From Candidatus Onthousia faecigallinarum (GTDB lineage: Bacteria > Bacillota_I > Bacilli_A > RF39 > UBA660): a stretch of DNA of 44,086 nt. The position numbers were made by a program, and so were the translations under genes. Where the stretch lies: assembly GCA_018716225.1 (NCBI GenBank), contig DVKE01000010.1, positions 1 to 44,086 on the forward strand, given 5' to 3'. The notes beneath the pieces are model-generated. The model did no database searches. It was not told the DNA's origin and saw nothing but the letters and a program-made list of their open reading frames with translations. Shown here piece by piece: positions 1 through 44,086 of the stretch (position 1 is the stretch's first letter; each line of letters begins with the position of its first letter).

Positions 1-137
1 TAGAAAAATATATTGATAAATTTTTATCATTAGAAAATCCAACAAGAGAATTAATTGTTAATTTAGTAGAAAAAATCTATATCTATCAGGATAAAACGAT
101 AGATATTATATTTAGTTTTAATAATAAAATGGTATAA
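1..137 (+). CDS. C-terminal end of a serine site-specific recombinase (partial)
   Basis: The frame is open from the window edge to TAA at 135-137 and encodes about 44 residues, including the stretch LIVNLVEKIYIYQDKTIDI. A closing segment of the form 'LIEKIYIYEDKTIDIxFxF' is typical of the end of large serine recombinases found in Firmicutes mobile elements. The catalytic serine domain lies outside the window, so family membership rests on this tail alone. It sits 23 bases before an ASCH gene and about 400 bases before a broken LysM gene, the place expected for an integrase next to an element end. Transposon resolvases share similar tails, so the exact class is open. Confidence 0.6.
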   Translation, partial: EKYIDKFLSLENPTRELIVNLVEKIYIYQDKTIDIIFSFNNKMV

Positions 138-160
138 TATCCTTGAGGTGTTATAAAGAT

Positions 161-508
161 ATGGATAAATGGAAATTTGCTGTTGATAATGAGGATCTTA
201 TAAATTTAGTTTTATTAGGTAAAAAAATAGCAACTACATCATTATTTAAAGGCAAAATTGAGCCTATAGGTGAAAAAAGTTTAATATTACATGATGATGA
301 TTCACCAGCTTGTATGATAATGATAAAAAAAGTTATTATAACTAAATTTAAAGATATAACTGAAGAAGAAGCAGCACTTGAAGGAGAAGGTGATTTATCG
401 CTATCTTACTGGAAAGAAGTTCATAGAAACTTATTTTCAAACTTTACAAATTTTAACGATGATACATTAATTATGATGGAAATTTTTGAATTAATGGAAA
501 AATATTAA
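161..508 (+). CDS. ASCH-domain protein (YhfF-like)
   Basis: About 115 residues and essentially one ASCH domain, a PUA-like beta barrel thought to bind RNA or nucleotides. The ATTSLF segment near the N-terminus, the GEKSLIL strand and the GEGDLSLSYWKEVHRNLF motif match the YhfF-like ASCH subfamily. I chose ATG 161 because GAGGTG lies ten bases upstream; the TTG at 143 proposed by the ORF track lies inside that ribosome site. Composition is very AT-rich, like the recombinase tail before it and unlike the core genes after it. It is probably cargo of the mobile element. The cellular role is unknown; some ASCH proteins are amidohydrolases or RNA-binding regulators. Confidence 0.75.
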   Translation: MDKWKFAVDNEDLINLVLLGKKIATTSLFKGKIEPIGEKSLILHDDDSPACMIMIKKVIITKFKDITEEEAALEGEGDLSLSYWKEVHRNLFSNFTNFNDDTLIMMEIFELMEKY

Positions 509-1174
509 GTTGAATGTTACATAAAAATTGTATCAGGTGATAGCTTATGGAGTATTGCGAATCGATTTGGGGTAAGTGTAGCTGACCTTCGTAATGCGAA
601 TAATCTTACTAGTGATGTTTTACAAGTTGGACAACGTCTCTTTATTCCTGGTGTCGGAGATATAGGGGAGGATAATGATAATAATCAAGAGGAAGAAATG
701 ACTTATGTAGTGCAGTCTGGTGATAGCTTGTGGAGTATTGCAAATCGTTATGGTATTAGTGTCGATGCTTTAAAAAATGCTAACAACTTAACAAGCAATG
801 TTTTGAGCGTTGGTCAAGTTTTGGTGATTCCAACCGATGAAGAGGTTATTGTTCCTCCGGATACTTCCACGACTTATACCGTGGTGCGGGGAGATAGTTT
901 ATGGAGTATTGCGAAACAATTTGGAATTACTGTAGATGAGTTAAAAAGAGTCAATGGTTTAACCAGTAATACTCTTAGCATTGGTCAAGTGTTGGTAATT
1001 CCGAATGTTACTAGTGAAACTCCTTCTTCTCCTATTATTTATACGGTTCAAGCAGGTGATAGTTTGTGGAGTATTGCTAGCCGCTATGGAACAACCGTAG
1101 ATATTTTGAAAAGTCTTAATAATTTAAGTAATAATCTATTACAAATTGGGCAACAACTGTTGATTCCTGCTTAG
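509..1174 (+). pseudogene. LysM-repeat protein, 5' end lost to element insertion
   Basis: The reading frame contains four LysM repeats (about 527-652, 698-826, 872-1000 and 1037-1171), each with a xGDSLWSIA start and a QxLxIP end, joined by short acidic or Thr/Pro linkers. LysM repeats bind GlcNAc chains of peptidoglycan. No signal peptide or upstream domain exists: going upstream, repeat 1 loses similarity to its sister repeats around 520-533 and then meets the ASCH stop codon. The 5' part was therefore probably separated by insertion of the recombinase-bearing element. The only in-frame start is ATG 698, which does have GAGGAAG upstream, so a three-repeat cytoplasmic remnant could be made. 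A rearranged but functional gene elsewhere cannot be ruled out. Confidence 0.65.
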
Positions 1175-1238
1175 AAAGAAAGTCCTTTTTTTCTTGATAA
1201 ACTCTTGTTGTTTTTTGTGTAAAAAAATGAAAAATTCG

Positions 1239-1267
1239 TTGCTTTTACAAGGCTTTCATGCTATTCT
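1239..1267 (+). promoter_or_regulatory. Promoter of the HU gene
   Basis: TTGCTT, a 17-base spacer and TATTCT, with ATG immediately before the -10 element giving an extended TG. The predicted start leaves a 5' UTR of about 50 bases before the AGGAGG ribosome site of hup. Confidence 0.6.
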
Positions 1268-1322
1268 TAATATGTAAGCATGATAGATGTGCTTAAAATA
1301 CAATAGGAGGTAAAATTTAAAT

Positions 1323-1595
1323 ATGAAAAAAGTAGAATTAGTTGAAGCTATTGCTGAAAAAGCAGGATTAACAAAAGCCGATGCAACTCGTGCTCTTGAT
1401 GCCACGATCGAAGTTATTAAAGATGCATTAGCTCAAGGCGACAAAGTTCCTCTAGCAGGATTAGGAACTTTTGCTGTATCACAAAGAGCAGCTCGTGAAG
1501 GACGTAACCCTAGAACTGGAGCAACTGTTCAAATCCCTGCAAGAAAATCTGTTTCATTCAAAGCAGGTTCTGCTTTAAAAGAAGCTGTAAACTAA
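1323..1595 (+). CDS. hup: HU-family nucleoid DNA-binding protein
   Basis: 90 residues, the normal length for bacterial HU. It begins MKKVELVEAIAEKAGLTKAD (alpha-helical dimer body) and carries the DNA-contacting arm with GRNPRTGATVQIPA, followed by the usual KSVSFKAGSALKEAVN ending. HU dimers bend and compact DNA and assist replication, recombination and repair. The gene is monocistronic: its own promoter lies upstream, AATAGGAGG precedes the start, and a terminator hairpin follows the stop codon directly. Codons here are more strongly biased than in neighbours, as expected for an abundant protein. Confidence 0.97.
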   Translation: MKKVELVEAIAEKAGLTKADATRALDATIEVIKDALAQGDKVPLAGLGTFAVSQRAAREGRNPRTGATVQIPARKSVSFKAGSALKEAVN

Positions 1596-1620
1596 AAAGA
1601 AGCCATATGGCTTTTTTCTT
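1596..1620 (+). terminator. Intrinsic terminator after hup
   Basis: Stem AAGCC/GGCTT around an ATAT loop, extended by A-T pairs and followed by a T-rich run, immediately after the hup stop codon. Confidence 0.75.
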
Positions 1621-1637
1621 TTGAAAATTTCCTTTCA

Positions 1638-1666
1638 TAGACTTTAATCTTAGAATTTGATATAAT
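1638..1666 (+). promoter_or_regulatory. Promoter of the cca-dnaD-nth operon
   Basis: TAGACT, 17-base spacer, TATAAT. The predicted transcription start falls near 1673, which argues against the upstream ATG at 1671 as the cca start codon. Confidence 0.55.
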
Positions 1667-1685
1667 ATGTATGGTGATTGATTAT

Positions 1686-2798
1686 ATGCTGAAAACAGCC
1701 TTAAAAATGATAAAAACTATTGAGGATCATGGCTTTCAAGCTTACATTGTAGGAGGTTTTGTTCGAGATTATTTGTTAGGAATTCCTTCCAATGATGTTG
1801 ATATTGCAACCAGTGCTACGCCAAAAGATTTGAAACATCTTTTTCAAGATGCTTGTTTATCGAATGATGATTATGGCTCTATTACCGTTATCTTTAAAAA
1901 TATTCATTTTGAAATTACGACTTTTCGTAAAGAATTATCTTATAAAGATAATCGTAGACCTGATCAGATTATTTATATTGATAATTTAAAGGAAGACTTG
2001 AAAAGACGTGATTTTACGGTAAATACGATTTGTATGGATCAAAAGGGTAATATTGTAGACTTATTAGGTGGTTGTGAAGATTTGCAAAAGAAAATCATTC
2101 GTAGTGTATCAGATCCTTTTGTTCTGTTGGAAGAAGATGTGTTACGGATTTTAAGAGCTGTGCGTTTTGCGACTACCTTGCAATTCGAGTTAGATGATAC
2201 TTTAAAAGAGGTAATTAAAGCAAAAAAATACTTATTGTCTCGCTTGTCTTTGAACCGAAAAAAAGAAGAGTTGGATAAAATATTTAGTAGTCCTTTTGCT
2301 ATGCGAGGAATTGCTCTTTTGAAAGAACTAGGCCTTGATAAAGAACTTTCTCTTATTAAAATTTATCAGGTAAAGCCTTGTAGCCAAGTCATTGGTATTT
2401 GGGCAATGTTAGAAGTTGATGATATTTACCCATTTACTCGAAATGAGAAGACTTTGATGGAAGAGATTCGCCAGGTATTGGATTCTCCTTTGTCTTTTTC
2501 GAATCTTTATCATTATGGTCTTTATCCTTGTGTGGTGGCAGCTGAAATCAAAGACATTGATAAAAAGAAAGTAAATGAGGCTTATTTAGCTTTACCAATT
2601 CATCGGCGAAAAGATCTTGCTATTACAACAAAAGAATTGCTTAACTATCTAGAGGTAAAAGCAGGACCTTTTTTAAAACCTTTGTATCAAGAATTAGAGG
2701 AGCTTGTCCTTACGAGACAAGTGAAGAATGAAAAAGAGCTTTTGTTAGAAAAAGGGAAAGAACTTTTTGGGAAATTAGAAAGAGATGATAATAAATGA
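1686..2798 (+). CDS. cca: CCA-adding enzyme (tRNA nucleotidyltransferase)
   Basis: About 370 residues. The class II nucleotidyltransferase head is clear: GGFVRDYLLG substrate loop, NDVDIAT with the two metal-binding aspartates, RRDFTVNTICMD, then the LLEEDVLRILRAVRFA motif and the SRLSLNRKKEEL helix. The enzyme adds or repairs the 3' CCA of tRNAs without a template. The ORF track starts at ATG 1671, but the -10 box ends at 1666, so that codon would be almost leaderless; ATG 1686, with GGTGAT seven bases upstream, is preferred. The stop overlaps the dnaD start by four bases (ATGA), implying coupled translation. B. subtilis also keeps cca near dnaD and nth. Confidence 0.93.
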   Translation: MLKTALKMIKTIEDHGFQAYIVGGFVRDYLLGIPSNDVDIATSATPKDLKHLFQDACLSNDDYGSITVIFKNIHFEITTFRKELSYKDNRRPDQIIYIDNLKEDLKRRDFTVNTICMDQKGNIVDLLGGCEDLQKKIIRSVSDPFVLLEEDVLRILRAVRFATTLQFELDDTLKEVIKAKKYLLSRLSLNRKKEELDKIFSSPFAMRGIALLKELGLDKELSLIKIYQVKPCSQVIGIWAMLEVDDIYPFTRNEKTLMEEIRQVLDSPLSFSNLYHYGLYPCVVAAEIKDIDKKKVNEAYLALPIHRRKDLAITTKELLNYLEVKAGPFLKPLYQELEELVLTRQVKNEKELLLEKGKELFGKLERDDNK

Positions 2799-3469
2799 AT
2801 AAAGCATTATGTAGTCAACTTTTAAAAAAGAAAACGGTTACAGTTCCTCTTTTCTTTTTTCAAAATTATAAGAAAATGAATTTGAGTTTGGAAGAATTTT
2901 TCTTTTTGATGTATTTAAAAGATCAGGGCGAGGTTTTTCTTTTTGATCCGAATGAAATGATGTCTGATTTAGGATATTCCATGATGGAGATTATGCAGCT
3001 TCTTTCTTCTTTGACGGATAAAAAAATGATCACGGTCGATTCTTTTAAAAATGAACATGGGATTATGGAAGAGAAGATTAATCTTAGTAGTTTTTATGAG
3101 AAATATACCATGTTAATCATGGAAGAATCCAATCAAGAAGAGGAAAAAAAGAAGGTCGATAACAGTAATTTGTTTGAAGCGGTAGAAAAAGAATTTGGAA
3201 GGACGCTTAGTCCAAGTGAAATCGAATTTATGAAAGCTTGGTTATCGAATTTTAAGGAAGAAGTGATTTTGGAAGCGGTTAAAGAGGCTTCGTTGAATGG
3301 AGTTTCTAGTGTGCGTTATATTGATAAGATTTTGTATGATTGGGATAAAAAAGGTTTAAAAACAAAAGAAGATGTGGAAGCGATGCTTTCAAATCGCAGA
3401 AAAGAGACTTCAGAGCCAGTAGAAGTTTTTGATTATGATTGGTTTGATGAAGATGAAGAAGACGAGTAG
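2795..3469 (+). CDS. dnaD: DnaD-like replication initiation protein
   Basis: 224 residues. The N-terminal half resembles the winged-helix DDBH1 domain of DnaD and the C-terminal half the DDBH2 (DnaB_2) domain, ending in YIDKILYDWDKKG, which is the YxxxIxxxW motif of that domain. The tail is acidic. DnaD acts with DnaB and DnaI in Firmicutes to load the replicative helicase at origins and stalled forks. It lies between cca and nth, overlapping both, and dnaD-nth is a conserved Bacilli pair. The N-terminal half is more divergent than the C-terminal half. Confidence 0.85.
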   Translation: MNKALCSQLLKKKTVTVPLFFFQNYKKMNLSLEEFFFLMYLKDQGEVFLFDPNEMMSDLGYSMMEIMQLLSSLTDKKMITVDSFKNEHGIMEEKINLSSFYEKYTMLIMEESNQEEEKKKVDNSNLFEAVEKEFGRTLSPSEIEFMKAWLSNFKEEVILEAVKEASLNGVSSVRYIDKILYDWDKKGLKTKEDVEAMLSNRRKETSEPVEVFDYDWFDEDEEDE

Positions 3470-4094
3470 GGTAGAGAAGATGCAACAATATTTGGATTAT
3501 CTATTTCCTGATCCACAGTGTGAACTTATATATCATTCTGATTATGAATTGTTGATCGCTGTTGTTTTGAGTGCCCAATCAACGGATAAAAGAGTAAATT
3601 CAGTTACACCTATTTTATTTCAAAAGTACCCTACTTTAAAGGCTTTAAAAGAGGCTTCTTTGGAGGATTTAGAAAATATTTTAAGACCGATTGGTTCTTA
3701 TCATAAGAAAGCTTCTTATATCAAAGAAATTGCGCGGATTATTGTAGATGATTATCAAGGTTCTATGCCTTGTGATCGTAAAATTTTAGAGTCATTTCCG
3801 GGAGTGGGAAGAAAGACTGTAAATGTTGTTTTTAGTGAGTATTATCATATTCCTGCTTTTGCTGTAGATACCCATGTAGAGCGAGTTAGTAAAAGGTTGG
3901 GATTAGCGAAGGAGCAAGATAATGTTTTAACAATTGAAGAAAAATTAAAAAAAGCTTTTCCCAAAGAAGAATGGGGGAGGCGGCATTTACAAATGGTTTT
4001 ATTTGGTCGTTATTATTGCAAAGCGATAAAACCGGATTGTTCTTCTTGCAAATTAAAAGAAATTTGTTTCTATCATACAAAGAAAAAGAAATGA
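3453..4094 (+). CDS. nth: Endonuclease III
   Basis: About 213 residues from ATG 3453, the usual size. The helix-hairpin-helix FPGVGRKTVN supplies the catalytic lysine and AVDTHVERVSKRLGL the catalytic aspartate. The C-terminus carries the 4Fe-4S loop with C-x6-C-x2-C-x5-C spacing (CKAIKPDCSSCKLKEIC). It removes oxidised pyrimidines and nicks abasic sites in base excision repair. The start overlaps dnaD by 17 bases; the protein from here (MKKTSRVEKM) aligns with usual Nth N-termini, while ATG 3480 is a possible alternative. The longer ORF-track start at 3429 is unlikely. Confidence 0.95.
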   Translation: MKKTSRVEKMQQYLDYLFPDPQCELIYHSDYELLIAVVLSAQSTDKRVNSVTPILFQKYPTLKALKEASLEDLENILRPIGSYHKKASYIKEIARIIVDDYQGSMPCDRKILESFPGVGRKTVNVVFSEYYHIPAFAVDTHVERVSKRLGLAKEQDNVLTIEEKLKKAFPKEEWGRRHLQMVLFGRYYCKAIKPDCSSCKLKEICFYHTKKKK

Positions 4095-4119
4095 GATTGG
4101 TTGCTCATTTCTTTTTTTA
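4087..4119. terminator. Bidirectional terminator between nth and the PBP1 gene
   Basis: Perfect nine-base-pair stem AGAAATGAG/CTCATTTCT with an eight-base loop, T-run on the plus strand and A-run on the other side. It serves both convergent operons and overlaps the end of nth and the edge of the PBP1 gene. Confidence 0.85.
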
Positions 4120-7050
4120 TGTGTCTGTGTCGGTTCCAGTTCCGGTATCCCCTTGTAATGGTGGATCCGGAGTAGCTGGTTCTGTAATTGTAACTGTTAT
4201 ATTTTGTGTTTCTTTGGTTTCTCCATCATAGGTAAACCGATATTTTAAAGTGTAAGTTCCGGGATCCGATAAGGTTGTAGTAGTTAAACTATAGTTACCT
4301 TCAGGACCACTTAGACTTGATAATTTCCAATTGCTTGTTTGACTTGTTACATCACTACCATTATTCGTTACTGTTACATAGTTTTTAATACTACTAATGG
4401 TGAAGGATGAAGCATTGATGTTTTGTACTGATATTTTTAAGTTGGTACTTACTTTCTTTAATTCATAAGTAGCAGCATTGCTTTGCATTCCATCATAACT
4501 TCGATAGGTTGCTACTACTTTATAAGTTCCATACGGATTATCTGGATTATTGATGGTGTAAGAGGTGTTTGTGGTAAATCCTAATAAAGTATCGTTAAAG
4601 TAAACATTATAACCAAAAGATCCATAAGAGGAATCACTAGAGCTTGGTGTTACAGCATTCCAAGATAGGGTAACACGATTACTACTTGAATTATAGGAAG
4701 CGGTAAAGTTTGCTGGAGTAGATAACTGTTCTACTGCATGACTACTACTGCTTGGTTCATGACTACTACTGCTTGGTTCGTATCCTTTTTTAAAGTATTC
4801 ATATACTACTGAGCCTCCATAACCTGCTGCTGCAACGCGAGCTGGATTACTTCCTGAGATAATTGGAAGTTTTACGACGCTATCTGGCATTTGGAAGGCT
4901 TGTTTGTCTTTTTCAAAGACTTCGTTTGCTAAAGCGGTAAATAAACGATCTCTTTGTATTGTTCCGGATAGGTTATGGCAATATAATCCTTGATTAACCA
5001 TATCTTGATCCATATCAGTATAGCCATACCACATTGCAATAACGGTATTGGTGGTATAACCAATTACCCAAGAATCACGGATCGCATCATCGGCCATTCC
5101 ATAAGCTTCGATCGTTTCCGAAGGCCAGTTTGTAGTACCAGTTTTCATTGCTACATTTTCCATCGCTCCGCCTCCAGTTACGGTAACATCATCAAGAATG
5201 CTTGTTATCATATAAGCGGTGGCATCACTCATTGCTTGACGTTTTACTTCTTTGTGTGTTTCTTCTTCTCCGGTGTCACGGTAGACAATCTTACTTACGG
5301 AATAAGGTTCATTATAATATCCTCCATTTGAGAAGGCAGCATAAGCGGCAGCCATTTGAAGAGAATTTACTCCGCCTTCCATGGCTCCAAGAGACACGGA
5401 TTCATAAAGACTTCCGCTGTGTTCTTCTGGGTCAATTCCTAAGTTACTTACAAATTCAATTATATTTTCATCGTCGACTTTTTGGAAGGCTTTTAAGGCT
5501 GGAATATTTCGTGATAGTGCTAAGGCGCGGCGAATACTCATCTCTCCCATAAAGGTTCCATCCCAGTTGTTAATAGCTGGTCCATTGGTATAAGAATATG
5601 GTCCATCCACAAAAAGTCGATATTCTCCGTTGTCATTATAGCCGTAAGTAGAAGCATTGTTGTATTCAATTAAAGGTCCATAGTCAAATAGAGGTTTTGC
5701 AGTTGATCCAGGCTGCCGTTTAATCTCATCGCTTGTGGCGAGATTTAATTGATTGACTCCGGTTTTATTTCGTCCAGCTCCAATGGCTAGGATTTTTCCT
5801 GTTTGACTATCTAAAACAGTAACTCCACTTTGAATTACATCATTCACCCAAGTATAACTTTCTCCATTCATGACACGGTTTAAGCCATCTTGTTTTTCTC
5901 GATCTAAGTTGGTGTAGACTAATAATGGTACGGTATAAGCATTAATTCCATATTTATCTTCAATTTCTGCTACTACGGTATCAATATATCCTTGATATTC
6001 GGAAAGACCAGCATCGGCCTCACTGTTATAGTTTACTAAGCTTTCGACAGGGATGCTTTCCGCAATTTCTCTTTCTTCTTTGGTAATATAGCCATGTCGT
6101 TCCATTAAATATAAGACGGTATTTCTTCGCTTTGTTACCGCTTCCATATTTTCGGTGTTGGTTGGCTTATATAAGTTCGGTGCTTTGAACATTCCAGCAA
6201 TAATAGCGGCTTCGGATAAGTTTAGTTCTTTGATGTCTTTATTGAAATAAACTCTAGCGGCTTGCTTAACTCCGTAAATATTATTTCCTAAGTTGTGGTT
6301 ATTGACATAAAATTCAATGATTTGTTCTTTGGTATAATTTTTTTCCAATTTAAAGACAGCTAAATAAATATCGGTAAACTTACGAACAATTCCTTTAAAA
6401 CCAGAATCTGCACTCGAGGTGAAACTATTTTTGATTACTTGCATGGATAGAGTAGAAGCTCCTCCGGCATCTGAATTTCCGGCGACTTGACCGAGGGATG
6501 CTTTTAAAAATCTTGGTGCATCAAATCCATTGTGTTGGAAGAACCTTGAATCTTCCGTAGCTACAATGGCATCGACTAATACTTCTGGAAGTTCATCATA
6601 AGTGATTTTATCTCTCATTTCACTTCCTAGTTTTTCAAACTCATTTCCATCCTTATCGTAGAGAATGGTGGGTTCTTTGGTATCAAGGTTTTTGACATCA
6701 AATTTTGGTGCTTGAACGACAATATATACCATAAATCCTATGACTGCTATTAAGATTAAGATGCCTAGGGACAGGACACAAATTAAAATAATATTGACGA
6801 TCTTTTTTTTCTTAGGGTTATTTTTTACCTTATCTAATAACCTTGCAAGCCCAACTACAACTAAAATAGCAACTCCTAGAAGGACGGTTAGTAATCCTCC
6901 TAATAAGAAATAACTAATTATCATTAGGGCAATAAAAGCAATCCAGAATATTTTAGCGGCAGGACTCAGCGCTCTTCTTTCCCGTTTTTCTTTTGGTGCT
7001 GTTCTTCTTGGTACTTTTTGCTTTGTGGTACTTTTCTTTTTCTTTTGCAT
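4117..7050 (-). CDS. ponA: Class A penicillin-binding protein (PBP1) with fibronectin III tail
   Basis: 977 residues. A basic cytoplasmic N-terminus is followed by two hydrophobic stretches near residues 30-60 and 85-115, the latter the likely anchor. The glycosyltransferase domain shows TEDSRFFQHNGFD and GGASTLSMQVIKN. The transpeptidase domain shows the SxxK serine in RQPGSTAKP, SRN as the SxN motif, and MKTGTTN as the KTG motif. A Ser-rich linker with a duplicated heptad leads into a fibronectin III domain, a second beta domain and a Thr/Asp/Gly tail. It polymerises and cross-links peptidoglycan. The start overlaps the recU stop (TAATG) and its GGAGG site lies inside recU, so the two are probably coupled, as in B. 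subtilis recU-ponA. Confidence 0.95.
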   Translation of the reverse strand: MQKKKKSTTKQKVPRRTAPKEKRERRALSPAAKIFWIAFIALMIISYFLLGGLLTVLLGVAILVVVGLARLLDKVKNNPKKKKIVNIILICVLSLGILILIAVIGFMVYIVVQAPKFDVKNLDTKEPTILYDKDGNEFEKLGSEMRDKITYDELPEVLVDAIVATEDSRFFQHNGFDAPRFLKASLGQVAGNSDAGGASTLSMQVIKNSFTSSADSGFKGIVRKFTDIYLAVFKLEKNYTKEQIIEFYVNNHNLGNNIYGVKQAARVYFNKDIKELNLSEAAIIAGMFKAPNLYKPTNTENMEAVTKRRNTVLYLMERHGYITKEEREIAESIPVESLVNYNSEADAGLSEYQGYIDTVVAEIEDKYGINAYTVPLLVYTNLDREKQDGLNRVMNGESYTWVNDVIQSGVTVLDSQTGKILAIGAGRNKTGVNQLNLATSDEIKRQPGSTAKPLFDYGPLIEYNNASTYGYNDNGEYRLFVDGPYSYTNGPAINNWDGTFMGEMSIRRALALSRNIPALKAFQKVDDENIIEFVSNLGIDPEEHSGSLYESVSLGAMEGGVNSLQMAAAYAAFSNGGYYNEPYSVSKIVYRDTGEEETHKEVKRQAMSDATAYMITSILDDVTVTGGGAMENVAMKTGTTNWPSETIEAYGMADDAIRDSWVIGYTTNTVIAMWYGYTDMDQDMVNQGLYCHNLSGTIQRDRLFTALANEVFEKDKQAFQMPDSVVKLPIISGSNPARVAAAGYGGSVVYEYFKKGYEPSSSSHEPSSSSHAVEQLSTPANFTASYNSSSNRVTLSWNAVTPSSSDSSYGSFGYNVYFNDTLLGFTTNTSYTINNPDNPYGTYKVVATYRSYDGMQSNAATYELKKVSTNLKISVQNINASSFTISSIKNYVTVTNNGSDVTSQTSNWKLSSLSGPEGNYSLTTTTLSDPGTYTLKYRFTYDGETKETQNITVTITEPATPDPPLQGDTGTGTDTDT
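4737..4778 (-). repeat. 21-bp tandem duplication in the PBP1 linker
   Basis: The unit catgactactactgcttggtt occurs twice head to tail and encodes a repeated seven-residue Ser-rich segment (EPSSSSH). It joins the transpeptidase domain to the fibronectin III domain. Exact tandem units in frame suggest slippage that changes linker length. Confidence 0.9.
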
Positions 7051-7616
7051 TATGATACCTCCAATATTCTTTTAATAATATCTAAATATTTTAATCTAGG
7101 GCTAAGAGCCTCTTCAATGAGATAGCCCTTTTCTTGAAAATAAGTTAGTGAAATCGATTTCCTTTTCTCTTTTTTGATATAATTTAAAAAGTCTTCGGCT
7201 GTTAGTAGAAAGGTAAGATTATTTAAGGAAAAACGAACAATGAGAAAGCCAATCCCACCATGTCTTGTAATATTTTCTAAATGTTTTATTTGATGGGGAT
7301 GGATATTGGCTAGAGGAAAGGAAGTTTTGTTTTTGGTTTCCTTTGCTTCAAAGTCAATGTATTTTCCTTGATAGATTCCATTATAGTCCGTAGTGGATGG
7401 TTCTAGAAAAAAAGCTTCTTTAATGGTAGCTTGTTTTTGATTATTAAAATGAACCTTTGTAACTTTAATGGGTGTTGGTTTTTTATATATATATGCAATA
7501 TCATGTTCTCTATAATAAAGATTCGATTCATTAATATCATCTTCTAGAGTCATTCCTCGATGACTGTAATTAATCAATTGGTGTTTCTCTTTTTTTATTC
7601 CAAGAGGGTAATTCAC
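7050..7616 (-). CDS. recU: RecU Holliday junction resolvase
   Basis: About 188 residues. The family signature HRGMTLEDDINESNLYY is near the N-terminus, followed by the PD-(D/E)xK-type core: TTDYNGIYQGKYIDFEAKET with the metal-binding acidic residues and lysine, then FPLANIHPHQIKHL and GGIGFLIVRF. RecU cleaves Holliday junctions and modulates RecA in Firmicutes. The ORF track begins at GTG 7625, but that codon is part of the TAGGTG ribosome site; GTG 7616, giving MNYPLG, is a better start and matches the usual RecU beginning. It is first in an operon with the PBP1 gene. Confidence 0.92.
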   Translation of the reverse strand: MNYPLGIKKEKHQLINYSHRGMTLEDDINESNLYYREHDIAYIYKKPTPIKVTKVHFNNQKQATIKEAFFLEPSTTDYNGIYQGKYIDFEAKETKNKTSFPLANIHPHQIKHLENITRHGGIGFLIVRFSLNNLTFLLTAEDFLNYIKKEKRKSISLTYFQEKGYLIEEALSPRLKYLDIIKRILEVS

Positions 7617-7634
7617 ATCAATCACCTACTTTAT

Positions 7635-7663
7635 ATTATACAATAAGATAGGAAAGATTTCTA
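7635..7663 (-). promoter_or_regulatory. Probable promoter of recU-ponA
   Basis: On the minus strand: TAGAAA, 17-base spacer, TATAAT. The -10 is perfect and the -35 weak. The short leader places TAGGTG correctly for the GTG start at 7616. Confidence 0.45.
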
Positions 7664-7683
7664 TAGATTTCTTTTTTGTTTTG

Positions 7684-7716
7684 TCAAATAAAAAGCACTA
7701 GACAGTCTAGAGCTTT
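7684..7716 (-). terminator. Terminator of the unknown minus-strand gene
   Basis: On the minus strand AAGC-T-CTAGA pairs with TCTAG-T-GCTT around a small loop (one T-T mismatch), followed by TTTTT. The stop codon of the upstream gene lies inside the stem. Confidence 0.7.
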
Positions 7717-8354
7717 TTAGTCGTTGGTGTTTTACAATAAATTTTTGTTTCTTTCGCTTGTTTATACGGATTACAATAATCAATTGCTTCTTTAAAAATT
7801 GGTGCGATATGGCTGCTAATGTAAGCGGTGATTGTTGCATAATCTCTTTCAAGACGTTTAAAGCAATTCCAACAAGCTTCTCTTTGATCTCTTGTCATTG
7901 CATTTAAACTTCCGTCCTTTGCTTTTTTAAAAGTATAAGAAGTCTTTTCTTCCCCGTTGTTTTCCACGATTTCGATGGAATCTTTTTTTAACCAATAGAT
8001 TGTTCTTCTATCTTTCTCTTCCATTCGAATTCGGTAAATATCTTTTTCTCCTTCCTTTTTTCTACGAAGAGAAAGAAATTTCTGATGTGTTTTATCTTTT
8101 AGTTGTAAGTGATCAATCATGAAATTCTTTCCATCTTGTTTTAGACTAAAAGAAATATCTTTTGCTTTACAACGAATTCTTTTTTCATCATCTGTTAAGA
8201 TAGAAACATTTTCTTCTTTTCCTTGATTTAAGTTTTCTATGGTAACCCAACCTTTTCTTACCTTTACTTCTTTTCCTAAGGAATAGAATAGCTGTTGTTC
8301 TTTTTCGCCAGTTAGAAACTTTTCTATCCGAATCATAATATTATTTGTTTTCAT
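7707..8354 (-). CDS. Conserved-looking hypothetical protein
   Basis: About 215 residues from ATG 8354. I do not recognise a family. No signal peptide or membrane segment is visible. The first two thirds alternate strand-like and charged stretches rich in Lys and Glu. The C-terminal third looks helical and has three cysteines (ACWNCF and DYCNPY). The start at 8354 is chosen because AGGAGGG lies just upstream and the promoter -10 covers the longer start proposed at 8390. It has its own promoter and terminator, so it is a single-gene unit, divergent from the small ORF-gpsB operon. In B. subtilis the recU-gpsB interval holds several small genes of unknown function, so it may be a lineage-specific resident of that slot. 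Confidence 0.75.
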   Translation of the reverse strand: MKTNNIMIRIEKFLTGEKEQQLFYSLGKEVKVRKGWVTIENLNQGKEENVSILTDDEKRIRCKAKDISFSLKQDGKNFMIDHLQLKDKTHQKFLSLRRKKEGEKDIYRIRMEEKDRRTIYWLKKDSIEIVENNGEEKTSYTFKKAKDGSLNAMTRDQREACWNCFKRLERDYATITAYISSHIAPIFKEAIDYCNPYKQAKETKIYCKTPTTKKL

Positions 8355-8378
8355 AAACCCTCCTAAAAATGTATCAAT

Positions 8379-8407
8379 AGTATAGATCAAAAAAAAGGAC
8401 TTGTCAA
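8379..8407 (-). promoter_or_regulatory. Promoter of the unknown gene ending at 7707
   Basis: On the minus strand: TTGACA, exactly 17 bases, TATACT. It lies back to back with the gpsB-side promoter, with 25 bases between the two -35 boxes. Confidence 0.75.
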
Positions 8408-8432
8408 AAAAAAGAGATCTTTGTCGAATTCC

Positions 8433-8461
8433 TTGTTTTTCTTGGGATTTTCCTTTATGAT
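8433..8461 (+). promoter_or_regulatory. Promoter of the small ORF-gpsB-rnpB unit
   Basis: TTGTTT, 17-base spacer, TATGAT; the predicted start lies just ahead of the small ORF at 8477. Confidence 0.6.
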
Positions 8462-8476
8462 GATTTTGGTGATTTT

Positions 8477-8584
8477 ATGAGAAATATCGATGTTATTTAT
8501 TTTTTGAATCAAATGGAAGAAAATATTCGGATTGCGAAAAGAGAAGAGATTTTAGAAGTTCTATTGAAACAATTGACAAAATGA
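8477..8584 (+). CDS. Small protein of 35 residues upstream of gpsB
   Basis: Too short for the ORF track. It begins MRNIDVIYFLNQMEENIR and is predicted to be one amphipathic, charged helix ending in LLKQLTK. A promoter lies 16 bases upstream and GGTGAT four bases before the ATG, a somewhat tight spacing. It is followed after 45 bases by gpsB. I recognise no family. Coding status is supported only by the start signals, the promoter and the in-frame length. Confidence 0.45.
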   Translation: MRNIDVIYFLNQMEENIRIAKREEILEVLLKQLTK

Positions 8585-8629
8585 GGATTATCTGCGAAAA
8601 TATAGAGTGTAAAGGGATTGGTGATAGAA

Positions 8630-8962
8630 ATGTATCAGAATAAGATTTCACTTACACCACAAGAAATTTTAGAAAAAGATTTTAAAATTGATACTCGTGG
8701 TTATCGTTTAAAAGAAGTGGATCAATTTTTAGATGTTATTATTTCTGATTATGAACAATTTTATAATATCATTGATGCTTTAGAAAAAGAAAAAGCAGAT
8801 CTTTTACGGGAGATTATGGCTTTAAAACAGGAATTGCGTAATGCGAGAATGAATGTAGAAATTGCTAAGAATTCTAGTGATACTTCAGAAATTAGCAATC
8901 TTGATATTTTAAGACGCCTTTCTCAACTTGAAAAGGCAGTATATGGAAAGGACGATGAGTAA
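8630..8962 (+). CDS. gpsB: GpsB cell-division regulator (DivIVA family)
   Basis: 110 residues. The N-terminal DivIVA-type membrane-targeting module has DFKIDTRGYRLKEVDQFLD. A coiled coil with a KADLLREIMALKQEL heptad pattern follows, and the C-terminus has LDILRRLSQLEKAVYG, the trimerisation segment typical of GpsB rather than full DivIVA. GpsB shuttles PBP1 between septum and side wall and scaffolds wall enzymes. I chose ATG 8630; the TTG proposed at 8618 overlaps the GGTGAT region. The RNase P RNA begins eight bases after the stop, the B. subtilis gpsB-rnpB arrangement, and the PBP1 gene lies less than 4 kb away. Confidence 0.93.
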   Translation: MYQNKISLTPQEILEKDFKIDTRGYRLKEVDQFLDVIISDYEQFYNIIDALEKEKADLLREIMALKQELRNARMNVEIAKNSSDTSEISNLDILRRLSQLEKAVYGKDDE

Positions 8963-8969
8963 GATATCA

Positions 8970-9338
8970 CAATAAATATTTGGACAAGTGCTGGAATTTA
9001 TTCTAGAGGAAAGTCCATGCTCACACAATTCTGTGATGATTGTAGTGTTCGTGCTTAGGGAAAAAATAACCTAAGGTAGTTTTTCATGAAAAGCTAACGG
9101 CTAAAAATACATCTAAGGGAGTTTCCTATGATGTATTTTTCTAACGTGCCACAGTGACGATGTTCTTGGAAACAGGAAAGTGAAACGCGGTAAACCCCAC
9201 GAGTGAGAAACCCAAATTATGGTAGGGGAGCTTTCTTTTGGAGAAACAGAATCCAAAGAGGGACTATCGAAAGATGGTAGATAAATACTTGTCACCTACA
9301 TTAGTAGGAACAGAACATGGCTTATAAAATATTTATTG
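8970..9338 (+). ncRNA. rnpB: RNase P RNA, Bacillus (B) type
   Basis: Helix P1 is formed by caataaatattt at the 5' end and its exact complement aaatatttattg at the 3' end. Inside are the conserved region GAGGAAAGTCCATGCTCAC near the start and ACAGAACATGGCTTAT near the end, plus GAAACGCGGTAAACCCCACG in the middle. Length is about 369 bases. It is the catalytic RNA that trims 5' leaders from pre-tRNAs. Position between gpsB and a downstream gene matches Bacillus. Ends are set from P1 pairing and could be off by a few bases. Confidence 0.93.
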
Positions 9339-9353
9339 ATGAATGAGGTGCAT

Positions 9354-9863
9354 ATGAAAGAATTAGGCGAATATCTTAAACAGACAAGAAAGAATCATGG
9401 GGTTTGTTTAGAAGAAGCGGCTCATGATTTGAATATTAGTGTGGATGAGCTTGAGAATATAGAAAGTGCTAACACGAAAGCGTTTAAAGATATTTATGAA
9501 TTACGACATTTAATTCAAGCTTATGCTAAATATCTTGGTTTGGAGCCGAATAAAGTACAAGATGAATTTAATGATTTCTTGTTTGAAAAAACTTCGAAGC
9601 TTTCTTTAGAAGATATTATGGAAGCGAAACGGAAAAGAGAAGAAGATGAGAAATCCCAAGTAAAAAAGGTTCGTTCTCCTTATACCAAAATATATAAAAG
9701 AAAAGTGAAAAAATGGCCTATTATCTTAGGTATTGTTCTTTTTCTTTTCTTAATTATTTTAGCAGTCGTAATTATAAAAGCAGTAATAAAGGAACCTGCA
9801 ATGAGCACAGAATTGAAGGGATGGGATCAAAATGAATACACCTACAAAATTAACTGTTTCTAG
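9354..9863 (+). CDS. RodZ-like helix-turn-helix membrane protein
   Basis: About 169 residues from ATG 9354, preceded by GAGGTG. The N-terminal 75 residues form the HTH_25/Xre-like domain seen in RodZ (LGEYLKQTRKNHGVCLEEA through AYAKYLGLEP). A charged linker, a basic KIYKRKVKKWP stretch and one membrane helix near residues 125-145 follow. Only about 25 residues remain outside, so the usual large extracytoplasmic beta domain is missing. RodZ links MreB to the wall elongation machinery. It lies just before pgsA, as B. subtilis ymfM does. The ORF-track start at 9336 would overlap the P1 helix of rnpB and is rejected. The 3' end overlaps pgsA by 32 bases. Confidence 0.8.
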   Translation: MKELGEYLKQTRKNHGVCLEEAAHDLNISVDELENIESANTKAFKDIYELRHLIQAYAKYLGLEPNKVQDEFNDFLFEKTSKLSLEDIMEAKRKREEDEKSQVKKVRSPYTKIYKRKVKKWPIILGIVLFLFLIILAVVIIKAVIKEPAMSTELKGWDQNEYTYKINCF

Positions 9864-10443
9864 AATTGTTTTAACCATTGTTATGATTTTTATTCTATTG
9901 TTTCCTTTTTATGATATTGGCGTAGAATTTCCCCGGTTGCTTATTGGGGGTATTTATGTTAAAAGTGAGTATCTTGTAGCGGGAGTGATTTTTTTGATCG
10001 CTAGTCTTACTGATTTTATAGATGGGTATTTGGCTAGAAAAAATCATCAAGTAACGGATCTTGGAAAAATGCTCGATGCGATTGCAGATAAAGCTCTTGT
10101 GAATAGTGCTTTGATTATTTTAGCAGTACAGGGATTTGTTCCTGCTATTATTCCGGTTGTTGTTATTTTTCGAGATACGATTGTGGATGCGATTAAAATG
10201 GAAGCTTCTAGTAAAGGCAGGGTAGTGGCAGCGATTGGTTCGGGGAAAATTAAGACAGCTACGATGATGATTGGTTTGGTTTTAACCTTCTTTTATAATC
10301 TACCTTTTGAAATGTGGAATTTACGTATTTCGGACTTTTTCCTTTATTTTGCGATGATTATGTCCATTGTTTCGATGATAGAGTATTTTAATTTGAATAA
10401 AAATTTAATTTTTAAGAAAAAAGAGGAAAGTGAGGGAATTTAA
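9832..10443 (+). CDS. pgsA: CDP-diacylglycerol-glycerol-3-phosphate phosphatidyltransferase
   Basis: 203 residues with several membrane helices. The CDP-alcohol phosphatidyltransferase signature D-G-x2-A-R-x8-G-x3-D-x3-D is intact (DGYLARKNHQVTDLGKMLD followed by AIAD). The N-terminal MNTPTKLTVSRI opening is typical of PgsA. The enzyme makes phosphatidylglycerol phosphate, the first committed step of anionic phospholipid synthesis. It overlaps the RodZ-like gene and precedes recA, the Bacilli order pgsA-(cinA)-recA; cinA is absent between them here. Confidence 0.93.
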   Translation: MNTPTKLTVSRIVLTIVMIFILLFPFYDIGVEFPRLLIGGIYVKSEYLVAGVIFLIASLTDFIDGYLARKNHQVTDLGKMLDAIADKALVNSALIILAVQGFVPAIIPVVVIFRDTIVDAIKMEASSKGRVVAAIGSGKIKTATMMIGLVLTFFYNLPFEMWNLRISDFFLYFAMIMSIVSMIEYFNLNKNLIFKKKEESEGI

Positions 10444-10464
10444 GTTTACTTTTCTTTTTTTTCG
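10418..10464 (+). terminator. Terminator after pgsA
   Basis: AGGAAAGT in the last pgsA codons pairs with ACTTTTCT just after the stop codon (one G-T pair), extended by A-T pairs and followed by a run of T. Confidence 0.6.
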
Positions 10465-10496
10465 GTCGTTTTTTGGCTCCTTTTTATTTATTCAAG

Positions 10497-10517
10497 CTTT
10501 TTCCTTCGGGAAAAAAG
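10497..10517. other. TTCG-capped hairpin between pgsA and recA
   Basis: TTTTTCC-TTCG-GGAAAAA forms a seven-pair stem with a very stable tetraloop. No good T-run follows on either strand, so it may be an auxiliary terminator or a structured element ahead of the recA promoter. Confidence 0.4.
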
Positions 10518-10527
10518 AGTTTTAAGT

Positions 10528-10541
10528 CAAACTTTTGTTCG
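10528..10541. promoter_or_regulatory. Candidate LexA/SOS box upstream of recA
   Basis: CAAACTTTTGTTCG matches the Gram-positive SOS operator form CGAAC-N4-GTTCG with one change (second base). It ends nine bases before the recA -35 box, a common site for SOS operators. No lexA gene lies in this window, so the regulator is unproven. Confidence 0.5.
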
Positions 10542-10550
10542 AAAAAGGCC

Positions 10551-10579
10551 TTGACTTTTTTTCTTTTCCCCTTTAGAAT
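10551..10579 (+). promoter_or_regulatory. recA promoter
   Basis: TTGACT, 17-base spacer, TAGAAT, ahead of a strong AAGGAGG ribosome site. Confidence 0.8.
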
Positions 10580-10611
10580 GAGGTTATAAGTGATTTATCA
10601 AGGAGGATTTT

Positions 10612-11643
10612 ATGAGTAAAACAACGACAACTGCAAAGACAGATAAAAATTTACAACAGGTGTTAGCGGATATTGAAAAACAATTTGGAAAAGGCTCTAT
10701 TATGTGTCTTGGAGAAAACACTCATATGAAAATAGATGTAGTTTCTTCGGGATGTTTAAGTTTGGATGTTGCTCTTGGAGTAGGTGGTTATCCTAAGGGG
10801 AGAATTGTAGAAATTTATGGGCCAGAGTCTAGTGGAAAAACAACTTTTGCTTTGCATGCGATTGCGGAGGTGCAAAAGGCAGGAGGAAGAGCAGCTTTTA
10901 TTGATGCGGAACATGCTTTGGATCCTGTTTATGCGAAAAGATTAGGAGTCAATATCAATGAATTGTTACTTTCTCAGCCAGACACAGGGGAACAAGCTCT
11001 TGAAATTTGTGAGGCTTTGGTTCGTAGTGAAGCCATTAATATGGTGGTAATTGATTCGGTGGCGGCTTTAGTACCACAAGCAGAAATTGATGGGGAGATG
11101 GGTGATTCTCATGTGGGATTACAAGCAAGATTAATGAGTCAGGCTTTAAGAAAATTATCTGGTACGATTAGTAAAACAAATACTATTGCGATTTTTATTA
11201 ATCAATTAAGAGAAAAAGTTGGAGTGATGTTTGGAAATCCTGAAACAACTCCTGGTGGAAGGGCTTTAAAGTTTTATGCTTCGGTTCGTCTTGATATAAG
11301 AAGAAATGAACAAATTAAAATAGGAGATAAAGTCGTTGGAAATAAAACAACGGTAAAAGTAGTAAAAAATAAAGTAGCTCCACCTTTTAAAACAGCGGTT
11401 GTAGATATTATGTATGGAGAAGGTATTTCTAAAGAAGGAGAATTGGTTGATTTGGGTGTAGAGGCTGGTATTATTGATAAATCAGGGGCTTGGTTTTCTT
11501 ATCAAGGGGAAAAGTTAGGACAAGGAAAAGAAAATGTTAAATTAATGTTAAAAGATACTCCAGATTTACGAGCAGAAATTGAAGATAAAGTAAGAGAATA
11601 TTATGGAATTAGTTTGAAGAAAGAAAAGAAGGAAGAAAAATAG
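10612..11643 (+). CDS. recA: RecA recombinase
   Basis: 343 residues, standard length. Walker A is GPESSGKTT; the Walker B region is [16 protein letters not shown]; the DNA-binding loop L1 has [21 protein letters not shown] and loop L2 has [18 protein letters not shown]. The C-terminus is short and Lys/Glu-rich. RecA forms filaments on single-stranded DNA for strand exchange and activates LexA self-cleavage. It has its own promoter with a candidate SOS box, lies after pgsA and before rny, and is followed by an A/T-rich terminator-like hairpin. All active-site motifs are intact. Confidence 0.98.
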
Positions 11644-11671
11644 ACTCTTAATTTTCTTTCTTCTTTCTTTT
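11621..11671 (+). terminator. Probable terminator after recA
   Basis: The purine-rich recA 3' end (AAGAAAAGAAGGAAGAAAAAT) can pair imperfectly with ATTTTCTTTCTTCTTTCTTT just downstream, forming a long A/T-rich stem with a T-rich descending arm. Confidence 0.45.
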
Positions 11672-11705
11672 GCTTAACTGTTTTGTGTTTGAAATGGGTT
11701 CCATC

Positions 11706-11734
11706 TTGACAAGGCTTTTTTTTAAACTTACAAT
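11706..11734 (+). promoter_or_regulatory. rny promoter
   Basis: Perfect TTGACA, 17-base spacer, TACAAT. Confidence 0.8.
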
Positions 11735-11791
11735 AGAATTGGATTATGGTTGAACTGAAAGGTTTAAATATATCTAGAAATGGAGGCAGTT

Positions 11792-13345
11792 ATGAACAAT
11801 ATCGTATTCTCCATTTTACTCATTATGATTGGATTGGTTTGTGGGTTTGGATTAACATTATTAGTTAATCTATTGCGTGAAAATGCAACTTCAAATAAGA
11901 TTGCCCTTATGTTAGAAGAAGCGAAAAAAAATGCGGAAAAGGTAAAGCGCGATACCATTATGGAAGCGAAGGAGAAAGCTTATCAGTTAAAAAACGATGT
12001 AGATAAAGAGATAAAAGAGAAAAAAGCAGAGTTAAAAGAAACAGAAAATCGTCTTTTACAACGTGAAAATAGCATGGATAAAAGAGATGAACTTTATCAA
12101 AAACGTGAAGCTACTTTAGATAGTCGTGAAGAAAAATTAACCCAAAAGCAAAAAGAAATTCAAGAAGAACAAGGTAAAGTGGAAGAATTAAAGAAACAGC
12201 AACTTGATTTGTTAGAACAGATATCTGGATTTAGTAAAGAGAAAGCTCATGATTTAGTCATGAAAAATGTGAAAGAGGCGATGAGTCGGGAGATTGCTCT
12301 TTATATTAGTGAACAAGAGACCGAGGCAAAATTAACGGTTGAGAAAAAATCCAAAGAATTAATTGTAACGTCTATGCAAAAATATGCATCGGATATTGCA
12401 AGTGATCAGACGGTTACCGTCGTGTCTCTTCCAAATGAAGAAATGAAGGGACGATTAATTGGCAGGGAAGGAAGAAATATTCGAACGATTGAAGCGGTAA
12501 CGGGGGTAGATTTAATTATTGATGATACTCCAGAAGCGGTTGTATTATCTAGTTTTGATCCATTACGTCGGGAGATGGCCCGAATTATGCTTGAAACATT
12601 AATTAAAGATGGAAGAATTCATCCGACTCGGATTGAAGAGGTTTATGACAAAGTTTGTAAGGATATGAAAGATAAAATCATGGAGTATGGAAATGAGGCT
12701 TTGTTTGAGTTAGGAATTACGAAAATGGCGCCAGAGCTTATTGAGTTAGTTGGAAGACTTCATTTTCGAACGAGTTATGGTCAGAATGCTTTGCAACATT
12801 CTTTAGAAGTGGCACAACTTTCTGGTTTGCTAGCAGGAGAAATTTCTGAGGATGTAACTTTAGCGAAAAGAGCGGGACTTCTTCATGATATTGGAAAAGC
12901 AGTTGATCATGAAATAGAAGGAAGTCATGTATCGATTGGAGTAGAGCTTGCTAAAAAATATGGAGAAGGAGAAGTGGTTGTTAATGCCATTGCTTCTCAC
13001 CATGGTGATACGGAGGCTACGAGTGTCGTTGCTAGTTTGGTTGCGGTAGCTGATTCTTTATCCGCTTCGCGTCCAGGGGCTAGAAATGATTCTTTAGAAA
13101 ACTATATTAAACGATTGAGTGATTTAGAAAATGTAGCAAATGATATCGAGGGGGTTGAAAAGGCTTATGCTATGCAAGCAGGTCGGGAACTTCGAGTCAT
13201 TGTAAAACCTGAAGAAGTGGATGATTTAGAAGCGCATCGGATTGCACGTGATATTAAAGAAAAAATTGAAGCGACTTTGAAATATCCTGGGACGATTAAA
13301 ATTACAGTTGTTCGGGAGACAAGAGCGCAAGAAGAGGCAAAATAA
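11792..13345 (+). CDS. rny: Ribonuclease Y
   Basis: 517 residues. An N-terminal membrane helix (residues 1-25) precedes a long charged coiled coil to about residue 190. The KH domain follows with [15 protein letters not shown], then the HD domain with [17 protein letters not shown] and a C-terminal dimerisation region. RNase Y is the membrane-tethered endonuclease that starts bulk mRNA decay in many Firmicutes. The start is ATG 11792 because the ATG at 11780 is part of the ATGGAGGC ribosome site. It has its own promoter and converges with the RNase J gene, so two main mRNA-decay enzymes share one terminator. Confidence 0.96.
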
Positions 13346-13387
13346 AAGTCAAAGGAAATTAAACGTTTTCTTTGACTTCTTTTTTTA
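13345..13387. terminator. Bidirectional terminator between rny and rnj
   Basis: AAGTCAAAGGAAA pairs with TTTTCTTTGACTT around a short loop, with T-runs on the plus side and A-rich sequence on the other. It includes the last codons of the RNase J gene. Confidence 0.8.
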
Positions 13388-15050
13388 CATCTAATAAAAT
13401 TGGTAAAATGATCGGCCTACGTCCAGTTAGTTCTAAAATATATGGGGTAAGCTCAATACTAAGTTGATTTTTAATATCATTAAAGGTGGCATTTTTATCA
13501 CTTAATTTCTTATTAATAATATTTGTGGCTAGAGTTTCGATCTTCTTTAGTAATTCTTCATTTTCATTGACTAGGACAAAACCTCTTGTAGTGATATTTG
13601 GATGAATTAATAGTTTTCTTTTTTTACTATCAATATTGGCAATAACTACAAGGATTCCATCGTTTGCCATGATTTTGCGATCTCGTAAAACGGCACTTCC
13701 TACTTCTCCAATTCGGCTACCATCAACATAAATGGCACTATTGGGATAACTTTCTCCCCGAGTAATTTTATGATTTTTCAAAATTAGAGAATCTCCGTTC
13801 TTTAGAATAAAAGTATTTTCTCTTGGAATGCCACATTCAATTCCTAGTTCTGCATGTTGCTTTAGCATGCGATAATCTCCGTGGAAAGGCATTAAGTATT
13901 TTGGCCTTAAAAGTCGAATCATTAATTTTAATTCTTCTTGATTGGCATGACCAGAAGTATGTAGATTGTTAACTGTCATATTGGTAAAGACTCTAACACC
14001 TTTTAGATAAAGTTTATTAATCGTTTTGGAAATACTAAGGGCATTTCCTGGAATTGCACTAGAAGAAAAAATTACAATATCATCGGGTCTTAATTTGATT
14101 TGTTTATGAGTTCCATCGGCAATTCTTGATAAAGCAGCAAGTGGTTCTCCTTGAGATCCTGTACATAAAATGGTTACTTCTCCTGGTTTTAAATGATTGG
14201 CTTCTTCGGCACTGATTAAAAGTTCTTTGTGATCGATATAACCACCTTTGATAGAAATATCAATATTGTTTTCCATGCTACGTCCAAAAACGCAGATCTT
14301 ACGATTATGTTTATAACATGATTCAAAAATGTGTTTTAAACGATAAATATTAGATGCAAAAGTTGCAATAATAATACGATTGTATTTATATTTGTCAAAA
14401 ATGTCGGTTAGGGCATCGTCGACTCTTGATTCACTGATAGACATTCCTTCGTTTAAAGCATTGGTACTATCACTAATTAATAAATCAACGCCTTCATGTC
14501 CTAATGCGGCCATTTTATATAGGTCAGCCATAGGTCCGATAGGGGTTAAATCAAATTTAAAATCTCCTGTTGTTACGATTCTTCCATTTGGTGTAGTAAT
14601 AGAAATACCATGAGAATCTGGGATCGAGTGTGTTGTACGGAAGAATTCTACTTCCATATTTTTAAATTTCACTTTGGTATTTTCATCATATACATATAAA
14701 TTATCAAAACGAATATTACGATCCTGTAATTTTAAACTGATCAATTCTTTTGCTTGATTTGGAGCATAAATTGCTTTTATATTAACGCTCTGTAATAAAA
14801 ATGGAATTGCGCCGATATGATCTTCATGCCCGTGCGTAATAAAAAGGGCTTTGATCTTACTTTCGTTTGTCTTTAAAAAAGAATAGTCTGGTAAAACATA
14901 GTCAATTCCTAAAAGTTCTCCTTCTGCAAAAGAAACGCCTGCATCAATAATAATAATTTCATCATCTTGCATGATACAGTACATATTACGTCCTACTTCT
15001 CCTAAGCCACCTAAAACAATTATTTTTGTTTCATTTGACTCTTTTTTCAT
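13359..15050 (-). CDS. rnj: Ribonuclease J
   Basis: About 563 residues. The metallo-beta-lactamase core has the zinc motif HGHEDHIGA, and the beta-CASP part includes the DLLISDSTNA region and SGHANQEELK. The C-terminal domain ends in a region rich in ELTGRRPIILPI. RNase J combines 5'-3' exonuclease and endonuclease activity in mRNA decay and rRNA maturation. ATG 15050 is chosen for its AAGGAG ribosome site and typical MKKESNETKIIVLGGLGEVG start; the upstream TTG start in the track would precede it. J1 and J2 cannot be told apart from sequence reading alone. It has its own promoter. Confidence 0.95.
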   Translation of the reverse strand: MKKESNETKIIVLGGLGEVGRNMYCIMQDDEIIIIDAGVSFAEGELLGIDYVLPDYSFLKTNESKIKALFITHGHEDHIGAIPFLLQSVNIKAIYAPNQAKELISLKLQDRNIRFDNLYVYDENTKVKFKNMEVEFFRTTHSIPDSHGISITTPNGRIVTTGDFKFDLTPIGPMADLYKMAALGHEGVDLLISDSTNALNEGMSISESRVDDALTDIFDKYKYNRIIIATFASNIYRLKHIFESCYKHNRKICVFGRSMENNIDISIKGGYIDHKELLISAEEANHLKPGEVTILCTGSQGEPLAALSRIADGTHKQIKLRPDDIVIFSSSAIPGNALSISKTINKLYLKGVRVFTNMTVNNLHTSGHANQEELKLMIRLLRPKYLMPFHGDYRMLKQHAELGIECGIPRENTFILKNGDSLILKNHKITRGESYPNSAIYVDGSRIGEVGSAVLRDRKIMANDGILVVIANIDSKKRKLLIHPNITTRGFVLVNENEELLKKIETLATNIINKKLSDKNATFNDIKNQLSIELTPYILELTGRRPIILPILLDVKKEVKENV

Positions 15051-15091
15051 AATTCTCCTTTCTAATAACACTAAAGAACTAACCGAGATAA

Positions 15092-15120
15092 ATTATACTA
15101 TATTCTTTTGAGTTTGTCTA
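15092..15120 (-). promoter_or_regulatory. rnj promoter
   Basis: On the minus strand: TAGACA, 17-base spacer, TATAAT. Confidence 0.7.
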
Positions 15121-15207
15121 GTGTCTTCTTTTATGTCAAGTAAGACAGCTACTTTCTAGGAATAGAGAGAGAAAGCAAAAAATCTTTGAAATATGTGTTA
15201 AAAATAC

Positions 15208-15236
15208 TTGCTTTTTCCCCTTTTTTATGCTATATT
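15208..15236 (+). promoter_or_regulatory. Promoter of the thioester/SpaA adhesin gene
   Basis: TTGCTT, 17-base spacer, TATATT with an ATGC extended -10. It shares the CTTGCTTTTT start and TTTTATG end of the spacer with the sortase promoter at 17405. Confidence 0.7.
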
Positions 15237-15268
15237 ATTAGCACCAAGTGTTTAGGGGGAGGATTATT

Positions 15269-17368
15269 ATGAAAACACGGAAGAGGAATTTTAAGAAAAT
15301 TGGGATTCTTTCACTTGTGGCCATTCTTGTAGTAACTTTAATTTCTACATTTATGATGAATACACAAGCAGAAGGAAATGTACCATCATCTTTTGTTGCC
15401 AACAGTCAATATGGTATTGGCGATTTAATTGCCAATTATCACTTCGGTAAACTTTATAATACTTCTACTGGAGCTTATGTATATTGTACAGACTATCATA
15501 AGACTACACCACATTCAGAGCCTATGAATCTAGTAGGAGAAGCATCTTCAGGAATTGCTTATATCTTAGCGAACGGATATCCAAATGTAAGCTTTACGGG
15601 TAATAGTGATTATGACTATTACATTACGCAAACCGCAGTATGGTGGTATTTGGATGAATCGACTGGATCAAACAATATTTCAAATGAATTTAAAACGGGT
15701 GCAGACCCATATAATCTAAGACAATATGTAGTGGATTTGGTAAATCGTGCCAAACAACATCCAAATTATGCACAACCAAGTTTAAATATTAACAATAGTG
15801 ATTCAACAATGCATTTGTCAAGTGATAAAAAATATTACGAATCAAATAATATTAGCATTAGTGGTGAATCTTTAGGAGATAGTTATACTGTTTCTTTGGA
15901 AAATGCACCAAGTGGCGCAGAAGTAGTTAATGCTAGTAATAATGTAGCAGGAAACTCTTTCGCTACAAATGAATCATTTAAAGTTCGTATTCCTGTTTCT
16001 AGTGTGACGGGTACCGATTTAAGTGTTAATATTGCTGTCCATGCTAGCTCTACTGTTAATAAAGCTTATCAATATCAAGCTGCAACTTCGACTGTTCAAA
16101 GTGTATTTGGTGGAGCTTTGTATCCAGAAACAGTGGGATTAGATGCTAAAACAACCGTAAATTTAACAACAAGTAAAGTTTCTATTGTGAAAATTGATAG
16201 TTCTACCGGAAAAGCTTTAGCAGGAGCTCATTTAGTTCTTACAGATAGCAACGGTAATACTGTTACAGAGTGGGATACGACAGAGAATGCCCATGTTATT
16301 AAGAACTTAGCAGATGGAACTTACACTTTAAAAGAAACAAAAGCACCCAGTGGATATCAATTAGTAGAAGATCCGGTAACTATTACTATTGGTCCGGGCA
16401 ATCGTAATATTCAACTTAAATTTGGAAATCAAAAAATTGAGAAGAAAGTAACGATTATTAAAGTAGATAAAGATACGGATCAACCAATTAGTGGAGCAAA
16501 ATTGGTGATTAAAGATGCTAATGGTAATACAGTAAAAGAATTTACTTCAACAACAGAACCTTTTGTTCTAAAAGGTCTTGCAGATGGAAATTATACAGTA
16601 GAAGAAGTAGAAGCACCAAGTGGCTATAAAAAATCAGATGAAGTATATAAATTCACAATTAGTGATCAAAATAGTGATGTAACGGTTCGTTTTAAAAATG
16701 AGTCTATCGAGAAGAAAGTAACAATCATTAAAGTGGATAAAGATACTGGTAATCCAGTTAGTGGAGCCAAACTAGTTCTTAAAGATGCTAGTGGTAATAC
16801 GGTAAAAGAATTTACTTCATCGGTAAAACCATTTGTGCTAAATGGACTTCCTGATGGTGATTATAGCGTCGAAGAGTTAGAAGCACCTAGTGGCTATAAA
16901 AAATCAGATGAAGTATATAAATTCACAATTAGTGATGAGAATAACAACGTAACCGTTCGTTTTGAAAATGAATCTATTGAAAAGAAAGTAACAATCTTAA
17001 AGGTAGATCAATCTACTGGAAATCCGTTAGCTGGAGCTCATCTGGTTGTTAAGAATGCAGCTGGAGAAGTAGTGGCAGATTTTGTAACTACTGAAGATAA
17101 TTATGTTATTAATGGCATCAGTGATGGAGATTATACCATTGAAGAAGTTGAAGCTCCTAAGGGATATCAATTAGCTACTGAAGTATATAAATTCACAATT
17201 AGTGATGATACACCAAATGTTAGTGTAACTGTTGAGAATATTCCAGAAGTAGAAGTACCGTTTACTGGAAGTAATAATTCAATGATTCCAATGATCTTTG
17301 GATTAACAATTTGCCTTGCAGGAGTCGGAATGGTATTATACTATGAGAAAAGACAAAGGTTACAATAA
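15269..17368 (+). CDS. Cell-wall-anchored adhesin: thioester domain plus four SpaA repeats
   Basis: About 699 residues. A signal peptide (residues 1-32) is followed by a thioester domain. Its cysteine is in GAYVYCTDYHK and its glutamine in the TQTAVWWYLDE motif; these can form an internal Cys-Gln thioester that bonds covalently to host surface amines. A beta-rich middle region leads to four SpaA-type (Cna-B) repeats, each starting with a VTIIKVD-like strand carrying the isopeptide lysine and ending in an E-x-x-APSGY motif with the catalytic glutamate. A VPFTG sorting signal, a hydrophobic helix and a basic tail finish the protein. It is probably anchored by the sortase encoded next door. It lacks an evident pilin motif, so it is more likely a single-chain adhesin than a pilus backbone. 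Confidence 0.9.
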   Translation: MKTRKRNFKKIGILSLVAILVVTLISTFMMNTQAEGNVPSSFVANSQYGIGDLIANYHFGKLYNTSTGAYVYCTDYHKTTPHSEPMNLVGEASSGIAYILANGYPNVSFTGNSDYDYYITQTAVWWYLDESTGSNNISNEFKTGADPYNLRQYVVDLVNRAKQHPNYAQPSLNINNSDSTMHLSSDKKYYESNNISISGESLGDSYTVSLENAPSGAEVVNASNNVAGNSFATNESFKVRIPVSSVTGTDLSVNIAVHASSTVNKAYQYQAATSTVQSVFGGALYPETVGLDAKTTVNLTTSKVSIVKIDSSTGKALAGAHLVLTDSNGNTVTEWDTTENAHVIKNLADGTYTLKETKAPSGYQLVEDPVTITIGPGNRNIQLKFGNQKIEKKVTIIKVDKDTDQPISGAKLVIKDANGNTVKEFTSTTEPFVLKGLADGNYTVEEVEAPSGYKKSDEVYKFTISDQNSDVTVRFKNESIEKKVTIIKVDKDTGNPVSGAKLVLKDASGNTVKEFTSSVKPFVLNGLPDGDYSVEELEAPSGYKKSDEVYKFTISDENNNVTVRFENESIEKKVTILKVDQSTGNPLAGAHLVVKNAAGEVVADFVTTEDNYVINGISDGDYTIEEVEAPKGYQLATEVYKFTISDDTPNVSVTVENIPEVEVPFTGSNNSMIPMIFGLTICLAGVGMVLYYEKRQRLQ
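16436..17245 (+). repeat. Three near-identical SpaA-domain DNA repeats of about 270 bp
   Basis: The units start at about 16436, 16706 and 16976 with variants of attgagaagaaagtaac. They share long identical stretches, such as gaagtatataaattcacaat present in all three. High DNA identity implies recent duplication and a potential for length variation. The fourth, upstream SpaA domain (about 16170-16435) is more diverged. Confidence 0.8.
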
Positions 17369-17390
17369 AAGCAAGTAAAATCTTGAGGTA

Positions 17391-17416
17391 AAAGCAAGAA
17401 AAACTTGCTTTTTTTT
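17391..17416 (+). terminator. Terminator after the adhesin gene
   Basis: AAAGCAAG/CTTGCTTT stem with a five-base A loop followed by a run of T. A second AAAAGCAAG copy at 17377-17385 could pair with the same descending arm. Confidence 0.8.
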
Positions 17417-17433
17417 AACTTTTATGATATAAT
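17405..17433 (+). promoter_or_regulatory. Sortase promoter overlapping the preceding terminator
   Basis: TTGCTT, 17-base spacer, TATAAT with extended ATGA. The -35 element is the descending arm of the upstream terminator hairpin and the T-run is part of the spacer. Confidence 0.75.
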
Positions 17434-17450
17434 ATAGCCACAAATGGATA

Positions 17451-17514
17451 AGGGGGAGTTGAAATGGTAATATGTTTTTCTCCCTACTTAAAAAAGAATA
17501 GATAGGGTAGGTGG
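17451..17514 (+). promoter_or_regulatory. Sortase leader: 13-codon ORF and competing GGGAG/CTCCC/TAGGG pairings
   Basis: A strong GGGGGAG site precedes ATG 17464, which opens a 13-residue ORF ending at TAG 17505. Within it CTCCCTA (17480-17486) can pair either back to GGGAG (17454-17458) or forward to TAGGG (17503-17507), which adjoins the sortase ribosome site GTAGGTGG. This geometry could let translation of the leader control access to the sortase start. The pairing is visible; the regulation is inference. Confidence 0.4.
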
Positions 17515-17519
17515 TTTCT

Positions 17520-18170
17520 ATGACAAGAATAAAGCATAAGATATCTCCTAATGTTATTGCTCTTGTAGCAGCAGCGATTATTGTATTGGGTTTATTCTTT
17601 ACTCTTTCAAGTTTTATCGATGAGAAACGTTTATTATCCTTTGATTATATGAATAATCAATTTTATGATGATGAACAGATTGTTGATGATGTTTATACAA
17701 CGAATGTTTCTTCAGAAGATAGTTCATCTGATTCAACTTCTAGTTCTTCTGTAACGAGTAATTTAGAACACTATATTGGTTATTTGGAAATTCCGAAATT
17801 AGGATTTCGAAGAGGATTTTATAATATCGATTCTGCTCTTAATACGGTAGAAGCGAATATTGAAGTTATTAAGGGAAGTTCTATGCCAGATGTAGAAAAT
17901 GGTAATTTAATTATTGCGGGGCATTCTGGCACTGGTTGGAAAGCGTTCTTCAATGATCTTCATCTTCTTGAAGTAGGCGATGAAGCAAGAGTATTATATC
18001 AAGGAAATACCTATATCTATCAAATTACAAATATTTATAAGGATAAAAATACGGGTCGTTTAGCAATTAAACGAGATTATAATAAAACAACATTAACATT
18101 AGTTACTTGTACCAACAATGATAGTTCTACACAAACTATTTATATTGCAGAATTGTTAAGGGTAGAATAA
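17520..18170 (+). CDS. Sortase family transpeptidase
   Basis: 216 residues. One membrane helix (residues 11-32) anchors it, a Ser/Asp-rich linker (about 55-80) follows, and the sortase beta barrel runs from IGYLEIPKLG to the end. The catalytic histidine is H135 in IIAGHSGTGW and the cysteine C197 in TLVTCTNND. The arginine expected on the strand after the cysteine is not there: that strand reads STQTIYIAEL, with Gln or Thr where Arg normally sits, and the next Arg is R214 near the C-terminus. It probably joins the neighbouring VPFTG adhesin to the wall. ATG 17520 is preceded by GTAGGTGG; the ORF-track GTG at 17511 is within that site. Confidence 0.9.
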   Translation: MTRIKHKISPNVIALVAAAIIVLGLFFTLSSFIDEKRLLSFDYMNNQFYDDEQIVDDVYTTNVSSEDSSSDSTSSSSVTSNLEHYIGYLEIPKLGFRRGFYNIDSALNTVEANIEVIKGSSMPDVENGNLIIAGHSGTGWKAFFNDLHLLEVGDEARVLYQGNTYIYQITNIYKDKNTGRLAIKRDYNKTTLTLVTCTNNDSSTQTIYIAELLRVE

Positions 18171-18191
18171 AAATAAAAGGGGGTGTTGGTG

Positions 18192-19064
18192 ATGAGTCCA
18201 TTATCGTTTTTTCGTAAGATTGAAATGGTTTGGGAAGTTATTTCTTCCTCTCCATTATATGGAATTGCTTTCTTTGTTTTGCTATTTCTTGTTATTCTAT
18301 TTAGTACGACCAATAAAAGCAATGCTAAACAAAGTAAAAAGACATATTTTCTAATTTATTTAGCAGTTGCTATTTACTTTCTCATTCAATATGGAAGTAG
18401 TATTGGAACTATGATTGATTATGCAATTAATCAAATGTTTCTATCTTATTATTTTCCTAATATTGTCATTTATTTAGGAATGATAATTATTGCAAATATT
18501 ATTCTGTGGAAAACGTTGTTCAGTAAGAAAGCAAATCGAGTGATTCGAATCTTTAATTCTTGTTTTTATGGAATTTTAACTTATTTGTTTATTTTGGTTG
18601 TTTCTTTAGTTCAACAATTAAAATTAAATGTTTTTCAATTAGAAGAAATGTATAGTAGTAATCAGGTTCGAAGTTTATTAGAACTTAGTATGTTCTTCTT
18701 TGTTATTTGGATGGCAATTCTGATTGTTTATGCTTTGATTCGAAAACATCAACAACGGAAGATGCCAAAAGAAGAAAGTCCAAAAGATTACACTATTATT
18801 TCACCCTTTCAAACGTTTACTCCTTATAAATTAGTTACTAATGCTGCACCTCAACATCAAACAACACCACCAACACCAGTAGAAGTTGTTCAAACACCGG
18901 TAGTAGAACCAGTGAAGAAAGAGGAACCATTTACTTTGGAAGAGTATAAAGTCATGCTTCAAATTTTAAAAGAAGAGAAAGCGAAAGAAGAGGCACAGAA
19001 GAAGAAACAAGCAGAACCTTCTTATGATGCATTAACAGATCTTTATAAAAGTATAGAAGATTAG
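18192..19064 (+). CDS. Polytopic membrane protein of the sortase locus, unknown function
   Basis: About 290 residues. Five hydrophobic stretches are visible in the first 190 residues (roughly 17-38, 50-68, 90-110, 125-147 and 160-182). A long cytoplasmic-type tail follows: a Pro/Thr/Val-rich linker, then a Lys/Glu helix with LEEYKVMLQILKEEKAKEEA, probably coiled coil, and a short DALTDLYKSIED end. I do not recognise the family. It lies 21 bases after the sortase, on the same strand with an AAGGGGG site, and shares the sortase promoter. A role in export, assembly or sensing for the surface adhesin is inferred from position alone. Confidence 0.8.
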   Translation: MSPLSFFRKIEMVWEVISSSPLYGIAFFVLLFLVILFSTTNKSNAKQSKKTYFLIYLAVAIYFLIQYGSSIGTMIDYAINQMFLSYYFPNIVIYLGMIIIANIILWKTLFSKKANRVIRIFNSCFYGILTYLFILVVSLVQQLKLNVFQLEEMYSSNQVRSLLELSMFFFVIWMAILIVYALIRKHQQRKMPKEESPKDYTIISPFQTFTPYKLVTNAAPQHQTTPPTPVEVVQTPVVEPVKKEEPFTLEEYKVMLQILKEEKAKEEAQKKKQAEPSYDALTDLYKSIED

Positions 19065-19084
19065 GCATAGCTTAATCTTTTTTT
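19057..19084 (+). terminator. Terminator of the sortase operon
   Basis: AAGATTA (including the stop codon region) pairs with TAATCTT, followed by a run of T. Confidence 0.75.
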
Positions 19085-19108
19085 CATATATTATAATGGT
19101 GATATAAG

Positions 19109-20044
19109 ATGCTTAGTGAGGAACAGTTTATTGTACAATCTTTTAATAATGGTTTATTTTATTTAAGAAGTATTCGTGATTATTGTGTTAATATACAATT
19201 ATCTTTTTATAAAAATAATGGGGATTATAGTAGGAGGGCTGAAGCGTTAGCGAAAAGATGCGAGGCTTTATGGCGAGAAATTATAACTGCTACCGAAGGA
19301 TTTGTTCCATCTTCTTCTTTACAATATCAACTTTTTGTAACGAAGTTTACTCTTCCTTGTGAACAGCTTACAGAAAAATTGTTTGGTATTACTTTAGCGA
19401 CTGACATTACAGAAGATCAACTTGAGTTGAAAGCAAAAGATAATTTTGAAAATCCTTCTTTGGAACTTTTAAATCAGGTACAATCTATTAACCAAAAAGC
19501 TTCCTTGCTTGTTGTAGATTTTCTTAATCTAGCATTAGAAATAAAAGATAAATTAATCTCAAACGAACTATTTTCTTATAGTTATCCTTCTCTTTATGAC
19601 TATATGATTGGAAATGTTAGTACTTATCAGAATGTATTGGAGCGGTTAGAGAAAGGAATTGTGGCTGATCCTGTTTATATTACCAATCGGGAATTCAATG
19701 CTAATAGTATGATGTATGCGATATTACTTTTTCTAAGTGGTTTTATCAATACAAGTGAAAAAGACTATTTGGATGAATTAGATAGGTTGATTCCAGCTTA
19801 TTCCCGTCTTCTTATTGATTTTCAAGCGTTACCTCTAAGTCCAGAGAATCAAAGGGCTTTAACGGAAAGAAGTCTTAATTTGGTTCAACAACTTTTGAAA
19901 TTAATGGAAAATATGTTACAAGATTTATTAGAGGCAAATTTATATTTTATTGTGGAACCTTTAATGATTGATCAATTTTATACCGATGTTAATTTTGTTT
20001 CTTATCAATTAAATGAAATTGAAGAAACACAAGAGAATTTTTAG
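19109..20044 (+). CDS. DUF2935-like two-domain helical protein
   Basis: 311 residues, predicted all helical, with two similar halves (about 1-140 and 150-300), each starting with a polar xxFNxxxxxY- or REFNANSMMY-like helix. The layout resembles DUF2935 proteins of Bacillus and Clostridium, which have two four-helix bundles. I base this on pattern memory; the metal-binding residues often discussed for that family are not obvious here. No signal peptide is visible. GGTGAT precedes the ATG, and a TATAAT element just upstream suggests a separate promoter after the sortase-operon terminator. Function unknown. Confidence 0.6.
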   Translation: MLSEEQFIVQSFNNGLFYLRSIRDYCVNIQLSFYKNNGDYSRRAEALAKRCEALWREIITATEGFVPSSSLQYQLFVTKFTLPCEQLTEKLFGITLATDITEDQLELKAKDNFENPSLELLNQVQSINQKASLLVVDFLNLALEIKDKLISNELFSYSYPSLYDYMIGNVSTYQNVLERLEKGIVADPVYITNREFNANSMMYAILLFLSGFINTSEKDYLDELDRLIPAYSRLLIDFQALPLSPENQRALTERSLNLVQQLLKLMENMLQDLLEANLYFIVEPLMIDQFYTDVNFVSYQLNEIEETQENF

Positions 20045-20123
20045 AAGGGAAACCTTCTTTTTTCATCTTTTAAACTTTTGTAAGATCTGATACAATGGAA
20101 GTAGGAAATAGAAGGTGTATGAC

Positions 20124-22220
20124 ATGCAATTAGATAAATTAAATGAACAACAAAAAAAAGCGGTCCTTTATCATGATGGACCTCTTCTTATCTTGGCTGG
20201 AGCAGGATCTGGGAAAACACGAGTATTAACGATGAAGATTGCTTATGATATCGAAGAGTTACATGTTTCTCCAAGAGAAATATTAGCGATTACCTTTACC
20301 AATAAAGCGGCAACGGAGATGAAAGGAAGAGTCTATGATTTAATTGGAAGTGCGGCGAAAGAGATTCAAATTTCAACCTTTCACTCTTTTGGTTTAAAAT
20401 TATTAAGAGAAAACTATGATAAATTAGGTTATAAAGCAAATTTTGTAATTATGGATAGTGATGATTCTATTACGATTGTGAAAAAAATATTAAAAGAATT
20501 AAATTATGATCCAAAGATTTATAATCCGAAAGCGATTCGGAATAAAATAAGTAATTGTAAAAATGAATTAATGGCTCCTAAAGATTATGAAAAATATGCC
20601 GTAGGGGATTATGAAAAAGTAGTGTTGGAAGTATTTTATAAATATGAAAATAAATTAAAGACTAGTAATGCTATTGATTTTGATGATTTACTGCTCCTAC
20701 CTATTCGTTTGTTTCGGGAGCATCCTGAGGTGTTACAATATTATCAAGAGCGTTATCGCTATATTTTTATTGATGAGTATCAGGATACGAATGAAGCTCA
20801 ATATATTTTAAGTAAAATGATTAGTGCAAAATATAAAAATATTTGTGTGGTAGGAGATGCCGATCAAGCGATTTATGGCTTTCGAGGAGCTAACTATAAA
20901 AACATTCTAAACTTTGAAAAAGACTATCCTAATGCTTTAAGTATTAAATTAGAGCAGAATTATCGGTCTACTAAAAATATTTTGGATGCTGCAAATTGTG
21001 TGATTCGGCATAATCAAAGTAGGAAAGAAAAGAATCTTTGGTCCTTAAAAGGGAATGGGGAGAAGGTTACTTATTACCGGGCTTATGATGAAAAAGATGA
21101 AGCACATTATGTCGCTCAAGAAATTAAAAAATGTATCAACGAAGATGTGGATTTAAGTGAAATTGCGATTCTTTATCGAACCAATGCTCAGTCCCGAGTA
21201 ATGGAGGAAGAATTACTTAAAAATAGTATTCCTTATCGGATTGTAGGAGGACTTAGTTTCTATGCTAGACGAGAAATTAAAGATTTACTAGCTTATTTAA
21301 AATTAATTTATAATGAAAAAGATGATGTTAGTTTCCTAAGAGTCATTAATACTCCGAAAAGAGGAATTGGGTTAAAGACCATTGAAAAGTTAACTCTAAA
21401 AGCAGAAGAGGAAAACTGTAGTTTGTTTGAAGTGATCACTGGGGGAAAAGAGGAGAGTTTTAAAGACATGATTCTTGAGTTACAGAAAATAGCGAATCAA
21501 GTAACCTTAACGGAGTTGATTGATAAAGTCCTCGATGCTAGTGGTATGAAAAAAGAGCTTGAAAGTGAAAAGAGTCTTGAAGCAGAAATACGGTTAGAGA
21601 ACTTAGAAGAGTTTAAGTCTATTACAAAAGCTTTTGAAGAACGAGAGGGTCTTGTTTCTTTGGAAGATTTCTTGTATGAAGTAAGTCTTGTCAATGATAA
21701 AGAGGAATATAAAGATTCAAGAAATAAAGTGAGTTTAATGACTGTACATTCGGTAAAGGGGCTTGAGTTTGATATTGTCTTTGTCATTGGAATGGAAGAA
21801 GGAATCTTTCCTCATATGAATAGCTTGATGAGTAATAGTGAGATTGAGGAAGAAAGACGTCTTTGTTATGTAGCGATTACAAGAGCCAAAGAAAAACTCT
21901 ATCTTGTAAATGCACGTAGAAGGACATTGTTTGGACGCGATCAAATTAATCCACCTAGTAGATTCTTAGGAGAAATTGATGAGAGGCTATTAGATAGTAA
22001 TGTTCATAAAGATGAGATATTGGAAAAGAAAATAGTGGAAGAAAAAGACGTTTTACGGGATGAAGATGTGGATTACCAAGTAGGAGATTATGTCGTTCAT
22101 GATACTTTTGGAGCTGGAAGAGTCGTGGAAGTAACCAATTCTTTGGTATCGGTTGCTTTTAAGCATCCTTATGGGATTAAAAAATTGATGAAGAATCATA
22201 AAAGTTTGACCAAAGTTTAG
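20124..22220 (+). CDS. pcrA: ATP-dependent DNA helicase PcrA/UvrD
   Basis: About 698 residues. Superfamily 1 helicase motifs are in order: LNEQQKKAV (Q motif), LAGAGSGKTRVL (I), ITFTNKAATEMKGR (Ia), FIDEYQDTNEAQY (II), VVGDADQAIYGFRGA (III), LEQNYRST (IV), MTVHSVKGLEFD (V) and CYVAITRAKEKLYL (VI). A C-terminal SH3-like segment (YVVHDTFGAGRVVEV) matches the PcrA RNA-polymerase-binding tail. It unwinds DNA in repair and plasmid replication and clears RecA. ATG 20124 follows GAAGGTG; the track's GTG lies inside that site. Together with LigA downstream this recalls the B. subtilis pcrA-ligA pair, here with two genes inserted between. Confidence 0.96.
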   Translation: MQLDKLNEQQKKAVLYHDGPLLILAGAGSGKTRVLTMKIAYDIEELHVSPREILAITFTNKAATEMKGRVYDLIGSAAKEIQISTFHSFGLKLLRENYDKLGYKANFVIMDSDDSITIVKKILKELNYDPKIYNPKAIRNKISNCKNELMAPKDYEKYAVGDYEKVVLEVFYKYENKLKTSNAIDFDDLLLLPIRLFREHPEVLQYYQERYRYIFIDEYQDTNEAQYILSKMISAKYKNICVVGDADQAIYGFRGANYKNILNFEKDYPNALSIKLEQNYRSTKNILDAANCVIRHNQSRKEKNLWSLKGNGEKVTYYRAYDEKDEAHYVAQEIKKCINEDVDLSEIAILYRTNAQSRVMEEELLKNSIPYRIVGGLSFYARREIKDLLAYLKLIYNEKDDVSFLRVINTPKRGIGLKTIEKLTLKAEEENCSLFEVITGGKEESFKDMILELQKIANQVTLTELIDKVLDASGMKKELESEKSLEAEIRLENLEEFKSITKAFEEREGLVSLEDFLYEVSLVNDKEEYKDSRNKVSLMTVHSVKGLEFDIVFVIGMEEGIFPHMNSLMSNSEIEEERRLCYVAITRAKEKLYLVNARRRTLFGRDQINPPSRFLGEIDERLLDSNVHKDEILEKKIVEEKDVLRDEDVDYQVGDYVVHDTFGAGRVVEVTNSLVSVAFKHPYGIKKLMKNHKSLTKV

Positions 22221-22233
22221 GAGGGTGAGGGAA

Positions 22234-23024
22234 ATGGAAGAAAAATTAAAACAAAATTATCAATTGTATATTAGTAGAATAAATGGGGGAAGATTAGGGG
22301 GCTCTTTCATTAAATATAATTATACGGGAGGAATTGAAGATTTGATAGAAGTCACACCAACTGCTCTTGCTTCCGTTTTATATTTAATGCCAACGGTTGC
22401 GAATCAATTAGAGTATGGACAAAGATTTGTTTTAAGCTTTAATGAGGAAGAACATGTTTATGAGGCTTATGTCGAAGAAAGAAAGACGGAAGGTCCTTAT
22501 TGTGAGTTTGTTGGTTATGAGACAATTAAAAAAAAGAAGGATCCTACTCTAGCTTGTAGTATGACAAAATTAGAGGAGAGTTCTTTAGCGGAGCATTTTG
22601 ATTCTCCCATTTTAAGAAAAAAAATAAGTCATCATCTTGAAGAGAAAATGAAACAAGGGTATGATTTGTGGATTCGTCATGATGGTATGGGAAAATTGGA
22701 TGCGGCTTTAATTACGATAAAAGAAAATGAAGCTTTTGATTTTATTGGATTAGAGGAAGAAAAGATAAATTTAATACAATCTTTTTCGACTTTAGAAAAA
22801 GAATTATATAAAGGGGGAAGTACGAGGAGTTTTTTGGTTCATTATGATAAAGCTCAAGATGGATTTTATGCTTCTTTAAAGGAAATGAATTACTGCTCGG
22901 ATGGAAGTAATCGTGTTTTTTGGAATCCTTTAGAGGAAGTAGAAGGAAAAAGCTTACAAGGTACTTTTTATTTAATGAATCGAGAGATAAAAAAAGAAAA
23001 TGAGAAAGGAAAGGAATTAAAGAA

Positions 23025-23043
<19 letters not shown>
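22234..23043 (+). CDS. Hypothetical protein between pcrA and the nucleotidyltransferase gene
   Basis: About 269 residues from ATG 22234, preceded by GGAGGG. I recognise no family. No membrane segment or signal peptide is present. The protein appears duplicated: the N-terminal half has QLYISRINGGRLGGSFIKY and the second half QGYDLWIRHDGMGKLDAALI, each a charged helix followed by strands, suggesting two related alpha/beta modules. It starts 13 bases after pcrA and overlaps the next gene by 19 bases, so it belongs to a co-transcribed unit. Confidence 0.75.
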
Positions 23044-25941
<2,898 letters not shown>

Positions 25942-25944
<3 letters not shown>

Positions 25945-25970
25945 ACTGTTTGTTAAATTCATGCTATACT
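25942..25970 (+). promoter_or_regulatory. Promoter after ligA
   Basis: TAGACT, beginning within the ligA stop codon, a 17-base spacer and TATACT with an ATGC extended -10. Confidence 0.6.
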
Positions 25971-25993
25971 AAGATTACTTTGAATGGGGTGAG

Positions 25994-26635
25994 ATGATGA
26001 AGAAAAAGAAAAGAAGATTATTGACCGAAGAAGATTTTGCAATTGTGGAGGATCATGTAAAAAAAGTCAAAAAGATTTCAACCATTGTTGTGATTGTTAT
26101 TATTGCACTTGGTTGCTTGATTGGTCTTGACATTATTTTGGTAACAAAAGCCAATATAGGGCCTTTTTTGGCCGTTCGAACCAAAGTTTATGATGATGGC
26201 GGAACGGAAGAGTTTTATGGGATTGGTTATAAAGTTATTAAATATCATCAAGATGAGGGAAGACAAGATACCGTTTTGGGTAGTTGGGGATTAAAATATT
26301 CCGTAACACCGATTGTTACTACTTGTGAAGATCTTGCCTTTGCTTTACGAAATGATTCTTCCGCTTATCAAAATTATCGAGGACAATATATGCAAATCAG
26401 TGGCGTAATTTCTCAAGTTGATATAGAAAATCATCTTATCGTTTTACAATATCTTGATACCGTGGGAGGAGCTTATTCTCTTGATGTAGACTTCTTTATG
26501 GATGATAGTGTGAATCTTTCTGCTTATAAAAAAGGAGATAGAATAATTTTAGTAGGTACTCTTTATGATTATAAAGGAAAAAATGATGATAACAATCGAA
26601 CGGTTTTCTTAAAAAATGGGTTTGTAGCATCTTAA
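25994..26635 (+). CDS. Membrane-anchored protein with an OB-fold-like domain
   Basis: 213 residues. A basic N-terminus and a coiled segment precede one membrane helix (about 28-50), so the C-terminal part is probably outside. That part includes YRGQYMQISGVISQVDI and GDRIILVGTLYDYKG, strand patterns like the tRNA_anti-like OB fold found in small exported proteins. It has its own promoter and GGGGTGAG ribosome site. A hairpin (GAGGAA/TTCCTC at 26643-26659) follows but lacks a T-run. Function unknown. It is the last core-like gene before the AT-rich island. Confidence 0.65.
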   Translation: MMKKKKRRLLTEEDFAIVEDHVKKVKKISTIVVIVIIALGCLIGLDIILVTKANIGPFLAVRTKVYDDGGTEEFYGIGYKVIKYHQDEGRQDTVLGSWGLKYSVTPIVTTCEDLAFALRNDSSAYQNYRGQYMQISGVISQVDIENHLIVLQYLDTVGGAYSLDVDFFMDDSVNLSAYKKGDRIILVGTLYDYKGKNDDNNRTVFLKNGFVAS

Positions 26636-26642
26636 ATTAGTA

Positions 26643-26659
26643 GAGGAATGCCTTTCCTC
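26643..26659 (+). terminator. Hairpin at the island's left border
   Basis: GAGGAA-TGCCT-TTCCTC stem-loop between the OB-fold-like gene and the WYL regulator. No T-run follows, so termination is weak or needs a factor. Confidence 0.3.
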
Positions 26660-26711
26660 ATTAAAGACTTAAATATGGATGTAAGCAATTTATTTTTGAT
26701 AGGGTGATAAA

Positions 26712-27299
26712 ATGGGAAAAATTTCAAATGCAATACAAATGTTAAATTATTTGAATACAGGAAATAAATATAGTGTTAAAGAACTTTCTGAAAAAATAGG
26801 TATTACAGAACGAATGATTAGATATTATAAAGCTGAATTAGAGCAAGCAGGAATTCCAATAGAAACTTTTATGGGCCCTAATGGTGGTTATTACATATTA
26901 AATCTTCAAAATCAGTATAATCATTTTAATAAATATGATCTTCAATTATTGGATAATATTAATACAATATTAGAAAAAATCGAATATCAAGATATTGAAA
27001 AATATAAAAAAATAATTAGTAAGATTAAATTCGCTAGTGATATCGAAGAAGAAAAAAGCAAATATTTTTTAGAAAATAGAACTGATAATAGTTCTGAATT
27101 ATATCATATTTTAAATGAGGCAATTTTAAATAATACACCTATAAAAATATTATATAGAAATTTAAATCAAGAATGGCAAGAGCGAGTTATTCATCCTTTA
27201 CAAATATTTAATTATGATAATAAATTTTATGTTACAGCATTTTGCGAATTAAGAGATGATATTAGACATTTTGAAATAAGCAGAATAAAGTTAAACTGA
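26712..27299 (+). CDS. Short WYL-domain transcriptional regulator
   Basis: 195 residues. The N-terminal winged helix-turn-helix has KYSVKELSEKIGITERMIRYY, and a GPNGGYYI wing. A helical linker leads into a WYL domain (TPIKILYRN, ERVIHPLQIFNYDNKFYVTAFC, RHFEISRIKLN). The usual C-terminal WCX extension is absent because the frame stops right after the SRI segment, so it is about a third shorter than common YafY-type proteins. WYL proteins sense ligands, often nucleotides, and commonly control defence or DNA-damage genes. AGGGTGAT precedes the ATG. It lies 65 bases upstream of a five-gene operon and most likely controls it. Confidence 0.85.
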   Translation: MGKISNAIQMLNYLNTGNKYSVKELSEKIGITERMIRYYKAELEQAGIPIETFMGPNGGYYILNLQNQYNHFNKYDLQLLDNINTILEKIEYQDIEKYKKIISKIKFASDIEEEKSKYFLENRTDNSSELYHILNEAILNNTPIKILYRNLNQEWQERVIHPLQIFNYDNKFYVTAFCELRDDIRHFEISRIKLN

Positions 27300-27364
27300 A
27301 GAACATTTTAGACACAATATTTCCTACATATGTGATAAAATAAACTTATGGATGGTGATAATTT

Positions 27365-27844
27365 ATGTCTAATAGAAAAATATTTCTTGATTTTGATGGA
27401 GTGATCTTTGATACAGAAAAAAGAGTTTTGGAGAGAAAAAATCAAAGACCAGATATTAGTTGGAATGAATTTTTTGAAAAGTTAAATTGGTTTGAATTGT
27501 TGGATGAGTCCGAAGTGATAAATAATGCCATCGAATATATATTAGAGGGACAATCAAAAGCAAAGCAAATTGCAATTTTAACTAAGGTTCATACTTTATT
27601 CGAAATGGAAGCTAAAGTAAAAGCATTAAGAAGCAGAAAAGTAGAAATACCGATATTTTTTGTTCCCCCACATGTGAAAAAAAGTCAAATATATTTACCT
27701 AATAATGGTGAAATTTTAATTGATGATAGTATTAAAAATTTAGTAGATTGGGAACAGAATGGTGGGAGAGGCCTTTATTTTAATGAAGCGTTAGATTCTT
27801 CAACACAATTTGAAACAATAAAATCTTTAAATAAAATTTTATAA
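27365..27844 (+). CDS. HAD-superfamily phosphatase, 5'-nucleotidase-like
   Basis: 159 residues. The first motif FLDFDGVIFDT carries both catalytic aspartates, the second motif threonine is in AILTKVH, and the third and fourth motifs read as the KKSQIYL lysine and LIDDSIKNLVDWEQNGG. The IDDSIKNLVDWEQNGG pattern resembles bacterial and phage 5'(3')-deoxyribonucleotidase-like HAD proteins, so a nucleotide or small phosphate ester is the likely substrate. It is the first gene of the operon, ten bases before the HAD-PRTase fusion, with GGTGAT ahead of its ATG. Very AT-rich, with frequent ATA and AGA codons. Confidence 0.8.
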   Translation: MSNRKIFLDFDGVIFDTEKRVLERKNQRPDISWNEFFEKLNWFELLDESEVINNAIEYILEGQSKAKQIAILTKVHTLFEMEAKVKALRSRKVEIPIFFVPPHVKKSQIYLPNNGEILIDDSIKNLVDWEQNGGRGLYFNEALDSSTQFETIKSLNKIL

Positions 27845-27854
27845 GGTGATATTT

Positions 27855-30191
27855 ATGATTACTGAAGAATTAAAGAAAAACTATGAAAAGGCTTTGGAAC
27901 AAAAGTATAATGCGGTATGTTTTGATATAGATGGTACATTAACAGAAGTTAATTCTACTAAAATAGATCGCCGAATTTTGCCAGTATTAGCTGATATATT
28001 GAAAAGGCATATACCTATAGTTTTCATTACGGGTAGAGGAGAAACTGGCTTAAATGATTTATTAGATGATATTGTTTATGACTTAAAAAATAAATATGGA
28101 GTTACTAAAAAACAATTGTTAAAAATGTATGCACTTACAAATGATGGGGCTAGAATATTTATGACTAGTAGTAATAGTGATCAACTTTTTAATGTTTCTG
28201 AATATATATCTTCCGAAGAAGATTTAATTAAATTAGAAGAATTAAATGATAAGCTTATAAAGCTATTAAAATCTTCTCCGTTAGGAGAATTCTGTAGAGT
28301 CACTTATTCGAAAGATTCTAAAACTAATGTGATATTTAATGTAAGATTATCTACCCTTATTGATAATGAAGAAATTAATAGTAAATTTGTTAATATGATT
28401 AATTCATTGATAGAAAATTCAGAGGATTCAAGTTTAAACTTGACAATAGGTATACATGGTGGTAATCAGGTTTTTCAAATTGGAACTGCAACAAAAGATA
28501 AAGCAATATTAATCGCCGAGCGCATAATGGGTATACCTCAAAATTCAATGTTAAGAATTGGTGATTGTGGAAATAAATATGGAAATGATTATTCTATGTT
28601 AAATTGTCCTCAAGGTTTTAGTGTTGAAAAAACCAGTGGGGATAATGATAAATGTTTTCCTATTATTGAAGAGGGGAAGATTATAACAGGCATAAATGGG
28701 ACTTTAGCTTTGTTAAAACAAGTTAAATTGTTACCTACTATTTGTTTAGAACATGCAATACAAAGTGATTATGCAAAATCATATGCTCAAATAGAAAAGA
28801 AAATGAATCAAGGAAAAAATGATAAGATTTCCTATTTTAATTGTTTAGTTAATAATAAATTTCAGTTAGCAGATGGCATTGGTGGATTGTATGATTCATC
28901 TAGTGGAAGTATAAAGATTCCCATGTATGAATGGATACTTATACCAGACAATAATCCATTAAAACAATTGTGGTTATCAAATAATAACTCTAGTTTGTGT
29001 TATGCAATGTATGATAATCAAAATGTTTTATTGAGAGGTTCGCGGGTATATTATTATTTTTTATCTCAACGAATTCATGATGAAAATACAAGAGAAGACA
29101 TAACTACTAACGAAATGATTTATGATTGGTTAAATAATAATGTTAAATTCTTATCGAAATCTTTAATAGCAATTGATAATATTTTGAATTTAAATGATTT
29201 AAACAATACTAAAATGATTTTAGGATTAACTGATAATGTTAGAAATCTTTTGTTGATTTTATTAAATCAAAAGATAGTTAGTAATGGTGTTGAAAAAAAT
29301 ATTATGTTGAACTTGGAAAAATTACCCAAAGATTCTTTGATTTATAAAATTTATAGTAATTTATTAAAAACAGAAAATTTAATGGAAAAAATCTCATTTC
29401 AGCAAAATTATAAAATTAATTATACTGATATAGATAATTTGATTAAAAATACAATTTCAGTTGTTAATAAATTTAAATTAGAATTTTGTGGTTTTAAGTC
29501 AAAAGAAAATTATTCCAAAGATTTTAGGGCATATAGAGAAATAGATAATTTTGCTGAAAATTTTATTACATGTTATTTAACTGTACAAAAAGATCCGAGC
29601 GTTTTTAATAAGGGAATGTGTGGTTTATGTTATGGCGGCTTGGAATTGCCTATTATAATGAAATCTATAGAAGAGCAAATAGCTGATGTTTCACTCTTAA
29701 AATTCAATAATAGTGTAACGGGTTATTCTAAAAAGCAATCATTAGAATTAAGATTTTTTGATATATTTAAACTTGGCGGAATTGATCTTTTTGAAATCGA
29801 TAAACAAAAAAAATATGTTTTGTTGGATGATAATTTATTAACAGGGAAAACAATGCAATTAGCTATGACAACTCTTTATGATATAGGAATAGATGTTGAA
29901 AAAATAGTGGCGGTTAGGTATCCCAGCGTAAATAGAATTAGTCAAATGTTTATGCCTAAGCATGGTGCTGTTGATTATAGATATTTTTTTGATTTTATAG
30001 AAGGTTTGTATTTTCCTAGCCCTTATAGTTGGAGGGATTCTTTTAGTACCAATCCATATGAGGATTCTTTGGGAGTTTTTGATTTGAATAGAAGAAAAAT
30101 ATTAGAAAGTTTGGCTAAAAATGGTGATTATTCTAAAAAAAGTGAAGTATTACATGTAAAAAGGAAGGTAAAACATGAGAGCAAAAGTTGA
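27855..30191 (+). CDS. HAD phosphatase-phosphoribosyltransferase fusion
   Basis: About 778 residues. Residues 1-290 are a Cof/sucrose-phosphatase-type HAD domain: CFDIDGTLTEV (D24 and D26), FITGRGE, a TKDKAILIAE lysine and LRIGDCGNKYGND. Residues about 290-590 are helical and unrecognised. The C-terminal part is a type I phosphoribosyltransferase: MCGLCYGGLELP resembles the N-terminal substrate loop and VLLDDNLLTGKT (residues 655-666) is the PRPP-binding motif. It could make or break an N-glycosidic bond with PRPP and then dephosphorylate the product. The GTG at 27846 is part of the AAGGTGAT site, so ATG 27855 is used. It overlaps the next gene by 17 bases. Confidence 0.85.
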   Translation: MITEELKKNYEKALEQKYNAVCFDIDGTLTEVNSTKIDRRILPVLADILKRHIPIVFITGRGETGLNDLLDDIVYDLKNKYGVTKKQLLKMYALTNDGARIFMTSSNSDQLFNVSEYISSEEDLIKLEELNDKLIKLLKSSPLGEFCRVTYSKDSKTNVIFNVRLSTLIDNEEINSKFVNMINSLIENSEDSSLNLTIGIHGGNQVFQIGTATKDKAILIAERIMGIPQNSMLRIGDCGNKYGNDYSMLNCPQGFSVEKTSGDNDKCFPIIEEGKIITGINGTLALLKQVKLLPTICLEHAIQSDYAKSYAQIEKKMNQGKNDKISYFNCLVNNKFQLADGIGGLYDSSSGSIKIPMYEWILIPDNNPLKQLWLSNNNSSLCYAMYDNQNVLLRGSRVYYYFLSQRIHDENTREDITTNEMIYDWLNNNVKFLSKSLIAIDNILNLNDLNNTKMILGLTDNVRNLLLILLNQKIVSNGVEKNIMLNLEKLPKDSLIYKIYSNLLKTENLMEKISFQQNYKINYTDIDNLIKNTISVVNKFKLEFCGFKSKENYSKDFRAYREIDNFAENFITCYLTVQKDPSVFNKGMCGLCYGGLELPIIMKSIEEQIADVSLLKFNNSVTGYSKKQSLELRFFDIFKLGGIDLFEIDKQKKYVLLDDNLLTGKTMQLAMTTLYDIGIDVEKIVAVRYPSVNRISQMFMPKHGAVDYRYFFDFIEGLYFPSPYSWRDSFSTNPYEDSLGVFDLNRRKILESLAKNGDYSKKSEVLHVKRKVKHESKS

Positions 30192-30852
30192 TGTTGATAA
30201 ATGGAAGCGAAAATTAGCATATGAGACTTTTTCTGATTATGATGATCCATATACTGGTATAGTGACTAAAATTAATGTAACTAATTTAGTTAATTATTGC
30301 AAACAAAATAATATTTCATTTTATGGTTGTATGACATACTTTGTATTAAATTCTATGAGTGCAATTGAAGCTTTTTATTATGGATATGGTAAAGAAGAAA
30401 ATGAAATTTCTGTTTATAAGTATGATGTTTTAGCGGCTACTGCAACAGTTATTAATAAAGAAAATGAGTTGAATTTTACAAGATATATTGAATATAACGA
30501 TGATATTTCAGATTTTATTTTAGATTTTTCCAATGCAACAAAGGATGCGTCTAGGAATTGCCCATATTATAAAATTCCGAATTTGGAAAATATGAATAAA
30601 ATTAATATAACATGTATTCCTTGGGTTTCTTTCTCAAACTTTAAAGACGCTGTTACTTTTCGTGAAAAAAACAGCAAGCCTAAAGTATGTTGGGGAAAAT
30701 ATTATTTACAAGACGATAAGTGCTTTTTAGATATTTCTTTATTGGTCAATCATGCTTTTCAAGATGGATATCATATGGGGGTATTTTTTAATAGTTTGCA
30801 ACAGAATATATATAATTTAGAAATAGAAAAACATTTAGTAAAGGTGAGGTAG
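30175..30852 (+). CDS. Chloramphenicol-acetyltransferase-fold acyltransferase
   Basis: 225 residues, CAT-sized. The catalytic motif HxxxDG is present as VNHAFQDGYHMGVFFNSLQ with H193, matching the HHAVxDGYH site of CAT, and the N-terminal WKRKLAYETFSDYDDP segment resembles the CAT opening. It should move an acyl group from CoA to a hydroxyl. Operon context with sugar- and nucleotide-handling enzymes suggests the natural acceptor is a pathway intermediate, not chloramphenicol, but a drug-resistance activity is not excluded. AAGGAAGG lies ahead of the ATG inside the upstream gene, consistent with coupled translation. Confidence 0.82.
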   Translation: MRAKVDVDKWKRKLAYETFSDYDDPYTGIVTKINVTNLVNYCKQNNISFYGCMTYFVLNSMSAIEAFYYGYGKEENEISVYKYDVLAATATVINKENELNFTRYIEYNDDISDFILDFSNATKDASRNCPYYKIPNLENMNKINITCIPWVSFSNFKDAVTFREKNSKPKVCWGKYYLQDDKCFLDISLLVNHAFQDGYHMGVFFNSLQQNIYNLEIEKHLVKVR

Positions 30853-30856
30853 GTTT

Positions 30857-31495
30857 ATGTTAAAGAAATATTGTAAACTTCAAAGTGATTGTGGCAATAT
30901 CAATTATATTGTGTATTTTCCGGAAGACAGGAAGAAAAATATGCCATTGTTGTTATTTTTGCACGGAATTGGGGAAAGAGGAGATAACATTCAAAATGTT
31001 GAAAAATATGCATTACCCAAATATATGAATCGATTTGATATTCCCTATATTGTTGTAGCTCCTCAATGTACAGCGAATAATTTTTGGGATTATCATTTAC
31101 GAGATGTGGAAAAAGTGTTAGAAGAAGTTTATCAAAAATATCACTATGATAAAGATAGAGTCTGTATTTTGGGAAGTAGTATGGGAGCTTTTGGAGCTTT
31201 TAATTATATCATGTCAAGACCCAACCTATTTAAAGGAATCGTATCCGTATCTGGTGGTATTATGTTGCCGATTCCAGGAACTCTATCTCCTTTAAAGGAA
31301 AAAGCAATTTTAATCTATCATGGGAGTGAGGATGATGTTATTGATGTTCAGAAAAGTGTTGAAGCTTATCATAAACTAGAAGAGATTGGGGCCAAAAAGG
31401 TTGAATTAAAAATTATAGAAAAGGATAATCATTTCTTAACTTCTCATGCTTTTAAAGATAAGTATTTGTATGAGTGGTTGGAAAAAAATATTTAA
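30857..31495 (+). CDS. Alpha/beta hydrolase (esterase-like)
   Basis: 212 residues. LLLFLHGIGERG gives the oxyanion-hole strand, the nucleophile elbow is ILGSSMGAFGAF (S108), an acidic residue follows in YHGSEDDVID, and the histidine is in KDNHFL. No signal peptide, so it is cytoplasmic. The layout resembles small carboxylesterase or feruloyl-esterase-like proteins. Four bases separate it from the acyltransferase gene, so the pair may add and remove an acyl group on the same compound, or the hydrolase may release a finished product. Base composition appears slightly less AT-rich than in the preceding genes of the operon. Confidence 0.82.
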   Translation: MLKKYCKLQSDCGNINYIVYFPEDRKKNMPLLLFLHGIGERGDNIQNVEKYALPKYMNRFDIPYIVVAPQCTANNFWDYHLRDVEKVLEEVYQKYHYDKDRVCILGSSMGAFGAFNYIMSRPNLFKGIVSVSGGIMLPIPGTLSPLKEKAILIYHGSEDDVIDVQKSVEAYHKLEEIGAKKVELKIIEKDNHFLTSHAFKDKYLYEWLEKNI

Positions 31496-31507
31496 GTAGG
31501 TGGAAAG

Positions 31508-33472
31508 ATGAAAGTAATTAGTATTGGAGATTTGGTTACTGATTTTTATTATAAAAATGGCAAGTTAGTAGGAGTTAATGGGGGAATGACTTCTCATAAC
31601 ATTATTGCTAATATTGCAAAATTCGGGTTGGAAACAGCAGTTTATGGAGTATGTGGTGCTGATAAAGCTGGAAATATTGCGATAAAAAGTTTAAAGGATC
31701 TTGGCGTAAATGGAGAGAATATAAAAATATTAGATTCCTTAAGAACACGTTGTTTTCATGTCTCTTATTTTGATAAAAATAACAAATTAGAATTTACTTC
31801 TAAAAAGCGTTGTCCTTTTTGTAATACTAAGAAGTGGTATGAAGAAAGTCAAATTGATCCCTGTGATATTTTGCAAAAGATTAGTGAAGAGGATGTTTTA
31901 GTCTTTGATAATTTGAATGCGAAAAATCAAATTATTATTGATGGTTGTGAGAATCGAAAAATGTTAGATCTAGGACAATATTTTGAACTTGATCATTATG
32001 AAAACGAGGAAATTGTTAAAAAAATACAATATAAATTCGACCTCATTAATTTAAACGAACGAGTTGAAAAATATTTAAAAGATCGATTTTTGGTAGAATC
32101 ATTAGAAGAGTTATATCAAATTTTGAAGCCTAAAATGATGATTGTGACGAGAGGGAAGAATGGTTCTGACTTTATATTTGATCACAATATAGTCCATAAA
32201 GAATTAACGAATCCTTCCCAAGAAGTAGATCCTACTGGGGCAGGGGATGCTTTTTTTGCAATGTTTATTTGTGAATATATTAAAAATAATTATATTATTG
32301 ATCCTAATTTTATTGATTTAACTTTTGAGAAAGCTACCAAACTTACGAAGAAAGTAGTGAAAAAGTTTGGGGCAAGAGGACATATCCAAAGTTTGTATAA
32401 AATTAAAAAGCTAGCGGGGGTTTGTACTTGTGATGATTTTGAAATTTCCGTAAGAAAACCAATGAAAAGATGTAATATCAATATTAATAATTTGGAAATA
32501 AGAGTGATTCATGCTGTTCATAGTAATGCTTATGAAAAATTATCTAAAATAAATTTTCAAGAAGTTTCAGATAGTATTTTTGTAGGTACGGGTGGTTCTT
32601 TTGCAGGAGCAAAATTTGGAGCGAGGGTTATTAACAATTTATATGGATCAAATACTCTTGCTTTTTATCCTAGAGATGTCTATTATCGAAATAATAGTAA
32701 GGTAGATCTTATATTTTTATTTACTTATTCCGGAACCACCAATGATTTATTTGCAGCGACTCATTCTATCGATAATAGGAATAAGTACATTATAACCAAA
32801 GGGGAAGTACAAAAAGTCGTAATGAAAACGGGAATTGCTAAAAACAATGTCATCTCTTATCGAACGAGTGCGAACAAAGGCAAAGAACGGGGCTTTTTAT
32901 CCTTTGAAGGTGCTCTTGCTCCTGCTAGTTTGTTTTTAAGACTATATTTTGAAAAGCAGGGAAAGAATGATGTAGATAATTTTATTCAAGATAGTATTAA
33001 TTATTGGAAAAATTATTTTCATCAGTATTTTAAAAATAACAAAAAGCAGTTAAAAGAATTTTTAAAACCAGGCAATTCCTTTAATATTTTTACGGGTGAT
33101 TTTACGGAAACGGCTAGTTGTGATTTAGAAAGTAAAATAATTGAATCTGGAATCTATCAATGTTTAATTCATGAAAAAAAGAATTTTTCTCATGGAAGAT
33201 TTATTCATTATGAACATTTAAGTCAGAAAAATAATATCTATTTTAAACAGAAGACTACTAGTCCTTATGAAGAAGTATTACTGGAATATTTAAAAGAAGG
33301 AAATACTTTTATGATTGAAAGTAGATATGATGGGATCTTGTGTGAGTATGATTTGTTGATCGCCACTCAATATTTTATCTATTTTGTAGCTAACTTTCTT
33401 GATATTGATATTTCAAAGCCAACTTATAGTGAAGATGCTATGAAAATCTATTTCTATAAAGGGAAATTATAA
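31508..33472 (+). CDS. PfkB-family carbohydrate/nucleoside kinase fused to a SIS domain
   Basis: 654 residues. Residues 1-300 are a ribokinase-fold kinase: GVNGGMTSHNIIANIAKFG near the N-terminus and DPTGAGDAFFAMF with catalytic D247. A Cys-rich insertion (KKRCPFCNTKKW, plus C119) and a CTC pair near 306-308 could bind a metal. Residues about 340-650 form a SIS domain with FVGTGGSFAGAKFG and FTYSGTTNDLF, the sugar-phosphate-binding loops of isomerases and GlmS-like enzymes. One chain could phosphorylate a sugar and then isomerise or bind it. It ends the operon, 12 bases after the hydrolase, with GTAGGTGG before ATG. I know of no standard pathway enzyme with this fusion. Confidence 0.85.
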   Translation: MKVISIGDLVTDFYYKNGKLVGVNGGMTSHNIIANIAKFGLETAVYGVCGADKAGNIAIKSLKDLGVNGENIKILDSLRTRCFHVSYFDKNNKLEFTSKKRCPFCNTKKWYEESQIDPCDILQKISEEDVLVFDNLNAKNQIIIDGCENRKMLDLGQYFELDHYENEEIVKKIQYKFDLINLNERVEKYLKDRFLVESLEELYQILKPKMMIVTRGKNGSDFIFDHNIVHKELTNPSQEVDPTGAGDAFFAMFICEYIKNNYIIDPNFIDLTFEKATKLTKKVVKKFGARGHIQSLYKIKKLAGVCTCDDFEISVRKPMKRCNININNLEIRVIHAVHSNAYEKLSKINFQEVSDSIFVGTGGSFAGAKFGARVINNLYGSNTLAFYPRDVYYRNNSKVDLIFLFTYSGTTNDLFAATHSIDNRNKYIITKGEVQKVVMKTGIAKNNVISYRTSANKGKERGFLSFEGALAPASLFLRLYFEKQGKNDVDNFIQDSINYWKNYFHQYFKNNKKQLKEFLKPGNSFNIFTGDFTETASCDLESKIIESGIYQCLIHEKKNFSHGRFIHYEHLSQKNNIYFKQKTTSPYEEVLLEYLKEGNTFMIESRYDGILCEYDLLIATQYFIYFVANFLDIDISKPTYSEDAMKIYFYKGKL

Positions 33473-33535
33473 GAGGTAATATATAGTTTTATAAGATTTT
33501 ACAAGAGAAAAAATTTATAGATAGCATTAAATTTC

Positions 33536-33564
33536 TTGTCATTCCTTGGGATCTATGATATATT
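33536..33564 (+). promoter_or_regulatory. Promoter of the ileS T-box leader
   Basis: TTGTCA, 17-base spacer, TATATT with an ATGA extended -10. The interval 33473-33535 before it holds no gene that I can see. Confidence 0.65.
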
Positions 33565-33570
33565 AACTCA

Positions 33571-33774
33571 TGAAAACAAGTGCGAAAGACGGAAGTAAGA
33601 GGTATTTTAAAGAGACTTCATGGTTGGTGGAAATGAAGAAAGAGCCTTACTTTAGATCACTTTCAAGTGTGCTTTGGGGATAAGCCAAGGTCGGGTTAAC
33701 CGTTATCAATTACGAGATAGAGGAATCTATGAATTAAGGTGGTACCGCGTTTTTTACGCCCTTAAGGCATAGAT
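33571..33774 (+). promoter_or_regulatory. T-box riboswitch controlling ileS
   Basis: The T-box core AAGGTGGTACCGCG is at 33736-33749. The leader before it is consistent with stem I, and TTTAGATCAC places an ATC isoleucine codon at 33656-33658 as the likely specifier. A terminator follows in which AATCTATG pairs with CATAGATT and TTAAGG with CCTTAA, ending in a T-run; the antiterminator would use the T-box. Uncharged isoleucine tRNA should bind the leader and allow ileS transcription. Confidence 0.92.
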
Positions 33775-33797
33775 TTTTTATTTTTAGGAGGGATTTT

Positions 33798-36700
33798 ATG
33801 AAATTTAGGGAACTTAAAAAAGGATCAACGCATGAAGTGGAACTTAGTATTTTAAAGCAATGGGAAAAGATGAATATTTTAGATAGAACCATCCAAAATC
33901 GAAAGGGACGTGAGAATTTTGTTTTTTATGATGGTCCTGCTACGGCAAATGGTATGCCTGGACTTCATCATATGATGGCAAAGTTTTTGAAAGATACTTT
34001 TTGTAAATATAAAACCATGAAAGGTTATCGTGTCTTACGAAAAGTAGGATGGGATACTCATGGTCTTCCGGTAGAGCTTCAAGTAGAACGGGAGCTTGGT
34101 TTTAATTCGAAAAAAGATATTGAAGAGTATGGTATCAAAGAGTTCAATGAAAAGTGTCGGGAAAGTGTCTGGAAAAATGAAAAGGCTTTTTCGGATTTGA
34201 CCCGGGAGATGGGACAATTTATTGATCTTGATCATCCTTATGTTACTTATGACAATAACTATATTGAAACAGAGTGGTGGATCTTAAAGAAGTTTTTTGA
34301 AGAAGGTATGTTTTATGAAGGTCATAAGATTTTACCTTTCTGTACGCGTTGTGGAACCGGTCTTGCTTCACATGAAGTAGCGCAAGGTTATAAAGAAGTA
34401 ACAGCCAATACGGTTATTGTTCCGATGAAGAAAAAAGATGAAGATGTTTATTTTTTGGTATGGACAACGACTCCTTGGACTTTGATTAGTAATGTAGCTT
34501 TGTGTGTGAATCCGAAAGAAAAATATATTTTGGCTGAAAGTAGAGGAGAAAAGTTTATTGTAGGGAAGGCTCTTGCTTCGAAAGTATTAGGGGATGACTA
34601 TCATATTTTAGAGGAGTATAGTGGTAAGAATTTAGAGTATATGGAATATGAGCAGTTGATTCCTAGTTTAAAAGTGGATAAGAAAGCTTTCTTTGTGACA
34701 GTGGATGATTATGTTACCATGGATGCTGGTACGGGAATTGTTCATATTGCGCCTGCTTTTGGGCAAGATGATTATAATGTAGCGAAGAAGTATGATTTAC
34801 CTATTTTAAACCCTGTTGGGGAAGATGGTCGTTATACCGAAGGTTTATGGGCTGGAAAAAGTGTTTTTGATGTGGATTTGGAAGTGATTCAATACTTAAA
34901 AGAGCATGGTAAATTATTTAAAAAAGAAAAACTAGTTCATGATTATCCCCATTGTTGGCGTTGTGGTACTCCTCTTTTGTATTATGCAAAACCTTCTTAT
35001 TATCTAGCGGTTACTAGAATAAAAGATCAAGTAGTTAAAAATAATGAAGGGGTACATTGGTTTCCAGAGTTTGTCGGAGAGAAGAGGTTTGGTAATTGGC
35101 TTTTAAATATGAATGATTGGGCTATTTCCAGAAACCGTTATTGGGGTACACCCCTTCCTTTATGGCGTTGTAGTTGTGGATATATGGAAATGATTGGTTC
35201 AAGAGGAGAATTGGTGGAAAAAGCGATAGAAGATATTGATCTTTCGATTGAATTACACCGTCCTTATGTGGATGATATTCATATTAAGTGTCCTAAGTGT
35301 GGTAAAAAGATGAGTCGGGTAAAAGAGGTTATTGATTGTTGGTTTGATTCTGGTTCTATGCCTTTTGCTCAATATCATTATCCTTTTGAAAATAAAGATT
35401 TATTTGAGGATCAATTTCCAGCTGACTTTATTTGTGAGGGAATCGATCAAACGCGTGGTTGGTTTTATACTTTGATGTTGATTTCTACTTTTGTTACAGG
35501 AAAGAGTCCTTATAAAAATGTTTTAGTAAATGATTTATTGCTTGATAAATATGGTAAAAAGATGAGTAAATCGAAAGGCAATATTGTAGAACCTTTTACC
35601 TTAATGAAAGAATATGGAGCTGATACAATTCGCTTTTATCTCCCTTATGTTTCTCCGGTTTGGACTCCGATTAAATTTGATTTAGAGGGCTTAAAAGAAG
35701 TTTATTCCAAATATTTATCTACTTTGAAAAATACTTATTCGTTCTTTGAGATGTATGCCAATGCGGATCATATTGATCCAAGGGAGTATAATATTCCAGT
35801 AGCGAAAAGAAATATTATGGATCAGTGGTTGTTGTCAAGATTTCATAATATGTTAAGTAAAGTGACAGAGGCTTATGAAAAGTATGATTTGAATATTGTA
35901 GTACATGCGATTGTGGATTTTATTAATGATGATCTATCGAATTGGTATATTCGTAGTAATCGGAGAAGATTTTGGGATAGCGAGTTAACCGAAGATAAAA
36001 AAGCGGTTTATTTAACGCTTTATGAGGTATTAGTGGATTTAAGTAAAGTGGTTGCCCCAATCACTCCTTATGTAGCAGAAGAGTTTTATCAGAATTTAAC
36101 GAATGGGGAATCGGTTCATTTGGAAGATTTTCCAGAGGTGGATCCTTCCTTGATTTCGATTGAAATTGAAGAGAAGATGAATTTAGTACGGGATATTTGT
36201 AGTTTAGGAAGAAATGCTAGGGAAGATGCTGGTATTAAAGTGCGTCAACCGCTTCATTTCATGGTTTTACCACAAGTTGATGAACCTGTTTTAGAAGGAT
36301 TAGAAGGTATTATCAAAGAAGAATTAAATATGAAAGAGATTGTGTATCGGAGTGATATGACAGTATATATGGATTATACGGTAAAACCGAATTTTAGAGT
36401 GGTTGGTAAATTATTAGGCTCTAAAATGAAAGCGTTCCAAGAGGTTGTGAGTCACTTTGATATTCATGACGTTAATCAAATTCAAGCAGGATACTATACC
36501 ATTGACTTTATGGGCGAAAAAATGGAAATTACACCGGATATGATTGTGACTACACTATCGAATAAAGAAGGTTATTGTGCTGCGAGCAATGGAACGACAA
36601 GCGTTGTTTTGGATACGACTTTAACCGAGGATCTTATCTTAGAAGGATTGGCTCGAGAAGCTGTTCGAAAGATTCAAAGTATGCGAAAAGAAGCGGATTT

Positions 36701-36890
36701 TGTTATTACGGATCATATTAAGGTTTACTATCATGGCGATGATATGTTTGATAAGATGCTTCTTCACTATGATGATTTTGTTAAGGGAGAAACCTTAGCG
36801 GATGCTTTAATTTTAGATCTTTCTTTACCTTGTGATATTGAGTTAAATGATAGTATGGTGGGATTTAAAGTGGAAAGAGTAAAGAATTAA
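33798..36890 (+). CDS. ileS: Isoleucyl-tRNA synthetase, type 2 (IleRS2-like)
   Basis: 1030 residues. The Rossmann core begins FYDGPATANGMPGLHHMM, editing-domain motifs include TTTPWTL and TGIVHIAPAFGQDDY, and the second signature is KKMSKSKGN. WDTHGLPVE, FCTRCGTGLASHEV and the long C-terminal extension with a DUF5915-like region mark the eukaryote-like type 2 group. The HIGH signature is altered: where PHIGH is expected the protein has PGLHH (residues 54-58), a swap of the first and third positions to GxHH. Such a variant has been reported in mupirocin-hyper-resistant IleRS2. It is controlled by the T-box upstream and has a GGAGGG ribosome site. No second ileS is in the window. Confidence 0.96.
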   Translation: MKFRELKKGSTHEVELSILKQWEKMNILDRTIQNRKGRENFVFYDGPATANGMPGLHHMMAKFLKDTFCKYKTMKGYRVLRKVGWDTHGLPVELQVERELGFNSKKDIEEYGIKEFNEKCRESVWKNEKAFSDLTREMGQFIDLDHPYVTYDNNYIETEWWILKKFFEEGMFYEGHKILPFCTRCGTGLASHEVAQGYKEVTANTVIVPMKKKDEDVYFLVWTTTPWTLISNVALCVNPKEKYILAESRGEKFIVGKALASKVLGDDYHILEEYSGKNLEYMEYEQLIPSLKVDKKAFFVTVDDYVTMDAGTGIVHIAPAFGQDDYNVAKKYDLPILNPVGEDGRYTEGLWAGKSVFDVDLEVIQYLKEHGKLFKKEKLVHDYPHCWRCGTPLLYYAKPSYYLAVTRIKDQVVKNNEGVHWFPEFVGEKRFGNWLLNMNDWAISRNRYWGTPLPLWRCSCGYMEMIGSRGELVEKAIEDIDLSIELHRPYVDDIHIKCPKCGKKMSRVKEVIDCWFDSGSMPFAQYHYPFENKDLFEDQFPADFICEGIDQTRGWFYTLMLISTFVTGKSPYKNVLVNDLLLDKYGKKMSKSKGNIVEPFTLMKEYGADTIRFYLPYVSPVWTPIKFDLEGLKEVYSKYLSTLKNTYSFFEMYANADHIDPREYNIPVAKRNIMDQWLLSRFHNMLSKVTEAYEKYDLNIVVHAIVDFINDDLSNWYIRSNRRRFWDSELTEDKKAVYLTLYEVLVDLSKVVAPITPYVAEEFYQNLTNGESVHLEDFPEVDPSLISIEIEEKMNLVRDICSLGRNAREDAGIKVRQPLHFMVLPQVDEPVLEGLEGIIKEELNMKEIVYRSDMTVYMDYTVKPNFRVVGKLLGSKMKAFQEVVSHFDIHDVNQIQAGYYTIDFMGEKMEITPDMIVTTLSNKEGYCAASNGTTSVVLDTTLTEDLILEGLAREAVRKIQSMRKEADFVITDHIKVYYHGDDMFDKMLLHYDDFVKGETLADALILDLSLPCDIELNDSMVGFKVERVKN

Positions 36891-36906
36891 TAAAGGGGAT
36901 GAGAAG

Positions 36907-37893
36907 ATGAGTTTTGCTTGTAGTAGTCTAACCTTGACGACGGAAGATGAGAAACATTTATTTGGACGGACTTATGATATGGATACTTTGTTTGGAGGAA
37001 AGATTATCTTTCTTCCCCGGCAGTTTGATTTTGTTTTAAATGAGAAGGAGGAGAAAGAAAAAAGCCTTTATGCTGTTTTAGGATTGGGAATTTTTGGCTT
37101 TAAATCACCTTTCTTGTTTGATGGGATGAATGAACATGGTTTAATGGGAGCTTTACTCTATTATCCAAAGTTTGCTACTTATCATGATTTTCAAGATGAG
37201 AAAAAGAATGTCAATGTAGGATATTTTCTTCCTCTTATGCTTGGTACTTGTAAAACGGTGGATGAGGTTTGTCAAAAGGCGGAAAAACTTAATTTGATCG
37301 AAGAAGAAGTTTATCATATAAAATTGCCTCTTCATTTCATTTTTAGCGATCGAAGCGGGGAAGCGGTTGTGATTGAACCGGATACTTCTGGTTTGTCCAT
37401 TCATCGTCATACGATCGGTGTTTTAACCAATAGTCCAAATTATGAGTGGCATAAACAAAATTTAAGAAATTATCTTGGAATGTATAGTGAGGCGAAAGTT
37501 CCTCAAGAGATTCAAGGTTTTACGGTTACTCCTTTCGGGGAGGGGAGTGGCTGTCTTGGTTTGCCAGGAGATTATACGCCACCATCTCGTTTTGTGCGGC
37601 TTGCTTACTTGCGAAATTTAATTCGAAAACCAAAGGATGAGTTAGCAGGAGTATGTGAGCTGTTTCATCTTTTCGATACGGTAACGATTCCTTTTGGAGT
37701 TCATAAAAATAAAAAGGGACAAGCAGAAGGAACTTTTTATAGCAATGTTATGTGTGCTGAAAGTCTTACTTATTATGTTTCTTTTTATACAAATCGCCGC
37801 ATTGTTTCTATTTCTTTGGAGAAGGAAAAAGAGGGAACAGAGCTTAAGACTTTTCCGCTTCAGGAAGAACAAGATATATTATCTTTAAATTGA
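36907..37893 (+). CDS. Choloylglycine hydrolase family (bile salt hydrolase/penicillin V acylase-like)
   Basis: 328 residues of the Ntn-hydrolase CBAH family. Probable catalytic residues keep family spacing: C5 in SFACSS, R21 and D24 in FGRTYDMD, an asparagine in LTNSPNYEWH and an arginine in PPSRFVR. LFDGMNEHGLMGALLYYP is also typical. The enzyme would cleave an amide bond in conjugated bile salts, penicillin V or N-acyl signals. The nucleophilic cysteine is preceded by MSFA, so a four-residue propeptide must be removed; penicillin V acylases are known to have short propeptides. No signal peptide, so it acts in the cytoplasm. Substrate cannot be settled from sequence. It is 16 bases after ileS and probably co-transcribed with it. 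Confidence 0.88.
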   Translation: MSFACSSLTLTTEDEKHLFGRTYDMDTLFGGKIIFLPRQFDFVLNEKEEKEKSLYAVLGLGIFGFKSPFLFDGMNEHGLMGALLYYPKFATYHDFQDEKKNVNVGYFLPLMLGTCKTVDEVCQKAEKLNLIEEEVYHIKLPLHFIFSDRSGEAVVIEPDTSGLSIHRHTIGVLTNSPNYEWHKQNLRNYLGMYSEAKVPQEIQGFTVTPFGEGSGCLGLPGDYTPPSRFVRLAYLRNLIRKPKDELAGVCELFHLFDTVTIPFGVHKNKKGQAEGTFYSNVMCAESLTYYVSFYTNRRIVSISLEKEKEGTELKTFPLQEEQDILSLN

Positions 37894-37942
37894 CAAGGAA
37901 CCAAATAGAAAAAAAGTTTCTAGAATATAGTAGGTGAAGAAG

Positions 37943-39349
37943 ATGAAAAAATTAAGTGAATTATATTCAGGAGAAAGTGATGTCAAAATTAAGGGCATTA
38001 AGATAAATTCCAAAGAAGTAAAACCAGGAGATCTTTTTGTCTGTACGATGGGTGTTACTGCAGATCGTCATGATTTTTTGGATGAAGCGATCAAAAATGG
38101 AGCGGTGGCAGCCATTGTTTCAAAAGAGGTAGGAGAAAAACCAATTCCTTTGATCCATGTCAAAGATACCAATCAAGAATTAAGAAATGTTTGTGCTAAG
38201 TTTTATGATTATCCTTATCAAAAAGCCGAAATGATCGGGGTGACAGGTACCAATGGAAAGACAACCGTAGCAGAGATTCTTTATCAATTAATTGGGGATG
38301 ATTGTGCTTATCTTGGAACCAATGGGAAAAAGTACAAGGGAAAAAAGGAAAGCATTCGTAATACAACCCCGGATGTGGATCGTCTTTATCTTTATTTTGA
38401 TGAGTTTATTAAGGCCGGCTGTAAAACCATTTGTATGGAAGCATCGAGTGAAGCTTTCTTTCGGCATCGTTTGGATCAAATCTCTTTTGATATCGCTATT
38501 TTAACGAATATTACCCAAGATCATTTAAACATTCACAAAACTTTAGAAAATTATATTGATTGTAAGTGTCAGTTGTTTCGGCAGGTAAAAGAAGATGGCT
38601 ATTCTATTTTAAATAGTGGCGATAAGTATTTTGAAAAAGTAAAAAGTTGTGCTAAGGGGCATATTGTAACGTATGGTTTTTTGGAAGAGGATACTTTCTT
38701 TCTCAAAGGCTATCAGGAATTGGTCGATGGAACAAAGATAACATTTGTTTATCAAAATCAAGAATATCAAGTAAAAAGTCCTTTGGTAGGTTCTTTTAAT
38801 GTCTTAAATCTAGCGGCTGCCTTACTCGCTTGTTTCTGTCGAAACATGGATATTGAACAGGTCCTTAAAAAAGTAGAAAAATTGCATCAAATCGAAGGTC
38901 GGATGGAGATTTTACCTTTTACCAAAGAATATACAGTTATTCTTGATTATGCTCATACGACGGATGCTTTGGAAAAGATTTTAAATTATTTAAATAAAGT
39001 CAAAAAAGCTCGCATTATCACCGTAACCGGTAGTGCGGGGGGAAGAGAAAGAGAAAAACGACCTAGTATGGGAAAAGTCGTTTTGGAAAAGTCTGATTAT
39101 GTTATTTTTACGATGGATGATCCTAGAGAAGAAGATGTGAATCAGATTATCGATGATTTGGTAAGTGGTTCTCCGAAGAAAAATTATGAGCGGATTATCG
39201 ATCGGAAAGAAGCGATTGATCGCGCTCTTTCGATGGCTCAAAAAGATGATATTGTTTTAATTGCCGGCAAAGGAAGAGATGATTATATGGCTCTTGGGAA
39301 AGAGTATGTTCCATACTGTGATTATGATGTAATTAAAAGTTATTATTAA
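37943..39349 (+). CDS. murE: UDP-MurNAc-tripeptide synthetase MurE
   Basis: About 468 residues. The Mur ligase order is clear: an N-terminal domain that binds the UDP-sugar (INSKEVKPGDLFVC), the ATP loop GVTGTNGKTTVAE, a central domain with TTPDVDRLY, MEASSEAF and TNITQDHLNIH, and a C-terminal domain with DYAHTTDALEKIL and GKGRDDY. It adds the third amino acid to UDP-MurNAc-L-Ala-D-Glu. The specificity stretch reads MDDPREED; the R is of the DNPR type linked with meso-diaminopimelate, but DDPR is also found in lysine-adding enzymes, so the residue added stays open. ATG 37943 follows AGTAGGTG. Confidence 0.93.
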   Translation: MKKLSELYSGESDVKIKGIKINSKEVKPGDLFVCTMGVTADRHDFLDEAIKNGAVAAIVSKEVGEKPIPLIHVKDTNQELRNVCAKFYDYPYQKAEMIGVTGTNGKTTVAEILYQLIGDDCAYLGTNGKKYKGKKESIRNTTPDVDRLYLYFDEFIKAGCKTICMEASSEAFFRHRLDQISFDIAILTNITQDHLNIHKTLENYIDCKCQLFRQVKEDGYSILNSGDKYFEKVKSCAKGHIVTYGFLEEDTFFLKGYQELVDGTKITFVYQNQEYQVKSPLVGSFNVLNLAAALLACFCRNMDIEQVLKKVEKLHQIEGRMEILPFTKEYTVILDYAHTTDALEKILNYLNKVKKARIITVTGSAGGREREKRPSMGKVVLEKSDYVIFTMDDPREEDVNQIIDDLVSGSPKKNYERIIDRKEAIDRALSMAQKDDIVLIAGKGRDDYMALGKEYVPYCDYDVIKSYY

Positions 39350-39378
39350 AGGAGTTGACACTATCTTTTTGTCCATAA

Positions 39379-39407
39379 TTGTCAAATGCTTCCTTTTATG
39401 TTATTCT
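39379..39407 (+). promoter_or_regulatory. Promoter of the 3D-domain protein gene
   Basis: TTGTCA, 17-base spacer, TATTCT with extended ATGT. A TTGACA sequence at 39355 has no matching -10 at normal distance. Confidence 0.6.
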
Positions 39408-39424
39408 GTTAAAGAGGGATTGAT

Positions 39425-40093
39425 ATGAAGAAAATATTATCGATTATAAATTTAGGCCTTGCTATGGCAATGATTCTTATGATTTCTTTGGTTCATCCTG
39501 AGGAATCGATTACTTCTGTTGATAGTAAAATTAGCTTTGTCAATAGTAAAATGATTCTGGTTGAAGATACTGTAAATGTTACAGAATCTGTGTCAAATGA
39601 AGAAGAAAAAGAAGAAGAGGATACCGTAGTAGAAGAACCAAAAAAAGAATCTACCCCAAAGAAAGTGGAAGTGAAAGAGGAAGTTGTCGAGGCTCCTAAA
39701 CAGGAGGAGGTTCCTTTAACTTCTAATAATTCTTCTACAATTACGGCTTTTGTAGGAGATAAATTTACGGCTCAAATGAGTGGTTATGGAGCGGATATTG
39801 GAACGCATACGGCTTCTGGATTTGACATTACACAAACAATTTATTATTCCGATCCTACTTATGGTACCGTGCGTATTTTATCTGGAGGGAAGGAATATCC
39901 TTATGGTACTATCGTTAAAGTAACTGGGAGTAGAGTAGGAGATTTCTATGGGATTGTCTTAGATCGTGGTGGAAATATTGGTAGAGGCGAAGGAAAAAAA
40001 TTTGCTTTCGATTTGCTCTTTGCAACCAGCAGTGAAGCTCTTTCTTTTGAAGTTAGTACTGCTCAATTTGAAATTGTAAGAGTAGGATATTAA
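39425..40093 (+). CDS. Exported 3D-domain protein (putative wall hydrolase)
   Basis: 222 residues. An N-terminal hydrophobic segment (about 5-23) serves as signal or anchor. An acidic Glu/Lys/Pro-rich linker (about 55-100) leads to a C-terminal double-psi barrel of the 3D type: TAQMSGYGAD, YPYGTIVKV and LDRGGNIGRGEGKKFAFDLLF, where the conserved aspartates of the 3D motif appear. Related proteins such as YocH and Rpf-like enzymes act on peptidoglycan as lytic transglycosylases. It has its own promoter and a terminator right after the stop codon. Confidence 0.82.
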   Translation: MKKILSIINLGLAMAMILMISLVHPEESITSVDSKISFVNSKMILVEDTVNVTESVSNEEEKEEEDTVVEEPKKESTPKKVEVKEEVVEAPKQEEVPLTSNNSSTITAFVGDKFTAQMSGYGADIGTHTASGFDITQTIYYSDPTYGTVRILSGGKEYPYGTIVKVTGSRVGDFYGIVLDRGGNIGRGEGKKFAFDLLFATSSEALSFEVSTAQFEIVRVGY

Positions 40094-40123
40094 AAGGATA
40101 ACCGCATCATGGCTATCCTTTTT
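40093..40123 (+). terminator. Terminator after the 3D-domain protein gene
   Basis: AAAGGATA pairs with TATCCTTT, with inner CC/GG pairs, followed by TTTT. A-rich sequence on the other side may also serve the convergent gene ending at 40147. Confidence 0.8.
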
Positions 40124-40146
40124 CTGCTCTTTAATTTTTCTTCATT

Positions 40147-40803
40147 TTAGATTGAATCTTTGTTTTTTTGATAAACTCTTCTTTGTTCTTTGGTAAGTTC
40201 TACTATTTCTTTGATAATTCTTAGCTTTTTTTCGGTCATTTCTTCTTTTTCTTGAAGGGATAGAAAGTCTTTTTCTTCTTGACTAAAATCTCTTTGATTT
40301 AAGGCTCCTTTGAGACAAAAATTATATCGTAGGAAGATAGAATTATAGTCGTAGTTCTTTAAATCATACATCAGAATTATGGCAGCTTCCTCTTTTTCTC
40401 CTGTTAATACCGTATATAATTCTTCATATTGAGCTGCTGCATGCATACATTGATATACTTTGCTTCTTGTTACGAGAGAGGTTGGCTCTTCTAGAGCAGG
40501 GTGAAATTTATTCCGTAATGGTTTCTTGCTTTCTTTTTCAGCAAAAGCGATGACTTCTTCTTTCGTAAAGCTTCTTTGCTCCTTGGTTTCTAAATGCTCT
40601 TTTAAAATATAGTATCCAATTTGCGAAAGATGAAAACGAGCTCCTTCTCTTGCTAAAATAATATCTATCGTTGCTAATTTTTCGATCGGATCGAGTGTTT
40701 TTATTAAATTATGTTCCAAAAGTTCTTGGATATAAGGTTGAAGAGTTTGATCCAATAATATTTGGTAATAGTTTAATTTTAAATTATTAAGTTGTGTTTC
40801 CAT
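40147..40803 (-). CDS. Hypothetical helical protein
   Basis: 218 residues; family not recognised. Predicted to be mainly helical and charged, with no signal peptide or membrane helix. The C-terminal 60 residues are Lys/Glu-rich (QEEKDFLSLQEKEEMTEK onward) and could form a coiled coil. A strong AAGGAGG precedes the ATG and a good promoter lies just upstream, divergent from tex. Monocistronic. Confidence 0.75.
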   Translation of the reverse strand: METQLNNLKLNYYQILLDQTLQPYIQELLEHNLIKTLDPIEKLATIDIILAREGARFHLSQIGYYILKEHLETKEQRSFTKEEVIAFAEKESKKPLRNKFHPALEEPTSLVTRSKVYQCMHAAAQYEELYTVLTGEKEEAAIILMYDLKNYDYNSIFLRYNFCLKGALNQRDFSQEEKDFLSLQEKEEMTEKKLRIIKEIVELTKEQRRVYQKNKDSI

Positions 40804-40826
40804 AGGGCCTCCTTTACAGCTTTCTT

Positions 40827-40855
40827 AGATTATCATATTTTAAAAAATTATTCAA
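40827..40855 (-). promoter_or_regulatory. Promoter of the hypothetical gene ending at 40147
   Basis: On the minus strand: TTGAAT, 17-base spacer, TAATCT with extended ATGA. Confidence 0.65.
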
Positions 40856-40858
40856 GGT

Positions 40859-40887
40859 TTGTTTCTCTTTTTTTCTTATGGTAAAAT
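40859..40887 (+). promoter_or_regulatory. tex promoter
   Basis: TTGTTT, 17-base spacer, TAAAAT with extended ATGG; four bases from the divergent promoter's -35. Confidence 0.65.
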
Positions 40888-40909
40888 GGGAAAGGTGAGG
40901 TATTGAATT

Positions 40910-43057
40910 ATGAATGAAAGAATTATAAAAGAAATTAGTCAAAATTTGAATATAAGCCCCAAACAGGTGGAAACGGTCTTAAAGATGCTAGAAGAAGGGA
41001 ATACCATTCCTTTTATCGCTCGTTATCGTAAAGAGGCGACAGGGGCTTTGACGGAAGAAGTGATTCGGCAAATTGATGAAGTGTATCAGTATCAAGTGAA
41101 CCTTTTAAAAAGAAAAGAAGATGTAATTCGTCTAATTGAAGAAAAAGATATGATGACGGAGGAATTAAAAGAGGCAATTTTAAATTGTCAAAAATTAGTT
41201 GAAGTGGAAGATTTATATCGCCCGTTCAAAGAAAAAAAGAAAACAAAATCAACGGAAGCGATGGCCTTAGGATTAGAGCCTCTTGCTAAAATGATTATGA
41301 GTTTTCCTGAAAAAGGGGATTTAGAGTCTCTTGCTCAAAAATTTTTAACAGATAAAGTTAAAAGTGTAGAAGAAGCTGTTACAGGAGCGAAATATATTAT
41401 TGCTGAGTGGATCAGTGATAATGCCAGTTATCGGAAGTGGATTCGTAGTTTCTTGTATCGTAATGGAGAGCTTGTTAGTAAGAAAAAGAAAAATAGTGAA
41501 GATCCAAATGCTACTTATGAGCTTTATTATGATTATCGTGATTCCATAAAGAGCATGAAACCTCATCGAATTTTAGCGATTAATCGGGGTGAAAAAGAAG
41601 GGGTTTTATCGGTTAAATTAGATTATGATGAAAATGCTATTGCCGAGTATTTAGAGAAAAAAATCATAAAAAGAAAAAGTTATGTGGAAGAAGAGGTCAA
41701 AGAAGCGATTCGTGATAGTTTAAAACGGTTGATTTTACCTTCGGTAGAGCGAGAAGTAAGAAGTGAATTAAAAGAAAAAGGAGAAAAAAGAGCGATTGAA
41801 AACTTTGCCGATAATGTAGAACATTTACTCCTTACTCCTCCTTTAAAAGAAAAAGTGGTTATGGGTTATGATCCGGCTTTTCGTACGGGTTGTAAGTTAG
41901 CTGTTTTAGATAAAACGGGCAAACCTTTGGAGATTGCGGTGATTTATCCTACCGAACCTCACTCTGATATCGAAGGATCAAAAAAGAAAATGCTTGAATT
42001 GATCGATAAGTATCAAGTAGATATTATTGCAATAGGCAATGGTACGGCTTCAAGAGAAAGTGAGGCTTTTGTGGCGGATGTAATTAAAGAAGCAAAACGC
42101 AAAGTAGAATATGTAATCGTTAGTGAAGCGGGTGCTTCTGTTTATTCTGCTAGTCCCTTAGCCATTTCAGAATTTCCGGATTTAACGGTGGAAAAAAGAA
42201 GTGCCATCAGTATTGGCAGAAGAATTCAAGATGCTCTATCAGAACTTGTTAAGATCGATCCGAAAAGTATTGGCGTAGGTCTTTATCAACATGACGTTCC
42301 TGCCAAAGAGTTGGATGATTCTCTTACTTTTGTCGTAAGTAAAGTAGTGAATCAAGTAGGAGTTAATATTAATACTGCTAGTCAGAGTATTTTAAGTTAT
42401 GTATCTGGAATGTCAAAAAAAGTGATAAATGCTATCTTAAATTATCGAGATCAACATGGGAAATTTATGGATCGGGAAGATTTATTAAAAGTAAAAGGAA
42501 TGACTCCCAAAGTATATGAACAATCCATTGGATTTCTTCGCATTGTCGATGGAGATAATGCTCTTGATCGCACTCCTATTCATCCTGAAAGTTATGAAAA
42601 GACAAAAAAGTTACTTGATTTTCTAGATTTATCCTTAAATGATTTAGGAACAAATAAAATGTATGAGGCTTTAGAGAATGTGAATTTAGAAGAATTAGAA
42701 AAAGAACTTTCTATTGATTCTTATACCCTAGAAGATATTATATCGGCTTTAAAACAACCTGAACGGGATCCAAGAGACAATTATCCACAACCCGTTTTAA
42801 GAAGTGATATTTTGCATATTGAAGACTTAAAAAGAGGAGAGAAATTACAAGGAACGGTACGTAATGTGGTCGATTTTGGTTTATTTATTGATATTGGATT
42901 AAAAAATGATGGTCTTGCCCATATTTCCAAATTATCGACCGACTATCTTCGCCATCCATCGGAAAAATTTTCCGTAGGAGATATTGTTGATTGTTATGTG
43001 GAAGAAGTTGATGTGGATAGAAAGAAAGTGAAGTTGTCTCTTTTACCTATTGCATGA
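40910..43057 (+). CDS. tex: Tex family S1 RNA-binding protein
   Basis: 715 residues. The N-terminal HTH-like region has IPFIARYRKEATGALTEE. The YqgF-like nuclease fold starts VVMGYDPAFRTGCKLAVLD, helix-hairpin-helix motifs follow (VGVNINTASQSILSYVSG and LKVKGMTPKVYEQ), and the C-terminal S1 domain has GTVRNVVDFGLFIDIGL. Tex is a conserved nucleic-acid-binding factor linked to transcription and stress tolerance. It has its own promoter and is followed by a strong palindrome that overlaps the next promoter. Confidence 0.95.
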   Translation: MNERIIKEISQNLNISPKQVETVLKMLEEGNTIPFIARYRKEATGALTEEVIRQIDEVYQYQVNLLKRKEDVIRLIEEKDMMTEELKEAILNCQKLVEVEDLYRPFKEKKKTKSTEAMALGLEPLAKMIMSFPEKGDLESLAQKFLTDKVKSVEEAVTGAKYIIAEWISDNASYRKWIRSFLYRNGELVSKKKKNSEDPNATYELYYDYRDSIKSMKPHRILAINRGEKEGVLSVKLDYDENAIAEYLEKKIIKRKSYVEEEVKEAIRDSLKRLILPSVEREVRSELKEKGEKRAIENFADNVEHLLLTPPLKEKVVMGYDPAFRTGCKLAVLDKTGKPLEIAVIYPTEPHSDIEGSKKKMLELIDKYQVDIIAIGNGTASRESEAFVADVIKEAKRKVEYVIVSEAGASVYSASPLAISEFPDLTVEKRSAISIGRRIQDALSELVKIDPKSIGVGLYQHDVPAKELDDSLTFVVSKVVNQVGVNINTASQSILSYVSGMSKKVINAILNYRDQHGKFMDREDLLKVKGMTPKVYEQSIGFLRIVDGDNALDRTPIHPESYEKTKKLLDFLDLSLNDLGTNKMYEALENVNLEELEKELSIDSYTLEDIISALKQPERDPRDNYPQPVLRSDILHIEDLKRGEKLQGTVRNVVDFGLFIDIGLKNDGLAHISKLSTDYLRHPSEKFSVGDIVDCYVEEVDVDRKKVKLSLLPIA

Positions 43058-43088
43058 TCAAAATTATTGTTTTTTCAAGGAAAAAATG

Positions 43089-43118
43089 CGAAAAAGTGTC
43101 AAATTTGACATTTTTTCG
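43089..43118. terminator. Near-perfect 30-bp palindrome after tex
   Basis: CGAAAAAGTGTCAAA is followed directly by TTTGACATTTTTTCG; 14 of 15 positions pair and the fifteenth is a G-T wobble. A run of T follows, so it can act as the tex terminator. It also contains the -35 element of the next gene, so a role as a protein-binding operator is possible. Confidence 0.65.
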
Positions 43119-43133
43119 TTTTTTTGCTACAAT
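43105..43133 (+). promoter_or_regulatory. Promoter of the lysozyme-like protein gene
   Basis: Perfect TTGACA, 17-base spacer, TACAAT; the -35 is inside the right arm of the palindrome at 43089-43118. Confidence 0.8.
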
Positions 43134-43161
43134 GTTATTGTTCTTATTTAAAGGAGGAACT

Positions 43162-43899
43162 ATGAAAAAAGTAACTAAGGTTAGCTTCGCTTTGGGATCT
43201 TTAGGGATTTTAATGATATTTGGAGCTATTCTTCTACAATATAAAAGTTTTAAAAATGTAGAAAAAAAAGATAATTCAAGAGAAATTTCCATGAAGGATG
43301 TAGAAAGTGGAACAGAAGAAGTTATAGAAGAGCCATCCGTTGTCGTTGATGATACGGAAATAACAGAGATCACCGAAGAAGGTACTGGAGATCAAGAAAT
43401 TGAAGAAGTACAAGGAGCGACTGTGGAAGAAGTAACTACACCAGTTTATGATGATGTAACTACCATTCCTGTAGAACCCATTGTGTATGATAATATGACT
43501 ATGCGTCAGTTAGCAGAGAAATTGAATCGGTCTTTAAAATCAACTATTTCAGGACAAGGATATTTAATCGCTAGTTATTCCTTAGAACTTGGAATCGATC
43601 CTTATTTAGCAACTGCTATTATTCTTCATGAAACAGGATGTAATAGTGGTACTTGTAGTAGTTTAGTCCGTAGTTGTAATAATGTTGGAGGACAGAAAGG
43701 TGGACCTTCTTGTGGCGGAGGAGCTTATAAAGCTTATCCAACCTTAGAAGAAGGAATTAAAGGATATTTAGATAACTTATATCGAAATTATATTTCTCAT
43801 GGACTTACAACAGCAGAAGCCATTGGACCGAAATATGCCGCAAGTACAACCTGGGCTAGTCAAGTAAATGGATATATTGCATTAGTAAGAAATAAATAA
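43162..43899 (+). CDS. Membrane-anchored lysozyme-like wall hydrolase
   Basis: 245 residues from ATG 43162, which follows AAAGGAGG; the ORF-track start at 43054 would run through the promoter. A membrane helix (about 7-26) is followed by a very acidic Glu/Val/Thr linker (about 30-110) and a C-terminal helical domain. ATAIILHETGCNSGTC carries the likely catalytic glutamate, and NNVGGQKGG and AYPTLEEGIKGYLDNLYRNYI match glucosaminidase or transglycosylase folds. It should cut peptidoglycan glycan strands. The anchor-linker-enzyme layout resembles the 3D-domain protein 3 kb upstream. Confidence 0.82.
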   Translation: MKKVTKVSFALGSLGILMIFGAILLQYKSFKNVEKKDNSREISMKDVESGTEEVIEEPSVVVDDTEITEITEEGTGDQEIEEVQGATVEEVTTPVYDDVTTIPVEPIVYDNMTMRQLAEKLNRSLKSTISGQGYLIASYSLELGIDPYLATAIILHETGCNSGTCSSLVRSCNNVGGQKGGPSCGGGAYKAYPTLEEGIKGYLDNLYRNYISHGLTTAEAIGPKYAASTTWASQVNGYIALVRNK

Positions 43900-43931
43900 A
43901 GTAAGGAGAGTAAGTGATCCTTGCTTTTTTT
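43899..43931 (+). terminator. Terminator after the lysozyme-like gene
   Basis: AGTAAGGA pairs with TCCTTGCT (one G-T pair), followed by seven T. Confidence 0.75.
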
Positions 43932-43999
43932 GATCTAGTAAAATAGAAGAAAATAAGTTATACTTGTATTAAAGATAGCAAGAGAGGGGCGGAAAAATT

Positions 44000-44086
44000 A
44001 TGATTTATCAGGGTAAAATAAATCGTCAATCTATAAATTTTGTAGTACCAAGCGCCAATAAAAACAATTGTTCGAATGGGGGGGGG
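44000..44086 (+). CDS. Start of an unknown ORF cut by the window end
   Basis: ATG 44000 follows GAGAGGGGCGG. The 29 visible residues begin MIYQGKINRQSINFVVP and end in NNCSNGGG, where nine consecutive G close the window. Nothing in the fragment identifies a family. The G-run could be a true glycine-rich or slippage-prone region or a read artefact at a contig end. Confidence 0.4.
   Translation, partial: MIYQGKINRQSINFVVPSANKNNCSNGGG

Follow-up and report, generated by a model that had tools for sequence, protein, structure and literature searches.

In the accessible part of the paper on Ter systems (PMC7824862), PRTases and a HAD phosphoesterase are proposed to make a nucleoside-like signal, and no such metabolite is named. 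We have found a HAD phosphatase domain and a type I PRTase-like domain joined in one chain, encoded in a 44,086-nt stretch of DNA from Candidatus Onthousia faecigallinarum (contig DVKE01000010.1; this whole stretch is called the window below). The fusion gene is part of a four-gene mobile cassette composed of a WYL regulator, a small NT5C-like HAD, the HAD-PRTase and a PfkB-SIS fusion. While the Ter biosynthetic module comes with Ter partner genes, the cassette is without Ter genes, and a Pfam search of 32 members at E ≤ 0.1 matched none of the Ter module families PRTase_1, PRTase_2, PRTase_3 and TRSP. The cassette is apparently undescribed, its domains being known; we found no account of it in the literature, the coverage of which was incomplete and had most subscription papers outside it.

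The HAD-PRTase gene occupies positions 27855..30191 of the forward strand. The open reading frame (27846-30191, +) encodes 781 aa when a GTG codon is taken as its start and 778 aa when the ATG at 27855 is. Alignments of homologues begin at this ATG, the probable start, with the GTG at 27846 as a possible earlier one; residues are numbered here from the ATG. The AF2 model, computed from an alignment of 32 homologues, has a mean pLDDT of 86.6 and a pTM of 0.87. The first-pass annotation had read this frame as a HAD phosphatase and a type I PRTase in one chain, and we arrived at the same architecture: the frame is real, the HAD is complete and the PRPP motif is intact.

Residues 1-290 (27855..28724, +) form a HAD-IIB phosphatase domain with a C2-type cap, as indicated by TIGR01484, Foldseek and the motifs. 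The match to TIGR01484 (E 8e-8) lies under the curated cut-off of that HAD-IIB model. Motifs I-IV (DxDGT, T, K and GDxxxD, with DIDGT at residues 24-28) and the C2-type cap are all present, which makes the domain a member of the HAD group. In a Foldseek search of the model against the PDB the listed matches are C2-capped HADs (E 1e-9 to 1e-6), and among them the top fold match of the HAD part is the IMP-specific 5'-nucleotidase ISN1 (E 9e-10). The likeness to ISN1 is in fold only, at about 14% identity, and the Pfam ISN1 family has no match at E ≤ 0.1 in the 32 members. The middle segment (residues 291-585; 28725..29609, +) produced no family, profile or plasmid match in sequence and profile searches. 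The absence of any recognised motif in these ∼300 residues, noted in the first pass, is thereby borne out, yet the segment is conserved, predicted to be ordered and mostly helical in the AF2 model.

The C-terminal domain (residues 586-778; 29610..30188, +) carries GLCYGG, which resembles a PPi loop, and VLLDDNLLTGKT (residues 655-666), which fits the type I PRTase PRPP-binding motif hhhDDxxxTGxT. With type I PRTases such as HPRT and PyrR this domain of the window shares the PRPP loop, the PPi-loop-like GG and, in the model, the beta-alpha order; the predicted strand and helix order of the C-terminal ∼190 residues agrees with a type I PRTase. It differs from HPRT and PyrR by a score below the Pfam gathering level, by the extra helical middle and by the HAD fusion. 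Pfam Pribosyltran (PF00156) matches the window protein at E 0.048, with 13.4 bits against a gathering cut-off of 26.3, and matches 12 of the 32 homologues, at best with E 1.7e-4. Several PRTases are listed in the comparison of the model with viral structures, all weakly (E 0.025-0.32), and in profile comparison with HPRT proteins the PRPP loop alone aligns (E 0.0011; controls 0.05-0.4). Mainly from this one motif and the predicted topology, the domain is probably a phosphoribosyltransferase.

Conservation of the residues expected to act in catalysis is nearly complete. In the HAD domain D24, T59, K214, D237 and D245 are found in all 32 homologues and D26 in 31; in the PRTase domain D658, D659, K665 and T666 are kept in all 32, T663 and G664 in 31. 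The earlier statement that both active sites are intact therefore extends to the family, and the loss of active-site residues that had been named as evidence against it was absent from the 32 homologues. Between close pairs dN/dS ranges over 0.13-0.27 (HAD segment), 0.07-0.18 (middle) and 0.07-0.15 (PRTase segment; a lone outlier of 0.36 rests on a dS of 0.02), and the PRTase segment has the lowest value in most pairs. These low ratios point to purifying selection on all three segments, the middle included. Conservation also bears on the idea that the PRTase domain is a non-catalytic nucleotide or PRPP sensor controlling the HAD, as in regulatory PRTase-fold proteins. A weak match to catalytic PRTases and the lack of PRPP synthetase (Prs) in many hosts would fit a sensor, but with four of the motif residues invariant, two kept in 31 homologues and the lowest dN/dS in this very segment we consider a sensor very unlikely.

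The gene content of the cassette was compared over 45 loci obtained by an alignment-based scan with one genome per species. The first gene (26712..27299, +; 42 of 45 loci) encodes a WYL-domain HTH regulator (Pfam WYL 1e-15, HTH_11 2.3e-6). The second (27365..27844, +; 44 of 45 loci) encodes a small HAD resembling NT5C, a 5'-deoxyribonucleotidase, with a Pfam NT5C E-value of 0.002 that is below the cut-off; its motifs DFDGV, ILTK and IDDS are kept in most homologues. The HAD-PRTase follows, as a single full-length frame in 38 of the 45 loci; it is interrupted in five (L022, L037, L042, L059 and L060), and in two it runs off the end of the DNA. In genome G061 the HAD-PRTase is present only as a 39-residue remnant (L019:9444-9560) adjoining an intact PfkB-SIS gene. 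The last gene (31508..33472, +; 42 of 45 loci) encodes the fusion of a PfkB kinase with a double-SIS domain (Pfam PfkB 1.8e-13; AF2 pLDDT 84.9); in the three loci where it is missing, the DNA ends just past or within the HAD-PRTase gene.

Between the two large fusion genes there is an optional slot. In the window it holds a CAT-like acetyltransferase gene (30175..30852, +; Pfam CAT 4.5e-30; three of the 45 other loci), whose start overlaps the end of the HAD-PRTase gene, and a gene for an esterase-like alpha/beta hydrolase (30857..31495, +; Peptidase_S9 9e-15, Abhydrolase_2 1.2e-14; six of 45 loci). Both are found in the window, L026, L030 and L060, the hydrolase alone in L025, L029 and L032, and a DHH/DHHA1 phosphoesterase with an APH-like kinase in L037, L044 and L046. 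Pairs of an optional transferase and a hydrolase at one cassette position look as if a blocking group were put on and taken off. No transporter, ligase or base-supplying gene was found in the cassette.

The PfkB-SIS fusion invites comparison with fructosamine kinase/deglycase pairs of the FrlD/FrlB type, with which the cassette shares a PfkB kinase, a double-SIS protein and a Glu/His pair. Residues E237 and H253 of the double-SIS domain (alignment A10) are invariant, and an identical Glu and His occupy the aligned positions in 2aml and 8eol; we take them to be the catalytic Glu/His pair of the isomerase/deglycase group (GlmS, AgaS and FrlB type). The cassette is unlike FrlD/FrlB in having one fused chain, in the linked HAD-PRTase, in a PfkB domain far below the equivalog cut-off and in the sequence HGR in place of HGP: the HGP of known SIS enzymes is changed to HGR in all 21 A10 members and in L138 and L139. 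The PfkB domain folds closest to nucleoside and sugar kinases; it matches the fructoselysine 6-kinase model NF007321 at 2e-10, and several sugar kinases match equally well or better.

An HGR-type SIS gene also occurs outside the cassette. In two genera of Bacilli we observed an operon of WYL, HGR-type SIS and Ham1 NTP pyrophosphatase genes (L138:8210-10449 and L139:2395-4593) adjoining a BtpA or dCMP deaminase gene. The WYL proteins of L138 and of the window share 41% identity, and the L138 SIS protein is homologous to the window SIS. A further cluster near cassettes, at first read as Ham1, proved to be joined by a NUDIX domain instead. The linked genes are genes of nucleotide and ribosyl enzymes: NADAR, Ham1, DHH/DHHA1 and a nucleoside deoxyribosyltransferase (L093).

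With this material one may ask if the cassette clears glycation damage, PfkB and SIS acting as a fructosamine-6-kinase and a deglycase on a glycated or ribosylated amine while the HAD-PRTase removes or recycles ribose phosphate. The NF007321 match, though far below cut-off, the double-SIS Glu/His pair and the Ham1 and NADAR partners agree with such a role; the uniform HGR, the absence of an amine transporter and the equal or better matches of PfkB to other sugar kinases do not, and deglycation appears quite improbable to us.

The 45 carriers are labelled as uncultured Bacilli, Tenericutes, Mollicutes, Erysipelotrichaceae or similar, or just as bacterium; six of the loci are on the same contigs as L012-L017, the loci from relatives of the window's genome. 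Among 148 relatives the full HAD-PRTase gene is present in seven (the window's genome counted) and a fragment in two more. The cassette moves horizontally, as seen in three observations. The flanking genes vary between the 45 loci; GC over the cassette in the window is 24-30% versus 33-36% outside; and in the relative G026 the gene corresponding to the left neighbour of the cassette (25994-26635 in the window) precedes the ileS leader by ∼0.3 kb, an interval that holds a small ORF and no cassette. On the right side of the cassette in the window, upstream of ileS, we observed a T-box-like leader (GGTGGTACCGCG; 33528-33790) unreported by Rfam at the gathering threshold. Elsewhere, at 8976-9329, the window carries a bacterial RNase P class B RNA (Rfam E 8e-86).

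A query with the single protein against genome and viral collections yielded no match, and no relatives of the cassette were found in viral contigs and phages. Weak HAD matches in other Bacilli were put down to ordinary HADs. The 141 ORFs that flank the cassettes, scanned without a background set, include three serine recombinases and a few scattered matches to defence models, and are mostly housekeeping-like genes.

Among plasmids the window protein has a single match (E 6e-3), which lies in the HAD domain, on p3_Teo12 of Shinella. The locus there contains genes for a SIS-HAD fusion, PRTase-CE, an ORC/CDC6-like ATPase, a CARF6 protein and PfkB, with TniB/TniQ transposition genes nearby. The same gene set occurs on further plasmids of Alpha- and Betaproteobacteria and of one actinobacterium, with NADAR in several; Sinorhizobium meliloti pRRI128_5 is another example, in which SIS-HAD and PfkB (plus NADAR) stand by PRTase-CE, the ORC/CDC6-like ATPase and CARF6. 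SIS-HAD is found in 18 plasmid records and PRTase-CE in 18, with 17 of 19 records common to both. In the plasmid loci L011 and L086-L096 the genes fall into two modules of variable order. No literature description of a locus combining SIS-HAD, PfkB, PRTase-CE, the ORC/CDC6-like ATPase and CARF6 was found, in the same incomplete coverage.

Profile comparisons tie the enzymes of the two systems together: the HAD of the HAD-PRTase matches the HAD of the plasmid SIS-HAD at E 1.4e-15, and the Bacilli SIS matches the plasmid SIS at E 8e-13 over 287 columns. When the homologue from L046 was used as a query, the only plasmid matches were two of these SIS-HAD proteins. A Cys-Pro pair is invariant in the PfkB alignment of cassette and plasmid proteins. 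A homology between the window PRTase and PRTase-CE was rejected (hhalign E about 0.3 over 20 columns). Common to the plasmid systems and the cassette are, then, a homologous HAD, double-SIS and PfkB, a PRTase-fold protein, a ligand sensor and mobile DNA. The fusions differ, SIS-HAD on the plasmids and HAD-PRTase and PfkB-SIS in the cassette, as do the PRTase family and the sensor (CARF and an ATPase instead of WYL), and the small HAD is absent from the plasmids. No recurrent gene for CARF6 or for an ORC/CDC6-like ATPase was found in the cassette across the 45 loci; WYL is there instead. WYL and CARF domains have been proposed as analogous ligand-binding regulators (PMC4012209). The cassette and the plasmid loci may be two branches of one undescribed class whose members would produce or break down a ribosyl-sugar signal detected through WYL or CARF, a reading that we think rather unlikely; the likeness of their HAD, SIS and PfkB domains could also come from separate recruitment of common folds.

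The plasmid relatives also lend some weight to a role in defence, in which an anti-phage or anti-plasmid system, switched by WYL or, in the plasmid form, by CARF, would act by depleting or altering nucleotides or by producing a toxic nucleoside. These relatives, carried by unrelated bacteria, adjoin genes that look like sensors of virus defence; they are linked to CARF6, to PRTase-CE (retron III-A-like in PADLOC) and to an ORC-like ATPase, and the cassette itself is sporadic, mobile and under a WYL regulator. But its enzymes match no PADLOC defence model, only the WYL/HTH regulator matching regulator models; defence-like genes are few in the mostly housekeeping-like flanks, and phages and viral contigs gave no relatives. 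Altogether, defence seems distinctly unlikely.

A PRTase calls attention to the supply of PRPP. No PRPP synthetase was detected in the window's genome (92% complete): neither TIGR01251 nor the Prs of the clade itself found one there, and none of its proteins passes the PF00156 threshold. Among the 45 carriers 18 have a Prs match over the cut-off and 27 have none; as many of these genomes are drafts, part of the absences may come from missing sequence. The NAD-salvage cluster of the relative G028 has Prs placed between NadE and NadD, a position at which the window's genome (G000) is without it. Nicotinate PRTase is kept in G000, and PRPP may thus still exist there, coming from another source. 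Prs is missing in many relatives of the window's genome as well, although nicotinate PRTase is kept. The cassette as a substitute for a lost Prs was rejected, since some carriers have Prs and others do not, and the cassette is absent from several relatives that lack Prs.

The first-pass annotation had proposed that the 5'-phosphorylated ribosyl product of the PRTase is dephosphorylated at once by the fused HAD, which would free a ribosyl compound and pull the reversible PRTase reaction forward; spelled out, the PRTase would make a ribosyl-5'-phosphate from PRPP and the two domains would form one committed step towards a free nucleoside. Two intact sites in one chain (38 of 45 loci) and a HAD fold closest to ISN1 are what one would expect of such an enzyme. 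Against it, the HAD of the plasmid relatives is fused to SIS instead, many hosts are without Prs and the ISN1 likeness is confined to the fold. Since the PRTase adjacent to the plasmid SIS-HAD is of a different family (PRTase-CE), the HAD substrate need not be a PRTase product. The presence of two complete sites in one chain stands; as to the pulling, for which the plasmid HAD and the undetected host Prs are unfavourable, the sequences leave a direct effect of HAD on PRTase possible, and the committed-step scheme as a whole is in our view unlikely.

The shared HAD/SIS/PfkB set, the nucleotide and ribosyl partner genes and the WYL or CARF proteins suggest a ribosyl or nucleotide-metabolite pathway under a ligand-sensing regulator. 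The reading we favour, plausible but held tentatively, is that the HAD-PRTase would be the central enzyme of a mobile cassette under WYL control, serving to make or recycle a small ribosyl (nucleoside-like) molecule. In the PRTase domain PRPP and an amine or a base would exchange a phosphoribosyl group; the HAD of the fusion and the small NT5C-like HAD would take the phosphate off the resulting ribosyl-phosphate; the PfkB domain would put phosphate back on a sugar or a nucleoside; and isomerisation or deglycation of the phosphosugar would fall to the double-SIS domain. WYL might sense a pathway ligand in the cassette, a part that CARF would play in the plasmid relatives. The domains, their intact catalytic motifs, the linkage of the genes, their mobility and the HAD/SIS/PfkB set of both systems are observed; which substrates and which ligand are involved, in what direction and order the steps run and what the cassette does for its host is what we infer. 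Against this ribosyl pathway stand the lack of a Prs match in the window's genome and in 27 of 45 carriers, a PRTase domain that matches known PRTases weakly outside the PRPP loop and shows no relation to PRTase-CE, the absence of a transporter, ligase or base-supplying gene from the cassette, and the chance that the plasmid link reflects common folds recruited separately.

The Prs-less carriers pose the question of which substrate a PRTase would use in a cell seemingly unable to make PRPP. Being compact, with two large fused enzymes, and present in many species, the cassette would be a tractable place to find a nucleoside-like compound, and its connection with plasmid loci that carry CARF hints at a type of ligand different from cyclic oligonucleotides. 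If cassette and plasmid loci are indeed two branches of one class, this would tie sugar-phosphate isomerase chemistry to prokaryotic conflict signalling.
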